From: Pyxidicoccus sp. MSG2
GTDB lineage: Bacteria; Myxococcota; Myxococcia; Myxococcales; Myxococcaceae
DNA: 64,000 nucleotides
Direction of reading: 5' to 3'
Assembly (NCBI RefSeq): GCF_026626705.1
Contig: NZ_JAPNKC010000001.1
Span: 2,852,001-2,916,000, forward strand
Shown: in pieces, positions 1 through 64,000 of the stretch
How the letters are laid out: each line of letters begins with the position of its first letter
Position numbering within the stretch: the stretch's first letter is position 1
Translations under genes and position numbers: made by a program
Notes under the pieces: model-generated
What the model was told of the DNA's origin: nothing
What the model saw: only the letters and a program-made list of their open reading frames with translations
Database searches by the model: none

Positions 1-1101
1 GTCGAGTGGGATGAGGACGCCTGCGACACGCTCCGGAAGAACGCGAGCGCCAGCGCGGTACCCGGCATCGAGCACTGGCGGATTCATCACACCGATGTGC
101 GGCTGCTGCCCTTCGACATGTTCGGCAACGGGGACATCGACCTCGTGGCCGGTGGAGCGCCGTGCCAACCCTTCAGCCTGGGCGGCAAGCACCGCGCGCA
201 GGACGACTCGCGCAACATGTTCCCGGAGTTCGCGCGCGCGGTGAGGGAACTTCAGCCGCGCGCGTTCATCCTGGAGAACGTGAAGGGGCTGCTGCGTGCG
301 AGCTTTCGCAACTACTTCGAGTACATCAAGCTCCAACTCACGTACCCGACGGTCACGAAGAAGCACGCCGAGGACTGGACCGAGCACTTCGCGCGACTGG
401 AGAAGGTGCACACGCGCGGTCGCTTCCCGGGCGTCCACTACAACGTGGTCTCCCAGCTTCTGAACTCCGCCAACTACGGCGTGCCCCAGCTGCGTGAGCG
501 TGTCTTCATCGTGGGCTTCCGCGCGGACACAGGACTGGAATGGACCTTCCCCGAGCCGACGCACAGCGAAGATGCCTTGCTGTGGGACAAGCACATCTCC
601 GGGGAGTACTGGAAGAGGCACGGGCTGCGCCCACGCTCCGCCGAAAAGGCAGTTGCGCTGAGCAGTGTGCGAATGCGCGACCTCGAGGACGGCGAGCCCA
701 TCAAGACGAAGCCTTGGGTAACCATCCGTGATGCCATCGCAGGCATGCCGGCGCCCAGGGCAGACCGCGAATCGAAGGAGTTCAGCAACCACCGGCTCGT
801 TCCCGGGGCGAAGGTGTATCCAGGCCACACGGGAAGCCCCATCGACCAGCCCTCGAAGACGCTCAAGGCGGGTGTCCATGGGGTGCCTGGTGGCGAGAAC
901 ATGATTGCCTTCGAGGACGGCTCGGTGCGGTACCTCACGGTACGCGAGGCGGCACGCATCCAGTCGTTCCCGGACACCTGGCATTTCGAGGGCGCTTGGT
1001 CCGAGGCAATGCGCCAGCTCGGCAATGCCGTCCCCGTGGGACTTGCCCAGGTAGTCGCACGGAGCGTCGCAGCGAAACTGGAGAGCCGCGGTGGCCAGTG
1101 A
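1..1101 (+). CDS. C5-cytosine DNA methyltransferase, 5' end cut by window edge
   Basis: Frame 1 is open from base 1, so the start lies upstream; the visible 366 codons begin inside the SAM-binding half (VEWDEDA at the motif II position). The C5-MTase motifs appear in order: GGAPCQPFS (motif IV, catalytic Cys), ENVKGL (motif VI), QLRERVFIVG (motif VIII), a motif IX region around LTVREAARIQSFP, and QLGNAVP (motif X). It should methylate cytosine C5 in a short duplex site to protect host DNA from the restriction enzyme encoded just downstream. Its stop codon lies inside the next gene, which is typical of a co-translated modification-restriction pair. The target sequence cannot be read from the protein; the family of the partner suggests CCGCGG. 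Family assignment is secure. Confidence 0.95.
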   Translation, partial: VEWDEDACDTLRKNASASAVPGIEHWRIHHTDVRLLPFDMFGNGDIDLVAGGAPCQPFSLGGKHRAQDDSRNMFPEFARAVRELQPRAFILENVKGLLRASFRNYFEYIKLQLTYPTVTKKHAEDWTEHFARLEKVHTRGRFPGVHYNVVSQLLNSANYGVPQLRERVFIVGFRADTGLEWTFPEPTHSEDALLWDKHISGEYWKRHGLRPRSAEKAVALSSVRMRDLEDGEPIKTKPWVTIRDAIAGMPAPRADRESKEFSNHRLVPGAKVYPGHTGSPIDQPSKTLKAGVHGVPGGENMIAFEDGSVRYLTVREAARIQSFPDTWHFEGAWSEAMRQLGNAVPVGLAQVVARSVAAKLESRGGQ

Positions 1102-1750
1102 TTCCGCCGACGAATACAACCCGCTCGACTACGACAACCTGACGAAGCATTGCGTCCAGGAGCTGATGCTCCGGGGCCCCTACTCACTCAACTTCCCGGA
1201 GCCCTTCACCGGCTCTGGCGTCTACGCGATCTTCTACAAAGGGAACCTCGACCTCTACCGACCTATTCGCTCCCCCAAGGCCGACTGGCCCATCTACGTG
1301 GGCAAGGCGGTTCCGAAGGGGGCACGGAAGGGAGGCAAGACCACGGGACCATCGAGAGCGCTCTACACCCGGCTCCGGGAGCACTACGAGTCCATCAAGG
1401 CGGCGAAGAACCTCGACCCCAATGACTTTCTGTGCCGGTACCTCTCGGTGACACCGCTGTGGATCACCATGGCCGAGCGGCTGCTCATCGAGGACTTCCA
1501 GCCCGTATGGAACATCTGCATCGAGGGCTTCGGCCTGCATGACCCTGGTAGCGGTCGGTACAAGGGGAAGCGGAGCTGGTGGGACGTGCTTCACCCTGGG
1601 CGAAGCTGGGCCGGTCGACTCCAAGAAACCCGCAGCGAGGATGAGGCGAAGAAACGCGTGAGGGACTTCTTGAAGGACCGCAAGCCCGGTGCGCGCATGC
1701 CGGCTCTCCGGGAAGACCCTTCGCGCTTCATGCAAGATAACGATGACTGA
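1091..1750 (+). CDS. Eco29kI-type GIY-YIG restriction endonuclease (copy 1)
   Basis: This 219-residue protein starts at GTG 1091, inside the last 11 bases of the methyltransferase gene, so the two are translationally coupled. The GIY-YIG core is visible as GVYAIFY near residue 44 and IYVGKA near residue 69, followed by a conserved Arg/His helix (LYTRLREHY) and the catalytic Glu helix in MAERLLIEDFQPVWN. WWDVLHPGRSWA near the C-terminus is typical of the Eco29kI family, which cuts CCGCGG. It should make double-strand breaks in unmethylated DNA. The length suits the family (about 210-220 residues). Site specificity is inferred from family only. Confidence 0.9.
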   Translation: MASDSADEYNPLDYDNLTKHCVQELMLRGPYSLNFPEPFTGSGVYAIFYKGNLDLYRPIRSPKADWPIYVGKAVPKGARKGGKTTGPSRALYTRLREHYESIKAAKNLDPNDFLCRYLSVTPLWITMAERLLIEDFQPVWNICIEGFGLHDPGSGRYKGKRSWWDVLHPGRSWAGRLQETRSEDEAKKRVRDFLKDRKPGARMPALREDPSRFMQDNDD

Positions 1751-1760
1751 GGGCGTTTGA

Positions 1761-2594
1761 GTGGATCCTACAGAACTGAAGGCACTCGCCAGACGCCTTG
1801 AAGAAGTACTGTCAACCATTCCCGAGAATGCACTTGGGGAATTGACGCGCGGCACCCAAACGCACTTGGACCAGATAGACGGCGTTCTCACGCGCATCCG
1901 AGACCGCCTGTCGCCTCACGCGGCCGCTCAAGAGCCACCATCGTTCTTCGACCCCGCCGATCCTCGTCTCTTTGGCTCGTTCGCTGCGCTGGCGCTCGTA
2001 GGACAGGACCGACATCCCATGGCGTCATTCGGGCGGCCCAAGTTCTACGGCTCTGGCATTTATGCAATCTATTATATTGGTGATTTCGAGCCGTATCATC
2101 TACTTAGCCGGACAGAGCACCCCATCTATGTCGGAAAGACCGATCCTGCCGAGCCCCACGCCAAATCCACGCGAGAGCAAGGCACCAGCCTTTGGGGACG
2201 CCTGACGAAGCATAAGAGCAACATTGGCTTGGCAAGCACTTTGAGACTTGAGGACTTTGAGTGCCGATATCTGGTGGTCGCAAGTGGATGGCAAATCACT
2301 GCGGAGAGCGCACTCATTGGGATGTTCAAACCACTTTGGAACAAAGAGACAAAGGTAGTCCTCGGATTCGGCAAGCACGGCGACTCCGCCGACACTCGCA
2401 AGAACACACGTTCTCCCTGGGACACACTCCATCCGGGACGCAAGTGGGCTGACAACGAAGCGACCAAGAACAGATTTGAAAAGCAGGTGATAGAGGAACG
2501 CATAAAGAAACACTTCGCAGATTCGCCCCCGATCCGAGATGCCGACCAAGTTCTCCGTGCGTTCTTACGAAGCGTGAGCAACCGTACGAAGTAA
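1761..2594 (+). CDS. second Eco29kI-type GIY-YIG endonuclease (diverged copy)
   Basis: This 277-residue protein starts at GTG 1761, 10 bases after copy 1, and shares its layout: SGIYAIYYIG (residues about 95-104), PIYVGKTD, a LWGRLTKHKSNI helix, ITAESALIGMFKPLWN carrying the catalytic Glu, and SPWDTLHPGRKWA. It has an extra N-terminal stretch of about 80 residues (helical, ELKALARRLEEVL) that copy 1 lacks. Codon use is visibly more AT-rich than in copy 1 and the rest of the window, which suggests separate acquisition rather than recent duplication. It may have a different specificity, may pair with copy 1, or may cut another modified form. Family is clear; role is unknown. Confidence 0.85.
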   Translation: MDPTELKALARRLEEVLSTIPENALGELTRGTQTHLDQIDGVLTRIRDRLSPHAAAQEPPSFFDPADPRLFGSFAALALVGQDRHPMASFGRPKFYGSGIYAIYYIGDFEPYHLLSRTEHPIYVGKTDPAEPHAKSTREQGTSLWGRLTKHKSNIGLASTLRLEDFECRYLVVASGWQITAESALIGMFKPLWNKETKVVLGFGKHGDSADTRKNTRSPWDTLHPGRKWADNEATKNRFEKQVIEERIKKHFADSPPIRDADQVLRAFLRSVSNRTK

Positions 2595-2603
2595 CGGAGG
2601 TGC

Positions 2604-2930
2604 TCAGTCGCACGGAGCGGCATCGCCGCCGTGGATGAGCCAGCCCTCGGCAGCTCGCTGGGTAACGACTTCGATGGCCTTCAGGACAGCAGCTGTGAAG
2701 CTCCGGACGGCCAACTTGTGGAGAGGGCCTTCACCTTGCATCAGCACAGACAGCCCCATGGGGTTGCGGTCGAAACGGTATGGCAGGAGATATAGGACGT
2801 CGCCTCCGACCATGCGCATCGCCTCCATTACTCACGTGGCGCGGTACGTGTCAAAGTTCTGCATCACCATCAGGTCGTCTGGGCGAAACGCTGGAACCAG
2901 GTAGTCGTTGACGCACGTGAGGCACACCGC
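2604..2930 (-). pseudogene. IS630-family transposase remnant
   Basis: Read on the minus strand, the stretch before the stop at 2832-2834 gives VPAFRPDDLMVMQNFDTYRA, and the frame after it continues VLYLLPYRFDRNP and ends in AAEGWLIHGGD. These match the IS630 DDE pattern 'LRPGDVVVMDNLxxHK', then 'LPPYSPDLNPIE', then a C-terminal 'xxGWFxHCGY'. The central Asp of VMDN is Gln here and the Glu after NP is Gly, so the catalytic acids are gone. A stop precedes the visible fragment, another interrupts it, and the N-terminal half is missing. No terminal inverted repeats were seen. It sits between the restriction genes and the GHKL operon and marks past transposition there. Similarity was judged from memory of the family. 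Confidence 0.6.
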
Positions 2931-3004
2931 TTACGGAATTCGGCGGCCCCTTCGTTGGAGCAGCTCAGGGTCCGCCTGGAAGCGGAAGGGGAACGAGGTG
3001 GAAG

Positions 3005-4930
3005 ATGAGTAAGCAGCCGTTTGGTTGGAAATTCAGAGAGCCGCAGGAGGACGAAGTCATCCAGGACGCGACGGAGGCCGAGTTCTTCAAGCAGGACGAG
3101 GATCTCCCCGACGCGGTCGTCCGCGAACTCATCCAGAACTCCCTCGATGCCGCCATCAGTCGCGCCGAGCGGGTACGTGTTGACTTCAAGTTCTCTGGCG
3201 CCAAGTACGCGCTCCCCCCGGAGCGCGCGCGGCGATGGTTCGAGTCGCTTCAGCCCTATCTTGAATTCGCGGATAAGGTTCCCAGCGGCTTCCTCTCGGA
3301 GTCCCTGCCCTTCCTCTCAATCGAGGACTTCGGCACGCGCGGGCTGGGAGGTGATCCCAAACAGAGCTGGGACACGCTGGACAAGAACGACTTCTACATG
3401 TTCTGGCGCAACGTCGGGCGCTCATCAAAAAAAGAAGGGGATCGGGGGCGATGGGGGCTGGGCAAAGCGGTCAATCATGAGGCCTCTGGGGTTTCCTCCT
3501 TCTTCGGCATCACCCGCCGCCTGGCTGATGATGCCCTCCTCCTGATGGGCCGTTCGGTCCTCCAGTTTCGAGTCACCAAGGAGCAGCGCTACGATCCACG
3601 CGGTTGGTTCGGATGGTCCGCAGAGAACAAGCCCGGCACCTTGATCATGCCCGTCGCGAACGCGGAGACCCTCGATCAATTCTGCTCCGACTTCCATCTC
3701 TCCCGGAAAGAGCGCCATGGCTTCTCGCTCGTCATTCCGCTGCCGAAGGAGAAACTGACCCACGACGCCGTGGCCCGGGCGGTGGTGGAGAACTATTTCC
3801 ATGCGGTGCTGACCGGCAAACTCGAGGTGCGCGTGCGTGACGGGGACGAGGAGGAGACCGTCATTGACGCGTCCACCATTTACGCACTCGCGCAGCGCTT
3901 CGTAACCAAGGAAGGCCCCGGCCTCGCGAAGATCTTCGAGTTGGCGAAGTGGGGGCACGACCTGCCGGAGGAGGAGTACGTGGGGCTCGGGGAGGTAGGC
4001 CAGCAGCCGCCAGCCTGGAGCCTGGACGTGTTCGCTCCCGCGAGCGAATCTCGTAGCGAGCTACGTGAGCGGTTCCAGTCAAATGGGCGGATTGCCTTCC
4101 GGCTTCCGATCGCCGTCAAGCGAGTCAAGGCCGAGTCTATTCGGACGTCCCTCGCCCATGTGTATCTCGAGCGCGTAAGCGGCGCGGGCTCCACTGATGA
4201 GACGCGAGGCCGGACGATCTTCGTTCGCGAAGGCATGGCTGTTCCCATGGTGCGCCTTAGCCACGAGAGGACCGTTCGCGCGCTTCTCGTCGTGGACACG
4301 CAGCCACTGTCCGCGCTCCTCGGTGACGCCGAGAACCCGATGCATACCGACTGGCTCCAGCGGAACGACAAGCTCCTCGACCGCAACACGAACGGGCCGG
4401 CGACCGTGAGCTATGTGAAGAACGCCGTCCGCGAGATCACCCGGTGGCTGACCGAGGTGGAGGATCAAAAACGCGAGGACCTCCTGATGGACCTCTTCTA
4501 CGTAGAAGAGCCTGGCCCTGGCGTTGGCGTTGAAGAGAACCAGGAAGAGGAGCCCAAGAAGAAGAAGCGCCGGAAGAAGAAGCTAAAGAAGCACACGGGC
4601 CCGAAAGCTCCCACGCCTTACAGCGTCAAGCCGATCAAGGGTGGCTTCGAGGTCACTCCGGTCGAGGGGCTCGTAGCCCCTCCGCGGATCGTGATTCGCG
4701 CCGCCTACGACGCGCGTGACAGTAGTCCGTTCGAAGCCTACCGGCCCCACGACTTCATCATCGACAGCGGAGAGCTGAAAGTAGAGGCGAAAGGCGCTGA
4801 ATACACTGCGAACCTGAACTCCCTCATCATCACGGTGAAAAAGCAGAACTTCCGCGTCACCGTGACCGGCTTCGATACCCGTCGCGACCTGCGCGTCGAG
4901 GGCCGGAAGGCTACTGGGGATGAGCCATGA
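3005..4930 (+). CDS. GHKL (MutL/Hsp90-type) ATPase, first gene of a coupled three-gene operon
   Basis: This 641-residue protein has a Bergerat ATP-binding fold. The N box is ELIQNSLDA (residues 41-49), a degenerate G1 box EDFGTRGLGG spans 107-116, and the G2 lid is GRWGLGK (148-154). A central region (about 200-480) resembles no family I can name. A Lys-rich segment near 520-540 (KKKKRRKKKLKK), preceded by an acidic stretch, could bind nucleic acid and leads to a small C-terminal domain. The stop overlaps the next start (ATGA at 4927-4930), so the products probably work together. GHKL ATPases of this size occur in defence systems beside methyltransferases (for example the MutL-like protein of MZA), but no Z1 or AIPR protein is present here. 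Function is unknown. Confidence 0.8.
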   Translation: MSKQPFGWKFREPQEDEVIQDATEAEFFKQDEDLPDAVVRELIQNSLDAAISRAERVRVDFKFSGAKYALPPERARRWFESLQPYLEFADKVPSGFLSESLPFLSIEDFGTRGLGGDPKQSWDTLDKNDFYMFWRNVGRSSKKEGDRGRWGLGKAVNHEASGVSSFFGITRRLADDALLLMGRSVLQFRVTKEQRYDPRGWFGWSAENKPGTLIMPVANAETLDQFCSDFHLSRKERHGFSLVIPLPKEKLTHDAVARAVVENYFHAVLTGKLEVRVRDGDEEETVIDASTIYALAQRFVTKEGPGLAKIFELAKWGHDLPEEEYVGLGEVGQQPPAWSLDVFAPASESRSELRERFQSNGRIAFRLPIAVKRVKAESIRTSLAHVYLERVSGAGSTDETRGRTIFVREGMAVPMVRLSHERTVRALLVVDTQPLSALLGDAENPMHTDWLQRNDKLLDRNTNGPATVSYVKNAVREITRWLTEVEDQKREDLLMDLFYVEEPGPGVGVEENQEEEPKKKKRRKKKLKKHTGPKAPTPYSVKPIKGGFEVTPVEGLVAPPRIVIRAAYDARDSSPFEAYRPHDFIIDSGELKVEAKGAEYTANLNSLIITVKKQNFRVTVTGFDTRRDLRVEGRKATGDEP

Positions 4931-5745
4931 GCCAGTCCTTCAACTACACCAACCGGGCACTCATCTCGCCCAAGGACGCGGTGATCCGGGTCATGATTCC
5001 CGCCCCCTCCAAGGGCGGCGAGCCTCGGAGCATCCAATTCACTGCGGACACCCAGCTCAAGGAAGACTATGACTTCCCCAACGACGCTCCGCTCGTCATT
5101 GAGGCGTACAGCTACCTCTACTACAAGCGATTCGAGTTCGGCACCGTGGGAAAACCGGGGCCCGTGCCAGGAGCGGAGCCTCACCTGGAGGCGGACGGCT
5201 GGGAGGGCCTACGCTTCCGGCTAAAGGTGATCGACCCTCATCATTCCGGACGCATCCTGGGAGAGGCAGATCGGCTCCGCCCCGTGCTGCTCCGGCCGGG
5301 CCTTGGAGAGGAAGGGGGAGCCAAGCGCCCCTTGCTCAGCGTCACCTCGAGAGACATCGGCCAGCGAGTGTGGATGCTCGAATTCGAGCTCGCCGGCCCG
5401 ACGGTGGTTATCAACAAGGGGAATCCCGAACTGAGACAGCGCATGGAGGCTCAGCTCTATCGATGGCTCGTCTTTCCGGAGGTCATGCAGCGCGTATTGG
5501 AGCGCATCCTCTGCGTTGAGGGCATTGAGTTCGACGGCGCACAGCCGTCCGCCGAGGGTTGGCGCGGCGACTGGCTCAACTTCGCGACCGGCTTGTTTGA
5601 GCCGCCGCCGGCACCGAGCGAGGAGCCGAAGGAAGACCGTCGTAAGTGGGCGGAATGGACGGATCAGGTGGTTCGCCGCCTTTGCGAGCGGCACAACGCG
5701 TGGGACGTTTTCTCGAAGGCTTTCGCGGAAGAGAGCGGGCCATGA
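4927..5745 (+). CDS. uncharacterised protein, second gene of GHKL operon
   Basis: This 272-residue protein overlaps the ATPase stop and the next start by 4 bases at each end (ATGA), so all three genes should be made in fixed proportion. I do not recognise the family. The N-terminal half is beta-rich (VIRVMIPAPS, LVIEAYSYLYYKRFEFG), the middle has hydrophobic strands (RVWMLEFELAGPTVVINK), and the C-terminal half is helical with several Trp residues. No signal peptide, membrane segment or nuclease motif is evident. It may be a structural or adaptor subunit for the GHKL ATPase. Only its existence and operon membership are well supported. Confidence 0.75.
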   Translation: MSQSFNYTNRALISPKDAVIRVMIPAPSKGGEPRSIQFTADTQLKEDYDFPNDAPLVIEAYSYLYYKRFEFGTVGKPGPVPGAEPHLEADGWEGLRFRLKVIDPHHSGRILGEADRLRPVLLRPGLGEEGGAKRPLLSVTSRDIGQRVWMLEFELAGPTVVINKGNPELRQRMEAQLYRWLVFPEVMQRVLERILCVEGIEFDGAQPSAEGWRGDWLNFATGLFEPPPAPSEEPKEDRRKWAEWTDQVVRRLCERHNAWDVFSKAFAEESGP

Positions 5746-6557
5746 CACTGAGGGCATTCACGGAGGAAGGCGTGCGGCGCTTCGAGGATTACATCCTCGA
5801 GCTCCGCAAGGGGACCCAGATTCCGTTTCCAGACGAAATGCTGGAAGGGCCCTTCACGATTCCCATCAGCGCCTCGATCAAGGTGGCGCGAGGAGAGCTT
5901 CCAGATGACAAGTACGAGGCGGCGCAGTACCTGCACACTCTGCTGAAGCCACTCTCCCCCGCCAAGATGAAAGAGCATTCGCGAGGCATCTGGACGTGGC
6001 TGGCGGCGTTCTACTTCGACTCCATCCGGCCCGCGAAGGCAAAGGCGCCTCCGAGCGCCCCGTATCATTACATCTACGAGCAAGGCTGGGCTCGGCGGTA
6101 CCGGCACCTCCTCGCGTTCCCGCACGAGCTCTACAGCCTCTACGGTGTCGATCAGGGGAGCGGACCCGAGAATGTCCGGCTCTTCCTTAATGGATCGGTC
6201 CGGGTCCTCGGTGGAGTCATCGAGCAGCTTGCCTCGCGACAAGAGGTCGTCACCTCTCGCCCTGTAGTCCAAGCGCTGACCGAATTGTATTGGGACGCTG
6301 ATCGGAAAGCGCCCAAGATTGGCATCACGACGGATGATCGCGACCGTTCCAAGCGGAGGAAGATCAAGCGTCAGACCCGAACGAGGAAGTCGAAGCCCCG
6401 GCTCCCTGGCGCGGGCGGCATTGTCCGGTTCGTCAAGGTCTTCTGGCAGCTCCACCTGACCTACGACTTCTATTCGCTCGACGCGGTTCAAATCCTTGAG
6501 TTGCTGCCGCCCGAGTTCGACCACTACCGGAAACCCCTCATCGCCCCGGCGAGATAG
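5742..6557 (+). CDS. uncharacterised protein (possibly DUF6339), third gene of GHKL operon
   Basis: The ATG at 5742 overlaps the upstream stop (ATGA), which fixes the start and gives 271 residues; a longer in-frame ORF from 5646 is ruled out by this coupling. The protein is mostly alpha-helical, with SRGIWTWLAAFYFD near residue 80, an aromatic RYRHLLAFPHELY segment, a basic linker (RSKRRKIKRQTRTRK) near residues 205-219, and a helical end. The pattern reminds me of DUF6339-type proteins found beside GHKL ATPases and cytosine methyltransferases, but I cannot confirm this. The basic linker could contact DNA. No catalytic motif is visible. Confidence 0.75.
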   Translation: MTLRAFTEEGVRRFEDYILELRKGTQIPFPDEMLEGPFTIPISASIKVARGELPDDKYEAAQYLHTLLKPLSPAKMKEHSRGIWTWLAAFYFDSIRPAKAKAPPSAPYHYIYEQGWARRYRHLLAFPHELYSLYGVDQGSGPENVRLFLNGSVRVLGGVIEQLASRQEVVTSRPVVQALTELYWDADRKAPKIGITTDDRDRSKRRKIKRQTRTRKSKPRLPGAGGIVRFVKVFWQLHLTYDFYSLDAVQILELLPPEFDHYRKPLIAPAR

Positions 6558-6563
6558 CCAGGC

Positions 6564-6851
6564 TCAAGCCGTCTGGGCGCGCCCCATGCACTTTCGCAGC
6601 GCGGGCTCGAGCATCCCCGTCCAACGCTCACCCAGGATGGAGGTCGCGCCATTGTGCATGCAGCCGAGCGTGCCTTCGAAATCATGGCTGATATCCAAGC
6701 CAAGGTTGAGGCCGGCGAGGTGGAGTTGCGTTCCGCAAACGGCGTAGACTGCAGGTAGTCCAGACACGCGGACAGGTGCGCCATCCGCATTGAGACTGGT
6801 ACTTCGCAAAAAGTCTGTCGTCGAGACCGGCGAGCTAATGCGTGCGCAGTC
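6564..6851 (-). pseudogene. possible C-terminal gene fragment, unknown family
   Basis: In the gap between the GHKL operon and the monooxygenase, the minus strand has an open frame with normal-looking composition (LNADGAPVRVSG, then LGLDISHDFEGTLGCMH, ending GMLEPALRKCMG). It has no convincing start and a stop lies just upstream, so it reads as the tail of a truncated gene. I do not recognise the family. The rest of the 358-base gap (6558-6915) holds nothing else I can name apart from the promoter region of the next gene. Confidence 0.3.
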
Positions 6852-6915
6852 TCAGTATCCAAGCCTATAGGGGGACTGCCAGACTTGGCTCGCAAGCCGA
6901 CTTCCGGGGGAAGAC

Positions 6916-8499
6916 ATGGCGGCGAACACCAACGAAGTGGACGTCATCATCGCGGGAGGCGGCCCGGTGGGCGTGCTCACCGCCAACCTGCTCGGCCTGC
7001 ACGGCGTGCGGGTCCTCGTCCTGGAGCGCGAGTCCACACCGCACGGTCAGCCGCGCGCCTTCTCCTGTGACGACGAAGCCCTGCGCATCTACCAATCCGC
7101 GGGCCTCATCGACGCGCTGAAACCGGACCTGCGGCAGAGCCGGCGTGTCACGTACACGGGCGTCGGCAACAAGCCCATCGCGGAGCTCCACCTGAGCGAG
7201 GTGGACTTCGGCTTCGGCTACACCCCCATCTGGTTCTTCTACCAACCGCTCCTGGAGAAGGCCCTGCGCGAGGGGCTCGCCCGCTTCGAGCACGCGACGC
7301 TGCGCCTCGGCACGGAGGTGGAGGCACTCGAACAGGCCCCTGCCGGAGTGACGGTGCGCACCCGTGACCTGGCCAGCGGTGAGCGCGGCGCCGTACGCGC
7401 CCGCTACCTCGTGGGGTGCGACGGAGGCCGGAGCACGGTGCGCGGGCTGCTGGGCATCGCCATGGAAGGGCGCAGCTACGAGGAACCGTGGATTGCCATC
7501 TCCGGCACCGTGCCAGAAGACGCCGCCCCGCCCGAGTGCAGCATCGTCTGCGACCCGGAGCGCCCCGGCTTCGTGGGCCGTGGCCCCGTGGGCCAGTTCC
7601 GCTGGGAGTTCCGCCTGCGCCCCGGTGAAACGGGCGAGGAGATGGTCCAGCCCAACTCCGTCCGCCGGCTGATTGCCCCCTACGTCGACCCGGAAAAGGT
7701 GAAGGTCGAGCGCGCCCAGCTCTACACCTTCCGCTGCCTCGTCGCTCCCCGCTGGCGCGAGGGCCGCACCTTCCTCGCAGGTGACGCGGCCCACATGATG
7801 CCGCCCTTCATGGGCCAGGGCCTCGTCTCCGGTCTGCGCGACGCCGCCAACCTCGCATGGAAGCTGGCGCGCGTGATTCACGGCCGCGCCCCCGAAGCCC
7901 TCCTGGACACGTACGACCAGGAGCGCCGCCCGCACGTGCGAACCATGCTCGATGCCACCGTGCGCCTGGGCTACGTGTTCATGGCGCGCAACACACCCAC
8001 CGCCCTGCTCCGTGACACCCTGCTCCGAGGCCTCCAGCGCATCCCCAGCGTGCGCCACTTCGTGGAAGGCTTCCGCTTCAAGCCACCGCCGTCCCTCGAA
8101 GAGGGCTGGCTGCTCGGTGGCCGTCGCTCCGGACGAACGGCTCCGGAGGGCAGCTACTTTCCCCAGCCCAGGGTGCGGCTCGCCTCCGGCGAAGAGCGAC
8201 TGCTCGACGACACGCTGGGCTCCGGGTTCGCCGTGCTGAGCAGGAAGAACGGCCCGGCGACGGAGGCGGCACACGCGCTCGCAGAGGCGCTCGGCGGCAC
8301 GTCCGTCACTGTTGGCCCCCCGGGCGTGCGCAGCACGGACTCGCGCACCGTGGAGGACCACACCGGCAGGCTGGCGGAGTGGTTCACCCGCCACGGCGTG
8401 GACGTCGCGGTGGTGCGCCCGGACCGCTTCGTCTTCGGCGCGGTGCCGCTGGCGCGACTGCCGGAGCTGCGCACCGCCCTGGGCGTGGACCGCACCTGA
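6916..8499 (+). CDS. FAD-dependent aromatic monooxygenase (MhpA/PheA-type)
   Basis: This 527-residue flavoprotein is a class A hydroxylase. It has the N-terminal dinucleotide fold IIAGGGPVGVLTANLLG, the DG motif GCDGGRSTVRG near residue 170, and the second FAD motif GDAAHMMPPFMGQG near residue 290. It should use NAD(P)H and O2 to hydroxylate an aromatic ring; the order resembles 3-(3-hydroxyphenyl)propionate hydroxylase and polyketide-tailoring hydroxylases. The C-terminus is a thioredoxin-like domain ending in ARLPELRTALGVD. No catabolic or biosynthetic partners are adjacent, so the substrate is unknown. ATG 6916 follows a GGGGGAAG ribosome site. Confidence 0.9.
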   Translation: MAANTNEVDVIIAGGGPVGVLTANLLGLHGVRVLVLERESTPHGQPRAFSCDDEALRIYQSAGLIDALKPDLRQSRRVTYTGVGNKPIAELHLSEVDFGFGYTPIWFFYQPLLEKALREGLARFEHATLRLGTEVEALEQAPAGVTVRTRDLASGERGAVRARYLVGCDGGRSTVRGLLGIAMEGRSYEEPWIAISGTVPEDAAPPECSIVCDPERPGFVGRGPVGQFRWEFRLRPGETGEEMVQPNSVRRLIAPYVDPEKVKVERAQLYTFRCLVAPRWREGRTFLAGDAAHMMPPFMGQGLVSGLRDAANLAWKLARVIHGRAPEALLDTYDQERRPHVRTMLDATVRLGYVFMARNTPTALLRDTLLRGLQRIPSVRHFVEGFRFKPPPSLEEGWLLGGRRSGRTAPEGSYFPQPRVRLASGEERLLDDTLGSGFAVLSRKNGPATEAAHALAEALGGTSVTVGPPGVRSTDSRTVEDHTGRLAEWFTRHGVDVAVVRPDRFVFGAVPLARLPELRTALGVDRT

Positions 8500-8518
8500 G
8501 CCCCGATGATGTCCGCTC

Positions 8519-9112
8519 TCAGTGAGCCACGGCGGGCACGACCTTGAGGGACGGAGCCCGCGCCTCCAGCTCGGGCTTCGGTGTCTCGGCCTGCACGGCC
8601 GCGTCGAGGTTGGCGAGGCCCTCCTCGAAGTTCTTCCCCAGCAGCGCATCCATGTCCAGGAAGGCGGAGATGGCCTTGCCCATCAGGGTGTTCTCTCCCT
8701 CGACGCTCCAGGTGACGTGGGTCCCCTTCTCGGACGCCACGAGCTTGAAGGTTCCCTGGTTGGTGGCGGCGAAGGGCTTGAAGAACTCGAGCCGCATGGA
8801 GACGAACTCGCCGGGCCTGCTCTCCAGGATGGTCATCCGCCCCTCTCCTGCCTTGTTGTTCCCGCTCCACGCGTAGACGGCCCCCGGGCCCGACCGAGGG
8901 CCTTCGAAGCGCTTCGTCACATTCGGATCGAGCTTCTCGTAGGGCGACCACCGGCCCCACTGGTGGAAGTCATTGATCATCGAGAAGACGACGTCCGCAG
9001 GAGCGTGAATGAGGGCGCTCCGCTCGACGCGGAAGCGGTCCGGGCGCGTTCGAATGAAGACAACCAGCGCGACGATGAGGACGACGATGACGAGTCCGAG
9101 CAGCTTGAGCAT
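8519..9112 (-). CDS. SRPBCC-family (polyketide cyclase/START-like) protein with N-terminal anchor
   Basis: This 197-residue protein starts with one membrane segment (LLGLVIVVLIVALVVFI) followed by a START-like domain: ERSALIHAPADVVFSMINDFHQW and later FEGPRSGPGAVYAWSGN and LRLEFFKP-type strands. Members bind hydrophobic ligands in a deep cavity; this subgroup is usually annotated as 'polyketide cyclase/dehydrase' without proof of activity. It is convergent with the monooxygenase, so shared regulation is not evident. The family call is firm; the ligand is unknown. Confidence 0.85.
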   Translation of the reverse strand: MLKLLGLVIVVLIVALVVFIRTRPDRFRVERSALIHAPADVVFSMINDFHQWGRWSPYEKLDPNVTKRFEGPRSGPGAVYAWSGNNKAGEGRMTILESRPGEFVSMRLEFFKPFAATNQGTFKLVASEKGTHVTWSVEGENTLMGKAISAFLDMDALLGKNFEEGLANLDAAVQAETPKPELEARAPSLKVVPAVAH

Positions 9113-9361
9113 GTGAACGACTCCTCGCCAGGCAGGTGAGGTCGGGCCCGGCCTTCACCATGGCGTCGACCGGGACACCAGGAGATCGACAACCCCCGGC
9201 GTCTTTTCTTCGCGGGCGGCCAAACCGCCGGAATCGCGGGGCATTTCCCCGCGGTCCTCCCCGGGGACACCGACCCCCCCTGTGCCTCCGCGCGCCCCTC
9301 CGCGCCGGATGGGGCCTCGACGACTCGCGGATGTATGCGAGGACCCGGTGCAAGGAATTGG

Positions 9362-10687
9362 ATGCAATGCCTTGTCAATACCTCCCCCTCGACTTGCAAC
9401 GGGGGCGGCAGGAGGCGCAGGCTTCCGCCTCCGCGAGACGTATTGGAGCTGCGCGCGGAGTGGGGGGGAGTCTGCTTGCTGCCGCCGGTGCACACCGCAC
9501 TGCTCGACTCGCTGGACCGGCATGCCCGGCGGCGCGCGGAAGGCATTGCCACGCTGAGCACCCTCGTGGGTCCACCCGAGCAGGGACTCGCGCTGCTCAC
9601 CCAGTGGATTCACCGTCGCGGCCTCGGCGTCGCCGTCGCCGAAGGGGATGACCCGCGCGCGATGGTCTCCGCCTGGGCCACGGCCCTCGCACGTGAGCGG
9701 GACCTGACCTCGGATGCGGAGGCCTTCGCCGTCCGCGCCCAGGCCCCGGGGCCGCGAAGGGACTTGCAGTTCCGTGGAAAGACAGCCCACGAGCGCCGCG
9801 TCCTGTTGGACGGCCTCGCACTCCCACACTCCGAGCCTGCCACGTGGGAGCTGTGCCGGAGTCTGCTCGAAGCCCCTTCCCTGCCCTCACCCGGCAGCCT
9901 GCCATCCCTGGTGAGCAGGGCCATCGAGAAGGAGCCACTCGCGGCGCTCCAGTCGCTGCTCGCCCTCGTGCCTCCTGGCAGCGCACCCGCGCTGCGCGCG
10001 CGTGGAGGCGCCGCCGACTTCCGCGCCCTCCGAACCGTCGCATCGCTCTGTGCCGCGGCCCCTGGCCTCACCGCCGTGTGTGTCCTCACGCCGGAGTCCC
10101 TCGCCGAGCACCTGCGCCGGGAGGAGTCCCGGGCCCTGGCCATGCTGCGCGAGGGCCGGCTGGACCTGCCGGAAGCGTCTCGCGAGACGCCGGCCGCGAG
10201 CCCGGTGGACCCCACGCTGGCCCGGCTCCGACAGGAGGGCACTCCACAGCCGGTCATCGAGCTCTACGAGGAAGCGGCCCGCGCCATCACCACCGGCCGC
10301 CGGGAGGCCGAGGACCGCGCCCGCAGCGCGGCCGAGCGCTACCTCCAGGCCCAGCTCCACGCGCACCCCAGCACCCGGAACCTCTTCAAACCCAATGTCC
10401 GCCTCGACGTGGGTGACGGCGGCCGCCCGCTGGAGGTGGACCTGCTGTGCCGCAAGTACCGGCTGGCGGTGGAGCTCGACGGACACTTCCACTTCCACGA
10501 CGCCGAGTCCTTCCGCCGGGACAGGCGCAAGGACCTCGCACTCCAGCGCGCCGGCTACTGGGTCGTCCGCTTCCTCTCCGACGACGTCGTCTCCCACCTG
10601 GAAGACATCTTCGAAACGCTCGACACGCTGATTGCCGCCCGGAGGCAGGAGTCCTCGGGGCCGGAGGTAACACATGAACCCCGCTGA
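9362..10687 (+). CDS. protein with C-terminal DUF559/PD-(D/E)XK nuclease domain, first gene of ATPase cassette
   Basis: The C-terminal quarter has the DUF559/Vsr-like nuclease pattern: NVRLDVGDGGRPLEVDLLC, then LAVELDGHFHFHD, then RRDRRKDLALQRAGYWVVRF. The EVD, VELDG and Lys-containing strands provide the expected metal-binding acids. The first 300 residues are helical and unrecognised. The start is uncertain: ATG 9362 has an AAGGA site 5 bases upstream, ATG 9335 is an alternative, and the first 25 residues look unlike protein, so TTG 9443 is also possible. Its end overlaps the next gene by 14 bases. Likely role: DNA cleavage directed by the downstream ATPase; this is inference. Confidence 0.75.
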   Translation: MQCLVNTSPSTCNGGGRRRRLPPPRDVLELRAEWGGVCLLPPVHTALLDSLDRHARRRAEGIATLSTLVGPPEQGLALLTQWIHRRGLGVAVAEGDDPRAMVSAWATALARERDLTSDAEAFAVRAQAPGPRRDLQFRGKTAHERRVLLDGLALPHSEPATWELCRSLLEAPSLPSPGSLPSLVSRAIEKEPLAALQSLLALVPPGSAPALRARGGAADFRALRTVASLCAAAPGLTAVCVLTPESLAEHLRREESRALAMLREGRLDLPEASRETPAASPVDPTLARLRQEGTPQPVIELYEEAARAITTGRREAEDRARSAAERYLQAQLHAHPSTRNLFKPNVRLDVGDGGRPLEVDLLCRKYRLAVELDGHFHFHDAESFRRDRRKDLALQRAGYWVVRFLSDDVVSHLEDIFETLDTLIAARRQESSGPEVTHEPR

Positions 10688-11678
10688 CCCCCGGCTGGCC
10701 GGGATTGCGATGTGCTGGCTCTTCACCCGCGGCAAGAAGCCCGGCAGTCGAAAGGAACTGGAGACAGCGCTCCGCCCCTTCGTGGAGCATCGCCTCAGCA
10801 GCGCCGAGTCGAAGGCCCGCTTCGACATGCTCGTCTCGCGGCTCACCGGCGACGCGCTCGTCACGGAGCGGGCACGCGGCGGCCTCGAGTTGACGGCGGA
10901 TGGACGCGCTGGCGCGCTGCGCTTCCTCGGCCTGGAGCAGGCGCCACGGGGGCTCACCTGGAAGAAGCTCAAGGCCACGTACCTGCTGGCGCGCACCCTG
11001 GAACTGCCGCCCACGAAGCCCGTCCTGGCCCGCCTGTCGAGCGCCGACGGAGTGCGCGCCACGCTCCTGAAGCAGGAGCACGGCCTGGCGGACGCGGACG
11101 GCCTCACCCTGGCACAGGTGAGAGACAGGCTGCTGTGGCGGCAGCTCGGAGTGGAGACGGACCGTCCCTTCTCGCTGAGCGCCGTGCAGGCGCACCTCCT
11201 CGGGAAGCTGCTGGACTCCGAGACGAAGGACCCGCGCAAGGCGGTGGAGCAACTCGCCGCGCGCTCGGCCGGGGCCACGCGCGTGGATGCCGAGGCCGTG
11301 CGCCTCGCCATCCTGCGCCGCTGGGCCCTGCCGGACTCAGAGGCTCACGCGCCCGCTGAAGTGCCTCCCCCGCAGACGGAGCAGGACAGCGCATCCGAGG
11401 ACTCGGTGGCGAGCTTCGCCGAGCGCGTGCTCGCCGTGGCCCGCGCCCTGCCCACCGGCCGCTTCGGGCAGAACAAGGTCTTCATCTCCCACGTGTGGAA
11501 GGCCCTCCAGCCCGAGTGGGGCAACCGCGAGGCCTTCGACGTGGCGCTGCTGGAGGCCAACCGCACGCGGCACCTGTCCCTGACGCGCGCGGACCTCGTG
11601 TCCGCCATGGACCCGCGCGACGTGGCCGACTCCGAGGTGCGCTCATACGGCGCCACCTTCCACTTCGTCGTCATCTAG
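10674..11678 (+). CDS. probable winged-helix protein, middle gene of ATPase cassette
   Basis: The ATG at 10674 follows a strong GGAGG site and overlaps the nuclease gene by 14 bases. The 334-residue product begins with a likely winged helix (helical LAGIAMCWLFTRGKK, ending GLELTADGRAGALRFLGLE), has a helical middle rich in Leu/Arg, an acidic-polar linker near residues 220-245, and a compact C-terminal domain (KVFISHVWKALQ to GATFHFVVI) that also looks like a winged helix. No enzyme motif is seen. It may bind DNA or link the nuclease to the ATPase. I do not recognise a named family. Confidence 0.7.
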   Translation: MNPADPRLAGIAMCWLFTRGKKPGSRKELETALRPFVEHRLSSAESKARFDMLVSRLTGDALVTERARGGLELTADGRAGALRFLGLEQAPRGLTWKKLKATYLLARTLELPPTKPVLARLSSADGVRATLLKQEHGLADADGLTLAQVRDRLLWRQLGVETDRPFSLSAVQAHLLGKLLDSETKDPRKAVEQLAARSAGATRVDAEAVRLAILRRWALPDSEAHAPAEVPPPQTEQDSASEDSVASFAERVLAVARALPTGRFGQNKVFISHVWKALQPEWGNREAFDVALLEANRTRHLSLTRADLVSAMDPRDVADSEVRSYGATFHFVVI

Positions 11679-11702
11679 CCCGCCTTCCTTCCGGAGCGCT
11701 CC

Positions 11703-14700
11703 GTGCCCATCGACCCTCGACTCGAGGCCTTCCTCACCGACGGCCGCGAGGTCTTCAACAGCGTCCAGCAGGGCCAGCAACTCTGGCAGGCGGACCCGTT
11801 CGACGTAGAGGCCCTCAACGCTCCTGCCCGCCGCGCCTTCAAGCGGCTGCTGGAGCGTGCCGCGTCCGACTCGCCTCCAGACGCAGGCAAGCTGCTGCTC
11901 CTGCTCGGCGAGTCCGGCAGCGGCAAGACGCACCTGGTGCGGTCGTTCCGCAACCTCGCGCACGGCCAGCGGAAGGGCTTCGTCGGCTACATGCCGATGA
12001 CCGTCGATGCGACCCGCTATGACGGGTACATCCTCTCCAACCTCATCGACTCGCTGGACAAGCCATATGACGTGTCCGCCGGAGAGGACAGCGGGCTGAT
12101 GCGGCTGTCAGACGCGCTGATGGCGCACTGCAAGAGCGCCTTCGCGCCCCTCATCCCGGACGAGAAGGTGCTGGAGGACGACGAACTGCACGGCACCATC
12201 CGCGCCGTGGCGGACGAACTGCTGGAGGACCCGCGCTTCGAGAGTGTCGAGGTGGACCTGCTGCGCGCGCTCATCTACCTGCAGCGCAGGGACCCGCGAA
12301 TCAACCGCCGCATCTTCCACTGGCTGCGCTGCGAGGAGCTGACCGAAGCGGACCGGAAGGTCATCGGCGAGCTCGTGCCCCGCATGGCGGACGACGGACC
12401 GATGCGGATGGTCGAGCACCTGGGGCGACTGATGGGGACGCTCGGTCAGGCGCTGGTGCTGTGCGTGGACCAGGTGGAGGACGTCAACGAATTCGAGGAG
12501 CGCCCGCAGATGGAGCGCTCCTTCCGGCGAGCCATGAGCAGTCTGTCGGCCATCGTCAGCAAGGTGCCCCGGGCCGTCGTCGTCGTCTGCTGCCTCTCCG
12601 ACTATTGGGTGAGGATGCGGCCGCAGCTCACGCAGTCCCTGCTGGACCGCATCGAGAACGACCCGGAGCCGGTGGAGTTGGAGCGGACGGTGACGCCCGA
12701 CACGGCCCGCGACATCGCGGCGCGGAGGCTGCGCTCGCTGTACGAGCAGCGCGGCGTGTCCATCAACCCCGCGGACCCGACGTGGCCCATCCCGGCGAAG
12801 GGCTTCGACAAGCTCGGAGGGCAGCGGGCGCGCGACGTGCTGAACGAGTGCCGGCGCTACCGCGAGCGGGCGCTCCAGGACCAGCAGTTGCCGGAGGCAT
12901 TTCCCATTCCCCGTCCAGGCGTGAAGGAGCCCACGGCAGCAGGGGTCAAGCCACCCTCGAAGCCCGACGTGGACCAGATGTGGACGGACTTCAAGGCCAC
13001 GTACAAGACGAAGCTGCCCGAGGAGTCCTCGGACCTCGCCATGCTGCTGGCCTGGGCCATCGAGGTGGGCAGCGACGAACTGGGTGGCACACCGCGCTTC
13101 GCCGTGAAGCCCCGGGATGAAGAGGCGATGGACGTCAGCGTGCAGCCGGAGGGCAGCAAGCTCCTCGTCGCCCTCTGCGACAGGAGCCCCCGAGGCGGTG
13201 GGCTTGCAAGGCAGATGACCGCCGCACTGAAGGCTGCCGCAGGCAAGACGCCGGTCCTCGTGCGGACCTCCGAGTTCCCATCGACGACCGGCACCCTGGT
13301 CGCGGACCAGATTGGCCTGCTCATCCGCAAGGGTGGGCGGCGCGTGGTGATGGGTGACGGCGAGCTGCGAGAACTGGTGACGCTGCGTGCCTTCCGTGAG
13401 CAGCACAAGGGGCAGACCGCGGTCATGGAGTGGAGCCGGACGGCGCGCCCCGTCACCCGACTGAAGTCTGTCGGCGACATCCTCGGACTGGAGCGTCTGG
13501 GTGCCACGCCGCCACCGTCCGGTCCACCATCGTCTTCCCCACGTCCAGCTGAACCCAACTCACGAAACACGGGGGCGGGCGCCAACAGTGCCTCGGCTCG
13601 CACCGAGCCGCGCGGCACCGCGTCTCCGAGCCAGTCGAGCCTCTTCGAAGGCACGGCCACCGTGGCATCCAGCGACGCGCCTCCGTTGGAGCTCAAGGCC
13701 GCCGGGGACATGCTGTCCTCGTCCTCCCGAACGGTGACGCCTCCGAAGGGCACACCCGTGCCCGCGGGGCTCCAGACCCGCCGACGCACCGTCACGCCCA
13801 CGCCCGTCCCGGCGGTGCCGCGCGAGGTGCTCACCGGGCCAGTAAAGCTCGGAGCCTCGGAAGGCTTCTTCACGCAGACCATCTCGCTCGAACCCGCCGA
13901 GCTGACGCGGCACAGCGCCTTCCTCGGCGGCACGGGCAGCGGCAAGACGACGCTGGCGCTCAACGTGTTGGAGCAGCTCCTGCTCCGGGGCGTGCCCGCC
14001 ATCCTCATCGACCGCAAGGGAGACCTCGCCACGTACGCGCGCGAGCTCTCCTGGCAGGAGAAGCTGGAGGACCCCTCGCTCCACGAGCGCCGCCGCCTGC
14101 TGCGCGAGCGCGTGGAGGTGGCCGTCTACACGCCGGGCCGCTCGGACGGGCGGCCCCTCGCCATTCCCATCGTGCCCCGGGGCCTCGACACGCTTCCGAC
14201 CGAAGAGCGCGAGCAGGGCGTCCAGCAGGCCGCGGACGCCATCGCGGGGATGCTCGAATACAAGAGCAACAGCGACAAGGCGGCCCACGCACTGCTCGCC
14301 CAGGCGCTCCGGCTGCTCGTGCAGCGCCCGCTCGGCAGGGACCTCACGCTGGAGGTCGTACAGCAGTTCGTCGCCGACCAGGACGAGGCCCTGCTCCAGG
14401 AAGCCGACGGAATTCCCTCGAAGACGTTCGCCAAGCTCGCCCAGGACCTCTCGGTTCTCCGCCTCAACCTGCGGTCCCTGCTGGCCTCCGGCGGCGAGCG
14501 GCTGGACCTGGAGGAACTGCTCGGGCGTGGCGCGTCGGGCACGCCGGGCAAGACGCGGCTGAGCGTCATCAGCACCAAGTTCCTCGGGGACAACAACCGC
14601 ATCCTCTTCTGGGTGTCGCAGCTCCTCCTGGAGACGAACCGCTGGACGAGCCAGCACCCGGCCTCCCAGCTCCAGGCGGTGCTCCTCTTCGACGAGGCGG

Positions 14701-15125
14701 ACATGTACCTCCCCGCGACGATGAAGCCCGCCACGAAGCAGCCCATGGAGGACCTGCTCAAGCGGGCCCGCTCCGCCGGTGTGGGGGTGATGCTCGCCAC
14801 GCAGAGCCCGGGGGACCTCGACTACAAGTGCCGCGAGAATGTGCGGACCTGGTTCGTGGGCAAGGTGAAGGAAGACAACGCCATCCGGAAGCTCCGGCCC
14901 ATGTTCACCGAGGCCCGAGTGGACGCGGATGCGAAGCTCCCCTCCCAGAAGCAAGGCCAGTTCCACGTGCTGCGCGACGGTCAGGTGCAGCAGCTCAAGG
15001 CGGACCGCTCCGTCATGCGCACCGAGCAGCTCGCCGAGGACGAAATCCTCAAGCTCGCGCGACAGACCCTGGACAAGAGCAGGAGCACGGCCGCCGGCAC
15101 GTCCAAGGCCGGCGGTTCGCGCTGA
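11703..15125 (+). CDS. 1140-residue protein with two P-loop ATPase domains, the second HerA/VirD4-like
   Basis: It starts at GTG 11703, 24 bases after the winged-helix gene. Domain 1 has Walker A GESGSGKTHL (residues 69-78) and Walker B LVLCVDQVED (251-260), like a STAND or ORC-type loader. Residues about 430-590 form an alpha/beta region. A Ser/Pro/Thr-rich linker leads to domain 2 with Walker A GGTGSGKT (742-749), IDRKGDLATYA, Walker B LLFDEADMYLP (about 995-1005) and sensor-like LATQSPGDLDYK, as in HerA/VirD4 DNA pumps. It is soluble, with no membrane segment. HerA-type motors power DNA translocation with partner nucleases; the upstream nuclease fits. The two-motor layout recalls large ATPases of BREX-like systems but matches none I can name. 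Confidence 0.85.
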   Translation: MPIDPRLEAFLTDGREVFNSVQQGQQLWQADPFDVEALNAPARRAFKRLLERAASDSPPDAGKLLLLLGESGSGKTHLVRSFRNLAHGQRKGFVGYMPMTVDATRYDGYILSNLIDSLDKPYDVSAGEDSGLMRLSDALMAHCKSAFAPLIPDEKVLEDDELHGTIRAVADELLEDPRFESVEVDLLRALIYLQRRDPRINRRIFHWLRCEELTEADRKVIGELVPRMADDGPMRMVEHLGRLMGTLGQALVLCVDQVEDVNEFEERPQMERSFRRAMSSLSAIVSKVPRAVVVVCCLSDYWVRMRPQLTQSLLDRIENDPEPVELERTVTPDTARDIAARRLRSLYEQRGVSINPADPTWPIPAKGFDKLGGQRARDVLNECRRYRERALQDQQLPEAFPIPRPGVKEPTAAGVKPPSKPDVDQMWTDFKATYKTKLPEESSDLAMLLAWAIEVGSDELGGTPRFAVKPRDEEAMDVSVQPEGSKLLVALCDRSPRGGGLARQMTAALKAAAGKTPVLVRTSEFPSTTGTLVADQIGLLIRKGGRRVVMGDGELRELVTLRAFREQHKGQTAVMEWSRTARPVTRLKSVGDILGLERLGATPPPSGPPSSSPRPAEPNSRNTGAGANSASARTEPRGTASPSQSSLFEGTATVASSDAPPLELKAAGDMLSSSSRTVTPPKGTPVPAGLQTRRRTVTPTPVPAVPREVLTGPVKLGASEGFFTQTISLEPAELTRHSAFLGGTGSGKTTLALNVLEQLLLRGVPAILIDRKGDLATYARELSWQEKLEDPSLHERRRLLRERVEVAVYTPGRSDGRPLAIPIVPRGLDTLPTEEREQGVQQAADAIAGMLEYKSNSDKAAHALLAQALRLLVQRPLGRDLTLEVVQQFVADQDEALLQEADGIPSKTFAKLAQDLSVLRLNLRSLLASGGERLDLEELLGRGASGTPGKTRLSVISTKFLGDNNRILFWVSQLLLETNRWTSQHPASQLQAVLLFDEADMYLPATMKPATKQPMEDLLKRARSAGVGVMLATQSPGDLDYKCRENVRTWFVGKVKEDNAIRKLRPMFTEARVDADAKLPSQKQGQFHVLRDGQVQQLKADRSVMRTEQLAEDEILKLARQTLDKSRSTAAGTSKAGGSR

Positions 15126-15193
15126 CGCCTCACCCGATATCCCCCAGCCCCTCACCGGGCCACCAGTCGTGCCGGCCCGCCGGCCTGGGCCCG

Positions 15194-15212
15194 CTGAAGG
15201 CCCGGCCTTCAG
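15194..15212. terminator. hairpin downstream of ATPase cassette
   Basis: CTGAAGGC pairs with GCCTTCAG around a 3-base loop, 68 bases after the ATPase stop. No T-run follows, so termination is weakly supported. The rest of 15126-15272 has no gene. Confidence 0.35.
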
Positions 15213-15272
15213 TGGAGGTTCCTGGTAGGAAGCGCCTCCGGCATGGACCTACCCAACCTCCTGGAGCGCTGA

Positions 15273-16097
15273 ATGTTCTCGACGGTGGCGGTGGACGGAG
15301 AGGTGCGGCGCTGGGAGGACCTGCGCCTGCATGACTTCGCGCAGGGGTTCTTCTTCGGCGCGGGCTTCTTCACCACCTTCCGCATCGACTCGGGCGCCCC
15401 ACTCTTCCTCGCCCGTCACCTCGCACGGCTCCGGGCCAGCCTCGCGGCCTTTCCCGACGCCGTCCGCGCACCTTCGCCCGCGCTCCTCTCCGACTCCCCG
15501 GTGCGCGACACGCTCCGCCGCTGTCTCCACGCGGATGCGGCCCTCGGACCGGACTTCACCGGCGTGGGCAAGCTGTCCGTGAGCGACGGGCACGTGCTGC
15601 TCACCTTCCGCCCGACACCTCCCGACGCGGAGCGCCTCCTCCGAGAGGGCCGCGCCTTGGACGCCGTGGAGCCCGAGGCCTACCGACGCGCGGAGCGCAC
15701 GCTGAACCACAAGGGCCTCTCCTACTTCCGCCAGTTCGCCTTGATGGAGCGCCTGCCCGTCCTGGGCAACGAGGACGGCGAGGTCTGCGAATTGCCCACC
15801 GCCAACCTCTTCTTCCACCTGGACGGAGCGCTCGTCACGCCGCCGCTGGACGCGCCCTGCCTGCCGGGCATCGTCCGCGCGGTGCTCCTGGAAATGGGCC
15901 ACGTGGACGGGCTGCCCGTGGTGGAGCGGCCGGTGCCCCTCGCGCGCCTCGCGGACGCGAGCGCCTGCTTCTTCACCAACTCCGCCGAGCTGGCCATTGG
16001 CGTGCCTCGCCTGCTCGGGCGCGAGCTGCCCGGAAGCCTGCCCCTGGCCGAGCGGGCCCGCGCCCTCATTGAAGCGGTGGCGTGGCGCGAGGCCTGA
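15273..16097 (+). CDS. class IV aminotransferase-fold enzyme, aminodeoxychorismate-lyase-like
   Basis: This 274-residue PLP enzyme has the fold-type IV landmarks: the PLP Lys in LNHKGLSYF (about residue 147), the phosphate-binding region ELPTANLFF, and PPLDAPCLPGIVR. The length fits PabC (4-amino-4-deoxychorismate lyase, which makes 4-aminobenzoate for folate) or a D-amino acid/branched-chain aminotransferase. The lysine neighbourhood and the APCLPGI motif favour the PabC-like branch, but no other pab gene is adjacent. The next gene starts 14 bases downstream. Confidence 0.8.
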   Translation: MFSTVAVDGEVRRWEDLRLHDFAQGFFFGAGFFTTFRIDSGAPLFLARHLARLRASLAAFPDAVRAPSPALLSDSPVRDTLRRCLHADAALGPDFTGVGKLSVSDGHVLLTFRPTPPDAERLLREGRALDAVEPEAYRRAERTLNHKGLSYFRQFALMERLPVLGNEDGEVCELPTANLFFHLDGALVTPPLDAPCLPGIVRAVLLEMGHVDGLPVVERPVPLARLADASACFFTNSAELAIGVPRLLGRELPGSLPLAERARALIEAVAWREA

Positions 16098-16111
16098 GGC
16101 ACACTGCGCCC

Positions 16112-16699
16112 ATGAGTCGCTCCCTCGTCATCGCCCACCGCTGGGCGGGCCGCCCCGACACCGACTTCTATCCCTGGCTCGACGAGAAGCTCCGCCAGCC
16201 TCCGGCGAGCTTCGACTCCATCCGCGCGCTCGATATGCCGCAGCCGGGCACGCCCACCATCGACGGCTGGGTGTCCGCGCTGCGCGACGCGGTGGGCCCG
16301 GTGCCCGCGCCGTCCACCGTCTTCCTCGGGCACAGCGTGGGCTGCCAGGCCATCCTGCGCTACCTCGCCACGCTGCCGCCGGGACACACCGTGGAGGGCG
16401 CCCTCCTCGTCTCCGGCTGGTTCGAGGTGGACAAGACGTGGGACTCGCTGCGCCCGTGGCTCGACACGCCCATCGACTTCGAGCGCGCCCGCGCCGCGCT
16501 CCGCCGCTGCGTCGTCCTCCTGTCCGACAATGACCCGTTCACCTCGGACTGGCGCCGCAACTCGCTCCTGTGGGAGGAGCGCCTGGGCGCGGAGGTGGTC
16601 GTCATCCCTGGCGGCCGTCACTTCAACAACCCGCGCGAGCCCGCCGTGCTGGAGACGCTGCAGTCGCGCTTCGGCTCCGGCTCACAGGACCAGGCCTAG
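16112..16699 (+). CDS. RBBP9/YdeN-type serine hydrolase
   Basis: The start at ATG 16112 gives 195 residues, the usual length for this alpha/beta hydrolase family; the upstream in-frame start would overlap the PLP enzyme. The nucleophile elbow is GHSVGC (about residue 73), the Asp lies in LLSDNDPF and the His in GGRHFN, completing the triad. VIAHRWAGRPDTDFYPWL at the N-terminus is typical of the family. Small intracellular hydrolases of this group have poorly known substrates. It converges on the pseudouridine synthase gene, overlapping its 3' end by 18 bases. Confidence 0.85.
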   Translation: MSRSLVIAHRWAGRPDTDFYPWLDEKLRQPPASFDSIRALDMPQPGTPTIDGWVSALRDAVGPVPAPSTVFLGHSVGCQAILRYLATLPPGHTVEGALLVSGWFEVDKTWDSLRPWLDTPIDFERARAALRRCVVLLSDNDPFTSDWRRNSLLWEERLGAEVVVIPGGRHFNNPREPAVLETLQSRFGSGSQDQA

Positions 16700-17479
16700 C
16701 CCCTCCGCCACCTCTTCGTCCCGCAGCAGCCGCCACGCGCCCTCGGCCACGTCCAGCACCACGCCGCCCACGGCCTCGCGGTGCAGCGCGAGCACCGGGT
16801 GCCCCACGGCGGCCAGCATCCGCTTCACCTGGTGGTGCCGTCCCTCCGTGAGCGTGAGCTCCACCACGTCCGGCTCCCGCAGCCGGGCGCCCGCGGGCCG
16901 CGTGGGCCCGTCCTCCAGCACCAGGCCTTCGCGCAAGCGCAGCAGCGCGGCCTCCGAAGGCTGCCCCGCCACCCGCGCCACGTACCGCTTGGACACGTGC
17001 GTCTCCGGTGACGTCCCGTGCCGCACCAGGCGCTCGTCGTTGGTGAAGAGCAGCAGCCCGGTGGTGTCCCGGTCCAACCGGCCCACCGCGAGCCACTCGT
17101 AGCCCCGCATCGCCTCGGGCAGCACGGCGCGCAGGCGCTCGAACACGGTGCCCACGCCCTCCGGGTCCGAGCCGTGCACCACCGGCCCCGCGGGCTTGTG
17201 GAACATCAGCGCCAATACCGGCGCCGCCAGGTCGCGCACCCGGCCATCCACCCGCACCTCCAGGCCGGGCCGCACCGGCGCGAAGGGCTCGCGCTCCACG
17301 CGCCCGTCCACCTCCACCCGCCCCTCGCGAATGGCGGCTTCCGCCTCCGCGCGTGGCAGCACGCCTGCTCTTCCCAGGGCCCGGGTCAGCCAGTCCGCGC
17401 GCCCTTCGGGAGGCACGTCCCCGGGCCCTCGGCGCCGCGCCGCCTCCAGCCATTTCGGGGTCCGCTGCCTGCGGGCCAT
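16682..17479 (-). CDS. RsuA/RluB-family pseudouridine synthase
   Basis: The start at 17479 is preceded by GAGGAGG; the longer frame from 17620 runs through the divergent promoter and is rejected. The 265-residue product has an N-terminal S4 RNA-binding domain (LTRALGRAGVLPRAEAEAAI), then the catalytic segment GRLDRDTTGLLLFTND with the active-site Asp, then EGRHHQVKRMLAAVGHPV. This order is diagnostic of RsuA/RluB/RluE/RluF enzymes, which isomerise one uridine in 16S or 23S rRNA. Which position is modified cannot be told from the motifs. Confidence 0.92.
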   Translation of the reverse strand: MARRQRTPKWLEAARRRGPGDVPPEGRADWLTRALGRAGVLPRAEAEAAIREGRVEVDGRVEREPFAPVRPGLEVRVDGRVRDLAAPVLALMFHKPAGPVVHGSDPEGVGTVFERLRAVLPEAMRGYEWLAVGRLDRDTTGLLLFTNDERLVRHGTSPETHVSKRYVARVAGQPSEAALLRLREGLVLEDGPTRPAGARLREPDVVELTLTEGRHHQVKRMLAAVGHPVLALHREAVGGVVLDVAEGAWRLLRDEEVAEGLGLVL

Positions 17480-17618
17480 CGCCTGCCTCCTCGCATCGTG
17501 ATTCCCACCGCGAACCGCCGCCCCCTCACCCGCCTGCCCTCCCTTCGAGGCTGCCGATCCGTCGAGCAGCGAACGGAGCATGCCTACCTTCAGGAGCAAC
17601 CGCACTGGAGGAGACTGC

Positions 17619-18059
17619 ATGGGCAGCGTACTGGAAGGACCGAACGTTCAGGGAAGCAGCTACTCGCAGCGTCCAGTGGGCTCCTCGGGCCTCTCCGATG
17701 GCGAGCACTCCACGGGCAGCATCGCGCAGGCCAGCAAGGAGCAGGTGAAGCAGCTGAGCGGCGTCGCGAAGGGCCGCGTCTACTCGCAGGTGGAAAGCCG
17801 CAAGGGTGAGCTGGTCAAGGGCATCCAGGGGCTGGTGTCCACGCTGGAGTCGGTGGCGCGCAACGACGAGGCCGCCGTGGCCCGCCCGCTCCTCACCAGC
17901 GCGGTGGGAGTGCTGCGCAAGACGTCGGACCGGCTGGAGAACGGCACCACCGAGGAGCTCCTCGCGGATGCCCAGGAGCAGGTGCGTCAGCGGCCCGGTC
18001 TGTTCATCGCGGGGTGCGTGGCCGTGGGCTTCGCCCTTGGCCGGTTCATCAAGGTCTGA
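17619..18059 (+). CDS. YqjD/DUF883-like inner-membrane protein
   Basis: GGAGGA precedes ATG 17619, so this start is preferred over 17580. The 146-residue protein is amphipathic-helical (EQVKQLSGVAKGRVYSQVESRK) and ends with one membrane segment (GLFIAGCVAVGFALGRFIKV), the layout of ElaB/YqjD ribosome-associated proteins. It is the first gene of a three-gene set matching the order of E. coli yqjD-yqjE-yqjK. Such proteins sit in the inner membrane and are linked to stationary phase or envelope stress. Confidence 0.75.
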   Translation: MGSVLEGPNVQGSSYSQRPVGSSGLSDGEHSTGSIAQASKEQVKQLSGVAKGRVYSQVESRKGELVKGIQGLVSTLESVARNDEAAVARPLLTSAVGVLRKTSDRLENGTTEELLADAQEQVRQRPGLFIAGCVAVGFALGRFIKV

Positions 18060-18073
18060 CGGGGGGCACGCGG

Positions 18074-18550
18074 ATGGAACCAACGATTCCACGCCATGAC
18101 GGCGACGGGTTCCGGGAACGCCCGGACGCGCGGGACTTCACCTTCGGGAGCCGCGGCTTCGGGGAGCTGTTCTCGGAGTTCATGGAGCAGGGACGCCGGC
18201 TGGTGCGTGCCGAGGTGGCGCTGGCGCGCGCGGAGCTGAAGACGGAAGCGAAGAAGGCGTCGGCCGGCGCGGGTCTGCTGGCGGGCGGCGGCGTGGTGCT
18301 GTTCCTCGGGGCGCTGACCTTCGTCGCGTTCCTGGTGGCGGCGCTGGCCGTGCTGATGCCGGTGTGGGCGTCGGCCCTCGTCGTGGCGGTGCTGCTGCTG
18401 GCGGTGGGTGGCGCGGTCGCCTGGGCGGGCCTCGGAAGACTGAAGCGCCTCCACGGACCGCAACGGACGATTCAAACCCTCAAGGAGGATGGGCAATGGG
18501 CGAGCAGGACCGCGCACTCCATGAAATCGCAGATGCACGGGCACGCCTGA
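18074..18550 (+). CDS. phage-holin-superfamily (YqjE-like) membrane protein
   Basis: This 158-residue protein has an N-terminal amphipathic part (GELFSEFMEQGRRLVRAEVA) followed by two membrane segments (about residues 75-95 and 98-120), as in the 'phage holin 3_6' family that includes E. coli YqjE. Despite the family name it is not a phage gene here; it sits between DUF883-like and DUF3618-like genes. Its 3' end overlaps the next gene by 55 bases in another frame. Confidence 0.8.
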   Translation: MEPTIPRHDGDGFRERPDARDFTFGSRGFGELFSEFMEQGRRLVRAEVALARAELKTEAKKASAGAGLLAGGGVVLFLGALTFVAFLVAALAVLMPVWASALVVAVLLLAVGGAVAWAGLGRLKRLHGPQRTIQTLKEDGQWASRTAHSMKSQMHGHA

Positions 18551-19695
18551 GCGAGCTGGCCGACGAGCTGGCCCTCAAGGCCGAACCGGACCGCCTGAAG
18601 GCCATGGCCAGGGAGTTCGCCGCCGAGAAGACGGCCGAGCTCAAGCAGCACGCAAAGGATGCCGCCGTGGAAAAGGCCACGGAACTCAAGACACACGCCA
18701 AGGAGACCGTGATGCAGAGGACGACGGAGCTGAAGGAACGTGCCGACAGTCCCAAGGGGTGGAGCCTGCTGGGAGCCCTCATCGGCGCCGGTGTGGGCTC
18801 GGTCCTGATGCGCAAGGCCTTCACCCGGCGCGAGGAGTCCCGGTACGACGACTCCCGGGACGGCCGGTGGCGGGACGAGGACCGGTGGCGCTACGACGGC
18901 CTGCGCGCGGAGCGCCGGGACCTGCGCTACGACGATGACCGCTATGCTTCCGCCGAGCGCACCGACCTCGGCTACGGCGCGGGCACCGGCTACGGTGACG
19001 TGCCCTACCAGCGCGCGGCGTCCACCGGCTACCAGGGCGTGCCTCCCAACTACGACGTTTCCTCCGAGGCCACGTCCAACGTGAAGGACCGCGCGTCCGA
19101 GGCAGCCCACACCGTGAGGGACCGCGCCGTCGACGTGAAGGACCGTGCCGCGGGGGCGGTGGACCACCTGAAGGAGCGGGCCTCGCACCTGCGTGAGCGC
19201 ATCCCCTCGCGCGACGCCGTGCAGTACCGCACCACGGACTGGTTCAACCGCACGGTGGACGAGCAGCCGCTCCTCCTGGCGCTGGGTGGCATCGCGCTGG
19301 GCATGCTGGCCTCCACGCTCATCCCGGTGTCCAACCAGGAGCGCCGCCTCATGGAGCCGGCCAGGCGCCGCGCCGGGGAGGAAATCTCGCACCTGGGCGA
19401 CCAGCTCCACCAGCGGCTCCAGGGCCGCGAGGCGCCGTCGTCCAGCCATGACAGCCGCCAGGGCGCCTCCGCCTCGAGCGTCTCCTCCACCTCGGACCTG
19501 AACACGCCCGGGACCACGGGCTTCGGGGCGAGCAGCATCAGCAGCCCGAGCAGCAGCGCCGGCCCGGGCGCCACCACCTCGGGCGTGAGCGTGTCGGGCA
19601 CGGAGGACAGCGCGGACGCGCTCGCCTCGTCGCCCTCGGGCTCGTCGCGCCTCCCCCCGCTGCCTCCGCTGGATGACATGACGAAGGTGCACTGA
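18496..19695 (+). CDS. DUF3618-like membrane protein with long disordered tail
   Basis: AAGGAGG lies 7 bases before ATG 18496, which places the start inside the holin-like gene. The 399-residue product opens with the DUF3618 pattern (ADARARLSELADELA), then Lys/Glu/Ala heptad-rich helices, a short hydrophobic segment (LLGALIGAGVGSVLM), an Arg/Asp/Tyr-rich region, and repeats of a KDRA-type unit near 240-260. A second hydrophobic segment (LALGGIALGMLASTLIPV) follows, and the end is a Ser/Pro/Gly-rich low-complexity tail. It probably scaffolds or anchors at the inner membrane. Confidence 0.75.
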   Translation: MGEQDRALHEIADARARLSELADELALKAEPDRLKAMAREFAAEKTAELKQHAKDAAVEKATELKTHAKETVMQRTTELKERADSPKGWSLLGALIGAGVGSVLMRKAFTRREESRYDDSRDGRWRDEDRWRYDGLRAERRDLRYDDDRYASAERTDLGYGAGTGYGDVPYQRAASTGYQGVPPNYDVSSEATSNVKDRASEAAHTVRDRAVDVKDRAAGAVDHLKERASHLRERIPSRDAVQYRTTDWFNRTVDEQPLLLALGGIALGMLASTLIPVSNQERRLMEPARRRAGEEISHLGDQLHQRLQGREAPSSSHDSRQGASASSVSSTSDLNTPGTTGFGASSISSPSSSAGPGATTSGVSVSGTEDSADALASSPSGSSRLPPLPPLDDMTKVH

Positions 19696-19786
19696 AGCCA
19701 CGCAAGACGTGACGACGTGACGGGGGAGTAACGGCCGAAGGGGCCGTTGCTCCCCTTCCGTTTGACTTGGGCCCGGCGCGTCTGCC

Positions 19787-21043
19787 ATGTGCGCCGCCGT
19801 GGCCGTCCCCTCCGAGCTCCTCGCGTCCCTGTCCCCTCCTCCGCCGGGCGCCGCCGTGGCCTTCACACTGCGGCTGGCGGAGGCGCTGCACCGCTACGGC
19901 ACGCCCTCGCACCGCCTGGAGGGGCTGATGCGGCGCGTGTCCGAGCGGCTGGGACTGGAGGGCCGCTTCTTCTCCACCCCCACCTCCCTCTTCGCGTCCT
20001 TCGGCCCTCCGGAGTCGCTGCGCACCAGCCTCATCCGGGTGGAACCCGGAGACATGGACCTGGAGCGGCTGACGCTGCTGGACGTGCTCACGGACGACGT
20101 CATCCAGGGCCGGCTGTCCCCCGCCGAGGGCGCACGGAAGGTGGAGGACATCCTCGCGCTCCCGGCGCGCTACGGCCCGGGGCTCCAGCTCCTCTGCTGG
20201 GCGCTGGCGGGCGGCACCGCGGGGCGGCTGTTCGGGGGCGGCCTGCGCGAGGTGTGCGTGGCCGCGCTGAGCAGCCTGGTCATCGGCACGCTGGGCGAGC
20301 TGGCTCGGCGGCGGCCCACCACGACGTTCGTGCTGGAGCCGGTGGCCGCCATCCTCTCCTCGGCCTTCGCCGTGCTGGCCGCCAGCCTGGTGGGCCCCCT
20401 GTCGGTGCAGGTGGCCACGGTGGCCGGCCTCATCGTCCTGCTGCCGGGACTGTCCCTGACGGTGGCCATCAACGAGCTGGCCACGCGCCACCTCATCTCC
20501 GGCACCTCGCGGCTCACCGCGGCGGCGCTGGTCTTCCTCCAGCTCGGCTTCGGCGTCGCGCTGGGGAGCCGGCTCGCATTGCTGCTGCCCCCGCCGACCC
20601 TGGCGCCCCTGCCACCCGCGCTGCCCGCATGGACGCAGCTGCTGGCGCTGGTCCTCTCCCCGGTGGCGGTGGGCGTGCTCTTCCGGGCGCGTCCCCGGGA
20701 CTGGGGCTGGATTGCCGCGGCGTGCACCTTCGCCTTCGTGGGCTCACGGCTGGGCGCGCTGCTCCTGGGGGCGCAGCTCGGCGCCTTCGTGGGGGCGCTG
20801 CTCCTGGGCATCGCCAGCAACGCGCTGGCGCGCCTGCGCAACCGGCCCTCCGTCACCACCGTGGTGCCCGGCTTGATGCTGCTGGTGCCCGGCAGCGTCG
20901 GCTTCCGCAGCCTGTCCTCGCTGCTGGAGCGGGACGTGGTGGCTGGCGTGGACACGGCCTTCAACATGCTGATGGTGGCCGTGGCGCTGGCGGCGGGCCT
21001 CCTGTCCGCCAACGCCCTCGTGCCTCCGCGCAAGGTGCTCTGA
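19787..21043 (+). CDS. ThrE-family threonine/serine exporter
   Basis: This 418-residue membrane protein carries both halves of the ThrE family in one chain. The N-terminal ThrE domain shows the conserved LRLAEALHRYGTPSHRLE and FFSTPTSLFASFG motifs, followed by about five membrane segments. A ThrE_2-like second half of about five segments ends in VPGLMLLVPGSVGFRS and FNMLMVAVALAAGLL. ThrE exports threonine and serine by proton motive force. It is transcribed alone. Confidence 0.9.
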   Translation: MCAAVAVPSELLASLSPPPPGAAVAFTLRLAEALHRYGTPSHRLEGLMRRVSERLGLEGRFFSTPTSLFASFGPPESLRTSLIRVEPGDMDLERLTLLDVLTDDVIQGRLSPAEGARKVEDILALPARYGPGLQLLCWALAGGTAGRLFGGGLREVCVAALSSLVIGTLGELARRRPTTTFVLEPVAAILSSAFAVLAASLVGPLSVQVATVAGLIVLLPGLSLTVAINELATRHLISGTSRLTAAALVFLQLGFGVALGSRLALLLPPPTLAPLPPALPAWTQLLALVLSPVAVGVLFRARPRDWGWIAAACTFAFVGSRLGALLLGAQLGAFVGALLLGIASNALARLRNRPSVTTVVPGLMLLVPGSVGFRSLSSLLERDVVAGVDTAFNMLMVAVALAAGLLSANALVPPRKVL

Positions 21044-21054
21044 GGCCTACGCCC

Positions 21055-21471
21055 TCAGTGCAGGCGGGTGACGTACACCGCCACCAGCGCCAACAGGAAG
21101 TAGGCCACCAGCACGGACGCGCCCGCGTACTCCTTCGCCATGCGCTGGCCGAAGAAGAGGGCGATGAGTGACACCGCCGACAGCAGCGCGCCCCAGAAGG
21201 CCAGCGCCGCGCTGCCGGTGACGACGAGGGCCACGAGCCCCGCCGCGCAGAGGGCACCGGCCGCCACCTCCAGCAGGGTGAGGGTGCCCAGCATCAGCGG
21301 CACCATGCTCCGCAGGGGGCTCTTGGCGAAGTGGCCGGTGAGCCAGCCCAGGTTGCCCTTCCAGTCGAACACCTTGTCCAGGCCGGACTGGAGGAAGAGG
21401 ATGGCGAGGAAGGCCGTGCAGAGCGCCTGCAGCAGCCAGAGGGTGAACGCGGTCGATTCGAAGGCCGGCAT
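21055..21471 (-). CDS. DoxX-like membrane protein
   Basis: This 138-residue protein has four membrane segments and the DoxX-family hallmark LAILFLQSGLDKVFDWKGN in the first loop. The ATG at 21471 agrees with the usual family length. DoxX/DoxD-like proteins associate with redox or quinone functions, but most are uncharacterised. It converges on the exporter gene and is divergent from the AI-2E transporter, which starts 121 bases away. Confidence 0.8.
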   Translation of the reverse strand: MPAFESTAFTLWLLQALCTAFLAILFLQSGLDKVFDWKGNLGWLTGHFAKSPLRSMVPLMLGTLTLLEVAAGALCAAGLVALVVTGSAALAFWGALLSAVSLIALFFGQRMAKEYAGASVLVAYFLLALVAVYVTRLH

Positions 21472-21591
21472 GGCGCGCCACTCTAGCCGCCCGGCGCCCG
21501 GGCCCAAGTCTTCTCGCCAGGAGGGCAGCCAGGCAGCCAGGGGCGCAGCGCTCCCCTGCTCCTCCGCCTTGGCGTCCCTACCTTGTCCCTC

Positions 21592-22767
21592 ATGGCATCC
21601 GAGCTGACCGCTCGCCGGGTCTTCACCGGCCTCATCCTGCTGTCCATCTTCCTCCTGGCCCTCGTCATCCGCCCGTTCGCCGAGGCGTTCTTCCTGGCGG
21701 CCGTGCTGGCGGCGACCTTCTACGGGCTGCACAAGCGGCTGACGCGGAGGCTGCGCGGCAGGAACCACCTGTCGGCCGGGCTCATCACCACGGCCATCGT
21801 CCTCGCCCTGCTGCTGCCCCTGGGCGGCCTCACGGCGTTCATCGTCACCGAGGTGTCCGAGGGAGTGGAGTTCGTCACCAAGACGGTGCAGCAGGAGGGC
21901 GTCCAGGGCCTGGTGAACCGGATTCCCGCACCCGTGCGCGGCACCCTGATTGAAAGGCTCCCGATGGAGCAGCAGAACCTGGACCAGACACTCCAGCAGC
22001 AGGTGACCAGCCAGGGCGGCACCGCGGCCAAGGCGGTGACGGGGGCGGTGGCGGCCACGGGCTCCATCGTCTTCCAGACGGTGATGATGCTCATCGCCCT
22101 CTTCTTCTTCTTCACGGACGGGGCGCGGCTGGTGGAGTGGATTGAGAGCGTGTCGCCGCTCAGGCGCGGGCAGACGCGTGAAATCATGCGCGAGTTCCGC
22201 AGCGTGTCCGGAGCGGTGCTGGTGTCCTCGGTGGCCACCGCGGGCGTGCAGGCGGTGGCGGCGCTCATCGGCTTCTTCATCGCCCGGGTGCCCGCGGCGG
22301 TGTTCTTCGGCGGATTGACCTTCTTCGTGGCGCTCATCCCCGCCGTGGGCGCGGCCTCCGTGGTGCTCGTCGCGGCGGCGCTGATGTTCTTCAGCGGCCA
22401 CCCCTGGGCGGCACTCTTCCTCGCCATCTGGGGCACGGTGGTGGTGGGCCTGGTGGACAATGTGGTGAAGCCGCTGCTGACAAAGCGTGGCATGCACCAG
22501 CACGCGGCCATCGTCTTCTTCGCCCTGCTCGGTGGCCTCGCCGCGTTCGGCACGGTGGGCCTGCTGCTCGGGCCCCTCATCGTCGCCTTCTTCCTCGCGC
22601 TGGTGCGCATCTGGGAGCGCGACTACGGCCGCTCCACCCCGCGCGCCGGAGACCCGGCCACGCCGGGCCCGGGCAGCGCGGGCGACCAGGGCGTCCCCAC
22701 CGTGCGCGCGGAGGCGACGGGCGAGCGGGTGCCTCTCACCCCCACGCCGCCGACCGAGTCGCACTGA
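21592..22767 (+). CDS. AI-2E-family (PerM/YdiK) transporter
   Basis: ATG 21592 is preferred over an in-frame TTG at 21583. The 391-residue protein has about eight membrane segments in the AI-2E pattern, with a periplasmic or cytoplasmic loop around 70-150, then the family signature FFVALIPAVGAASVVL and a GTVVVGLVDNVVKPLL segment near residue 290. Family members export small molecules (TqsA) or ions; the substrate is not predictable. The tail is Pro/Ala-rich. Confidence 0.88.
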   Translation: MASELTARRVFTGLILLSIFLLALVIRPFAEAFFLAAVLAATFYGLHKRLTRRLRGRNHLSAGLITTAIVLALLLPLGGLTAFIVTEVSEGVEFVTKTVQQEGVQGLVNRIPAPVRGTLIERLPMEQQNLDQTLQQQVTSQGGTAAKAVTGAVAATGSIVFQTVMMLIALFFFFTDGARLVEWIESVSPLRRGQTREIMREFRSVSGAVLVSSVATAGVQAVAALIGFFIARVPAAVFFGGLTFFVALIPAVGAASVVLVAAALMFFSGHPWAALFLAIWGTVVVGLVDNVVKPLLTKRGMHQHAAIVFFALLGGLAAFGTVGLLLGPLIVAFFLALVRIWERDYGRSTPRAGDPATPGPGSAGDQGVPTVRAEATGERVPLTPTPPTESH

Positions 22768-22800
22768 GCCTCGCGGCACCGGGAGACCGCTGAAACAACA

Positions 22801-22836
22801 CGGCCCCGTCTTCCGGTTTCCACCGGGGCGGGGCCG
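22801..22836. terminator. bidirectional terminator between convergent genes
   Basis: CGGCCCCG (22801-22808) pairs with CGGGGCCG (22829-22836), and CCGGT/ACCGG form an inner stem with a TTCC loop. On the minus strand the hairpin is followed by TGTTGTTT, suiting termination of the lipoprotein gene ending at 22854. Confidence 0.7.
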
Positions 22837-22853
22837 CGGTGCCTTCAGGACCG

Positions 22854-24560
22854 CTAGAACGAAGCGCCGCTGGCGCGCCGTCCGGGCGACGAGGTGAGGC
22901 TGGACACGCTCGTGTGCAGCACGAAGGTGCCGCTCGCGCTGGCGTCCGGGCTCCGGTTGGCGGACACGCCGTCCGTGCCGCTGACACCCGAGCTCAGCGT
23001 GGCGGTGTCCACCGCCGTGCCGGACGCGTTCTTCAGCGTCACGGTGTCGCCGCTGTTGGACAGCCCCAGCGTGCCCGTGGACGCCACCACCGCGCCCGGA
23101 GTGCCAGAGGGAATGCCCGCCGAGCCGCCGAACACCACCACCACGCCGCCGGCCGCCAGCGAGGTGCCGCTCGGGAAGGTGTGCCGCACGCTGGCCGAGT
23201 CCGACACCGTCCACCCGCTCAGGTCCGCCGAGCCGGTGCCCACGTTCACCACCTCCACGAACTCGCCGGTGACGTCCGAGCCCGGCTCGTTGACCATCAC
23301 CTCGTTGACGATGACGCTGGCCGTCCCGCCGCCCGAGGTGGTGATGGTGAAGGCCGCGTTGCTGGAGTCGGTGATGCTGGCGTCGGACGCGTCGCTCACG
23401 CGCACCCGCGCGGCGGTGCTGGCGCTGGAGGGCACCGTCCACGCGAAGCTCCCCGAAGAGGCCGAGGTGCTGGAGGTGAGCGTGCTCCAGGTGCTGCCGT
23501 TCAGCGAGTACTCCACCTTCACGCTCGTCACCCCGGAGGAGGACCAGGTGATGTTGTGCGCGCTGCCGCCCGCCCAGCTCTCGCCGCCGTTGGGCGACGT
23601 CACGGTGACGCTGCCGCTGCTCGTCGTGTCACCCGGAACGAGGAAGTCCTTGATGACGCCCATGTGCTGCATGCCGGACGCGCCGCTGTCGCCGGACACC
23701 GCGGGGGAAATCTCGGAGATGGGCGAGTACACGCGCGTGTCGGCCACCAGGCCGGCGGAGAAGGAGCTGCCGCCGATGACCACCGCCGTCTGGTACGGGC
23801 GCAAGTCACTGTCCACCAGCACGTGGTCATACGGCGAGTTGCGGCCCGCGTTGGTGTTGGTGTTGCCGTTGCGGTCCGCCGGGTACGGGCTCGCCGTCGA
23901 CACCACCTGCGCGAAGGTGGTGAGGCACGCCTCGGAGCGGCTGCCGGTGTTGAAGTCGCCGCCGATGACCAGGTAGTCGCCCGTCGGGATGTTGGCCTTG
24001 ATGCGGCTGACCAGGCTGGTGGCCTCCGTGTTGCGCGTGCTGGCGTTCGTCGTCAGCAGGTGCACGCTGACCGCCCACAAATCCTTCGGGCCCGGGATGT
24101 CGATGCGCGCCCATACGAAGTCGCGGTCGGAGACGGCCGTGTCATCCCACTCGCCCGCGGAGATGATGGGGTAGCGGCTGATGATGCCGTTCGGAATCCC
24201 GGACCCGCTCTCGCGGAAGTACTGGAAGCCGGTGCCGAAGGCGGTGTCGACGAAGGCGCGCAGGTCCGCCGCGGAGCTCGTCTTGTACTGGAACTCCTGG
24301 AGCATCACCACGTCCGGGTCCGTGCCCTGGAAGATGCGGATGCCGTGGCCCGGGTCATAGTCCTGGCCCGTGCCGCTGGTGAGGTTGGCCGCCATCAGGC
24401 GGAGGCGGACGTTGGCCAGCCCGTCCTCACGGGCTCCGACGGCGGCCTCGTCAGGAGAAGTCGCCTCCTCCGGCTCCACGCCACCGCACGCGGCGAGCAC
24501 CAGGGAGAACACCACCGCGCAACGCCATAACTGCCTCGAGGGAGTCTTGTTGTTTCGCAC
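22854..24560 (-). CDS. exported endonuclease/exonuclease/phosphatase-like lipoprotein with lamin-tail domain
   Basis: GTG 24560 begins a 568-residue lipoprotein with signal peptide and lipobox LAAC. Residues about 50-300 form an EEP (DNase I-like) fold: LMAANLTSG, VVMLQEFQ (metal Glu), VSVHLLTTN, IGGDFNT, and YDHVLVDSD in place of the canonical SDH. An Ig-like segment starting TSPNGGESW follows, then a C-terminal lamin-tail domain (VNEVMVNEPGSDVTGEFVEVVN). It probably acts at or outside the outer membrane as a nuclease or phosphodiesterase. Myxobacteria secrete many such enzymes; the substrate is unproven. Confidence 0.85.
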   Translation of the reverse strand: MRNNKTPSRQLWRCAVVFSLVLAACGGVEPEEATSPDEAAVGAREDGLANVRLRLMAANLTSGTGQDYDPGHGIRIFQGTDPDVVMLQEFQYKTSSAADLRAFVDTAFGTGFQYFRESGSGIPNGIISRYPIISAGEWDDTAVSDRDFVWARIDIPGPKDLWAVSVHLLTTNASTRNTEATSLVSRIKANIPTGDYLVIGGDFNTGSRSEACLTTFAQVVSTASPYPADRNGNTNTNAGRNSPYDHVLVDSDLRPYQTAVVIGGSSFSAGLVADTRVYSPISEISPAVSGDSGASGMQHMGVIKDFLVPGDTTSSGSVTVTSPNGGESWAGGSAHNITWSSSGVTSVKVEYSLNGSTWSTLTSSTSASSGSFAWTVPSSASTAARVRVSDASDASITDSSNAAFTITTSGGGTASVIVNEVMVNEPGSDVTGEFVEVVNVGTGSADLSGWTVSDSASVRHTFPSGTSLAAGGVVVVFGGSAGIPSGTPGAVVASTGTLGLSNSGDTVTLKNASGTAVDTATLSSGVSGTDGVSANRSPDASASGTFVLHTSVSSLTSSPGRRASGASF

Positions 24561-24723
24561 GCTGTCCAATCCTGCTCCTGCTGGGGAGCGAGTGAAGGGT
24601 CGGGGGAGACACCTGAACAGTGATTCACGCGTGAAACAGCACGCGCGCCACCAGTCTCGTTTATCGAGGAAGTTCCGAAAAGCGGCGCGTAAAACCCAGG
24701 TGAAAAATATATGGAAACAATTG

Positions 24724-25194
24724 CTACATCGCCGCGGCAGTGGAGAGCGCGACGAAGAGATAGCGCAGCCCTTTTCCGAGTGTGACGAAGAGGACGAACG
24801 GCAGCGGCCGGACGCCGAGCATGCCCCCGGCGATGACGAATGCGTCACCCACCACCGGCATCCACGACATGACCAGCGCGGGCGCGCCCCAGGTGCGCAC
24901 ACGCGCCTCGATGCGCTCCATGCGCGGGCCCTCCTTCGCGCGCCGCCGCGCATACCACCGGCCCAGCGGCCCGCCGCCCCCGGCCGCCACCCACCGGCCC
25001 AGCGCGTACAGCGACAGCGCGCCCAGCACGTTGCCGACAGTGGCCACGCAGACAGCCATCACCGGGGGCGTGCCGCCGTAGATGAGCGCGGCGAGCGCCG
25101 CCTCCGAGGGCACGGGAACCACCGAGCCCGCGAGCATGGCGACGAAGAAGAGGCCCGGAAGCCCCCAGGCGGAGAGTGTCGAAGGGTCGGGCAT
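24724..25194 (-). CDS. DedA/YqaA-type membrane protein
   Basis: This 156-residue protein has four membrane segments and DedA-superfamily features: GSVVPVPSEAALAALIYGG, a glycine-rich VGNVLGALSLYALGRW, and MSWMPVVGDAFVIAGGMLGV. The short length and order fit the YqaA subgroup. DedA proteins help recycle lipid carriers and maintain membrane potential. The stretch 24561-24723 downstream is AT-rich and holds the promoter of the lipoprotein gene but no gene. Confidence 0.85.
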   Translation of the reverse strand: MPDPSTLSAWGLPGLFFVAMLAGSVVPVPSEAALAALIYGGTPPVMAVCVATVGNVLGALSLYALGRWVAAGGGGPLGRWYARRRAKEGPRMERIEARVRTWGAPALVMSWMPVVGDAFVIAGGMLGVRPLPFVLFVTLGKGLRYLFVALSTAAAM

Positions 25195-25362
25195 GGAGGG
25201 CGGGTGGAGGGCGCAGACTCTGCCACGCCCCCGCCACGCGCGGGGGGCTTCCCACCGTCCGCTCCCGAGCAACCGGCCCGTGCGCCGGGTTGCCCGCCTG
25301 CCCACACCGGTGCTCATGCTGCGCGAGGGCCCGTACCGGGCCCGTGTCATGGGGGAGGGCGC

Positions 25363-25665
25363 ATGCGGTCCATGGATTCGGGAGACTCCCGGGTGGCCTC
25401 CATCCTCGTCGCGGACGACCCTGAGTTGTCGCACCAGGACGGGCTGGACGTGGTGGTGCGGCTTCGTGACGGCCGGGGCTTCACCCTCACCCTGGTACCG
25501 CTGGACGCACTCCAGCGGCGGTTGGCGGACGCGCCGTCGCTCCTCGCCACGCGCCTGGTGTTGGTGCGGCACCTCACGGATGACGCCGTGCTGCACGCGG
25601 TGCGCGCCGCGGTGGACCAGGGCATCGAGCGCTTCGGCACGCTGCAGCCACCGCTCGTGCAGTAG
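25363..25665 (+). CDS. small uncharacterised protein
   Basis: GGGGGAGGG precedes ATG 25363 (a second ATG lies 9 bases on). The product has 100 residues, mixed alpha/beta, with VASILVADDPELSHQDGLDVVVRLRDG at the start split by polar loops and a helical Arg/Leu-rich end. It has no signal peptide, membrane segment or recognisable motif. It is alone between a divergent DedA gene and the metallo-beta-lactamase gene 150 bases downstream. I do not recognise a family. Confidence 0.6.
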   Translation: MRSMDSGDSRVASILVADDPELSHQDGLDVVVRLRDGRGFTLTLVPLDALQRRLADAPSLLATRLVLVRHLTDDAVLHAVRAAVDQGIERFGTLQPPLVQ

Positions 25666-25815
25666 CGGGCCCCGCACGGAATGCGCCGTTTCGCGGGGGA
25701 ACGCAGGAACTGCGCCCTCGCCAGGCGAAGTGCGTCCCGTCCCGGTGCGTCACGGGGCGGCGCGCGGCTTGCTATGGGGCTCGGTGACTTCCCCCCGCGA
25801 AGGAACGCCGAGCCC

Positions 25816-26967
25816 ATGAGCAGCACCGTTGCCCCCGTCCCGAGCCCGTCCCCCGACCTCCGTCTCGCCCCGGTGGAGATTGCCCCCGAGATATTCTGGG
25901 TCGGCAAGCGAGAGCCCGGAGCCATCTTCTTCGCCAACCCGTACCTGCGCCGCTTCAAGGGCGCCGACACGAAGACGCAGCGGCAGACCGAGTTCAACCT
26001 CCTCATCGACCCGGGCTCCAGCAGCGACTTCTCCACCATCCACACCAAGGTGACGTCGCTGATTGGTGGGATGGAGCGGCTGTCGGCGATGTTCATCAAC
26101 CACCAGGACCCGGACGTGGGCTCGTCGGCGAGCCTCATCTCCGCGCGCTACGCGCCACGTGCGGGCATCCTCTGCACGGAGGACACGTGGCGGCTCATCG
26201 TCCACCAGAACCTGCCGCGCCACCGCTTCATCCCCACCGAGAAATTCGCTCAGGGGCTGAGCGTGCCCACCGGACACAAGCTGCTGCCGGTGCCCTCGCC
26301 CTTCTGCCACTTCCGGGGCGCGGTGATGCTCTATGACTTGCAGACGCGGGTGCTCTTCACCGGAGACCTCTTCGGCGGCCTCACCGACTCCAACGCCAAG
26401 GGGCTGTGGGCGGACGAGTCCGACTGGTCCGGCATCCGCGCGTTCCATCAAATCTACATGCCGGTGAACGCGGCACTGGTGCGCGCGGTGGCGGCCATCC
26501 GCAAGCTGACACCCGCGGTGGAGGTGATTGCGCCGCAGCACGGCCGCATCATCCGCGGGCCGCTGGTGCAGCAGTTCCTGGAGCGGATGGAGCGCTTGCA
26601 GGTGGGCCTGGACATCATGGACGAGGCGCAGGACCGCACCCATCTCCAGGCGTGGAACGCGGTGCTGGACCGGGTGCTGACGCTGGCGCGCGGCTACCTG
26701 GGCGGCTCTGTGGAGGCGAAGCTGGCGGCGAGCAAGGAGCTGTCGGACACGGCGCAGTATGACGGCACGCGGCTGGTGGTGAGCCGGCTGGGCAAGTGGA
26801 CGCTGGAGCACGTGGTGGACCTGCTGTGCCATGGCGAGCCGCCGGAAATCGCGGGCCCCATCATCGTCGAGGCCACCAGCGCCGCCGCCGAGTACAACCT
26901 GCCCACCCCGCACCTGGACCTCGAGGGCGCGGGGGCTCCGTCCCACGTGTCGCTGCTCGACCCCTGA
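25816..26967 (+). CDS. metallo-beta-lactamase/ODP-type diiron protein
   Basis: This 383-residue protein has the flavodiiron-like beta-lactamase fold. Metal ligands appear as NHQDPDVGSSAS (Asp where Glu is usual), PSPFCHFRGA, LFTGDLFGG and IAPQHGRI. It lacks the flavodoxin domain of true NO/O2 reductases; its C-terminal 130 residues are a separate helical domain. This fits the ODP group (oxygen-binding diiron sensors). It likely binds or senses O2 or NO in the cytoplasm. The kinase gene begins 17 bases downstream, suggesting sensor and kinase are co-expressed. Confidence 0.8.
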   Translation: MSSTVAPVPSPSPDLRLAPVEIAPEIFWVGKREPGAIFFANPYLRRFKGADTKTQRQTEFNLLIDPGSSSDFSTIHTKVTSLIGGMERLSAMFINHQDPDVGSSASLISARYAPRAGILCTEDTWRLIVHQNLPRHRFIPTEKFAQGLSVPTGHKLLPVPSPFCHFRGAVMLYDLQTRVLFTGDLFGGLTDSNAKGLWADESDWSGIRAFHQIYMPVNAALVRAVAAIRKLTPAVEVIAPQHGRIIRGPLVQQFLERMERLQVGLDIMDEAQDRTHLQAWNAVLDRVLTLARGYLGGSVEAKLAASKELSDTAQYDGTRLVVSRLGKWTLEHVVDLLCHGEPPEIAGPIIVEATSAAAEYNLPTPHLDLEGAGAPSHVSLLDP

Positions 26968-26984
26968 GCCCGGGAGCCCGCACG

Positions 26985-28094
26985 GTGCACCCGACGGATG
27001 ATGAGCCCGGCGACGTGGCGTACCTCGGCGGCGCCGTGGAGCGGGCGGAGAAGGAGCGGCCCGGTGAGACGCCGGGGCCCGCACGTGCACGCAAGCCCGG
27101 CACGACGCCAGCGGAGGAGCTGTTGCGTCCGGTGACGCCGCCTCCCGCGGTGTCTCTGGGAGACACGCTGCGTCCGCTGACGCCGGTGTCACCCCACGGC
27201 ACGCTGCTGCAGGGTGTGGTGACGCCGCTCCCTCCATCTCCGCTGGTGCGAGGGCTGATGCCGGGTCAGGTGGTGGCGGAGCGCTACCGCGTGGAGCGGT
27301 GGCTCGGCGCCGGGGGCAGCGCCACGGTGTACGAGGCCACCGACCTGCGGCAGGACCTGCGCGTGGCACTGAAGGTCCTCGCGGTGCCCCACGCCCACGA
27401 CGCCCTGGTGGCGCGCTTCCATCAGGAGGTGGAGCACGTGCGGGCGCTGGAGCACCTCAACATCCTCCGCGTCTTCGACGCCGGCGTGGACGGTGAGCGG
27501 CACTACCTCACCATGGAGCTGCTGGAGGGCACGGACCTCCGGCAACTGCTGGCCGAGCGGCGCGCCACCCGGGCCGAGGCCCTGCGGTGGCTCACCCACG
27601 CCACGGTGGCGCTGGAGCACGCGCACGGACGCGGCGTGCTCCACCGCGACGTGAAGCCCGCCAACCTCTTCATCACCCGCACCGGCGTGCTCAAGCTGAT
27701 GGACTTCGGTCTGGCGAAGAGCACGCACGTGGTCGGCGCCACGGCGCAGGGGGCGGTGCTCGGCACGCCGGAGTACATGGCGCCCGAGCAGGTGATGGGC
27801 AACCCTCCGGTGTCACCCGCCACGGACCTGTACGCGCTGGGCGTGGTGGCCTACGAGCTGCTCACCGGCCAGCTCCCCTTCCGTCACGAGCAGCCGGTGC
27901 CGCTGATGTTCCTGCACGTGCAGCAGGCCCCGGTGCCGCCGCGCACGCTGTGCCCGGACCTGCCAGCGCCCTTCGAGCACGTCGTGATGAAGCTCCTGGA
28001 GAAGCGGCCCGGGGACCGCTACCCCGACGCGGCCTCGCTGCGCGCCGCGCTGGGGAGGCTATGGCCGTGGGTGCTGCTCAAGGTGCCCGCGTGA
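26985..28094 (+). CDS. Ser/Thr protein kinase (PknB-type, soluble)
   Basis: GTG 26985 gives 369 residues. An N-terminal Pro-rich tail of about 90 residues with TP repeats (possible phosphosites) precedes a complete Hanks-type kinase: glycine loop GAGGSATVYEA (109-119), Lys130 in VALKVL, HRDVKPAN (220-227), DFGLA (240-244), activation segment to GTPEYMAPEQ, and a C-lobe ending near residue 360. No membrane segment or sensor domain follows. All catalytic residues are present. The upstream oxygen-binding-type protein may be its input; that is inference from proximity. Confidence 0.93.
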   Translation: MHPTDDEPGDVAYLGGAVERAEKERPGETPGPARARKPGTTPAEELLRPVTPPPAVSLGDTLRPLTPVSPHGTLLQGVVTPLPPSPLVRGLMPGQVVAERYRVERWLGAGGSATVYEATDLRQDLRVALKVLAVPHAHDALVARFHQEVEHVRALEHLNILRVFDAGVDGERHYLTMELLEGTDLRQLLAERRATRAEALRWLTHATVALEHAHGRGVLHRDVKPANLFITRTGVLKLMDFGLAKSTHVVGATAQGAVLGTPEYMAPEQVMGNPPVSPATDLYALGVVAYELLTGQLPFRHEQPVPLMFLHVQQAPVPPRTLCPDLPAPFEHVVMKLLEKRPGDRYPDAASLRAALGRLWPWVLLKVPA

Positions 28095-28749
28095 GTGACA
28101 CGGCCGCGGGCGCCCCTTCGGCGGGCCAGCTCGACAGCGTGAGCGTCCGCCCGGGAGACTGGCACAGGGTGACGTAGCGCCCGCCTCCCGGGTGGAGGAA
28201 GTAGAGCGCGCGCGGAGCCTTGAAGGCCGTGGGCACCGAGGCCTCCCGCTCCGGCCAGACATCGCGCCCCGTGCGCCACGAGCGCACCACGGGCCGCTTG
28301 CGCAGGTGGTGATGGACCTCCACCACCACGCCGTCCACGTCCGCCGCGTACCAGTCCAGCACGAGTGACGCCCCTGCCTGCCGCCGCTCGCTCAGCAGCG
28401 GAAAGGTGCGGGCCTCCGCGGAGGCGGTGGCGTCCACCTTGGCCCCGCGCAGCGGCTCCAGGAAGGACACCTCCAGGCGCGTGGTGCCGGGCGGGACGCG
28501 GAACGCGTAGGCCATGCGCCCGGGCTTCGAGTGGGTGGCGCCGACGTATACCTTCGAGTCGGACTCCAGCAGTCGCGCGGGCTCGCCCACGCGGAACTGG
28601 TCCACGTCCTCGGGGGCGGCGAGCGCGGGCGCGGCCTCGGGCAGCTCCACGCGCTTCCAGCCCGCGGTCTGGTCGGTGGGCAGCCAGCACGTCCCCGCCG
28701 GGGCCATGGCCAGCCACAGCGCGCTGGTGACGGAGAACAGGGCGCTCAT
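28078..28749 (-). CDS. exported protein of unknown function
   Basis: This 223-residue protein starts with a likely signal peptide (VTSALWLAMAPAGTC) and continues as a beta-rich domain with RMAYAFRVPPGTTRLEVSF and a late LYFLHPGGGRYVTLCQ. I do not recognise the family. It follows the multi-membrane gene by one base, so the two probably form an operon. Its 3' end overlaps the kinase gene by 17 bases convergently. Confidence 0.7.
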   Translation of the reverse strand: MSALFSVTSALWLAMAPAGTCWLPTDQTAGWKRVELPEAAPALAAPEDVDQFRVGEPARLLESDSKVYVGATHSKPGRMAYAFRVPPGTTRLEVSFLEPLRGAKVDATASAEARTFPLLSERRQAGASLVLDWYAADVDGVVVEVHHHLRKRPVVRSWRTGRDVWPEREASVPTAFKAPRALYFLHPGGGRYVTLCQSPGRTLTLSSWPAEGAPAAVSLTRAP

Positions 28750-28750
28750 G

Positions 28751-29452
28751 TCATGCGCTCCGGGACTCGGACGCACGCGAGGACCACAAGGCCGCGCCCA
28801 CCATCAGCGCGCCCGCGGCGGCCAGGCCCACCACGCGCAGGGAGCCGTGGAGATTCACGGTGTCATAGAGGAGCGCCTTGCCCACGGCGATGCCCACGAA
28901 GGCGAAGCCGGCGTCGCGCATGACGGGCGTGTCGCGACGGCGGGCCATGAGCACGAGGGCCACGCCCACCACCAGCCACCCCAGCGTGAGCACCAGCCGG
29001 CGGGCCACGTTGTCCTCGGCGATGCCGAGCGTGAGGAAGTGGAAGTAGAAGGCCCACGACGCGGCGACGGCCGCGGCGGTGAGGCCATACCAGGCAAGGA
29101 CATCCCGGATGCGGTCGGGCGCGTCGCCGCCGTGAGTGCGCGAGCGCCACACCGTCACGGCGGAGACGGCGAGCGTCAGGGCCAGCCCCACCAGCAGCAA
29201 CTCCTGCTTCGTCGCCGCGTACCAGAGACCACCCGCCACGGCGCAGGCGAGCACGGCGACGGGGCCCAGGAGCCCGCGCGTGTTGGGCACGTTCAGGAAC
29301 GCCAGTCCCGCCGCCCCCACGGCGGCCACCGCGAGCAGCAGCTCGCGCGGCACCTGCAGGTCGCGCCAGAGGAACATCACCGCCAGGAGCAGCAGGCCGC
29401 CGCCCACGCCCCCCAGTACCTTCGTGTCCCACTTCGTCGTCGTCGTGTGCAT
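28751..29452 (-). CDS. multi-spanning membrane protein, DUF2339-like C-terminus
   Basis: This 233-residue protein has about seven membrane segments. Its last third (VGKALLYDTVNLHGSLRVVG, then helices) resembles the C-terminal part of DUF2339 proteins. It lacks their long N-terminal half. It is co-transcribed with the exported protein that begins one base after its stop. Function is unknown. Confidence 0.7.
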   Translation of the reverse strand: MHTTTTKWDTKVLGGVGGGLLLLAVMFLWRDLQVPRELLLAVAAVGAAGLAFLNVPNTRGLLGPVAVLACAVAGGLWYAATKQELLLVGLALTLAVSAVTVWRSRTHGGDAPDRIRDVLAWYGLTAAAVAASWAFYFHFLTLGIAEDNVARRLVLTLGWLVVGVALVLMARRRDTPVMRDAGFAFVGIAVGKALLYDTVNLHGSLRVVGLAAAGALMVGAALWSSRASESRSA

Positions 29453-29754
29453 CGGGTTCCTCCAGCGCCAGGTTTCGGCGCGCGGAGGAGCCCGAATGCA
29501 GCCGCCCTGCCATCGCATGACGCGAGGCATCAAGCACACTTGCACGGCGGCCCGTGCAGCGGCTGTGCAGCGCGGTGCACGCCGCCGCGCGGAAGGCTGC
29601 ACGCTCCGGCCCATGGCTGGCCGCCCACCCGCCGTCCCTCCTCGGGACGCTTCCCGCCCTACCCGGGCGGAAGGGAGTTTGTAGAGTCACCCTGCTGGAA
29701 GACACCCCCGCGACGGGCCTGCGGCCGGAGCGGGGACGTTGGACCGAGGAGACC
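29453..29754. promoter_or_regulatory. divergent intergenic region with phased GTGCA repeats
   Basis: No gene is seen in these 302 bases between divergent genes, so both promoters must lie here. GTGCA occurs at 29554, 29565 and 29575, spaced 11 and 10 bases, with TGCAC at 29541. This could be a cooperative binding site, but chance is possible at this GC content. Confidence 0.35.
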
Positions 29755-31443
29755 ATGCCGTTCTGGCGTTTGCTGTTGATGGCGCTGTTCCTGTGCCTCA
29801 CCGGCACGGGCTGCTCCGCGGCCGAGCTTCCAACGGCCAGAGTCGCCGGGGCCCTGGTGGCAGGAGACACGAGCGAGTCGGACACGGGCGGAAACACGGA
29901 CCCGGACGTGTTCAACGCGGGCCGCGACACCGGAGAGGAGCCGACCGACTCCGTCCCTGACGGTGACCCCTTCGAGACGGAGGGAGAGGCCGACAGCGAG
30001 GCGCCGGGGCCCAACGCGGTACGCGTCACGAGCTACCGGCGCGACCTCTCGACGGAAGACGAGGAGGAGCAGCCCTGGAACTTCCCGCCGGGCGCACTCG
30101 AGTTGTTCGTCCTGGAGGGAGACTCCTTCGTCCCCATACCCGGCGCGCCCGGGGCACCGGGCGAATACGTGTTCCCGTACGTGCCTCCGGGCGTCTACTA
30201 CCTGAAGGACGGCAACAACGTCCTCGTCACCGGCGCACGCGAGGTGGACCTGGGCTTCAACCAGCCGCTCCGGGACGACATCGTGGACCTGGACTTCGAG
30301 TCGTCACTGCGCGTGAGCCTGGGCAACCTCGAGCCCTGGCATGACCGCTTCAGCGGACTGGAGGGCCGGCAGGTACCGCCCTTCTCCGACCTCCAGCTCG
30401 TCTCCGAGCAGCTGGGCTTCGGGACCTCCCTGGTCCTCTACGACATGTTCGAGGGAGCGACCGCGGCGGTGGAGGAGCTCCAGCCCGCCCGGGTGCCCAT
30501 GTTCGAGGCGGAGCGCGGCGACCGGGCCCGGGTGGTGCAGCAGTCTCCGCGCGAGCTGTGCGCCCTGCCCGGCGGCGGCGTCCAGCGCTACCTCACGGCG
30601 GTGCGCGCGCTCCACCTGCCGCCTTTCTCCCATGACGGCACCCTCACCCTCGACCTCGAGGGCCGGCTCGTGCCGCTGCCCCTGCGGGAGCTGCCGCTGG
30701 ACTGGAGGCTGTCTGCCTTCACGTCCCTCGCCGCCGACGTGCACCCCGAGGCCGTCCCCGCGACGTCCCGGTTCTCCATGCGGCCGGCCTCGGCCGAGCC
30801 CTCCACCGAGGGCTGGATGGGCTTCCCGGGCGAGCTGATGAGCCTGGGCGTTCCGCACGACGGGCCGGACGACCTCGCGGGCACGGTTGTCTATGGCAAT
30901 CCCTCGCAGACCCATCCGGGCGCGGTGGCCCGGGCCGCAACAACCTTCGCCGTCCCCGTGCGGACGCCCGACGGAATGACTCTCACCCTCACGGCCTCCA
31001 CCTTCGTGCAGGATCGACCGGCGCGGCTCGCGGGCGGGCCGCTGCTTCCCCGAATCCAGCCACCTCGCCAGCTCACCATCGACGGGACGGAGGCCTACAG
31101 CTCACGCACGCTGGAGGCCGGGGCGCACGTCATCGGGTGGGAGCAGCCCTCGGATGGAGCGCCGGATGTCTATCTGCTGAGGCTCCAGCGCCTGGACCTG
31201 GACGACCCGGGCTCCCCGTTCCCCATTCCCACCCTGCAGCTCTACGTGGACGGCGGCGCCACCTCCGTCCGGTTGCCTCCGGGAGTCCTCCAGCCGGGCT
31301 CCCACTACTCCCTCACCGTGGAGTCCGTCGTCTCGGAAGGGTACGCGGTGGGGAAGCGGCCGCTGATGCTCAATGACCGCTTCAGCATCAGCCGCGCGGC
31401 GGCGCTCTGCGGGCTGCTCAGCGTCCCCGAAAGCACGGCCTGA
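29755..31443 (+). CDS. large uncharacterised exported protein, probable lipoprotein
   Basis: ATG 29755 begins a 562-residue protein with a signal peptide (LLLMALFLCLTGTGCSA) whose Cys could be lipidated, although the lipobox is imperfect. An acidic Asp/Glu/Gly/Pro linker of about 60 residues follows, then a long beta-rich region (LFVLEGDSFVPIPG, then PPGVYYLKDGNN). The strands resemble tandem Ig/carboxypeptidase-regulatory-like folds. No catalytic motif is seen. The N-terminal linker suggests a surface-displayed adhesin-like or structural role; this is a guess. Confidence 0.7.
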   Translation: MPFWRLLLMALFLCLTGTGCSAAELPTARVAGALVAGDTSESDTGGNTDPDVFNAGRDTGEEPTDSVPDGDPFETEGEADSEAPGPNAVRVTSYRRDLSTEDEEEQPWNFPPGALELFVLEGDSFVPIPGAPGAPGEYVFPYVPPGVYYLKDGNNVLVTGAREVDLGFNQPLRDDIVDLDFESSLRVSLGNLEPWHDRFSGLEGRQVPPFSDLQLVSEQLGFGTSLVLYDMFEGATAAVEELQPARVPMFEAERGDRARVVQQSPRELCALPGGGVQRYLTAVRALHLPPFSHDGTLTLDLEGRLVPLPLRELPLDWRLSAFTSLAADVHPEAVPATSRFSMRPASAEPSTEGWMGFPGELMSLGVPHDGPDDLAGTVVYGNPSQTHPGAVARAATTFAVPVRTPDGMTLTLTASTFVQDRPARLAGGPLLPRIQPPRQLTIDGTEAYSSRTLEAGAHVIGWEQPSDGAPDVYLLRLQRLDLDDPGSPFPIPTLQLYVDGGATSVRLPPGVLQPGSHYSLTVESVVSEGYAVGKRPLMLNDRFSISRAAALCGLLSVPESTA

Positions 31444-31453
31444 GCCGGGCCGC

Positions 31454-32827
31454 TCAGGCCTCGGACGCCCCCGGCTCCGTCCTGCCGGGGGCGAACAGCG
31501 CCAGCACCAGCGCCGCAGTGGCGGTGAGCCCCGCGGCGATGGCGAACTGCGCGGCGAAGTGCCCGCGCGCCAGCGCCAGCAGGGCCACCGACAGCGAGCC
31601 CCCCAGCAGCCGCATCGCGTAGAGGCTGCTCGTGACGATGCCCCGGTGGTGCCACGGCGCGCGGGACTGGGGACCGATGAGCGAGGTGCTCGCGGCCGGC
31701 CCCAGCCCCAGGCCGAGAATCCCCAGGCCCACGAGGGCCGCGGGCACGCCCCAGCCAAGGGCGGCGGACAGGGCGAGGAAGCCCGCGCCCACCGCAGCCA
31801 CCGCGAAGCTCACGCCCGCGCTCAGGCGCATGCCGCCGCGCACCAGCAACTTCACGCCGAAGGTGGAGCCCACGGACCAGCCCAGCAGCATCGGCAGCAG
31901 TGCGAGGCCCGCGCCCACCGGCGTGTGCCCGCCCTGCTCCGTCATCCACAGGGGCACCCACGCGGCCATGCTGTAGAGCAGCGCGCCGCCCGCGACGCTG
32001 CCCGCCACGCCGGTCAGCACGGTGCGGTCCTTCAGCAACTCCGCCGGCAGCAGCGGATTCACCGACGCGCGCTGCTGGCGCACCAGCACCGCGCCCACGA
32101 GCACGGCGCCCAGCACACACAGCCACCGGGCCTCCGCGTGTCCGGGCTCGAGCGAGAACAGGAGCAGCGCCGCGGTGGTACCGGCCAGGAGCGGGCCCCA
32201 CCGGTCCAGCTTCACGTCCGAGCGGCGCGGCGGGTCGCGGTAGGAGAGGTACAGGAGCGCCGCGGCGAACAACCCCACGGGCACGTTGACGAGGAACACC
32301 CAGCGCCACGAGGCATGCATCACCAGCCAGCCGCCGATGAGCGGGCCCAGGCTGTTGCCCACGGCCCAGGCGCCGGTGAAGAGGCCCTGCACTGCGGCGC
32401 GCTCGCGCAGCGTGTAGAGGTCCGCGCTGATGGTGAGCGTGGTGGGCTGGAGCGCGCCGGCGCCCAGGCCCTGCATCACCCGGAAGGCGATGAGCATGGG
32501 CACGGACTCGGACAGGCCGCACAGCGCCGAGCCGACGAGGAACAGCCCCATGCCGCCGAAGAAGACGGGCCGGCGGCCCAGCCTGTCGGCCAGCTTGCCG
32601 GAGATGAGTACGCCCACGGTGGAGGCGAAGAGGAAGGCGGAGAACACCCACGAGTAGAGGTGTTCGCCACCAAGCTCACGGGTGATGGTGGGCATGGCGC
32701 TCGTCACCACCGTGCCCTCGAAGGCGCTGACCACCAGGGCCAGCAACACCGCGCCGGTGGCCATCCGCCGCGCCGTGCCCGGGCGCGTGCTGGCCAGGGG
32801 CTCCACCGTCAAGCCGCTTCCATCCAT
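31454..32827 (-). CDS. MFS drug-efflux transporter (EmrB/QacA type)
   Basis: This 457-residue protein has about 14 membrane segments and DHA2 features: SAFEGTVVTSAMPTI at helix 1, the motif A loop GKLADRLGRRPVFFGG, and a motif C-like GNSLGPLIGG. It should export hydrophobic compounds by proton antiport. It is divergent from a LysR regulator; one of two palindromic operators lies 28 bases before its start, so the regulator very likely controls it. Confidence 0.92.
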   Translation of the reverse strand: MDGSGLTVEPLASTRPGTARRMATGAVLLALVVSAFEGTVVTSAMPTITRELGGEHLYSWVFSAFLFASTVGVLISGKLADRLGRRPVFFGGMGLFLVGSALCGLSESVPMLIAFRVMQGLGAGALQPTTLTISADLYTLRERAAVQGLFTGAWAVGNSLGPLIGGWLVMHASWRWVFLVNVPVGLFAAALLYLSYRDPPRRSDVKLDRWGPLLAGTTAALLLFSLEPGHAEARWLCVLGAVLVGAVLVRQQRASVNPLLPAELLKDRTVLTGVAGSVAGGALLYSMAAWVPLWMTEQGGHTPVGAGLALLPMLLGWSVGSTFGVKLLVRGGMRLSAGVSFAVAAVGAGFLALSAALGWGVPAALVGLGILGLGLGPAASTSLIGPQSRAPWHHRGIVTSSLYAMRLLGGSLSVALLALARGHFAAQFAIAAGLTATAALVLALFAPGRTEPGASEA

Positions 32828-32854
32828 GCCCTACGTCTACGCCCCTGAAGGCCA

Positions 32855-32898
32855 TGCGGAAACCGCACCTTGCGCATAGACTTCTTGCGGAAACCGCA
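32855..32898. promoter_or_regulatory. two identical T-N11-A operators between MFS and LysR genes
   Basis: TGCGGAAACCGCA occurs at 32855-32867 and again at 32886-32898, both perfect inverted repeats (TGCGG, 3 bases, CCGCA) that fit the LysR T-N11-A rule. The centres are 31 bases apart, three helical turns, so two dimers could bind one face. The second site ends on the A of the regulator's ATG, which suggests autorepression. Confidence 0.85.
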
Positions 32899-33809
32899 TG
32901 ACCACCGAACAGCTCAGGGCCTTCCTCCAGGTGGCGCAGGAGGGCCGCCTCTCCATCGCCGCGAAGGGACTGGGCCTGTCGCAGTCCGGACTGTCGCGGC
33001 AGTTGCAGTCGCTGGAGGCCGAGCTGGGCACGCGCCTGCTCGTCCGCACGCCCGGCGGGGCGGTGCTCACGGACGCGGGGGAGCGCTTCCTGCCGCACGC
33101 CCAGCGCGCGCTGGAGGCGCTCTCGAAGGGCACCTCGGAGCTGGAGCGGCTGTCGAGCACGCCCCAGGGCTCGGTGTCCCTGGGCACCTTGCACACGGTG
33201 GGCGCGTACCTGATGCCGGACATCATCCCGGCCTTCGCGCAGCGCTTCCCGGAGGTGCGGCCCCGGCTGAGTGAGGGCACCGCGCAGGCGCTGGAGGAGA
33301 GCGTGGCGCGGGGGGTGCTCGACCTGGCCATCCTGTCCCTGCCAGTGCGGCGGGCGGACCTGGTGGCGCAGAAATTGTGGGAGGAGCGGCTGACGCTGGT
33401 GGTGCCGCGCGGGCACCGGCTGGCGAGACAGGGCAAGCCGGTGGCGCTGGCGGAGGTGGTGGGGGAGTCGTGGGTGGTCATCCCCGGCATGAGCGGCACG
33501 CGCGCGCTGGAGGCGGAGTGCGAGGCGCGCGGGGTGACGCCGAAGCTGGCGCTGGAGACGGACAACGCGGAGGCCATCCGCCGCATGGTGGAGCGGGGGC
33601 TGGGCGTGGCGCTGGTGCCGGAGTTGATGACGCGAGACCACCAGGCGCAGGGGTTCGACGTGGTGCCGCTGGTGCGCGGGCCGAAGCGGCAGGTGGCGCT
33701 GGTGCACCGGGGCGAGGGCTACCTCACGGCGGCGGCGCGGGCACTGAAGACCTTCATCGTGGACAGCATCCGCGCGATGCCCGAGCCTTGGGGCAGAGGC
33801 CAGTCATGA
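32898..33809 (+). CDS. LysR-family transcription regulator
   Basis: This 303-residue protein has the N-terminal winged helix (EQLRAFLQVAQEGRLSIAAK, then LGLSQSGLSRQLQSLE) and the periplasmic-binding-like effector domain (residues 90-295). It is divergent from the MFS exporter, with the twin T-N11-A sites between them and one overlapping its own start. It probably represses itself and activates or represses the exporter depending on an aromatic or toxic effector. The next gene overlaps its stop by 4 bases. Confidence 0.93.
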   Translation: MTTEQLRAFLQVAQEGRLSIAAKGLGLSQSGLSRQLQSLEAELGTRLLVRTPGGAVLTDAGERFLPHAQRALEALSKGTSELERLSSTPQGSVSLGTLHTVGAYLMPDIIPAFAQRFPEVRPRLSEGTAQALEESVARGVLDLAILSLPVRRADLVAQKLWEERLTLVVPRGHRLARQGKPVALAEVVGESWVVIPGMSGTRALEAECEARGVTPKLALETDNAEAIRRMVERGLGVALVPELMTRDHQAQGFDVVPLVRGPKRQVALVHRGEGYLTAAARALKTFIVDSIRAMPEPWGRGQS

Positions 33810-34594
33810 CGACGAAGGTGATGACGTTCAACGTGCTGCAAGGGGGCGAGGAGCGGTTCGACGCCATCCTCACCTTCCTGGCGCGCGAGTCCCCGGACGT
33901 GCTGGTGCTGCAGGAGTGCCTGGGCTGGGACGACGGCGGAAGGCTGCGACGGGTGGCGGAGGCGCTGGACGTGCCGCAGGACGACGCGCACATGGTGCTG
34001 GGACAGTCGCGCTCGCGGCCGAGCGGGCGCTGCTACCACGTGGCGGTGGTGAGCCGTCCCGCGCTGCGCTCGGTGAGCGTACACAATGACAGACACTTCC
34101 TGGGGCACTGCATCATCCAGTGCGAGCTGGATGTGAATGGGCCGGTGACGCTGTTCGGGACACACTTCGACGCGCACCAGGAGAAGCTGCGGTACGTGGA
34201 GGCGCGCTACCTGCGCTCGCTGCTGGACGGGGCGGCGTTCCGCGAGGGGCGCTACCTGCTGGCGGGGGATTTGAATTCGCTGTCGCGGAAGGACCCGTAC
34301 CCGGTGGACCTGGAGGACCGGCTGCGGAAGGCGGGGACGGACAAGTACGGGCACCCGCCGCGCTTCGACGTCATCGACGACGTGGAGGAGTACGGCTGGG
34401 TGGACACGCTGCTGGAGCGGCCCGCGTCGTCGAAGTGGGTGACGGCGCGGAGGAACCGGGGCGGCGTGACGATTGATTACCGCACGGACTACGTCTTCGC
34501 CTCGCCAAGGATGGCGGAGCGGCTGGTGTCGGCGGAGGTGCTGGAAGTGGGAGACACGTCGGACCACAACCCGCTGGTGGCGACGTTTCGCTGA
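33806..34594 (+). CDS. endonuclease/exonuclease/phosphatase-family protein
   Basis: ATG 33806 overlaps the LysR stop (ATGA), giving 262 residues. EEP landmarks are VMTFNVLQGG, VLVLQECLGW (metal Glu), LFGTHFDAH, LAGDLNSLS and TSDHNPLVATF (catalytic Asp-His). It lacks a signal peptide, so it acts in the cytoplasm on nucleic acid, phosphoinositide or nucleotide substrates. Coupling to a LysR gene is unusual; they may simply share a transcript. Confidence 0.88.
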   Translation: MTTKVMTFNVLQGGEERFDAILTFLARESPDVLVLQECLGWDDGGRLRRVAEALDVPQDDAHMVLGQSRSRPSGRCYHVAVVSRPALRSVSVHNDRHFLGHCIIQCELDVNGPVTLFGTHFDAHQEKLRYVEARYLRSLLDGAAFREGRYLLAGDLNSLSRKDPYPVDLEDRLRKAGTDKYGHPPRFDVIDDVEEYGWVDTLLERPASSKWVTARRNRGGVTIDYRTDYVFASPRMAERLVSAEVLEVGDTSDHNPLVATFR

Positions 34595-34612
34595 GTGAAT
34601 GGGGAGGGAGTC

Positions 34613-35110
34613 ATGGCGAAGACGGACAGCTTCGTGGATTACACGGTGGAGTTGCTGGAGAAGCTCGGGCCGGTGCAGTCGCGGTCGATGTTCGGCGGCT
34701 GGGGGCTGTACTTCGGCGGGCGGATGTTCGGGCTCATCGCGCAGGGGCAGTTGTTCCTGAAGGTGGATGACGTCACGAAGCCGGACTTCCAGGCCGCGGG
34801 CTGCCGGCCCTTCGTTTACGAGGGCGGGGGGAAGAGCGTGGAGATGGGCTACTGGCTGCCACCCGCGGACGCGGCGGATGACGCGTATGCCCTGCTGCCC
34901 TGGGCGCGCAAGGCGGTGGCTGCGGCAGAGCGGGCGGCGCTGAAGAAGGCGCCGAAGAAGAAGGCCGCGGCGAAGAAGGAGGCGCCTGCGCGCAAGAAGG
35001 TACCTGCGAGCAAGAAGGTACCTGCGAGCAAGAAGGCGCCCGCGAGCAAGAAGGCGGCTCCGGTGAAGAAGGCCGCGCGCAAGGCCGCTTCCCGCGTCAA
35101 GCGGTCTTGA
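34613..35110 (+). CDS. TfoX N-terminal-domain protein with Lys/Ala-rich tail
   Basis: GGGGAGGGA precedes ATG 34613. Residues 1-105 form a TfoX-N domain ([17 protein letters not shown], then LFLKVDD). The last 55 residues are a basic Lys/Ala/Pro tail with repeats of the unit VPASKK, like histone H1 or bacterial HBsu-type tails. TfoX is linked to competence in gamma-proteobacteria; stand-alone N-domain proteins elsewhere are of unknown role. The tail suggests DNA binding or compaction. It converges on the ligase gene, overlapping 14 bases. Confidence 0.82.
34994..35053 (+). repeat. 18-base tandem repeats in the tfoX-like gene
   Basis: Three near-identical 18-base units (AAGAAGGTACCTGCGAGC, then a variant) encode the KK-VPAS-type repeat. 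The unit count may vary between strains. Confidence 0.8.
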
Positions 35111-36746
35111 TGGCCTCCGCGTCCTCCAGGCCCAGCTCGCCCACGGACAGCTCGCGCATCCGGAACTTCTGCACCTTCCCCGTCACCGTCATCGGGAACG
35201 CGTCCACGAACTTCCAGTAGCGCGGCACCTTGTACGTGGAGATGCGCCCGGTGCAGTGCTTCCGCAGCTCCTCCTCCGTGAGCGTCACGCCGGGCTTCGT
35301 CTTCACCCAGGCCATCACCTCCTCGCCGTACTTCTTGCTCGGCACGCCGATGACCTGCGCCTCGCTCACGCCGGGATGCGTGTGGAGGAACTCCTCCACC
35401 TCGCGCGGGTAGATGTTCTCTCCACCCCGGATGATCATGTCCTTGATGCGGCCGACAATCTTCACGTAGCCGTCCGCGTCCATCGTGGCCAGGTCGCCCG
35501 TATGCATCCACCCCGCCCGGTCCACCGCCGCCTCCGTGGCCGTCGGGTTCTCCCAGTACCCGAGCATCACGCTGTACCCGCGCGTGCACAGCTCACCCGG
35601 CTGCCCCCGGGGCACCACCGCGCCCGAGTCCGCGTCCACAATCTTCACCTCCAGATGCGGGTGGATGCGCCCTACCGTGGACACCCGCTTGTCCAGCGGG
35701 TCATCCAGCGCGCTCTGCGTGGACACGGGTGACGTCTCCGTCATCCCGTAGCAGATGGTCACCTCGCGCATGTTCATCCGCGACTGCACCTGCTTCATCA
35801 CCTCCACCGGACACGGTGAGCCCGCCATGACGCCCGTGCGCAGCGACTTCAGGTCGAACTCGCCGAAGCGAGGGTGGTCCAGCTCCGCGATGAACATGGT
35901 GGGCACGCCGTACAGCGACGTGCACCGCTCCGCCTGCACCGTCTGCAGCACGGCCAGCGCGTCGAAGGCCTCGCCCGGAATCACCATGGTGGCGCCGTGT
36001 GACGTGCACGCCAGGTTGCCAATCACCATGCCGAAGCAGTGGTAGAAGGGCACGGGGATGCAGACGCGGTCCTCGGGGCCGTAGTGCAGCGCCTCCCCGA
36101 TGAAGAACCCGTTGTTCAGCACGTTGTGGTGCGACAGCGTGGCGCCCTTGGGGAAGCCCGTCGTCCCGGACGTGTACTGGATGTTGATGGGGTCATCGAA
36201 CTGGAGCGACGACTCGCGCTGCTCCAGCGCCTGCTCGCTCACGTGCTTCGCGTTGGAAAGGAGCAGCTGCCAGTCATCGTCCATCACCATCGTCACGCGC
36301 AGGCCGGGGCAGCGGGGACGGACCTCCTCCACCATGGACTTGTAGTCCGTCTGCCGGAAACCGCGCGCCAGCAACAGCACGCTGACTCCAGACTGGATGA
36401 GCGCGTACTCCAGCTCCGACGTGCGGTAGGCCGGGTTGAGGTTGACGAGAATGGCGCCGATGCGTGCGGTGGCGTACTGGGCCACCACCCACTCGAAGCG
36501 ATTGGGAGACCAGATGCCCACCCGGTCCCCCTTCTCCACGCCCAGCGCCAGCAGCCCCAGCGCGACCTGCGTGGTGGTGTCCCAGAGCTGCCGGTACGTG
36601 GCCCGGTAGTTCTGCGAGGCCACCACCAGCGCCTCCCGGTCTCCGTGCCGTTCGACGGTGCGGCGCAGGTTCTGACCAATCGTCTCGCCGAGCAGCGGGG
36701 TGGAGCTGGTGCCGTGGACGTACGAGGGAACCGGGGCGTGGGTCAT
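35097..36746 (-). CDS. AMP-dependent acyl-CoA synthetase (fatty-acid type)
   Basis: This 549-residue adenylate-forming enzyme has the P-loop-like [13 protein letters not shown], the A5 [20 protein letters not shown] and the A8 hinge [16 protein letters not shown], and ends with the catalytic Lys in [11 protein letters not shown]. The sequence matches medium- or long-chain acyl-CoA ligases (FadD-like, 'AMP-binding protein'). It activates fatty acids for beta-oxidation, a major route in myxobacteria. A 132-base gap separates it from the next divergent gene. Confidence 0.92.
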
Positions 36747-36878
36747 GCGGCCATCGTCCCGCCGTTGGTCGACACCCGGCAAGTGCCCCATGGCGCGGGT
36801 GTGCGCCTCTGAAGAATCACAATTGGCGAAGCCAGCGCGTCCACTCCCACGACCCCCTCGACCGGACGGAGACCGGAC

Positions 36879-37235
36879 ATGATCACGCTGCCACTCGCGG
36901 ATATCGAAACCGCGGTCGTCAATGCCTTCGCGAGCTACCTCAGCCAGGACCCACACTCGTTCAATCTGACCCTCAGCGGTCACACGGTGCGGGTCGACAT
37001 CGAGCTGCGAGATGACAGGTTCGACTGCGGCATTCCCGGGTATGTGATGGCGAACGCCAACGTCCCGGCGCTCCGCGACTGGGTTCCGGACCACATCACG
37101 GCCGCGGGAGGGACCTACGTGGGCGGGCTGGCTCCCTGCAAGACAGTGGGGGGACGCGGCCAGGTGAACGTGGTGCTCAGGACCCAGAACGTCATGTTCA
37201 ACTTCCACGTCAACCTGGAGCACGACTGCGGGTAG
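36879..37235 (+). CDS. small uncharacterised protein
   Basis: This 118-residue protein is well composed and follows an ATG with GACGGAG upstream. It is predicted alpha then beta ([19 protein letters not shown], then [17 protein letters not shown]). Three Cys residues and an HVNLEHDCG end could bind metal. No family is recognised, and it has no obvious operon partner. Confidence 0.6.
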
Positions 37236-37425
37236 TGCCCGCGCCCGGTATTTCCCCCGCCACCCGCCTCCCATTGCCTGCCCGGCCCCCGGCCGGAGCG
37301 GCCCGCCCGGCCCCGTCCGCCTGTCCCCTGTCCTACATCTCAGGGGCCTTGGAGCCGCTTCTCGAAGCCGAAGCGGCATTCAAGCCGTGCGGCGCCCGCA
37401 CGCGGCGCGTTAAATGGGGGCGCTC

Positions 37426-38271
37426 ATGGACGACTCCAACTCCCGGCTGGTCGCGGCCCTGCTCGAAGCCCGGCAGCGCCACTGCTTCCCTCCAGACGTG
37501 CGCCGCGCGGCCCCCGAGTTCGTCGGTCAGGTGCTCGGCCTGCTCTTCCCGCACTTCGCGGAGCGCCTGGAGTGCACCGCCGCCGCCGTGCGCCGCGACG
37601 TCACCACCGTGGAGGCCAGCCTCCACCGCATCCGCGAGACGCTCGCCCCGCTCTACCCCGAAATCAACCCGTCCCTGCCCGCGCGCTTCATGGAGCGGCT
37701 GCCCGGCCTCTACGACTGGCTCCGCCAGGACGCCCAGGCCATCTTCGAGGCGGACCCCGCCGCCCGCACCGTGGACGAGGTCATCCTCACCTACCCGGGC
37801 TTCTACGCCATCGCCATCTACCGCGTGGCCAATGCCCTGCACGCGCTCGGCTTCCCGCTCCTGCCACGCCTGCTCACCGAGTACGCCCACCAGCGCACCG
37901 GCGTGGACATCCACCCTGGCGCCACCATCGGCCGGCGCTTCGTCATCGACCATGGCACCGGCGTGGTCATCGGCGAGACGACGCTCATCGGCGACAACGT
38001 GAAGCTCTACCAGGGCGTCACCCTGGGCGCGCTCATGGTGGAGAAGGCGCTGGCGGACAAGAAGCGCCACCCGACAATCGAAGACGACGTGGTGGTGTAC
38101 GCCAACGCCACCATCCTCGGCGGAGAGACGGTGGTGGGCCGCGGCAGCATCATCGCCGGCAACGCCTGGCTCACGCAGAGCGTCCCCCCTCAATCCGTTG
38201 TCACCCGCCGCAGCGAGGTGCGTCCCCGCGGCGCGGACGGAACGCTGGACGCACTCGAGTTCCACATCTGA
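37426..38271 (+). CDS. serine O-acetyltransferase
   Basis: ATG 37426 (or 37414, 12 bases earlier) gives 281 residues. The left-handed beta-helix hexapeptides (GVDIHPGATIGRRFVIDHGT, then GVVIGETTLIGDN) and the catalytic His/Asp region of CysE are present. The N-terminal helical domain matches the EpsC/SatA subgroup. It makes O-acetylserine from serine and acetyl-CoA. The cysteine synthase gene follows by 18 bases, so the two steps are one operon. Confidence 0.92.
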   Translation: MDDSNSRLVAALLEARQRHCFPPDVRRAAPEFVGQVLGLLFPHFAERLECTAAAVRRDVTTVEASLHRIRETLAPLYPEINPSLPARFMERLPGLYDWLRQDAQAIFEADPAARTVDEVILTYPGFYAIAIYRVANALHALGFPLLPRLLTEYAHQRTGVDIHPGATIGRRFVIDHGTGVVIGETTLIGDNVKLYQGVTLGALMVEKALADKKRHPTIEDDVVVYANATILGGETVVGRGSIIAGNAWLTQSVPPQSVVTRRSEVRPRGADGTLDALEFHI

Positions 38272-38289
38272 CCCGACGAGGCCCATGCC

Positions 38290-39213
<924 letters not shown>

Positions 39214-39217
39214 CCCG

Positions 39218-40354
39218 TCAGCCCAGGCGCGTCCGCACCAGCTCCACCAACCGGTCCATCTCCTCGGGCAGGTTGTAGAAATGGGGTGACAGGCGGACGC
39301 GCCCCCGGCGCACGGAGTGGGCGACGTCGCGCTCGGAGAGCCAGGCGCCCAGCGCCCGCGCATCTCCGCCAGGGGGCAGGAAGGTGAGGATGCCCGCGCG
39401 GTGCTCCGGCGAGGGCCCCACGTCACAGCCCAGCGCGCGCAGCCCCTCCTCCACCCGCGCCAGCAGCGCGTGGATGCGCGTCTCGATGACGCCCACGCCC
39501 ACCTCGTGCAAGAGCTCCAGCGCGGCACCCAGCGCGTAGATGCCGGTGTACGCGGCGCTGCCCTCCTCCAGCTTGAGTGCATCTGTGCGCAGCTCGAAGT
39601 GGCTGCGGTTGAAGTTCCACGCGTCGGTGGTGCTGCGCCAGCCCACCAGCACCGGGCGCAGCCGGGGCAGCACGTCCTTCGCCACATAGAGGAAGCCGAT
39701 GCCGGCGATGCCGAGCATCCACTTGTGACTGTCCGCGCTGAGGAAGTGGATGCGGCTCTTCTTCACGTCCACGGGCATGCAGCCCACGCTCTGGATGCCA
39801 TCCACGCAGAAGAGGACGCCCGCGCGCTCGCACAGCTCGCCAATCGCATCCAGGTCCGCGCGGTAGCCGGTGGCGAACTGCACGGAGGACAGGGCGACCA
39901 GCCGCGTGCGCGGGGTGAGGGCCGCGGCCACCGCTTCCGGCGTGACGCCGCCGGAGGACGCCTCGATTTCGCGCACCGCCACGCCGCGGTCCTTCAGGTG
40001 CTGCCATGGGTAGACGTTGGAGGGGTACTCCAGCGACGAGGCCACGGCCACCTCGTCCCCGGGCTTCCAGTCCAGCCCTTCCGCGACGAGGCCCAGGCCG
40101 TGGCTGGTGTTGCGCACGAAGGCCACCTCGCCGGGCTCGGCGTTGACGAGCCGCGCCGCCAGCCCGCGCACGTGCTCGCAGTGCTTCTCCCAGCCGCGCT
40201 CATGCTTGATGCCGTGGTAGACGAGGTCGTCCATCCAGCCGCGTACGGCCTCGGCGGCCCGCAGGCTGGTGGGGGCCACGCCAGCGTGGTTGAGGTAGAG
40301 CTGCTCCTGGAGGACGGGGAACAGGGCGCGGTAGGACTCGAGCGAGCGCGTCAT
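39218..40354 (-). CDS. class V aminotransferase-fold enzyme (cysteine desulfurase/kynureninase-like)
   Basis: The start at 40354 removes a non-native extension in the longer frame. The 378-residue PLP enzyme has YLNHAGVAPTS at the N-terminus and the PLP Lys in LSADSHKWMLGIAGIGFLY. A conserved FVRNTSHGLG and SSVQFATGYRADL are typical of IscS-related and isopenicillin-N-epimerase-like enzymes. It converges on the cysteine synthase gene, 5 bases apart. The exact reaction is not decided by motifs. Confidence 0.88.
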   Translation of the reverse strand: MTRSLESYRALFPVLQEQLYLNHAGVAPTSLRAAEAVRGWMDDLVYHGIKHERGWEKHCEHVRGLAARLVNAEPGEVAFVRNTSHGLGLVAEGLDWKPGDEVAVASSLEYPSNVYPWQHLKDRGVAVREIEASSGGVTPEAVAAALTPRTRLVALSSVQFATGYRADLDAIGELCERAGVLFCVDGIQSVGCMPVDVKKSRIHFLSADSHKWMLGIAGIGFLYVAKDVLPRLRPVLVGWRSTTDAWNFNRSHFELRTDALKLEEGSAAYTGIYALGAALELLHEVGVGVIETRIHALLARVEEGLRALGCDVGPSPEHRAGILTFLPPGGDARALGAWLSERDVAHSVRRGRVRLSPHFYNLPEEMDRLVELVRTRLG

Positions 40355-40494
40355 GCGCGCGACTCTACCTGCTGGCCTCTTCACCGCGGGTGCCTGTCGC
40401 GCCGCGGTGTCCACCCCGTGGCAGGCCCCCTCCCTCCCGCACGGCGGGCGGATGCGGTATTCGTCAGGTGCTGGCCACGAGACGAGGGCACCGC

Positions 40495-41982
40495 ATGCGC
40501 CGAGAGGTTGTGGGAGCCGTGAGGAACACGCTGCTGGCGGGACTCACGCTGTTCGTGGCGGGCTGCGCGGGCACCGTGCGTGCCCCCTACCCGCCCATTC
40601 AAGCGGACACGTCTCCGGCGGCGCTGGCGCGGGGCGCCACCATCTTCCATGCGAGCTGCGAGGCGTGCCACCGGAACGGTGGCGCGGAGACGGTGTCCGG
40701 TGCGCCGCTGCGTGAACTGCCCTCGTACATGGGGAGCTTCTACGCGGCCAACCTCACGTCGCACCCGACGGCGGGCGTGGGCTCCGCGACGGACGAGGAA
40801 TTGGCGCGGGCCATCCGCTACGCGGTGAGTCGCGACGGGCGGCTGATGGTGATGCCCAGCTACGCCATGGGCGACGCGGACCTCGCGGCGGTGCTGGGGT
40901 TCATGCGCTCGGGGGACCCGCTGTTCGCCGCGGACGCGCAGCCGGCGCCGCGCTCGGAGTTCAGCTTCTTTGGTGGGCTGGGCTTCCGCGTCATCACCGG
41001 CAACGAGCCGGTGGAGCGCCCCGCCTCGGGCATCCCCGTGCCGGCGAAGGCGGCCACCCTGGAGTACGGCCGCTACATGGCGCATGACGTGTACGACTGC
41101 GCGTCGTGCCATACCGACGGCTTCAGCCCGAACAAGACGGAGGGCGACGACGTCTTCTCTGGCGGCATGTCCTTCCTGGACCCGGAGGGGAACAAGGTCC
41201 GCTCCAGCAACATCACCTTCCACGAGACGGGGCTGGCGAACTGGACGCTGGAGGACTTCACCCGCGCGGTGAGAGATGGCCTCGCGCCGGATGGCTCCGC
41301 GCTGCGCTCGCCCATGCCGCGCTTCCGGGGCATGGACACCGTGGAGGCCCAGGCCCTCTATGACTTCCTGCGCTCCGTGCCCGAGCAGGACAACGAGGTG
41401 AAGGGGGCCCGGCCGCGCCTCACCGCCACCTCCGTGCGCCCCGCCTGGGTGGCGGAGAGCGCGGAGACGTCCGGGGGCGCCGACGCGAACACCGCGAGCT
41501 CCGTGGCTGAAGCCGCCGCCCTGAGCCGGAGCGAGGACTCCGCCAGCGCTTCGTCCGGGACGGCGGCGAGCCCCCCGGCCACCGGCGCCGGAGGGGCGAC
41601 CGCGGCGGGCGGCTCCGCGACGTCGGGCGTTGCGCCCTCGAAGGGCGGCGGCACGGTGACCACAGCCCCCCTCGCCTCCTCCACCGCGCCGGCACCCCAG
41701 CGGAAGCCGCATGCCTCCGAGCCGAAGGTGGATGCGGCGAAGCTCTTCGTGCAGCTCGGCTGCGCGAGCTGCCATGGCCCCGGCGCCCGCTACCACGACC
41801 GGCTCGCGCAGGCCTCGGGCAAGAGTGACGCGGACCTGGTGCGCTGGGTGCGCAACCCCGAACAGTTCCTCCCGGGCACACCCATGCCCACCTACGCGGA
41901 CCTGATTGACGAGCGCACCGCGCGGGCCCTGGTGCGCTGGGTGAAGGCCGGTGGCCCGGCCTCGCTGCCGTCCTCCCGCTGA
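40495..41982 (+). CDS. tri-heme cytochrome c lipoprotein
   Basis: This 495-residue protein has a signal peptide and lipobox LFVAGC, and three CxxCH heme sites: C55-H59, C202-H206 and C423-H427. A long Ala/Ser/Gly/Pro linker (about residues 320-405) separates the first two domains from the last. Each domain resembles class I cytochrome c. It is probably an outer-face electron carrier, perhaps a subunit for a dehydrogenase or oxidase that is not encoded nearby. Confidence 0.9.
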   Translation: MRREVVGAVRNTLLAGLTLFVAGCAGTVRAPYPPIQADTSPAALARGATIFHASCEACHRNGGAETVSGAPLRELPSYMGSFYAANLTSHPTAGVGSATDEELARAIRYAVSRDGRLMVMPSYAMGDADLAAVLGFMRSGDPLFAADAQPAPRSEFSFFGGLGFRVITGNEPVERPASGIPVPAKAATLEYGRYMAHDVYDCASCHTDGFSPNKTEGDDVFSGGMSFLDPEGNKVRSSNITFHETGLANWTLEDFTRAVRDGLAPDGSALRSPMPRFRGMDTVEAQALYDFLRSVPEQDNEVKGARPRLTATSVRPAWVAESAETSGGADANTASSVAEAAALSRSEDSASASSGTAASPPATGAGGATAAGGSATSGVAPSKGGGTVTTAPLASSTAPAPQRKPHASEPKVDAAKLFVQLGCASCHGPGARYHDRLAQASGKSDADLVRWVRNPEQFLPGTPMPTYADLIDERTARALVRWVKAGGPASLPSSR

Positions 41983-42279
41983 GCCATCCGCACCCGTCGT
42001 CGCCGCGCCGTCCTCGGGAGGCGACGTGATTTCGACCCGGGCCGGGTGGGAAATGACGGGCGTAATTGCCAGAGAAAAGCCGGTGCGCCGTATCTGGAGT
42101 GGAAGTTCCTCGGGAATGTTTCTTGGTTACACCCTCGAGGCGCGTGCCACTCCGGTGCTAACCGGCCCCTGCCCCGGGGTGGCACGTGTGACTTCCATCC
42201 GCCACGCCCGCCGCCCCGCGCTTGCCCCCGAGGAGGGAAGGCTGCGCCCGGAGTCCGGCTCGCGTAGCGTGGGCCCCCC
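41983..42279. other. intergenic region before pxpAB
   Basis: No gene is seen. An A-rich patch (about 42060-42080) could hold the promoter, but no clear -35/-10 pair stands out. Confidence 0.3.
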
Positions 42280-43566
42280 ATGACGGAGTGCCTCCTCAAC
42301 ATCGACCTGGGCGAACTGCCCGGTGAGGACGAGCAGCTCTACACGCTCGCCCACGTGGCCAACATCGCCTGTGGTGGGCACGCGGGGGACGACGCATCCA
42401 TGCGCCGCGCGCTGGAGTCGTGCGCCCGCCATGGCACGCGTGCCGGAGCCCACCCCTCCTACGAGGACCGCGAGGGCTTCGGCCGCAAGGCCCTGGAGGT
42501 GTCTCCCGAAGTGATGCGCGGCCAGGTGGCCCGGCAGTGCGCGCGGCTCGCGCGGCTCGCGGCCAGCCAGGGTGTGCCGGTGCGGTACGCCAAGCCGCAT
42601 GGCGCCCTCTATCACTCGGCCAATGCCTCTCCGGAGCTGGCTCGCGCGGTGGTGCGGGGCGTGGTGGAGGCGCTGGGGCGAAGCCTCACCTTCATCGGTC
42701 CGGGCGCGGGGGCGTTGCGCGACGCGGCCCGGGCAGAGGGGCTGGCCTACGCGCGCGAGGGCTTCGCGGACCGGGGCACGCGGCCGGATGGCTCGCTCAT
42801 TCCGCGCGGGCAGCCCGGGGCCGTGCTCACCGACGTCGCGCGGGCCCGGGAGAACACCGTGCGGCTGGCCACCGGCGGCGCGGTGGACACCCTCTGCGTG
42901 CACGGGGACACCCCGGGCGCGGTGGAGCTGGCCCGCGAGGTGCGCGCCACACTGGATGCGCTCGCCCTGCGCGCGGAAGCCCTGGGAGATGGCGCGCTGA
43001 GGCTGGCGCTGCCGGAAGGCCTGGAGCGCCGGTCCGCGCGCGAGGCGTTGTGCGCGCTGCCTCACGTGGTGGATGCGGTCATCACGGAAGAGCACGCCTG
43101 CGTGTACTTCGACCCGGACGCACCGCCCGAGGAACCGCGGCTGGCGCTCGCGCGGCTGCTGCACGTGCCGCCCCCTCCGGACGCGCGCCCGCCCACCACC
43201 CTGCGCGTGCGCTACGACGGGCCGGACCTGGAGGCGGTGGCGGCGCGCACGGGGTTGACGAAGGACGAGGTGACGCGGCTCCACACGGCGCGCGAGTACA
43301 CGGTGCGGTGCGTGGGCTTCCTGCCGGGCTTCGCGTACCTGGGAGAGGTGGACTCGCGCATCGTAGTGCCCCGGCTGGCCACGCCTCGCACGCGGGTGCC
43401 GGCGCTGGCGGTGGGAATCGCGGGTGGGCGCACGGGGGTGTACCCCTTCGCCTCGCCCGGCGGGTGGAACCTCATCGGCACCGCGCTGGACTTCACCGCC
43501 TTCACGCCGGACCAGGGCGCGGTGCTGCGGCTCGGTGACCGGGTGCGCTTCGAGCGGGTGGATTGA
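42280..43566 (+). CDS. 5-oxoprolinase subunits A and B fused (PxpA-PxpB)
   Basis: This 428-residue chain joins two proteins that are usually separate. Residues 1-245 are LamB/YcsF (PxpA): LNIDLGELPGEDEQLY, ACGGHAGDD, GAHPSYEDREGFGRK, RYAKPHGALYH. From about residue 250 a KipI-type (PxpB) domain follows, with DAVITEEHACVYFDP and VRCVGFLPGFAYLG. PxpA-B-C cleave 5-oxoproline to glutamate with ATP. The expected PxpC gene overlaps the stop. The domain order and fused reading frame are clear in the sequence. Confidence 0.92.
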   Translation: MTECLLNIDLGELPGEDEQLYTLAHVANIACGGHAGDDASMRRALESCARHGTRAGAHPSYEDREGFGRKALEVSPEVMRGQVARQCARLARLAASQGVPVRYAKPHGALYHSANASPELARAVVRGVVEALGRSLTFIGPGAGALRDAARAEGLAYAREGFADRGTRPDGSLIPRGQPGAVLTDVARARENTVRLATGGAVDTLCVHGDTPGAVELAREVRATLDALALRAEALGDGALRLALPEGLERRSAREALCALPHVVDAVITEEHACVYFDPDAPPEEPRLALARLLHVPPPPDARPPTTLRVRYDGPDLEAVAARTGLTKDEVTRLHTAREYTVRCVGFLPGFAYLGEVDSRIVVPRLATPRTRVPALAVGIAGGRTGVYPFASPGGWNLIGTALDFTAFTPDQGAVLRLGDRVRFERVD

Positions 43567-44441
43567 TGGCGGGCTGGCTGGACATCACGGGCGTGGGAGG
43601 CCCCGCCACGGTGCAGGACGCCGGACGGCCGGGGCAGATGCACCATGGCGTGCCTCCGGGCGGAGCGTGGGTGCCGGAATTGCTGGCGCTGGCCAACCGC
43701 GCGGTGGGCAACCCATGGGGCGCGGCGGCGCTGGAGACCTTCGGGAAGCTGGAGCTGCGGGGGCGCGGGAGAAGGACGCACGTGTCCGTGGACGGGCGGA
43801 CCTTCAGCGTGGCGGACGGAGAGGTCTTCACCGTGCCCGCGCCGGAGTCCGCGAGCGTGCGCTACGTCGCGGTGGACGGAGGGCTCGCGGTGCCTGAAGT
43901 GCTGGGCGGACGCGGCACGCTGATGGTGGCACGACTGGGAGGGCACGAGGGCCGGCTGCTGCGTCCGGGAGATGTCCTGCCGCTGGGCGAGGGGGGCGGC
44001 ACGACGGAGACACTGGAGCTCGGGGATGCGCTGGACGTGACGGCGCCCATCCGGGTGATGCTCGGTCCGGACCTGGAGCGCTTCGGCGCGGCGACGCGGG
44101 CCTCACTGCTGGCGGACACCTTCACCGTCTCCCCGGCGAGTGACAGGGTGGGGATGCGGCTGCGTGGGACGGCGCTGGCACACGGCGACGAAGGGGCCGG
44201 CACGTCGCGCCCCATGGTGCGAGGGGCCATCCAGGTGACGCTGTCGGGAGAGCCCATCGTCCTCGGGCCGGACCACCCCACGACGGGCGGCTATCCGCTC
44301 ATCGCCACCGTCATCCACGCGGACTGGGGCCGGCTCTGCGCACGCCGTCCGGGAACACCCGTGCGCTTCGTCGCCGTCAGCATGGAAGGCGCGCGCGAAG
44401 CGTGGCGCCAACACCTGGAGCGCTTCCGTCCCACCATGTGA
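43566..44441 (+). CDS. pxpC: 5-oxoprolinase subunit C (biotin-dependent carboxylase-like)
   Basis: ATG 43566 overlaps the final base of the upstream stop (TTG 43563 is an alternative). The 291-residue protein matches PxpC/KipA: ITGVGGPATVQDAGRPG at the start, YVAVDGGLAVPEVLGGRGT, SDRVGMRLRG and a late LGPDHPTTGGYPLIATV. With the fused PxpAB it completes the 5-oxoprolinase complex of the cytoplasm. Confidence 0.92.
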   Translation: MAGWLDITGVGGPATVQDAGRPGQMHHGVPPGGAWVPELLALANRAVGNPWGAAALETFGKLELRGRGRRTHVSVDGRTFSVADGEVFTVPAPESASVRYVAVDGGLAVPEVLGGRGTLMVARLGGHEGRLLRPGDVLPLGEGGGTTETLELGDALDVTAPIRVMLGPDLERFGAATRASLLADTFTVSPASDRVGMRLRGTALAHGDEGAGTSRPMVRGAIQVTLSGEPIVLGPDHPTTGGYPLIATVIHADWGRLCARRPGTPVRFVAVSMEGAREAWRQHLERFRPTM

Positions 44442-44444
44442 CGG

Positions 44445-45020
44445 TCAGGGCGCCTCCAGCTCCGGAGGCCACAGCAAGCCGAGATCCAACTCCAGGACCT
44501 CGAAGGGCTCGGCCCTGATGCGCGCCTCACCGGAGTACGTGCCCCGCTGTATCCACTGTCCCTCGTGCCGCCGGAACACCTCCAGCGTGCGCAGGGCCGG
44601 GTCCACCAGCCAGACGTATTCCACACCCTCGCGCGCGTAGATCTCCCGCTTGCGCTTGCGGTCCAGCGTCGCGGTGGACGGGGAGAGCACCTCGCAGACC
44701 CAGTCTGGTGCGAGGGTGAAGAAGGGCACCCGCCGCATCTGGGGCATCCGCTCGCTCCGCCAGCCGGCAATGTCCGGAACGAGCACGTCCTCGCCGAAGT
44801 GCAGTTCGGGCTCATTGAGAATCCACCAGCCCCCAGGTGCCCGCTGTCCGGCCTGGAAGGTCGTGAACAGCAGTCCTCCAATCGCGAAATGCGCCACCGC
44901 ATGCGGGCTCGCGGGCCGCGACATGGCGATGAGCTCGCCATCGATGATCTGCCCGACCATGTTCTCGGGCAGCGCCTCGATGTCGGCATAGGTCGCGCGC
45001 CGCTTCGTCTCGTTGCCCAT
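44445..45020 (-). CDS. Uma2-family endonuclease-like protein
   Basis: Start 45020 has GGGGAG upstream and gives 191 residues, the typical Uma2 length; a longer frame to 45110 is less likely. Landmarks are the PD-(D/E)XK core: FGEDVLVPDIAGW, APDWVCEVLSPSTATLDR, and KREIYAREGVEYVWLVDP. Uma2 (DUF820) proteins are abundant in myxobacteria and cyanobacteria and resemble restriction-fold nucleases, but no substrate is known. It stands alone, next to pxpC. Confidence 0.88.
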   Translation of the reverse strand: MGNETKRRATYADIEALPENMVGQIIDGELIAMSRPASPHAVAHFAIGGLLFTTFQAGQRAPGGWWILNEPELHFGEDVLVPDIAGWRSERMPQMRRVPFFTLAPDWVCEVLSPSTATLDRKRKREIYAREGVEYVWLVDPALRTLEVFRRHEGQWIQRGTYSGEARIRAEPFEVLELDLGLLWPPELEAP

Positions 45021-45147
45021 CTCGATGCTCCCCGGTCCACCAACCTCCAACCCATTCATCATCAGCCCTGCCTCCCGGAAGTGAAACCCCACCCCTGATG
45101 GTGTGTCCACTCCTTCCTACTCCACGGGTCTGACAGCGACTCCCTCC

Positions 45148-45882
45148 TCACCGCCGCAGCAGGCGGGCCAGGAACTCCCGGGTGCGGGGGTGCTTCGGTT
45201 CGCGTAGCACCTGCTGGGGCGCGCCCTCCTCCACCACCTTCCCCGCGTCCATGAACAGCACGCGGTGGGCCACGTCCTCGGCGAAGCCCATCTCGTGCGT
45301 CACCACGCACATGGTCATCCCCTCGCGCGCCAGCTCGCGCATGACCTCTAGCACCTCACCCACCAGCTCCGGGTCCAGCGCGCTGGTGGGCTCGTCGAAC
45401 AACATCACCTCGGGCCTCATCGCCAGCGCCCGGGCAATGGCCACCCGCTGCTGCTGCCCGCCGGAGAGCTGCTCCGGCCAGGCCCCGGCCTTCCCGCCCA
45501 GGTGGACCAACTCCAGCATGCGCCGTCCCAGCGCCTCGGCCTCCGCGTCCGGCAGCCCCAGCACCTTGCGAGGCGCCAGCGTCACGTTGTCCAGCACGCT
45601 CAGGTGGGGGAAGAGGAGGAAGCGCTGGAACACCATGCCCACGCGGCGGTGCAGCGCCTGGAGCGCCTTCGGCTCGTCGCGCACCGGCACGCCGCCCACC
45701 ACCACCTCGCCTTCCGACGGCATCTCCAGCCCGCACAGGCACCGCAGCAGCGTGGACTTGCCACACCCGGACGGGCCCACGAAGACCACCACCTCTCCAG
45801 GCTCCACCGTGAGGTCCACGCCCCGGAGGACCTCCAGCGTCCCGAATCGCTTGTGCAGGTTGCGGACTTCGACGAGCGACAT
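45148..45882 (-). CDS. amino-acid ABC transporter ATPase (GlnQ-like)
   Basis: This 244-residue protein has Walker [11 protein letters not shown], the signature [15 protein letters not shown], Walker [15 protein letters not shown] and the H-loop VVTHEMGFA. This matches the polar-amino-acid group (GlnQ/HisP/GltL). It follows the fused binding protein/permease by 8 bases and should power it. Confidence 0.93.
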
Positions 45883-45890
45883 GCGCCTCC

Positions 45891-47360
45891 TCACCGCTGA
45901 CGTTGCAGCCGCCGCTCGAGCGCCGAGGCCAGCCGCGTCAGCGGCAGCGTGGCCAGCAGGTAGCACACCGCCACGGCGGGCCAGATGGCGAGCGGCGCGG
46001 CGAGCTGGCTCGCCAATTCCTGTCCCGCCCGCGTCAACTCCGCCATGCCGATGATGGACACCAGCGACGAGTCCTTCAGCAGGGCAATCCCCTCGTTCGT
46101 CAGCGGCGGCAGCACGTTGCGCACCGCCTGCGGGAGGATGACGTGGCGCATGGCCTGCGCAGGGCTCATGCCCAGCGCCCGCGCCGCCTCCGACTGGCCC
46201 GGGTCCACGGAGGCGATGCCCGCGCGGAAGATTTCCGCCACGTACGCCGCGCTGTTGAGCGTCAGCGCCAGCACCGCTGCCAGCAACGGCGCCAGGTCCA
46301 CGCCCAGCAACTGCGGCAGCGCGTAGTAGATGAAGATGATTTGAACCAGCAGCGGCGTGCCGCGCAGCGCCTCCACGTACGCCGCGCACAGCCACGCCAG
46401 GGGCCGCAAGCGCACCCGTCGCCCGAGCGCCACCACCAGCCCCAGCGGCAGCCCCGCCAGCAGCGCCAGCGCGGTGAGCCCCAGCGTCAGCGCCAGCCCC
46501 TGCGCCAGCCGCCGCGCCACGCGGCCCCAGGGCACGCCCGCCGGCTCAACCGGGGCCCGCTGCGCCGCCTCGCCGAAGTACTTCTCCTCCAGCGCGGCGA
46601 ACCGGCCGCTCTCCCGGAGCCGACGGAGCGCTCCGTTGACGGCCTCGCGCAGCGCGGTGTCCTCCGGCCTGGACACGATGCCGTAGTGCTCCTCCGTCAG
46701 CAGCCCTCCGGTGGTGCGCAGTCCCTGGAAGCCGTGGGTGATGAAGTAGCGCAGCGTTGGCGCGTCCCCCACCACGCCGTCGAGGTTGCCGTTGAGCAGG
46801 TCCTGCAACGCCAGGTCGATGCTCGGGTACTGCCGCACCTGGATGTCCGGCTCCTTCTTCAGCACCAGCGCGGCGGTGGTGTTGAGCTGGATGCCCGCCA
46901 CCTTCCCGCGCAGGCTCTCCAGGCCGGTGATGCGCGCGTCCCCGCCCCGCGCGGCCACCGTCTGCCCGGCGGTGTAGTACGGCTCGGAGAAGCCCAGCCG
47001 CTGCTGGCGCTCGGGCGTAATCGTCACGGCGGACATCACCAGGTCGAACTTCCCCGCCATCAGCGCGGGAAACACGCCGTCGAAGGAGGTGTTGGTCCAC
47101 TCCACCTTCGCGCCCAACTCTTCCGCGATGAGCGTGCCCAGCTCGATGTCGAAGCCCACCAATTCCCCGTCCCGCACGGACTGGAAGGGCGGATAGGTGG
47201 CATCCGTGCCGATGCGCAGCGTCCGCCCCTTCCAGTCCCCCCGCTCGGAGGGGCGCTGGGGCTCCCGGCACCCCGTGGCCCAGAGCAGCCCCCACATGAG
47301 TCCCAGCAGGGCCAGCCCCGGAGTCCGGGACCGGTGGCACGAGGAGTGGAAGCGGCGCAT
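45891..47360 (-). CDS. fused solute-binding protein and permease, polar amino-acid ABC transporter
   Basis: This 489-residue chain has a signal peptide, then a family-3 binding domain (about residues 45-265; [45 protein letters not shown]). After a linker it has a permease with about five membrane segments and the HisM-type EAA loop near [20 protein letters not shown]. The fusion tethers the substrate receptor to the channel, as in Lactococcus GlnP. Ligand is probably glutamine, glutamate or another polar amino acid. Confidence 0.92.
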
Positions 47361-47472
47361 GGGCGCCCGCTCACATGGGCACCTTCCGCTGATATCTCAA
47401 GGGTTTCCACCCTCCGGGGCCGGCGGGTGACGGACACGCAACTTCAGATCCTCATTGTCCGATACTGACGGC

Positions 47473-48824
47473 ATGAAGACGCCTGTCTCCGGACCCCGCA
47501 TCCAGCCCCGCCCCAGCGAGACTCCCAAGCCGGCCCTCCCGCGCAACGAGGTGAAGCCCGCCCCGCAGCCCAAGGCCGCGCGCGCGGACTCGGTGGGCGT
47601 GTCGAAGTTCGACTCGGGCAAGGGCCGCGCGGGGAACGTGGCGCTGTCCTCTCCCGTCACCGCGCCCGCCGCGGGCGGCATTGCCCCGGGCAGCTACCCC
47701 ACCGCGGCGGACGTGAAGGCCATCGCCGCCATGAAGGACCCGGTGGCGCGCAACTACGCGATTACGCAGGGCTACCACGACCTGTCCGACGCCATGGGCA
47801 AGCTGGTCGGCGACGACAACGCCAACTGGGCCACCTTCGGCACGTGGGCCTCGAAGCAGGCCGGCGTGAGCATCCGCGGCGAGGACATGCCCAAGGTCTT
47901 CAACGACGTGCTCAAGGGCGCCGGGGGCGTCATGGGCCCCCTGGGCAAGGTGGACGACTTCCTGCGCAAGCTGGGCCTGCCCGCGCTGCCCCTCGGGACA
48001 TTGGCGCGGCCGGCCAGAAGGCGCTCGCCCGGGTCAGCGAGGAAATCGCCGGCGGCAACAAGTTCGTCTTCAACGAGATTGGCCAGGAGTTCGCCCGCTT
48101 CGTCGACACCTTCAAGGGCGACACGAAGCCCGACCCGGCGAAGCTGCAGACGTACCTGGACAGCTTCCCCAAGGACAAGCCGCTGCTGCGCGAGGCCTTC
48201 GGCCACTATGCGCAGGCGATGACCGAGAAGGACCCGAACAAGAAGGCCGAGCTGATGCTCCTGGCCAACAACAAGATTGGCCTGCACGAGCAGACGCAGC
48301 TCACGCCCTACGTCGAGCGGGCGCTCAACGCGCCGGTGAAGGAGGTCTTCCGGGACATCCTCAAGCAGTCCGTCGAGGGTGCCATCAACGGGCTTCCCTT
48401 CCCCGCCAACCTCGCCGGCAAGGCCGCGCTGAAGTCGGGCGCGGTGGACGCACTGCTCAACCCCGTGGTGGACGGCGTGGCGAGCGTGTTCCGGGGCCTC
48501 GCCACCGAGCACATGATGAAGCTCGCCGTCCCCGGTGGCGCGCTCAAGATTGGCAACGACTTGCCCCCGCCCAAGGGCATGGAGTCCACCCTCTTCCCGC
48601 CGCACCTGCGCACCATCCAGAACCCGGAGCTGAAGGCGCTGCTCGGCAAGCTGGACCACAGCCCCGACAGCCTGAAGGGCACCGGGGCGAAGGACTGGAG
48701 CAAGCTGGGCCAGCGGATGGACTACATCATCGACCTCTTCCGCACGCGCCAGTCGGACCCGCACCTGTTCGACCAGCCCTTCGGCCGCGCCACCACCTAC
48801 CCGCTGCCGAACGCGCCCCGCTGA
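47473..48824 (+). pseudogene. uncharacterised protein gene with a single-base frameshift
   Basis: The ATG-initiated frame from 47473 reads well to PALPLG at 47997, then loses sense; a second frame continues as DIGAAGQKALARVSEEI to the stop at 48824. One extra G in the GGG at 47995-47997 would restore a single chain of about 450 residues. The protein starts with a Pro/Lys-rich tail, then helical regions with HYAQAMTEKDPNKKAELMLL and KIGLHEQTQLTPYVERAL. I do not recognise the family. The change may be a real mutation or a homopolymer sequencing error. Confidence 0.8.
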
Positions 48825-48929
48825 AGCTCCCGAGCCCGCCTGGCCGCGCCCCCGGCTGCCGGCCAGGCGGCTTGCGAAGCACCCGCACCTTGGGATGAGG
48901 CACCGGAGTGGCCAACGTAGGTCACCCGC

Positions 48930-50243
48930 ATGGAGTCCATCGCCTGGTTCCTCATCATCGGGCTGCTCCTGGTGGCCATGGCGCTGGGCGGCTCCGTGCT
49001 CAAGCGCTTGCCGCTGTCCACCTCCCTGCTCTACCTGGGCGTGGGCTTCGCGCTGGGGCGGCTGGGCTTGGGCCACCTGCACCCGCTGAAGCAGGCCGCG
49101 CTCCTGGAGCGCATCACCGAAGTGGCGGTCGTCATCTCCCTCTTCAGCGCGGGGCTGAAGCTGCGCCTGCCCGTGATGGACCGGGAGTGGCGCGTCGCCC
49201 TGCGCCTGGCCCTCGGGGCGATGGTGCTCACGGTGGCCATGGTGGCGCTGGTGGGCATGGGCGCGCTCGGGCTGCCGTTGGGCGCGGCGCTGCTATTGGG
49301 CGCCATCCTGTCGCCCACGGACCCGGTGCTCGCCTCGGACGTGCAGGTGTCCCACGCGCTGGACAGGGACAGGCTGCGCTTCGGCCTCACCGGCGAGGCC
49401 GGCCTCAACGACGGCACCGCCTTCCCCTTCGTCATGCTCGGGCTGGGCCTGCTGGGCCTGCATGAACTGGGGCCGGGGCTGTGGCGTTGGGTGGTGGTGG
49501 ACGTGCTGTGGGCCGCGGCGGCGGGCCTCATCGTCGGCGTGGTGCTGGGAGACCGGGTGGGCCGGCTGGTGCTCTACCTGCGCAAGCACCACCGCGAGGC
49601 CGTGGGCCTGGACGAGTTGCTGGCGCTGGGCCTCATCGCGCTCTCGTACGGCGCGGCGCTGCTGGTGAAGGGCTACGGCTTCCTCGCGGTGTTCGCCGCC
49701 GGCCTCGCGCTGCGGCGAATCGAGCGGAAGCACACCGGCTCACGTCCGGCGGAGAAGGTGGAGGAGGCCGCGCGCGCCGCGGACAAGCTGGAGGCGGCGA
49801 CGAATCCCGCGCACGCGCACGCGTACATGGCCAACGCGGTGCTGGGCTTCAACGAGGCGCTGGAGCGCATCGCCGAAGTCGCCGTGGTGGTGGGGCTGGG
49901 GTTGTTGCTGGCCGTCACGCCCTTCCCGCCGGAGGTGCTGTGGCTGGCGCCGCTGCTCTTCTTCGTGCTGCGGCCGCTGTCCGTCGCGCTGTCGCTGGTG
50001 GGCTCACGCTCCGACAAGCACCAGCGGGTGCTGATGGCCTGGTTCGGCGTGCGGGGCATCGGCTCGCTCTACTACCTCTTCTACGCCATCGAGCACGGCC
50101 TGGGAGACGGGCTCTCCTCCCGGCTCCTGTCGCTGGTGCTGTGGGTGGTGGCCGCGTCCATCGCCGTGCACGGCATCTCCGTCACCCCGCTGATGACGCG
50201 CTACGAGGGGCGTGCGCAGCGGCGGCGCGAGGCCACCACGTAA
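48930..50243 (+). CDS. CPA1-type cation/proton antiporter
   Basis: This 437-residue protein has about 12 membrane segments with the sodium/hydrogen exchanger signatures LGAILSPTDPVLASDV and GEAGLNDGTAFPFVML, whose charged residues form the ion site. A cytoplasmic-type Ala/Lys-rich loop interrupts it near residues 270-290. It should exchange Na+ or K+ for protons across the inner membrane. It is transcribed alone. Confidence 0.92.
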   Translation: MESIAWFLIIGLLLVAMALGGSVLKRLPLSTSLLYLGVGFALGRLGLGHLHPLKQAALLERITEVAVVISLFSAGLKLRLPVMDREWRVALRLALGAMVLTVAMVALVGMGALGLPLGAALLLGAILSPTDPVLASDVQVSHALDRDRLRFGLTGEAGLNDGTAFPFVMLGLGLLGLHELGPGLWRWVVVDVLWAAAAGLIVGVVLGDRVGRLVLYLRKHHREAVGLDELLALGLIALSYGAALLVKGYGFLAVFAAGLALRRIERKHTGSRPAEKVEEAARAADKLEAATNPAHAHAYMANAVLGFNEALERIAEVAVVVGLGLLLAVTPFPPEVLWLAPLLFFVLRPLSVALSLVGSRSDKHQRVLMAWFGVRGIGSLYYLFYAIEHGLGDGLSSRLLSLVLWVVAASIAVHGISVTPLMTRYEGRAQRRREATT

Positions 50244-50338
50244 TACCCGCTCCGCGCAGCAGCTCTGTATTGAATTGCATTGGCGGATGCCCCTCGGTGC
50301 GATTCTGGGTGTGGCGGGCATGGGGGTTTGCTCTACCC

Positions 50339-51079
50339 ATGCCCGTCATCTTCCGCGGACGCCGAGTCATGTTCCTCCAGTCCCAGCCCGGAGATGAACC
50401 CAAGCCCCCGAAGAGGCTTCCCTGCGGATACTGCGGGAAGCCCAAGCACCCGTTTGCGCCGTAGTGGGGCAGCCACCTCGGCAACTCTGTGTGGCTCAGC
50501 GAGGCCATTCTTGGAGGACGTGAGCCGGAGACACACTCCTGGTACACGGGGACCCGGTCCATCGCCGCCCACCACCTCATCTGCTCCGAGGCGATGGCGG
50601 ATGACGAGGACTGGGCCCGGTATTGCCAGGAGTTTGGCTACGACATCAACCGCCGCCAGAACGGTGTCATGCTGCCGTCCCGAATGGACGTCGCCTGTGA
50701 GCTCCACGTGCCCATCCATCGCGGAAACCACGCTGGAGGCTGGGCCGAAGACCTGGGCATGGCCTACCCACAGGCAGTCGCCGCGAAGGTCGACGGAGTG
50801 AGGGCTCAACTCGAGCGAGGCGCATTCTGCGTTGACCCCGGAAAGCTCACGCGCAGGCTCGACAAGCTGAGCGCGGAGATTCTCGTGAAGGTCTCCCGCT
50901 TCACGTGGACGCTCTCCAGCGATGGCGGTGACTACCGAGAGGGGGGGCCTGGATGCGCGGGCGTTCAGAACATTCCGGATAAGCCGCGGCGAGCATGTCC
51001 TCGCGAGCGGAGACACGGAGCGGTGCACGGCGCCACCGGGAAGCCTCTCGCGCGTCGCCCCCTGAGCGCTGGAGAGTAA
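50339..51079 (+). pseudogene. AHH-domain nuclease toxin gene interrupted by in-frame TAG
   Basis: Reading from ATG 50339, MPVIFRGRR leads to LPCGYCGKPKHPFAP, then TAG at 50462-50464, and the same frame continues WGSHLGNSVWLSEAIL. The AHH nuclease core is intact: TGTRSIAAHHLICSEAM and VPIHRGNHAGGWA. Homologues I recall have Tyr at the stop position (HPxAPYWG), so a TAC or TAT to TAG change is likely. A downstream GTG at 50489 might still express the nuclease domain. The immunity gene follows in 2 bases. This could be a disarmed contact-dependent or polymorphic toxin. Confidence 0.75.
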
Positions 51080-51081
51080 CC

Positions 51082-51663
51082 ATGCAGCGCGATTACTTCG
51101 TCATCGAGCGCGCCGCATCCAACGCCCACCCACTGTTCGGATGGGACCAGAGCGGGAGCGCCTTCTACAAGGGGACAGCCGTTACGCTCGCGGAGCCCAT
51201 TCGGCTGAGGCTGGGAGAGCCGGTCCCCTCCAGGCCCGTCATGGCCGACCACCACAGTCTTCCGAAGCCCGTCCTCTCCACCCGCCTCAAGGACATGTTG
51301 GCGGGGCTGAACCTCTTCCGCGCTCAGCTCGTCCCCGCGGACGTGAGGGTCCATGACGACGTGGTGCGGTACTGGCTGCTGCACGTCTTCAACGAAATAG
51401 AATGTGTAGACCGGGAGCGCTCACGACTGTCCGTCGACGATGAGGATGGGGTCATTCTGGGAATCGACGAACTGGTGCTCGATGAGGCGGTGCTCAGGGC
51501 CATTCCCCAGCCGGAGCGACTCGTCTTCGTGCTGGCGGAATCCACGTCCGTTCACATCTTCCACCGCACGGTGGTGGATCAGGTGATGAGCCTCACGCCT
51601 CCGCCAGAAGGACTGCGCTTCATTCCCGTAACGGACTGGAACGACTCGGTCGGATTCCGCTGA
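51082..51663 (+). CDS. Imm11-family immunity protein
   Basis: GGAGAG precedes ATG 51082. The 193-residue protein fits Imm11 (formerly DUF1629): YFVIERAASNAHPLFGW, then SLPKPVLSTRLKDMLAGLN, then VFNEIECVDRERS and a C-terminal FHRTVVDQVMS. It should bind and neutralise the AHH nuclease of the gene just upstream. Its frame is intact although the toxin gene is broken, as expected if immunity to kin toxins stays useful. Confidence 0.8.
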   Translation: MQRDYFVIERAASNAHPLFGWDQSGSAFYKGTAVTLAEPIRLRLGEPVPSRPVMADHHSLPKPVLSTRLKDMLAGLNLFRAQLVPADVRVHDDVVRYWLLHVFNEIECVDRERSRLSVDDEDGVILGIDELVLDEAVLRAIPQPERLVFVLAESTSVHIFHRTVVDQVMSLTPPPEGLRFIPVTDWNDSVGFR

Positions 51664-51752
51664 GCCAGCCAGCACGCGCCACGGGCGCCTCGGCCCAGGG
51701 CAGGGCGAAGACGTATCTCGTTCGAGAATCGTGAGCGCGGGTTGAAGACCGC

Positions 51753-53363
51753 TCACACCTCGTCCACGACGAACTGGTCCAGCCGGGCGATGCCCAGCTT
51801 CTTCATCCGGCTCTGAAGCGTGGACGGCTTGAGCCCCAGCAGCGCCGCCGCCCCACCCGGCCCGTAGACGCGGCCGCGCGTGAGCGTCAGCACCCGCAGG
51901 ATGTGCTCGCGCTGCACCGTCGCCAGCGTGGGCACCGCGCCCTGCTTCAGCGGCGCCTCCGCCGATGCGCCCTCCACCACGGAGGCCTCAGCAGCGCCGC
52001 CCTCGGCCCCGGCACCGCCGCGCACCGGGAGGTCGAACGCATCCGGCCCCAGCTCCGTGCTCCGCGAGAGGATGGTGGCGCGCTCCAGCGCGTTGGCCAG
52101 CTCGCGCAGGTTGCCCGGCCAGTCATAGGCCTCCAGCCGAGCCAGCCCGGCCGGCGTCACCCGCATGCCCCGCCGCCCGGTGCGCAGGGCCTGCTCCTCC
52201 AGGAGGAATGCGCACAGTTGAGGCAAATCCTCACGCCGCTCGCGCAGGGGCGGCAGCCGCAGCGGGAAGACGCTCAGCCGGTAGTAGAGGTCCTCGCGAA
52301 AGCGCTTCTGGGCAATGGCCTGCTGCAGGTCCACGTGCGTCGCGGCGAGGATGCGCACGTCCGCGCGCACCGTCCTGTCGCCGCCCACCGGCTCGAAGGT
52401 CTTCTCCTGCAACGCGCGCAGGAGCTTCGCCTGCAGCTCCACCGGCAGCTCGCCAATCTCATCCAGCAGCAGCGTGCCCCCGTGCGCCATCTGGAAGCGG
52501 CCCGCCCTGTCCCGCGTGGCCCCGGTGAAGGCACCCTTCACGTGGCCGAACAGCTCACTCTCCAGAAGCCCCGCCGGAATCGCCGCGCAGTTGAGGGTGA
52601 CGAAGGGCTCGTCCGCCCGCGCGCTCCACCGGTGGATGGCCCGCGCCAGCCGCTCCTTCCCCGTACCCGTCTCGCCGGTAATCAGCACCGGCGTGTCCGT
52701 CTCCGCCACCTGCCGCGCCCGCCGCGACAAGTCCCGCATGATGGGGCTCAGCGACGTCTCGAGGATGCCCTCCGACTCACCGCCGAGCTGCGCCTCCAGC
52801 AGCTTCGCGTGCTCGTGGTCCTGCCGGTGCATCTGCTCGAAGGCGGCCCGCTGCTCCGCGGCCTGAATCGCCGTGGCCAGCATCTGCCCGTACACCTCCA
52901 CCAGGTCCACCACCGGCTGCGGGTACGTCTCGCACTCGGCCCTGTCCAGGGACAGCACGCCGTAGCAGCGCTCACCCGCGCACAGCGGCACCACCATGCA
53001 CGAGTGCCCCGGCGGCAAATCCAGCACGCCGTCGAACGGGTCTCCGTCCCCGTGCGAGTGGTCCTCCTCCGTGAAGGCGCGCGCGCGCCGCGTCTCCAGC
53101 GCGTGACGCAGCGATGGGAACTCCGCCAGGTTCAGCGTGTGCTGCCGCACCTTCGCGTTGGCGAGTGGACCGCGCGCGGCCACCGAGACGAGGCGCCCCT
53201 CCTTCAAGAGGAACACCGTCGCCAGGTCGAAGCGCACCACCCGCGTCAGCCAGTCCAGTCCCCGACGGAGCAGGTCCCCCACCGAGTCTTCCGTGGTTGC
53301 CAGCTCGACCAGGTCCCGAGCATCCTGCGCGCCTTCGATTCGGCCTGACATTTCGTCCGACAT
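51753..53363 (-). CDS. sigma-54-dependent activator (GAF-AAA+-Fis)
   Basis: Start 53363 gives 536 residues. Residues 15-170 form a GAF sensor domain, then the AAA+ ATPase with Walker A GETGTGKE (230-237) and the sigma-54 contact loop GAFTGA (277-282), then a C-terminal Fis-type helix-turn-helix ([17 protein letters not shown]). NorR and similar activators have this layout and sense NO or redox signals. It is divergent from ahpC, whose promoter has a -24/-12 element, so ahpCD is the likely target. Confidence 0.93.
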
Positions 53364-53383
53364 GCTGCACGAATAATAGCGGT

Positions 53384-53420
53384 CCACCGAAATTGCAGTG
53401 GCGAAACCCACCGAGATTTC
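53384..53420. promoter_or_regulatory. candidate enhancer repeats for the sigma-54 activator
   Basis: CCACCGAAATTGC (53384-53396) and CCACCGAGATTTC (53408-53420) are direct repeats 24 bases apart, about 80-110 bases upstream of the ahpC -24/-12 element, where activator sites usually lie. Confidence 0.5.
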
Positions 53421-53494
53421 GTTATTCACCGGCCCGCTGGCACCGACCCGTCGGGGGGAGCACTCAACCCCCTGGAATCACTGAAGGCGAAGAC

Positions 53495-53509
53495 TGGCAC
53501 GGGGCCTGC
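53495..53509 (+). promoter_or_regulatory. sigma-54 (-24/-12) promoter of ahpC-ahpD
   Basis: TGGCAC, 5 bases, CTGC matches the sigma-54 consensus TGGCAC-N5-TTGC with one mismatch and exact spacing. It lies 71 bases before the ahpC ATG and beside a sigma-54 activator gene. Confidence 0.75.
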
Positions 53510-53580
53510 TTTAGGAAGTTGCCACGAACCACGTTCCCGGGACGTCCATGAGGGCGCCCCCCAACCCCCAAGGAGTCGTA

Positions 53581-54135
53581 ATGCTGACCGTTGGCGACAA
53601 GATCCCGAGCTTCAAGGTGAAGGCCACCGTGTCCCTGGAGAAGGGCAAGGAGTTCCAGGAGATCACGAACGAGACCTACAAGGGCAAGTGGCTGGTGCTG
53701 TTTGCCTGGCCGAAGGACTTCACCTTCATCTGCCCCACGGAGATCGCGGAGTTCGGCAAGAAGAACAAGGACTTCGCTGACCGCGACGCGCAGGTGCTGG
53801 GCCTGAGCACCGACAGCGAGTTCGTGCACCACGCGTGGCGCACGCACCACCCGGACCTCAAGGGCCTGCCCTTCCCGATGCTGGCGGACCTGAAGCACGA
53901 GCTGTGCAACGCGCTGGGCATCCTCCACAAGGAGGAGGGCGTGGCGCTGCGCGCGACGTTCATCGCGGACCCCGAGGGCATCATCCGCCACGTGACGGTG
54001 AACGACCTGTCCGTGGGCCGCAACGTCTCCGAGACGGTGCGCACGCTGGACGCGCTCCAGACGGACGAGCTGTGCCCCTGCAACTGGACCAAGGGCGAGG
54101 AGACCCTCACCCAGAAGCTGGCGAAGGCGGGGTAA
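53581..54135 (+). CDS. ahpC: AhpC-type peroxiredoxin
   Basis: AAGGAG precedes ATG 53581. This 184-residue 2-Cys peroxiredoxin has the peroxidatic Cys51 in FTFICPTE and possible resolving Cys165/Cys167 in CPCNW. It reduces peroxides and peroxynitrite in the cytoplasm. The ahpD gene follows by 6 bases, which suggests AhpD, rather than AhpF, is the electron donor partner, as in mycobacteria. Confidence 0.93.
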   Translation: MLTVGDKIPSFKVKATVSLEKGKEFQEITNETYKGKWLVLFAWPKDFTFICPTEIAEFGKKNKDFADRDAQVLGLSTDSEFVHHAWRTHHPDLKGLPFPMLADLKHELCNALGILHKEEGVALRATFIADPEGIIRHVTVNDLSVGRNVSETVRTLDALQTDELCPCNWTKGEETLTQKLAKAG

Positions 54136-54141
54136 GGCACC

Positions 54142-54666
54142 ATGCCCTCGCTCGAAGTCGTCCGCTCTGAGCTGGCGGACGCCCACAAGGACACCCGCCT
54201 CAACCTCCAGGCCGTCCTGGAGGGAGGGAGCCTCACCCCGGAGCAGCGCTGGGGTGTGGCCGTCGCTTCCGCCTTCGCCGTCCGTAACGAGCGGCTGAAG
54301 GAGGCGATGCTCAACGAGGCGAAGAAGGCCCTGACGAACCCGGACCCGGTCATCGAGGACGCGCGTGCCGCGGCGTCCCTGATGGCGATGAACAACGTCT
54401 ACTACCGCTTCCGGCACATGATCGGGAAGGAGTCCTACTCGACCAAGCGCGCCGGGCTGCGGATGAACCGGCTCGCGCAGGTGCTGACCAACAAGGTGGA
54501 CTTCGAGCTGGTCTGCCTCGCGGTCAGCGCCATCAACGGCTGCGAGATGTGCATGCAGTCCCACGAGAAGGTCGTCCTCGAGGGCGGCCTCTCCGAGGAC
54601 CAGGTGCACGACGCAGTCCGTGTCGCGGCCGTGATTCACGCCGCGGCGGTGGGCCTGGAGTCGTAA
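54142..54666 (+). CDS. ahpD: AhpD-type alkylhydroperoxidase
   Basis: This 174-residue all-helical protein carries the active-site CEMC (Cys134, Cys137) and His141 in CMQSHEK, the proton relay seen in mycobacterial AhpD. It uses lipoylated proteins to reduce AhpC. Its start lies 6 bases after the ahpC stop; a strong terminator follows at 54702. Confidence 0.93.
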   Translation: MPSLEVVRSELADAHKDTRLNLQAVLEGGSLTPEQRWGVAVASAFAVRNERLKEAMLNEAKKALTNPDPVIEDARAAASLMAMNNVYYRFRHMIGKESYSTKRAGLRMNRLAQVLTNKVDFELVCLAVSAINGCEMCMQSHEKVVLEGGLSEDQVHDAVRVAAVIHAAAVGLES

Positions 54667-54701
54667 GCCCTCCTGTCGCGAGACATCGCAACGGATTCAA
54701 G

Positions 54702-54738
54702 GCGCCCTCCGGTGGAAACACCGGGGGGCGCTCCTTTT
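54702..54738 (+). terminator. intrinsic terminator after ahpCD
   Basis: GCGCCCTCCGGTG pairs with CACCGGGGGGCGC around a GAAA tetraloop, followed by CTCCTTTT. This separates ahpCD from dps. Confidence 0.85.
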
Positions 54739-54794
54739 CCGGCCACCGGGCATCTGAACTGACAAACCGAACGAGACAGAAAAGGAAAGACACC

Positions 54795-55271
54795 ATGTAC
54801 CGAAGCCCCAGCCCCCTTCCCGAGAAGGCCCGCTCCGCCATCGCCGAGTCGCTCAACGCCCGCCTGGCCGACGGCCTGGACCTGCACTCGCAAATCAAGG
54901 TGGCCCACTGGAACATCAAGGGCCCGCAGTTCGCCGCGCTGCACCCGCTGTTCGAGACGTTCGCGGTGAGCCTGGCCAACCACAACGACTCCATCGCGGA
55001 GCGCGCGGTGACGCTGGGCGCGAAGGCCTACGGCACCAGCCGCCACGTGGGCAAGGCGAGCCGCCTGCCGGAGTATCCGCAGGAGACCTCCAGGGACATG
55101 GAGCACGTGAAGCTCCTGGCCGAGCGCATCGAAATCTACCTGGACGGCCTGCGCCAGAGCCGCAAGACGTTCGAGGAGAACCAGGACACGGACTCGGTGG
55201 ACCTCGTCACCGGCATCATCACCGAGTTCGAGAAGCACGCCTGGTTCCTGCGCGCGTCGCTGGAAGGCTGA
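54795..55271 (+). CDS. dps: Dps DNA-binding ferritin-like protein
   Basis: AAAGGAAAG precedes ATG 54795. The 158-residue protein has the Dps ferroxidase residues: KVAHWNIKGPQF (His), HNDSIAERAVTLG (Asp/Glu) and an EKHAWFLRASLEG C-terminal helix. It stores iron and protects DNA from peroxide, in line with the adjacent peroxiredoxin operon. It has its own promoter region after the terminator. Confidence 0.92.
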   Translation: MYRSPSPLPEKARSAIAESLNARLADGLDLHSQIKVAHWNIKGPQFAALHPLFETFAVSLANHNDSIAERAVTLGAKAYGTSRHVGKASRLPEYPQETSRDMEHVKLLAERIEIYLDGLRQSRKTFEENQDTDSVDLVTGIITEFEKHAWFLRASLEG

Positions 55272-55385
55272 CACACCGCGCGTGAGGCACCGCGCACCCG
55301 GGGCAGGCCCGCCCGGAGTGTGCAGTGTGCTTCACGCACCCGGGGTGCCCATGCCTCCTCTTCTCAAGGGGTTGCATGGGGCATG

Positions 55386-55430
55386 AGGGTTGCTCTGGAG
55401 GGGTGCGAGTCCCCCACCCCAGGAGCACCC
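55386..55430 (+). promoter_or_regulatory. leader hairpin overlapping the ribosome site of a lipoprotein gene
   Basis: GAGGGTTGCTCTGG pairs imperfectly with CCAGGAGCACCCC, with GGGG/CCCC inner stems. The 3' arm contains the AGGAG before ATG 55432, so the hairpin could mask translation start. A tRNA was considered and rejected. Confidence 0.4.
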
Positions 55431-55431
55431 C

Positions 55432-56238
55432 ATGCGACACATCGCCTGCCTGTCCCTCGCCGTCCTCGCCGCCGCCTGTGGCAGCGACGCCCCCACGAAG
55501 GAGGAAGTCGAGGCCGCGCGCGTGAAGGTGGAGCGCGCGGTGGCCGCCGCCCACCACGTGCGCGGCGCGCTGGAGGTGCTGGGCGTGCTGCCCGTGTACA
55601 CCTGCGGCGAGCCCCGGCGCTCGTTCGTGAGCCAGGCGGCGGAAGGCGTGCATGCGAGGTACGCGTGCGCCACCGCCACGGTGGAGGCCCACGACGCGGT
55701 GACGGACGCCGTGGTCATGCGATTCGACGAGGGTGGCTGCGACATCCACGGCCTGCGCTTCACCGGGCAGGTGGCCTTCCTCTACCGCGGCGGCGAGGAC
55801 TTGATGGAGGTACACGCGGACCTGCGCGGCCTGTCGGTGGACGGGCACAACCTCCAGGCAGAGGTCGGCTACGGCACCTGCGGCGACGAGACGCGCCTGT
55901 TCGCGGACGTCGAGGGCGGCGTGCCCGGGCGTGAAGACCACACCTTCCACATCGACGGCCGGGTGGGCCTGCGCGGCGGCGTGCCCGTCATCGGCGGCTC
56001 GGAGATGGTGCTGGCCGGGCCCGGCACGCTGACGGGTCCGGACGGCACGGACCGCCTCACCCTCACCTCGCTGCTCTACGACGTGGGCCAGTACCTGCCG
56101 AAGGAAGGCACCGCCGTGCTGGAGACGGCGGACGGCCACCGGCTGGAGGCCCACTTCCAGGAGGTGCTGTGGCGCGTGGGCAAGGTGGAAGTCACCGTCG
56201 ACGACAAGGAGCCGGTGACGGTGCCCATCGTCCGCTAG
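55432..56238 (+). CDS. uncharacterised lipoprotein
   Basis: This 268-residue protein has a signal peptide with lipobox LAAAC, a helical segment (KEEVEAARVKVERAVAAAHH), then a beta-rich domain with repeated GGxxx-type strands (GGEDLMEVHADLRGL, TFHIDGRVGLRGG) and two Cys pairs. The fold is not recognised. It is probably anchored in the envelope. The preceding hairpin may regulate it. Confidence 0.7.
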   Translation: MRHIACLSLAVLAAACGSDAPTKEEVEAARVKVERAVAAAHHVRGALEVLGVLPVYTCGEPRRSFVSQAAEGVHARYACATATVEAHDAVTDAVVMRFDEGGCDIHGLRFTGQVAFLYRGGEDLMEVHADLRGLSVDGHNLQAEVGYGTCGDETRLFADVEGGVPGREDHTFHIDGRVGLRGGVPVIGGSEMVLAGPGTLTGPDGTDRLTLTSLLYDVGQYLPKEGTAVLETADGHRLEAHFQEVLWRVGKVEVTVDDKEPVTVPIVR

Positions 56239-56246
56239 AAGGCGCT

Positions 56247-56744
56247 TCAGTCCCGGGGCGCGCGCGTCCGTGTCGCGTGCAGCCGGAAGGACGTGGCCAG
56301 CTCGCCCCACCAGAGCCCCGTGCTGGCGATGAAGGTCGGCCCGTCCTGCCCGTGACGCACCGGATGCGTGGGAGACAGCGCGTCCCAGCCCCGGTGCTCC
56401 AGGGTGACGCGCGTGCCGCCCGAGGCCTCCTCGAAGCGGACCTCCACCTCCGTGATTTCGCCGGGCACGAAGGCCCGGGCGCGCCACTCGAAGACGAGGC
56501 GCGCGCCCGGCTCCCAGACGAGCACGCGGCCCACCTCGAACGCACGCTCGTCAGCATCGTCGAACGACTCGAACAGGCGCCCACCGGCGCGGCCCTCGAA
56601 GCGGAGCACGCCGTTGCGCGCCCCGCCGAAGCGGAAGCGGGGCCCCTTCTTCCACCAGAGGTCCGTCTCCTGCGTGAAGACCTCGAACGCGTCGAGGGGC
56701 GACACGGCGACGAAGGTGGTGACGCGAGCCCGGTCGGCGCTCAC
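56247..56744 (-). CDS. SRPBCC/AHSA1-type protein
   Basis: GTG 56744 overlaps the ArsR stop (GTGA), so the two are translationally coupled. The 165-residue START-like protein has VTTFVAVSPLDAFEVFTQ, then WKKGPRFRFGG and TFIASTGLWWGELATSF. AHSA1-like proteins in ArsR operons are commonly paired with VOC proteins, as here; the ligand is unknown. Confidence 0.85.
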   Translation of the reverse strand: MSADRARVTTFVAVSPLDAFEVFTQETDLWWKKGPRFRFGGARNGVLRFEGRAGGRLFESFDDADERAFEVGRVLVWEPGARLVFEWRARAFVPGEITEVEVRFEEASGGTRVTLEHRGWDALSPTHPVRHGQDGPTFIASTGLWWGELATSFRLHATRTRAPRD

Positions 56745-57094
56745 GAGCGCTTCCCCTTCCGCGTCTTCTCCGCGTGCGCCTTGAAGGCACCGAGCTGGTC
56801 CTCCCAGTAGGCCTCCACCTCGTCCAGCCACTCGCGCAGCGCGGCGAAGGGCTCCGGGCGCAGGCGGTAGACGCGCACGCGCGCGTCCTCCTCGAGACCG
56901 TCCTCCTCCACCAGGCCCGACTTGCGCAGCACGCGCAGGTGCCGGCTCATCGCCGGTGGGCTCATGTCGAAGGCCGCGGCCAGCTCACCCGCGCGGTGCG
57001 GCTGCTTGCGGAGCAGGTCCACCACGCCACGGCGCGTGGGGTCCGCCAGCGCCGCCAGGGTGCGGTCCACGTTCGTCGGAGGAGAAGTCACCAT
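56741..57094 (-). CDS. ArsR-family regulator
   Basis: This 117-residue winged-helix protein has LAALADPTRRGVVDLLRK and AAFDMSPPAMSRHLRVLRKSG (recognition helix). No metal-binding Cys pair is present, so it may sense something other than arsenite. It is the middle gene of the VOC-ArsR-SRPBCC operon, starting 14 bases after the VOC stop. Confidence 0.9.
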   Translation of the reverse strand: MVTSPPTNVDRTLAALADPTRRGVVDLLRKQPHRAGELAAAFDMSPPAMSRHLRVLRKSGLVEEDGLEEDARVRVYRLRPEPFAALREWLDEVEAYWEDQLGAFKAHAEKTRKGKRS

Positions 57095-57107
57095 GGGAGC
57101 GCGGAGA

Positions 57108-57539
57108 CTACTTCGCCGGGCTGGAGAGCCGCTGCGTGAACCACCAGTGGTGCCCCTCCAGGTCCTCGGCGCCGTAGCCCCTGTCCGTGCCCCAGTCGTC
57201 GCCGTAGTTCTTCGTCTCCGGCTCCTGGGAGATGACGGCCCCGGCCGCGCGGGCCCGGGCGCAGTGCGCGTCCACGTCGTCCACGTAGACCATGAGGTAC
57301 TGCGTGTTCGCCCCACTCATCGCACTCGGGCTCTTGTGTGACGGCTTGCAGGCGGAAATCACCGTGATGAGCCCGTCCCCGAACACCAGCTCCGAGTGGA
57401 CGACCTCTCCAGCAGCACCCTCCACCTTCAGGCGCGTCTCGAAGCCGAACGCACGGCCCAGCCAGTCGATGGCCGCGTGAGCGTCGGCGTAGAAAACGCC
57501 GGGCGTGATGCGAGGCCAGCCTTCGGGGGTCTTCCGCAT
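57108..57539 (-). CDS. VOC (glyoxalase/PhnB-like) protein
   Basis: This 143-residue protein has the VOC pattern with GVFYADAHAAIDWLGRAFGFE, LMVYVDDVDAHCARARAAGA and a final DLEGHHWWFTQRL. It leads an operon with ArsR and SRPBCC genes. VOC enzymes bind a metal and act on small molecules; the target is undefined. AT-rich DNA upstream holds a candidate operator. Confidence 0.87.
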   Translation of the reverse strand: MRKTPEGWPRITPGVFYADAHAAIDWLGRAFGFETRLKVEGAAGEVVHSELVFGDGLITVISACKPSHKSPSAMSGANTQYLMVYVDDVDAHCARARAAGAVISQEPETKNYGDDWGTDRGYGAEDLEGHHWWFTQRLSSPAK

Positions 57540-57589
57540 GGCACGACTCCAGTTCGGGAAAGCACGTTGATGAACCTTCGAGGCAATAT

Positions 57590-57607
57590 TTAACTTCTAC
57601 GTTAACT
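57590..57607. promoter_or_regulatory. TTAACT direct repeats upstream of the ArsR operon
   Basis: TTAACT at 57590-57595 and 57602-57607 lie 12 bases apart in the most AT-rich patch of the region, between the VOC gene and the aminotransferase. They may bind the ArsR protein. Confidence 0.35.
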
Positions 57608-57688
57608 AGTGTCAACCCGACGTTCTCCCGGCCGCTCGGGCACCAGGGGCAGCGCGCGGGCGCTCGACTTCCGCTAGGGTGTGCCGCC

Positions 57689-58981
<1,293 letters not shown>

Positions 58982-58991
58982 GGTGGGAGGA

Positions 58992-59020
58992 GCCCGGCCC
59001 CTCGAGAGAGGAAGCCGGGC
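58992..59020. terminator. terminator hairpin between convergent genes
   Basis: GCCCGGC (58992-58998) pairs with GCCGGGC (59014-59020) around a 15-base loop, between two genes ending at 58981 and 59038. Confidence 0.55.
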
Positions 59021-59037
59021 GTCCCCGCTCACGCCGG

Positions 59038-60201
59038 CTACTCCGACTCGGGGGCCGGCGCGACGCCTTCGGGGGCCAGCCCCGGCGCGCAGCCCGGCTT
59101 CGTGTCGAGCCTTCCGTACAGGCCGTGCGCCTCGTCATCCGTGCCCGCCGTGAAGAACAGCGTGTCGGTGGGCTGGTCGCGCAGGCCGTTGCCGAAGCTC
59201 AGCCCCCACAGGCCTTCGACCTCGAAGGTGTCCCCATTCGACAGCCTCAGCGCACCTTCCCAGTCCCCGTCGATAGGGTCATAGGCGTTGATGCGCCCAT
59301 CGCCGAAGTTGCCCACCAGCAGGTGGTTGCTGAACTTCCCGAAGCTGGCGGGCGCCAGCGCCAGGCCCCATGGCGCGTTCAGCTTTCCCTTCGAGATGAG
59401 CCGCCGGAGAAAGTGGCCATCGGCGTCGAAGACGCTGACGTAGCCCAGTCCCCTCCCTTGGACGTCATCCTCCCGGTCCGCATCCTGCTTCGCAAACGTC
59501 ACGTAGAGGCTGCCGTTGATGTTCTGGATGCCGAAGGGGGCGAAGCCTCGCGGCAGGAACGGGTCCGTGAAGGAGCCGCTGGGACGCACGCGCGCGAAGC
59601 TGCTGTTGAAGACGTCGATCTTCCCGTTGTGGAAGTCCGTCGCATACAGGAAGAGCCCCGTGCCGGTACCCGCCAGGGCGAGGCCCTTGTAGATGGCGCC
59701 GGACCCGACGGTGCCCGGTATGAGCAGCGCATGGGTCGGGTCGACGGCGGGCGACCAGGCCGCCAGGGTCCCCTGCTCGGTCGCGAAGATGAAGCGAGCG
59801 GGACCGGAGGAGGTGCCCCTCGTGACGACGAAGAAGTCCGAGCCGTTGAAGACGATGCCCGTCGGACTTCCATTCCCCGTGTCACCCGGCGGCGAGGGGA
59901 TGCTGACGACGAGCGGCTGGATGACACCGTTCCCGTCGTAGAGCGTCGAGACGCCCGTCGCGTTGTCGGAGATCCACACGGCGCCGAACGGGTTGAAGGC
60001 AATCCCCCAGGGATTGACCAGGTTCGGGTCGACGGTCACCCCAGGCAACGCCTCGTCCGAGACGAGGTTGCGTTGCCGGTAGGCATTCATGTCACGGCAG
60101 CGCCAGGAGCTCTCCGCAGCACTGACAGCGGGCATCGTGAGCACGGCGGCCGCAAGGGCGAGCACACCGTCCCTCAGCGGATGAAGTGATGCGGTCCTCA
60201 T
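59038..60201 (-). CDS. TIGR03118-type exported beta-propeller protein
   Basis: Start 60201 gives 387 residues with a signal peptide (LALAAAVLTMPAVSAAES). Repeats such as NPWGIAFNPFGAVWISDN, GLALAGTGTGLFLYATDF and NAPWGLALAPASFG match the NHL-like propeller of TIGR03118 proteins. It is probably a periplasmic or secreted protein with no known activity. It is transcribed alone. Confidence 0.85.
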   Translation of the reverse strand: MRTASLHPLRDGVLALAAAVLTMPAVSAAESSWRCRDMNAYRQRNLVSDEALPGVTVDPNLVNPWGIAFNPFGAVWISDNATGVSTLYDGNGVIQPLVVSIPSPPGDTGNGSPTGIVFNGSDFFVVTRGTSSGPARFIFATEQGTLAAWSPAVDPTHALLIPGTVGSGAIYKGLALAGTGTGLFLYATDFHNGKIDVFNSSFARVRPSGSFTDPFLPRGFAPFGIQNINGSLYVTFAKQDADREDDVQGRGLGYVSVFDADGHFLRRLISKGKLNAPWGLALAPASFGKFSNHLLVGNFGDGRINAYDPIDGDWEGALRLSNGDTFEVEGLWGLSFGNGLRDQPTDTLFFTAGTDDEAHGLYGRLDTKPGCAPGLAPEGVAPAPESE

Positions 60202-60355
60202 GTCTTCCCCCTCCAGGAGAACGCGGAGGCCGCGTTCTCGGAGCGGGAACCTTGGTGGACACCTCCGGTGCGGCAACCTGCCCGGGCAGCCGTCGGAAGC
60301 GATGGGCCGTCACCAGAGCACCGTGAATGGCAACGGCCCAGCCCCGTGGGGAGGT

Positions 60356-60955
60356 TCAGCGCGAGGAGCGCGAGCCTCCGCGCGCGGGGATGGTCCACAG
60401 GTACAGCGTGCGGCCGCCCTCCTGCACCTCCTTGTCCGGCTTCCAGTCCCCCATGTCGAAGCCGTGGGACACGATGCGCGTCCCCGGCCTCAGCTCGGAC
60501 AGGAGCTTCGGCTTGAGGCGCTCGTTGACGGAGGGCAGCAGGTACAGCGTCACCACGGTGGCATCCCCGATGTCCGCGTCGAACAAGTCGCCCTGGCGGA
60601 ACTCCACCTTGTCTTCCACGCCCGCGCGGCGCGCGTTCTCGTTCGCCTCGGTGATGCGCTCGGGGTTGATGTCCACGCCCACCGCCCGCGTCGCCCCGTG
60701 GTTCTTCACCGCGGAGATGACGATGCGCCCGTCTCCGCTGCCCAGGTCGTAGACGACGTCCCCCGCCTTCACCCCCGCCAGCGTCAGCATGCCCTCCACC
60801 GCGGTCTCCGGCGTGGGAACGAAGGGCACCTCCGGGGCCCGCGGCATGGGTGTTTCTGACGGCTCCGGCACCTGGACGGACTGGTGGACGCCGACGTCCT
60901 GCGCGAAGGCCGTGGCCCCCACCACGAACGACAGCATGAGGATGGAGCGCTTCAT
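60356..60955 (-). CDS. exported SAM-dependent methyltransferase
   Basis: This 199-residue protein begins with a signal peptide (LMLSFVVGATAFAQ) and then a Rossmann methyltransferase with VYDLGSGDGRI, GVDINPERI and DATVVTLYLLPSVN. The SAM fold in an exported protein is unusual. Its ATG overlaps the stop of the APC permease, so the two form an operon. The acceptor is unknown. Confidence 0.85.
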   Translation of the reverse strand: MKRSILMLSFVVGATAFAQDVGVHQSVQVPEPSETPMPRAPEVPFVPTPETAVEGMLTLAGVKAGDVVYDLGSGDGRIVISAVKNHGATRAVGVDINPERITEANENARRAGVEDKVEFRQGDLFDADIGDATVVTLYLLPSVNERLKPKLLSELRPGTRIVSHGFDMGDWKPDKEVQEGGRTLYLWTIPARGGSRSSR

Positions 60956-62394
60956 GTGACCTCCTTCGGTCTCTGCAACCTGGGGTAGTGCCGCACGCGG
61001 CGCGGGCTGCCACGCGGCGTGCGGCGAGTCCTCGCCACCTCCACGGCGAGCAGCACGCCGCCGGTGCCCAGCACGGCCAGCCCCGCCAGCGCGCCGGGCC
61101 CGGTGTACGCGATGCTCGAGTAGAGGACGTACGCACACAGGCCGACGAAGACGAGCGGCGTGAGCGGGTACAGCGGCACGCGGAAGGGGCGCGGGGTGTC
61201 CGGCTCGCGCACGCGCAGCACCAGCAGTGACACGCCCGTCAGCAGGAAGAAGAGCCAGAAGACGGGCGCCGTGTACTCCACCATCGTCTGGAAGCCCTGC
61301 CGCGTCACCGCGCCCAGCCCCACCAGCGCCAGCGTAATCGCCCCCTGCACGAGCAGCGCGCGCGTGGGCGTGTTGGCCCGCGCATGCCACTTCCCCAACC
61401 CGTTGAAGAGCACGCTGTCGCGCCCGAAGGCGTAGTCGGTGCGCGCGCCGGTGAGCACCGTGGCATTGGCGGACGTGAGCACGGAGATGGCGATGAGCAC
61501 GCTGATGGCGAGCACGCCCCCGGTGCCCAGCGCCCGCGCCATCAGGTCCGCGGCCACCGCCTCCGAGCCCTCCATCCCCGCGTGCCCCAGGCCGCGCAGG
61601 TACGCCACGTTGACCAGCAGGTAGAGCGCCGTCACGAAGCCCAGGCTCGCCAGCAGCGCCCAGGCGAGGCTGCGCCGCGAGCCCCGCACCTCCGCGGACA
61701 GGTAGGCCACCTCGTTCCACCCGCCGTACGTGAGCAGCACGAAGACCATGGCCAGACCCCACGACGTCGCCGGAGGTGTCGCGGCCGTCACGGGCACCGC
61801 CGCCGCGGGGGCCGCCGGGGCGAGCAGCAGCCCCGCGATGCAGAGGGCCACCACGCCCAGCACCTCCAGGCCGGTGAGCAGGTTCTGCGTGCGCGTGCCC
61901 TGCCGCAGCCCGGCGACGTTCACCGCCGTCAACCCCACCACCACCGCGGCCGCGTACACGGCGGACGAGTACGGCCCCAGCGGGACGAGCTGCGAGGCGT
62001 AGTCCCCGAAGACGAAGGCCAGCAGCGCGATGGAGCCGGTGGGAATCACCGTCAGCCGCGCCCACGCGAAGAGGAAGGCGGGCCCGCGCCCGAGCGCGCG
62101 GTGGAGGTAGTGGTACTCCCCGCCCGCGTGCGGCCAGGTGCTGGCGAGCTCCGCGTAGCAGAGCGCCCCCACCAACGAGGCGACGCCACCCAGCAGCCAC
62201 GCCAGCAGCATGGACCCGCCACTGCCCGTCTGCGCCGCCACCAGGGACGGGGCCTTGAAGATGCCGGCCCCCAGGACGATGCCGACGGTGAGCGCCACCG
62301 TGTCGACGATGCGCAGCGAGGGCGAGGGAGCCGCCGGGCCCTCCCCGGACGCCGGTGGTCTCCGGCTGCTCGCCACTGCCTGCTGCTCCCGCAT
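60952..62394 (-). CDS. APC-superfamily amino-acid permease
   Basis: Start 62394 gives 480 residues with about 12 membrane segments. The APC start VALTVGIVLGAGIFKAPSLV and a STWPHAGGEYHYLHRALG loop are present. It should import an amino acid or polyamine by proton symport. It is upstream of, and coupled to, the exported methyltransferase. Confidence 0.9.
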   Translation of the reverse strand: MREQQAVASSRRPPASGEGPAAPSPSLRIVDTVALTVGIVLGAGIFKAPSLVAAQTGSGGSMLLAWLLGGVASLVGALCYAELASTWPHAGGEYHYLHRALGRGPAFLFAWARLTVIPTGSIALLAFVFGDYASQLVPLGPYSSAVYAAAVVVGLTAVNVAGLRQGTRTQNLLTGLEVLGVVALCIAGLLLAPAAPAAAVPVTAATPPATSWGLAMVFVLLTYGGWNEVAYLSAEVRGSRRSLAWALLASLGFVTALYLLVNVAYLRGLGHAGMEGSEAVAADLMARALGTGGVLAISVLIAISVLTSANATVLTGARTDYAFGRDSVLFNGLGKWHARANTPTRALLVQGAITLALVGLGAVTRQGFQTMVEYTAPVFWLFFLLTGVSLLVLRVREPDTPRPFRVPLYPLTPLVFVGLCAYVLYSSIAYTGPGALAGLAVLGTGGVLLAVEVARTRRTPRGSPRRVRHYPRLQRPKEVT

Positions 62395-62596
62395 GGAGTC
62401 GCTCCGGACCGTCCGCCGCACGCAACAAGCTGCGCCCGGGGTCCAGGCCCGGCGAGACATGCGACTTCCGGCCCCCTGGCCCGCGCCCATGCGCCGTGGG
62501 GCTCCGCCGCGCCCTCGTGGAGGGGGCACCACGGGCGGACGGGCGGGCGCCGACTCCTGCACCCGTCTCCGCGCGAAGCCCTATGCTGCGCCGGCC

Positions 62597-63847
62597 ATGA
62601 GACTTCCGTCATCCCGGCTGATGCTGCTGAGCATGCTCTACCTGGTGCAGGGCATGCCCTTTGGCTTCCAGTCGACCGCGCTGCCCGTGTACCTGCGCAC
62701 GCAGGGCGTGGCGCTGACGACCATCGGCTTCGCCAGCGCGCTGTCGCTGCCGTGGGCACTCAAGGCGCTGTGGGCCCCCCTGGTGGACCGGTATGGCTCG
62801 GCGCGCCTGGGGCGGCGCCGCTCCTGGATTCTCCCCATGCAGCTGGGGCTGGCGGCGAGCTGTGCCCTGGCGGCCTTCGCCGCCTCGCGCGAGGCCATGC
62901 CGCTGCTGTTCGGGCTCGTCCTGCTGATGAACCTCTTCGCCGCCACGCAGGACATCGCGGTGGACGGCTTCGCGGTGGACACGCTGCGGCCGGACGAGCT
63001 GGGGCTGGGCAACACCGCGCAGGTGGTGGGCTACAAGTTCGGGATGATGTTCGCCGGGGGCGGCGTCATCGCCTGGACGGGCGACCGCATCGGCTGGCCG
63101 GGCCTGCTGCTCGCCATGGCGGCGCTGTGCCTGGCCGCCTTCGTCGTGATGCTCTTCGCGCGCGAGCCCGCGCCGCGCGAGGGCGCCGCCGCCACGCGGG
63201 TGAACTGGGACGAGGTCTTCGGACGGCTCAAGCAGGCGCTGCTGCTGCCCGGCACCGGCTGGCTGCTGCTCTTCGTCGGCACGTACAAGCTGGGCGAGAG
63301 CATGTCGGACGTGCTCTACAAGCCCTTCCTCGTGGACGCCGGCATCCCCGCCTCGCGCATCCTCCTGTGGGTGAGCACGTGGGGCACCGTGGCCTCCATC
63401 CTCGGCTCCGTGGCGGGAGGGCTTCTGGCCTCACGCATGCCGCTGCTCGGCGCGGTGGCCCTCACCGCCACGCTGCGCGTGGGGCCGCTGGTGGGCCGGT
63501 GGCTGCTCGCGACGGCCGGCGTCAGCGATGCCAGCGTCATCGGCGTCACCCTGGCGGAGGAGTTCTTCGGCGGCGCCCTCACCACGGTGATGTTCGCCTT
63601 CATGATGTCGCGCGTGGACCGCCGCATCGGCGCCACGCACTACACGCTGCTGGCGAGCCTGGAGGTGTGGGGCAAGGCTCCCGCCGGCCCGCTCGCGACG
63701 TGGCTCGCGGACCCGAAGCTCGGCCTGGGCCTGGGCTATCCGCGCGTCTTCATGCTCGGCATCGTCCTCTCCGTGGCCTTCCTCGCCCTGCTGCTGCCGA
63801 TGCGACGCCAGCGGCGCGTGGGGTTCCCGGCCAGCGCCCCCACCTGA
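62597..63847 (+). CDS. AmpG-like MFS permease
   Basis: ATG 62597 gives 416 residues with 12 membrane segments. It has the AmpG/acetyl-CoA-transporter signature YLVQGMPFGFQSTALPVYL and WALKALWAPLVDRYG, with MNLFAATQDIAVDGFAVDTL in helix 4. AmpG imports muropeptides for cell-wall recycling. It is divergent from the APC permease. No gene is seen in 63848-64000. Confidence 0.87.
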   Translation: MRLPSSRLMLLSMLYLVQGMPFGFQSTALPVYLRTQGVALTTIGFASALSLPWALKALWAPLVDRYGSARLGRRRSWILPMQLGLAASCALAAFAASREAMPLLFGLVLLMNLFAATQDIAVDGFAVDTLRPDELGLGNTAQVVGYKFGMMFAGGGVIAWTGDRIGWPGLLLAMAALCLAAFVVMLFAREPAPREGAAATRVNWDEVFGRLKQALLLPGTGWLLLFVGTYKLGESMSDVLYKPFLVDAGIPASRILLWVSTWGTVASILGSVAGGLLASRMPLLGAVALTATLRVGPLVGRWLLATAGVSDASVIGVTLAEEFFGGALTTVMFAFMMSRVDRRIGATHYTLLASLEVWGKAPAGPLATWLADPKLGLGLGYPRVFMLGIVLSVAFLALLLPMRRQRRVGFPASAPT

Positions 63848-64000
63848 ACCACGGTGGCAGCAGCTTCACGGTTACAGCAACTCTTGAAACATACGTGATG
63901 CAGGAATGTCGCATGAGGCATGTCAGGCGTGCGTGTTAGCTGCGGGGGCGCTGCACACTCCAACCCGTGGGCCCCCCGGCCCACGCGAGGCCCACCGCAT

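Follow-up and report, generated by a model that had tools for sequence, protein, structure and literature searches.

The closest described systems to the locus analysed here are those of the 'HerA/FtsK capture' class, which was predicted computationally (Rakesh, Aravind and Krishnan 2024, PMC10853773). In its ORC/CDC6 form, the class combines an ORC/CDC6 ATPase, a HerA/FtsK ATPase, an active REase and a winged-helix gene, and these parts occur in one or several polypeptides (PMC10853773). In the ORC/CDC6 protein, an inactive REase is inserted after the AAA+ core and ahead of the C-terminal wHTH (PMC10853773). The main text of that paper describes two REase families in these systems, one of which is also found in AbiJ; the terms 'DUF559', 'MTES' and 'Myxococc' are absent from the main text. 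The window, a 64,000 nt stretch of the genome of Pyxidicoccus sp. MSG2, has three genes, here termed A, B and C. As far as the class is set out in that text, it is the closest kind to this trio, and the trio is a new variant of it.

The ORF list confirms three ORFs, all on the plus strand. Gene A (positions 9443–10687) encodes the nuclease subunit, gene B (10674–11678) a putative DNA-binding subunit of 334 aa, and gene C (11703–15125, with a GTG start) a fused two-motor protein of 1140 aa. There is a 14 nt overlap between A and B, and B and C are 24 nt apart, in agreement with the preliminary description of three genes that overlap or lie 24 bases apart. The start of A had been placed at 9362. 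That reading frame is correct (9335 or 9362 to 10687 in the ORF list), but the start itself is probably further downstream, at TTG 9443, TTG 9476 or GTG 9488, since the ~35 codons that follow 9362 are unconserved and upstream stops are present in relatives L021 and L027. In these two loci the stop precedes the conserved part of A, and a long ORF is still there (406 aa in L021 and >250 aa in L027).

The C-terminal end of A (positions 10322–10652) is a DUF559/MTES_1575-type domain. Pfam detects DUF559 (PF04480) at 2e-9, with 37.7 bits against a curated cut-off of 20.6, and MTES_1575 scores 26.7, under its cut-off of 38.2. The domain displays the motif S-x2-E...N...D...E-x-D-G-x2-H...D-R...D...R. 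Residues S295, E298, N318, D333, E344, D346, G347, H350, D360, R361, D364 and R376 (numbering counted from 9443) are identical in 63/63 homologues, a count that includes L021 and L027. By sequence, A is a DUF559-type nuclease with an intact motif, in agreement with the DUF559-like nuclease end first proposed for this protein. Against the PADLOC models A has a single match, at 0.03, and B has none.

B matches no Pfam family. The AF2 model of B (mean pLDDT 85.4) aligns by VIA-align, with Z values of 9.9–11.9, mostly to MarR/PadR-type winged helices, over an N-terminal segment assigned to residues 2–90 (positions 10677–10943); the VIA-align rows span mainly residues 2–111. The same model gives nothing at E <= 0.001 in Foldseek, so the winged-helix assignment is that of VIA-align. 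This modelled N-terminal winged helix is the one clear winged helix in B and bears out the earlier reading of B as a probable winged-helix protein. The best conserved part of B is a C-terminal alpha/beta domain (residues 245–334, positions 11406–11675), which is winged-helix-like in secondary structure only.

C has an ORC/CDC6-like AAA+ domain at positions 11790–12902, recognised by Foldseek, VIA-align and sequence alignment. The Walker A motif is GESGSGKT (11907–11930) and the Walker B motif is VLCVDQVED. The top Foldseek match of this half is Cdc6p (1fnn, 3.2e-5), with a Z of 15.4 over 262 residues; VIA rows for the C model span mainly residues 1–411. Pfam shows AAA_22 (3e-11) and AAA_16 (3e-9) at the N-terminus, and nSTAND models match C solely below their cut-offs. 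In the original label 'STAND/ORC-like', the ORC/CDC6 side is therefore the better supported one. The same polypeptide has a HerA/FtsK-type motor at positions 13833–15086 (Pfam, PADLOC and alignments). It contains Walker A GGTGSGKT (13926–13949), Walker B LLFDEAD and RAR and TQSPGD motifs, and is matched by HerA_C (1.1e-10) and DUF87 (2.9e-9). C is thus a 1140-residue protein with two different P-loop motors, as had been described. Only two PDB sequences match C at E <= 0.01, and both are HerA-type. The retention of the HerA motifs suggests DNA translocation.

A conserved domain that the preliminary description does not mention lies between the two motors of C (positions 13008–13502). Its AF2 secondary structure is predicted to be alpha-beta-beta-beta-alpha-beta-alpha-beta, its third strand is without E-x-K, and it is conserved in Actinomycetota/Alphaproteobacteria homologues. 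It may represent an inactive nuclease fold. No wHTH is recognised after this domain, and a linker that is poorly conserved in the alignment (13503–13832) joins it to the HerA domain.

In comparison with the HerA/FtsK capture class, C provides both the ORC/CDC6-type AAA+ ATPase and the HerA/FtsK ATPase in one polypeptide. An REase with an intact motif is present, but it is DUF559-type, and the middle domain of C, with a fitting helix/strand order and no E-x-K, is a candidate for the inactive REase. The class is described as occurring in mobile neighbourhoods (PMC10853773), whereas the genes here are nearly fixed. Since an architecture of ORC/CDC6, REase, HerA/FtsK and wHTH is already predicted in that paper, the trio is a variant, a compact three-gene form of the class predicted there from sequence, and not a new kind of system.

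The trio as a whole fits no PADLOC system, in keeping with the initial failure to match it to a named one. DndFGH and SspFGH resemble it in having a HerA/FtsK motor, an REase, a winged-helix protein (DndG) and a further P-loop protein, and SspH is the nearest match to the HerA of L108, an outer relative. DndH has an eight-domain core and a mean length of 1700 aa (PMC10853773). C is 1140 aa and DndH matches it over ~80 HerA residues only (0.0014), and membership of DndFGH is rejected. The AAA+ half of C resembles the BrxC fold (9zll, Foldseek 4.3e-4; Z 12.4); BREX, which has PglZ with BrxC and BrxX, is rejected in that the likeness is to this fold only and no PglZ-type or BrxX-type family is found among 17 neighbouring ORFs scanned. 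C matches mainly HerA-type PADLOC models, the best being mad8 (4.9e-28), which is also the closest model for the HerA domains of several distant homologues. MADS is made up of eight mad genes, one of them for a DNA methylase. It is rejected in that C is matched by only two of the mad models, mad8 (strongly) and mad3 (Walker A only, 0.0005), and A and B by none; in the Pfam scan of the 17 neighbours, kinase families are absent and the only methylase is a C5 enzyme ~8 kb away. Wadjet is an SMC-type JetABCD complex, and is rejected in that A, B and the 17 neighbours contain no SMC-type family and none appears among the 25 families, out of 41, that are listed for C. In HerA-DUF4297 and HerA-SIR2, a HerA motor is paired with an effector; the trio differs in the fusion of HerA to an ORC/CDC6 AAA+ domain and in its DUF559-type effector. 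Among the papers listed in literature searches, none deals with this gene set, as judged mostly from titles and abstract openings.

A, B and C are adjacent and in the same order in 26/26 same-genus relatives (the contig of L034 ends inside C) and in 31/34 further loci fetched from six related genera (L070–L103; L086 has A truncated where its contig ends). The order is also present at L046 and at L047, where both A and C are incomplete because the contig is only 3.4 kb long and cuts them. The contrary expectation, that homologues would rarely be adjacent, fails on these counts. For 275 common within-genus pairs, the median dN/dS is 0.43 for A, 0.34 for B and 0.32 for C, compared with 0.21 for pabB. 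The trio is thus under purifying selection yet evolves fast, and the conserved ORF order together with these values shows that it is not a chance arrangement: the A-B-C gene trio is real. The alignment-based conservation count, used for the conserved extent of A and the linker of C, omits L012, L013 and L015 (duplicates of L041, L030 and L043) and L048; in the case of A it also omits L021 and L027, whose ORFs were taken too short there. Structure alignment A1 omits L027, and A4 is built on 16/32 HerA rows.

A profile of the N-terminal half of C finds C in 61/63 genomes of seven family genera. These are the family genera in which one or more matches fall below 1e-100, and the 61/63 value is conditional on that choice; their completeness is inferred from consecutive genome numbering. 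The survey covers 195 genomes, 104 of which have no match and are given as a total. Weak matches in G032, G043, G051, G095, G096, G151 and G156 (best E 1e-12 to 1e-3) are excluded from the count. C is absent from two of the seven genomes of genus g33 and from all six of family genus g29 (G109–G114, 4.8–10.2 Mb), and the trio is therefore not generally essential. The one control family, SMODS, is present in 19/27 genomes of the genus. Most copies of the trio occupy a fixed site that is specific to the genus, next to pabB/pabA/pabC or to other ordinary genes. The comparison of fixed neighbours covers 10/27 loci in genus g1, and in g31, where 16 genomes have C, four (G120, G124, G125 and G128) are outside the fetched loci. 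In a tree of 57/67 C sequences (L034, which is cut, and nine g1 copies are left out), g1 and g31 each form one group, and the genus labels need 12 changes where the minimum possible is 10. The pattern of the trio within the host lineage resembles that of a core locus passed on vertically, and not that of a patchy defence-island cassette. Second copies at L091, L093 and L096 are without A, and the outer relatives L017, L018, L104, L105 and L106 (L105 begins inside B) show no A next to B-C.

Outside the family, the order DUF559, small protein and AAA/HerA fusion is found in Tsukamurella, Nonomuraea and a Methylobacterium plasmid. Among plasmids, C matches four records weakly and partially, and one of these was the starting point for finding the Actinomycetota and Methylobacterium sets. 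Comparison of profiles across phyla is significant for the nuclease part of A (4e-16) and for the AAA and middle region of C (5.3e-25). The N-terminal region of A has no significant homology in this comparison, nor does B (hhalign probability 3.8%, E 0.011), which corresponds in position and size only. Gene order and the two large parts are common to three phyla, with the nuclease motif intact. The Tsukamurella copy (L110) is inside a run of ribosomal-protein genes, according to the record's own annotation. No relative of C is found in annotated phages; viral contigs give one distant HerA-like match (L112).

The immediate neighbours of the trio in the window are metabolic genes by Pfam, and no integrase or transposase family is present among the 17 neighbouring ORFs scanned. 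A C5 methylase beside two Eco29kI-type REases is located ~8 kb from the trio. Among relatives, the second B-C copy of L093 adjoins SMODS and ThiF genes, a MAG (L018) has B-C followed by a caspase-bDLD3 protein, and in a Verrucomicrobia locus (L019) HerA is fused to PDDEXK_1. The L019 gene is upstream of ORFs that, read by eye, resemble type I CRISPR-Cas genes. Such CBASS-like, caspase or CRISPR-like genes beside some relatives support a defence function. The trio was originally termed a candidate new defence system; the defence role is supported by the architecture and by these neighbourhoods, but novelty of kind and an island-like behaviour in the host lineage are not.

The trio is probably a one-operon, ATP-driven DNA-restriction machine that provides inherited restriction of invading DNA in the Myxococcus family. 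The winged helix of B and the ORC/CDC6-like half of C would bind or encircle incoming double-stranded DNA and act as a recognition switch, ATP binding would bring about assembly of the complex, and the HerA/FtsK half of C would pump the DNA. A would dock via its N-terminal region, which is specific to the lineage, and/or via the middle domain of C, which apparently lacks catalytic activity, and the DUF559 nuclease of A would cut the pumped DNA. The target would be foreign DNA (phage, plasmid or element), and some property of the DNA or its replication would spare the chromosome. In seven genera the machine would have become a chromosomal component that is almost fixed and inherited vertically. 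It is unlikely that C and B instead act as a sensor that turns A on the host chromosome, which A would then cut, as in abortive-type immunity, given that A is kept next to B-C in nearly all fetched loci of the family genera and that the HerA motifs point to translocation. Such a scheme would accommodate L018, where no DUF559 gene is found, and the three second copies without A; from these, B-C may drive different effectors.

Near-fixation at mostly genus-specific fixed sites is unusual for a defence cassette and counts against restriction of invading DNA as the function. The metabolic neighbours in the window, the lack of significant cross-phylum homology for B and for the N-terminal region of A, the loci that have no A and the absence of a C relative from annotated phages also weigh against it. 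Near-fixation would be expected of a family housekeeping or life-style machine (e.g., for chromosome segregation, repair or prey-DNA processing) that is derived from defence and no longer mainly defensive, and the largely genus-wise C tree and the lower frequency of SMODS, the sole control, are in accord with this. A housekeeping role is possible, though on balance improbable: the trio proteins evolve faster than pabB, C is missing from all g29 and two g33 genomes, some of 8–10 Mb, a similar cassette occurs in unrelated bacteria at scattered places that include a plasmid, and the nuclease motif of A is fully kept. The fixed sites and mostly vertical pattern, with no annotated phage relative of C, make it very unlikely that the trio is cargo or part of a mobile element and not a host system, although the Tsukamurella and Methylobacterium locations and the HerA-like gene on a viral contig would be compatible with one. 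For the window copy, mobile-element cargo is rejected on its fixed site and the absence of integrase and transposase families from the 17 neighbours.

The near-fixation of the trio in seven genera is surprising for an immunity system, and it bears on the rarity of plasmids in myxobacteria, which is presented as an open question in PMC11705834. A rather doubtful proposal is that the trio is a core DNA-exclusion machine and a main cause of the rarity of free plasmids in these myxobacteria. B and the ORC-like half of C would sense plasmids, HerA would pump them and A would cut them. M. xanthus is genetically tractable. If the proposal is true, transformation of Myxococcus with replicating plasmids would become much easier once the trio is deleted.

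The three genes lie on the forward strand of the window in a layout that would be that of one operon. Gene A, the DUF559-type nuclease, ends at position 10687 (its start was first placed at 9362). Gene B, the winged-helix protein, is at 10674–11678 and overlaps A by 14 nt. Gene C, the fused protein of 1140 aa with an AAA+ and a HerA motor, follows after a gap of 24 nt and extends from a GTG at 11703 to 15125. In the alignment of homologues the conserved stretch of A starts near residue 35 of the original ORF, and many homologues are ~406 aa; the start is therefore probably 9443, 9476 or 9488 (residues are counted here from 9443). The surrounding genes in the window are metabolic by Pfam. An Eco29kI-type restriction-modification cluster is ~7 kb upstream (97–2594), with a C5 DNA methylase followed by two tandem Eco29kI-type restriction endonuclease genes; genes of the same clusters are also upstream of the trio at another locus (L045).

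The preliminary description treated the genes as a set whose homologues should be adjacent, and A-B-C are found together, in the same order, in 26/26 same-genus relatives (the contig of L034 stops inside C). FAD3 was detected upstream in 15 of the 26, and pabB, pabA and pabC (AT4) are downstream in 25/25 relatives with downstream sequence. The window itself lacks pabB and pabA between C and pabC/AT4 (15126–15272), and the best PabB-like match in its own genome has 42% identity only; this absence may be a real deletion or an assembly error. C has one match in this 13.34-Mb genome (G000:C1:2852001-2916000). Among 61 genomes searched, B is present in 29 and A in 31, the extra A matches (G049 and G050) being of the nuclease part only; both genes are in 27/27 genomes of the genus. 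A second A copy, partial and broken by an in-frame stop, is near a FAD3-like fragment in G019 (L048, on contig C87); the intact trio of G019 is elsewhere.

Of 195 genomes of the phylum, 71 match a profile of the N-terminal half of C, 64 of them at < 1e-100. At this threshold C is present in 27/27 genomes of the genus (g1) and, in other genera of the family, in 6/6 (g8), 2/2 (g30), 16/16 (g31), 4/4 (g32), 5/7 (g33) and 1/1 (g34), i.e., in 61/63 genomes of seven genera that were picked because C occurs in them. G038, G075 and G076 also carry C (< 1e-100). The profile search found C in 0/6 genomes of the family genus g29, some of which are 8–10 Mb. Relatives of C are in named records of, among others, Pyxidicoccus, Myxococcus and Corallococcus, which are predatory, fruiting bacteria. 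The myxobacterial trio is also in a record (L015) under the title Comamonas sp. KCTC 72670, whose organism name looks wrong.

A-B-C is present in 31 of 34 loci from the six other genera (L070–L103); the remaining three (L091, L093 and L096) are B-C only, and all are second copies in g32. In five outer relatives (L017, L018, L104, L105 and L106) B and C were found and no A. Predicted neighbours tend to repeat inside most genera and are different between genera. An upstream family is common to 6/6 loci in g8 and to 11/12 in g31, the 11 whose contig extends far enough, with variable downstream flanks; the double copies in g33 have one site for each. The neighbour comparison shows no shared neighbours for L089 (g33) and L103 (g34). 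Within the family, the C sequences fall into two well-supported groups in the tree, each largely sorted by genus. Median dN/dS within the genus is 0.43 for A, 0.34 for B, 0.32 for C and 0.21 for pabB (275 common pairs), where the underlying synonymous counts are rough because the DNA is so GC-rich. The trio is constrained yet evolves faster than its neighbour pabB.

The domain assignments made at the outset, a DUF559-like nuclease end on A, a probable winged-helix protein and two different P-loop motors in C, agree with the profile and model results. Pfam places DUF559 at the C-terminal end of A (2e-9); the remainder of A has no Pfam family above its cut-off. Residues S295, E298, N318, D333, E344, D346, G347, H350, D360, R361, D364 and R376 are identical in 63/63 aligned sequences (60 from Myxococcota loci, the window included, and one each from Tsukamurella, Nonomuraea and Methylobacterium). 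These suit a predicted active Vsr/DUF559-like PD-(D/E)XK nuclease. B has no Pfam family. In an AlphaFold2 model from 31 sequences (mean pLDDT 85.4) its first 90 residues are predicted to form a winged helix, with Z of 9.9–11.9 among the 50 matches listed, most of these being MarR/PadR-type regulators; a Foldseek search with the model had no match at E <= 0.001. Conservation in the alignment of B is highest over its last 90 residues, which look winged-helix-like by predicted secondary structure only.

C has AAA_22/AAA_16 at its start and HerA_C/DUF87 at its end by Pfam. Residues 4–600 were modelled from 31 sequences (mean pLDDT 82.9), and the structure closest to the AAA+ part is Cdc6/ORC (1fnn; Foldseek 3.2e-5, Z 15.4, rmsd 3.9 over 262 residues). 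The AAA+ part also resembles BrxC of BREX (Z 12.4). In the model this part is followed by one helix, three strands, a second helix and then more strands and helices, an order that suits a restriction-nuclease fold. The alignment has no E-x-K in the third strand, and this middle region is a candidate inactive REase. A poorly conserved linker joins it to the HerA/FtsK motor, and the alignments show conservation of the motor's Walker A, Walker B, RAR and TQSPGD motifs. The C protein at L104 7427–11179 (G076) has ~200 additional residues ahead of the AAA+ domain.

Similar cassettes are found in other phyla. Tsukamurella tyrosinosolvens NZ_LR134464 has the order DUF559, a 223 aa protein and a DUF87 protein by annotation and Pfam. 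Methylobacterium aquaticum plasmid pMaq22A_1p has the same gene order, as do the DUF559 and AAA/DUF87 genes of Nonomuraea gerenzanensis. Profile comparison with these counterparts is significant for the nuclease part of A (E 4e-16) and the N-terminal half of C (539 columns, E 5.3e-25), and not for B (E 0.011, probability 3.8%), whose counterpart matches by position and size only. The Tsukamurella A has weak PADLOC matches only (DpdF 6e-5, methyl-directed REase 9e-5). This cassette (L110 4268–9236), in a record labelled plasmid, sits inside a series of ribosomal-protein genes, between rpsQ and rplN; a DEAD-box helicase and a PIN/VapB pair accompany it.

Some copies have defence-type neighbours. 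SMODS and ThiF genes are alongside the second B-C copy L093; they were not seen in the neighbour comparison at L091, which has the same upstream flank. As a single-family control, SMODS is present in 19/27 genomes of the genus. In a MAG (L018) a caspase-bDLD3 protein follows B-C, with EAD5 under the cut-off at only 0.003; further downstream (15574–19389) is a protein of 1271 aa that combines RNA polymerase alpha-CTD with sigma-70 region 4. In the Verrucomicrobia locus L019 the AAA gene is separate and HerA is fused to PDDEXK_1; the downstream ORFs, read by eye, appear to be type I CRISPR-Cas. A PDDEXK_1-FtsK/HerA fusion paired with an AAA gene in G156 (L108) is closest to SspH. A distant HerA-like ATPase (31%) is on a 200-kb viral contig (L112).

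The domain set of A-B-C resembles that of the predicted HerA/FtsK capture systems, which, in PMC10853773, combine an ORC/CDC6 ATPase, an inactive and an active REase, HerA/FtsK and a wHTH. The trio likely belongs to this class as a variant form. The initial suggestion of a candidate new defence system stands as to a variant and not as to a new kind, since the class had already been predicted there. A 2026 paper describes a BREX-related offshoot (PMC12839542). The literature search, with subscription papers and supplements outside its scope, gave no paper containing both DUF559 and DUF87. Among the matches listed for MADS/Mad8, HerA defence, Myxococcus HerA/DUF559, HerA-Cdc6 capture and myxobacterial defence catalogues, none is on the trio by title or abstract start; PMC7159879, as excerpted, has HerA in its reference list only. 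In the proposed working, B and the ORC-like half of C would recognise DNA, the HerA motor of C would pump it, and A would cut the pumped DNA.

Defence cassettes usually come and go, and the trio, nearly fixed in seven genera, is unusual for one. Myxobacteria are described in two papers as nearly plasmid-free (PMC11705834; PMC6091211). Possible evidence against exclusion of plasmids by the trio is that plasmid-bearing Myxococcus strains exist (124B02 and, by a title, MxC21), and that G137 has one copy on a 941-kb second contig and another on the main contig; the 941-kb contig may be chromosomal. As a speculation that we consider improbable, the near-fixation of the trio and the scarcity of plasmids in myxobacteria would be connected by a core machine that excludes DNA.
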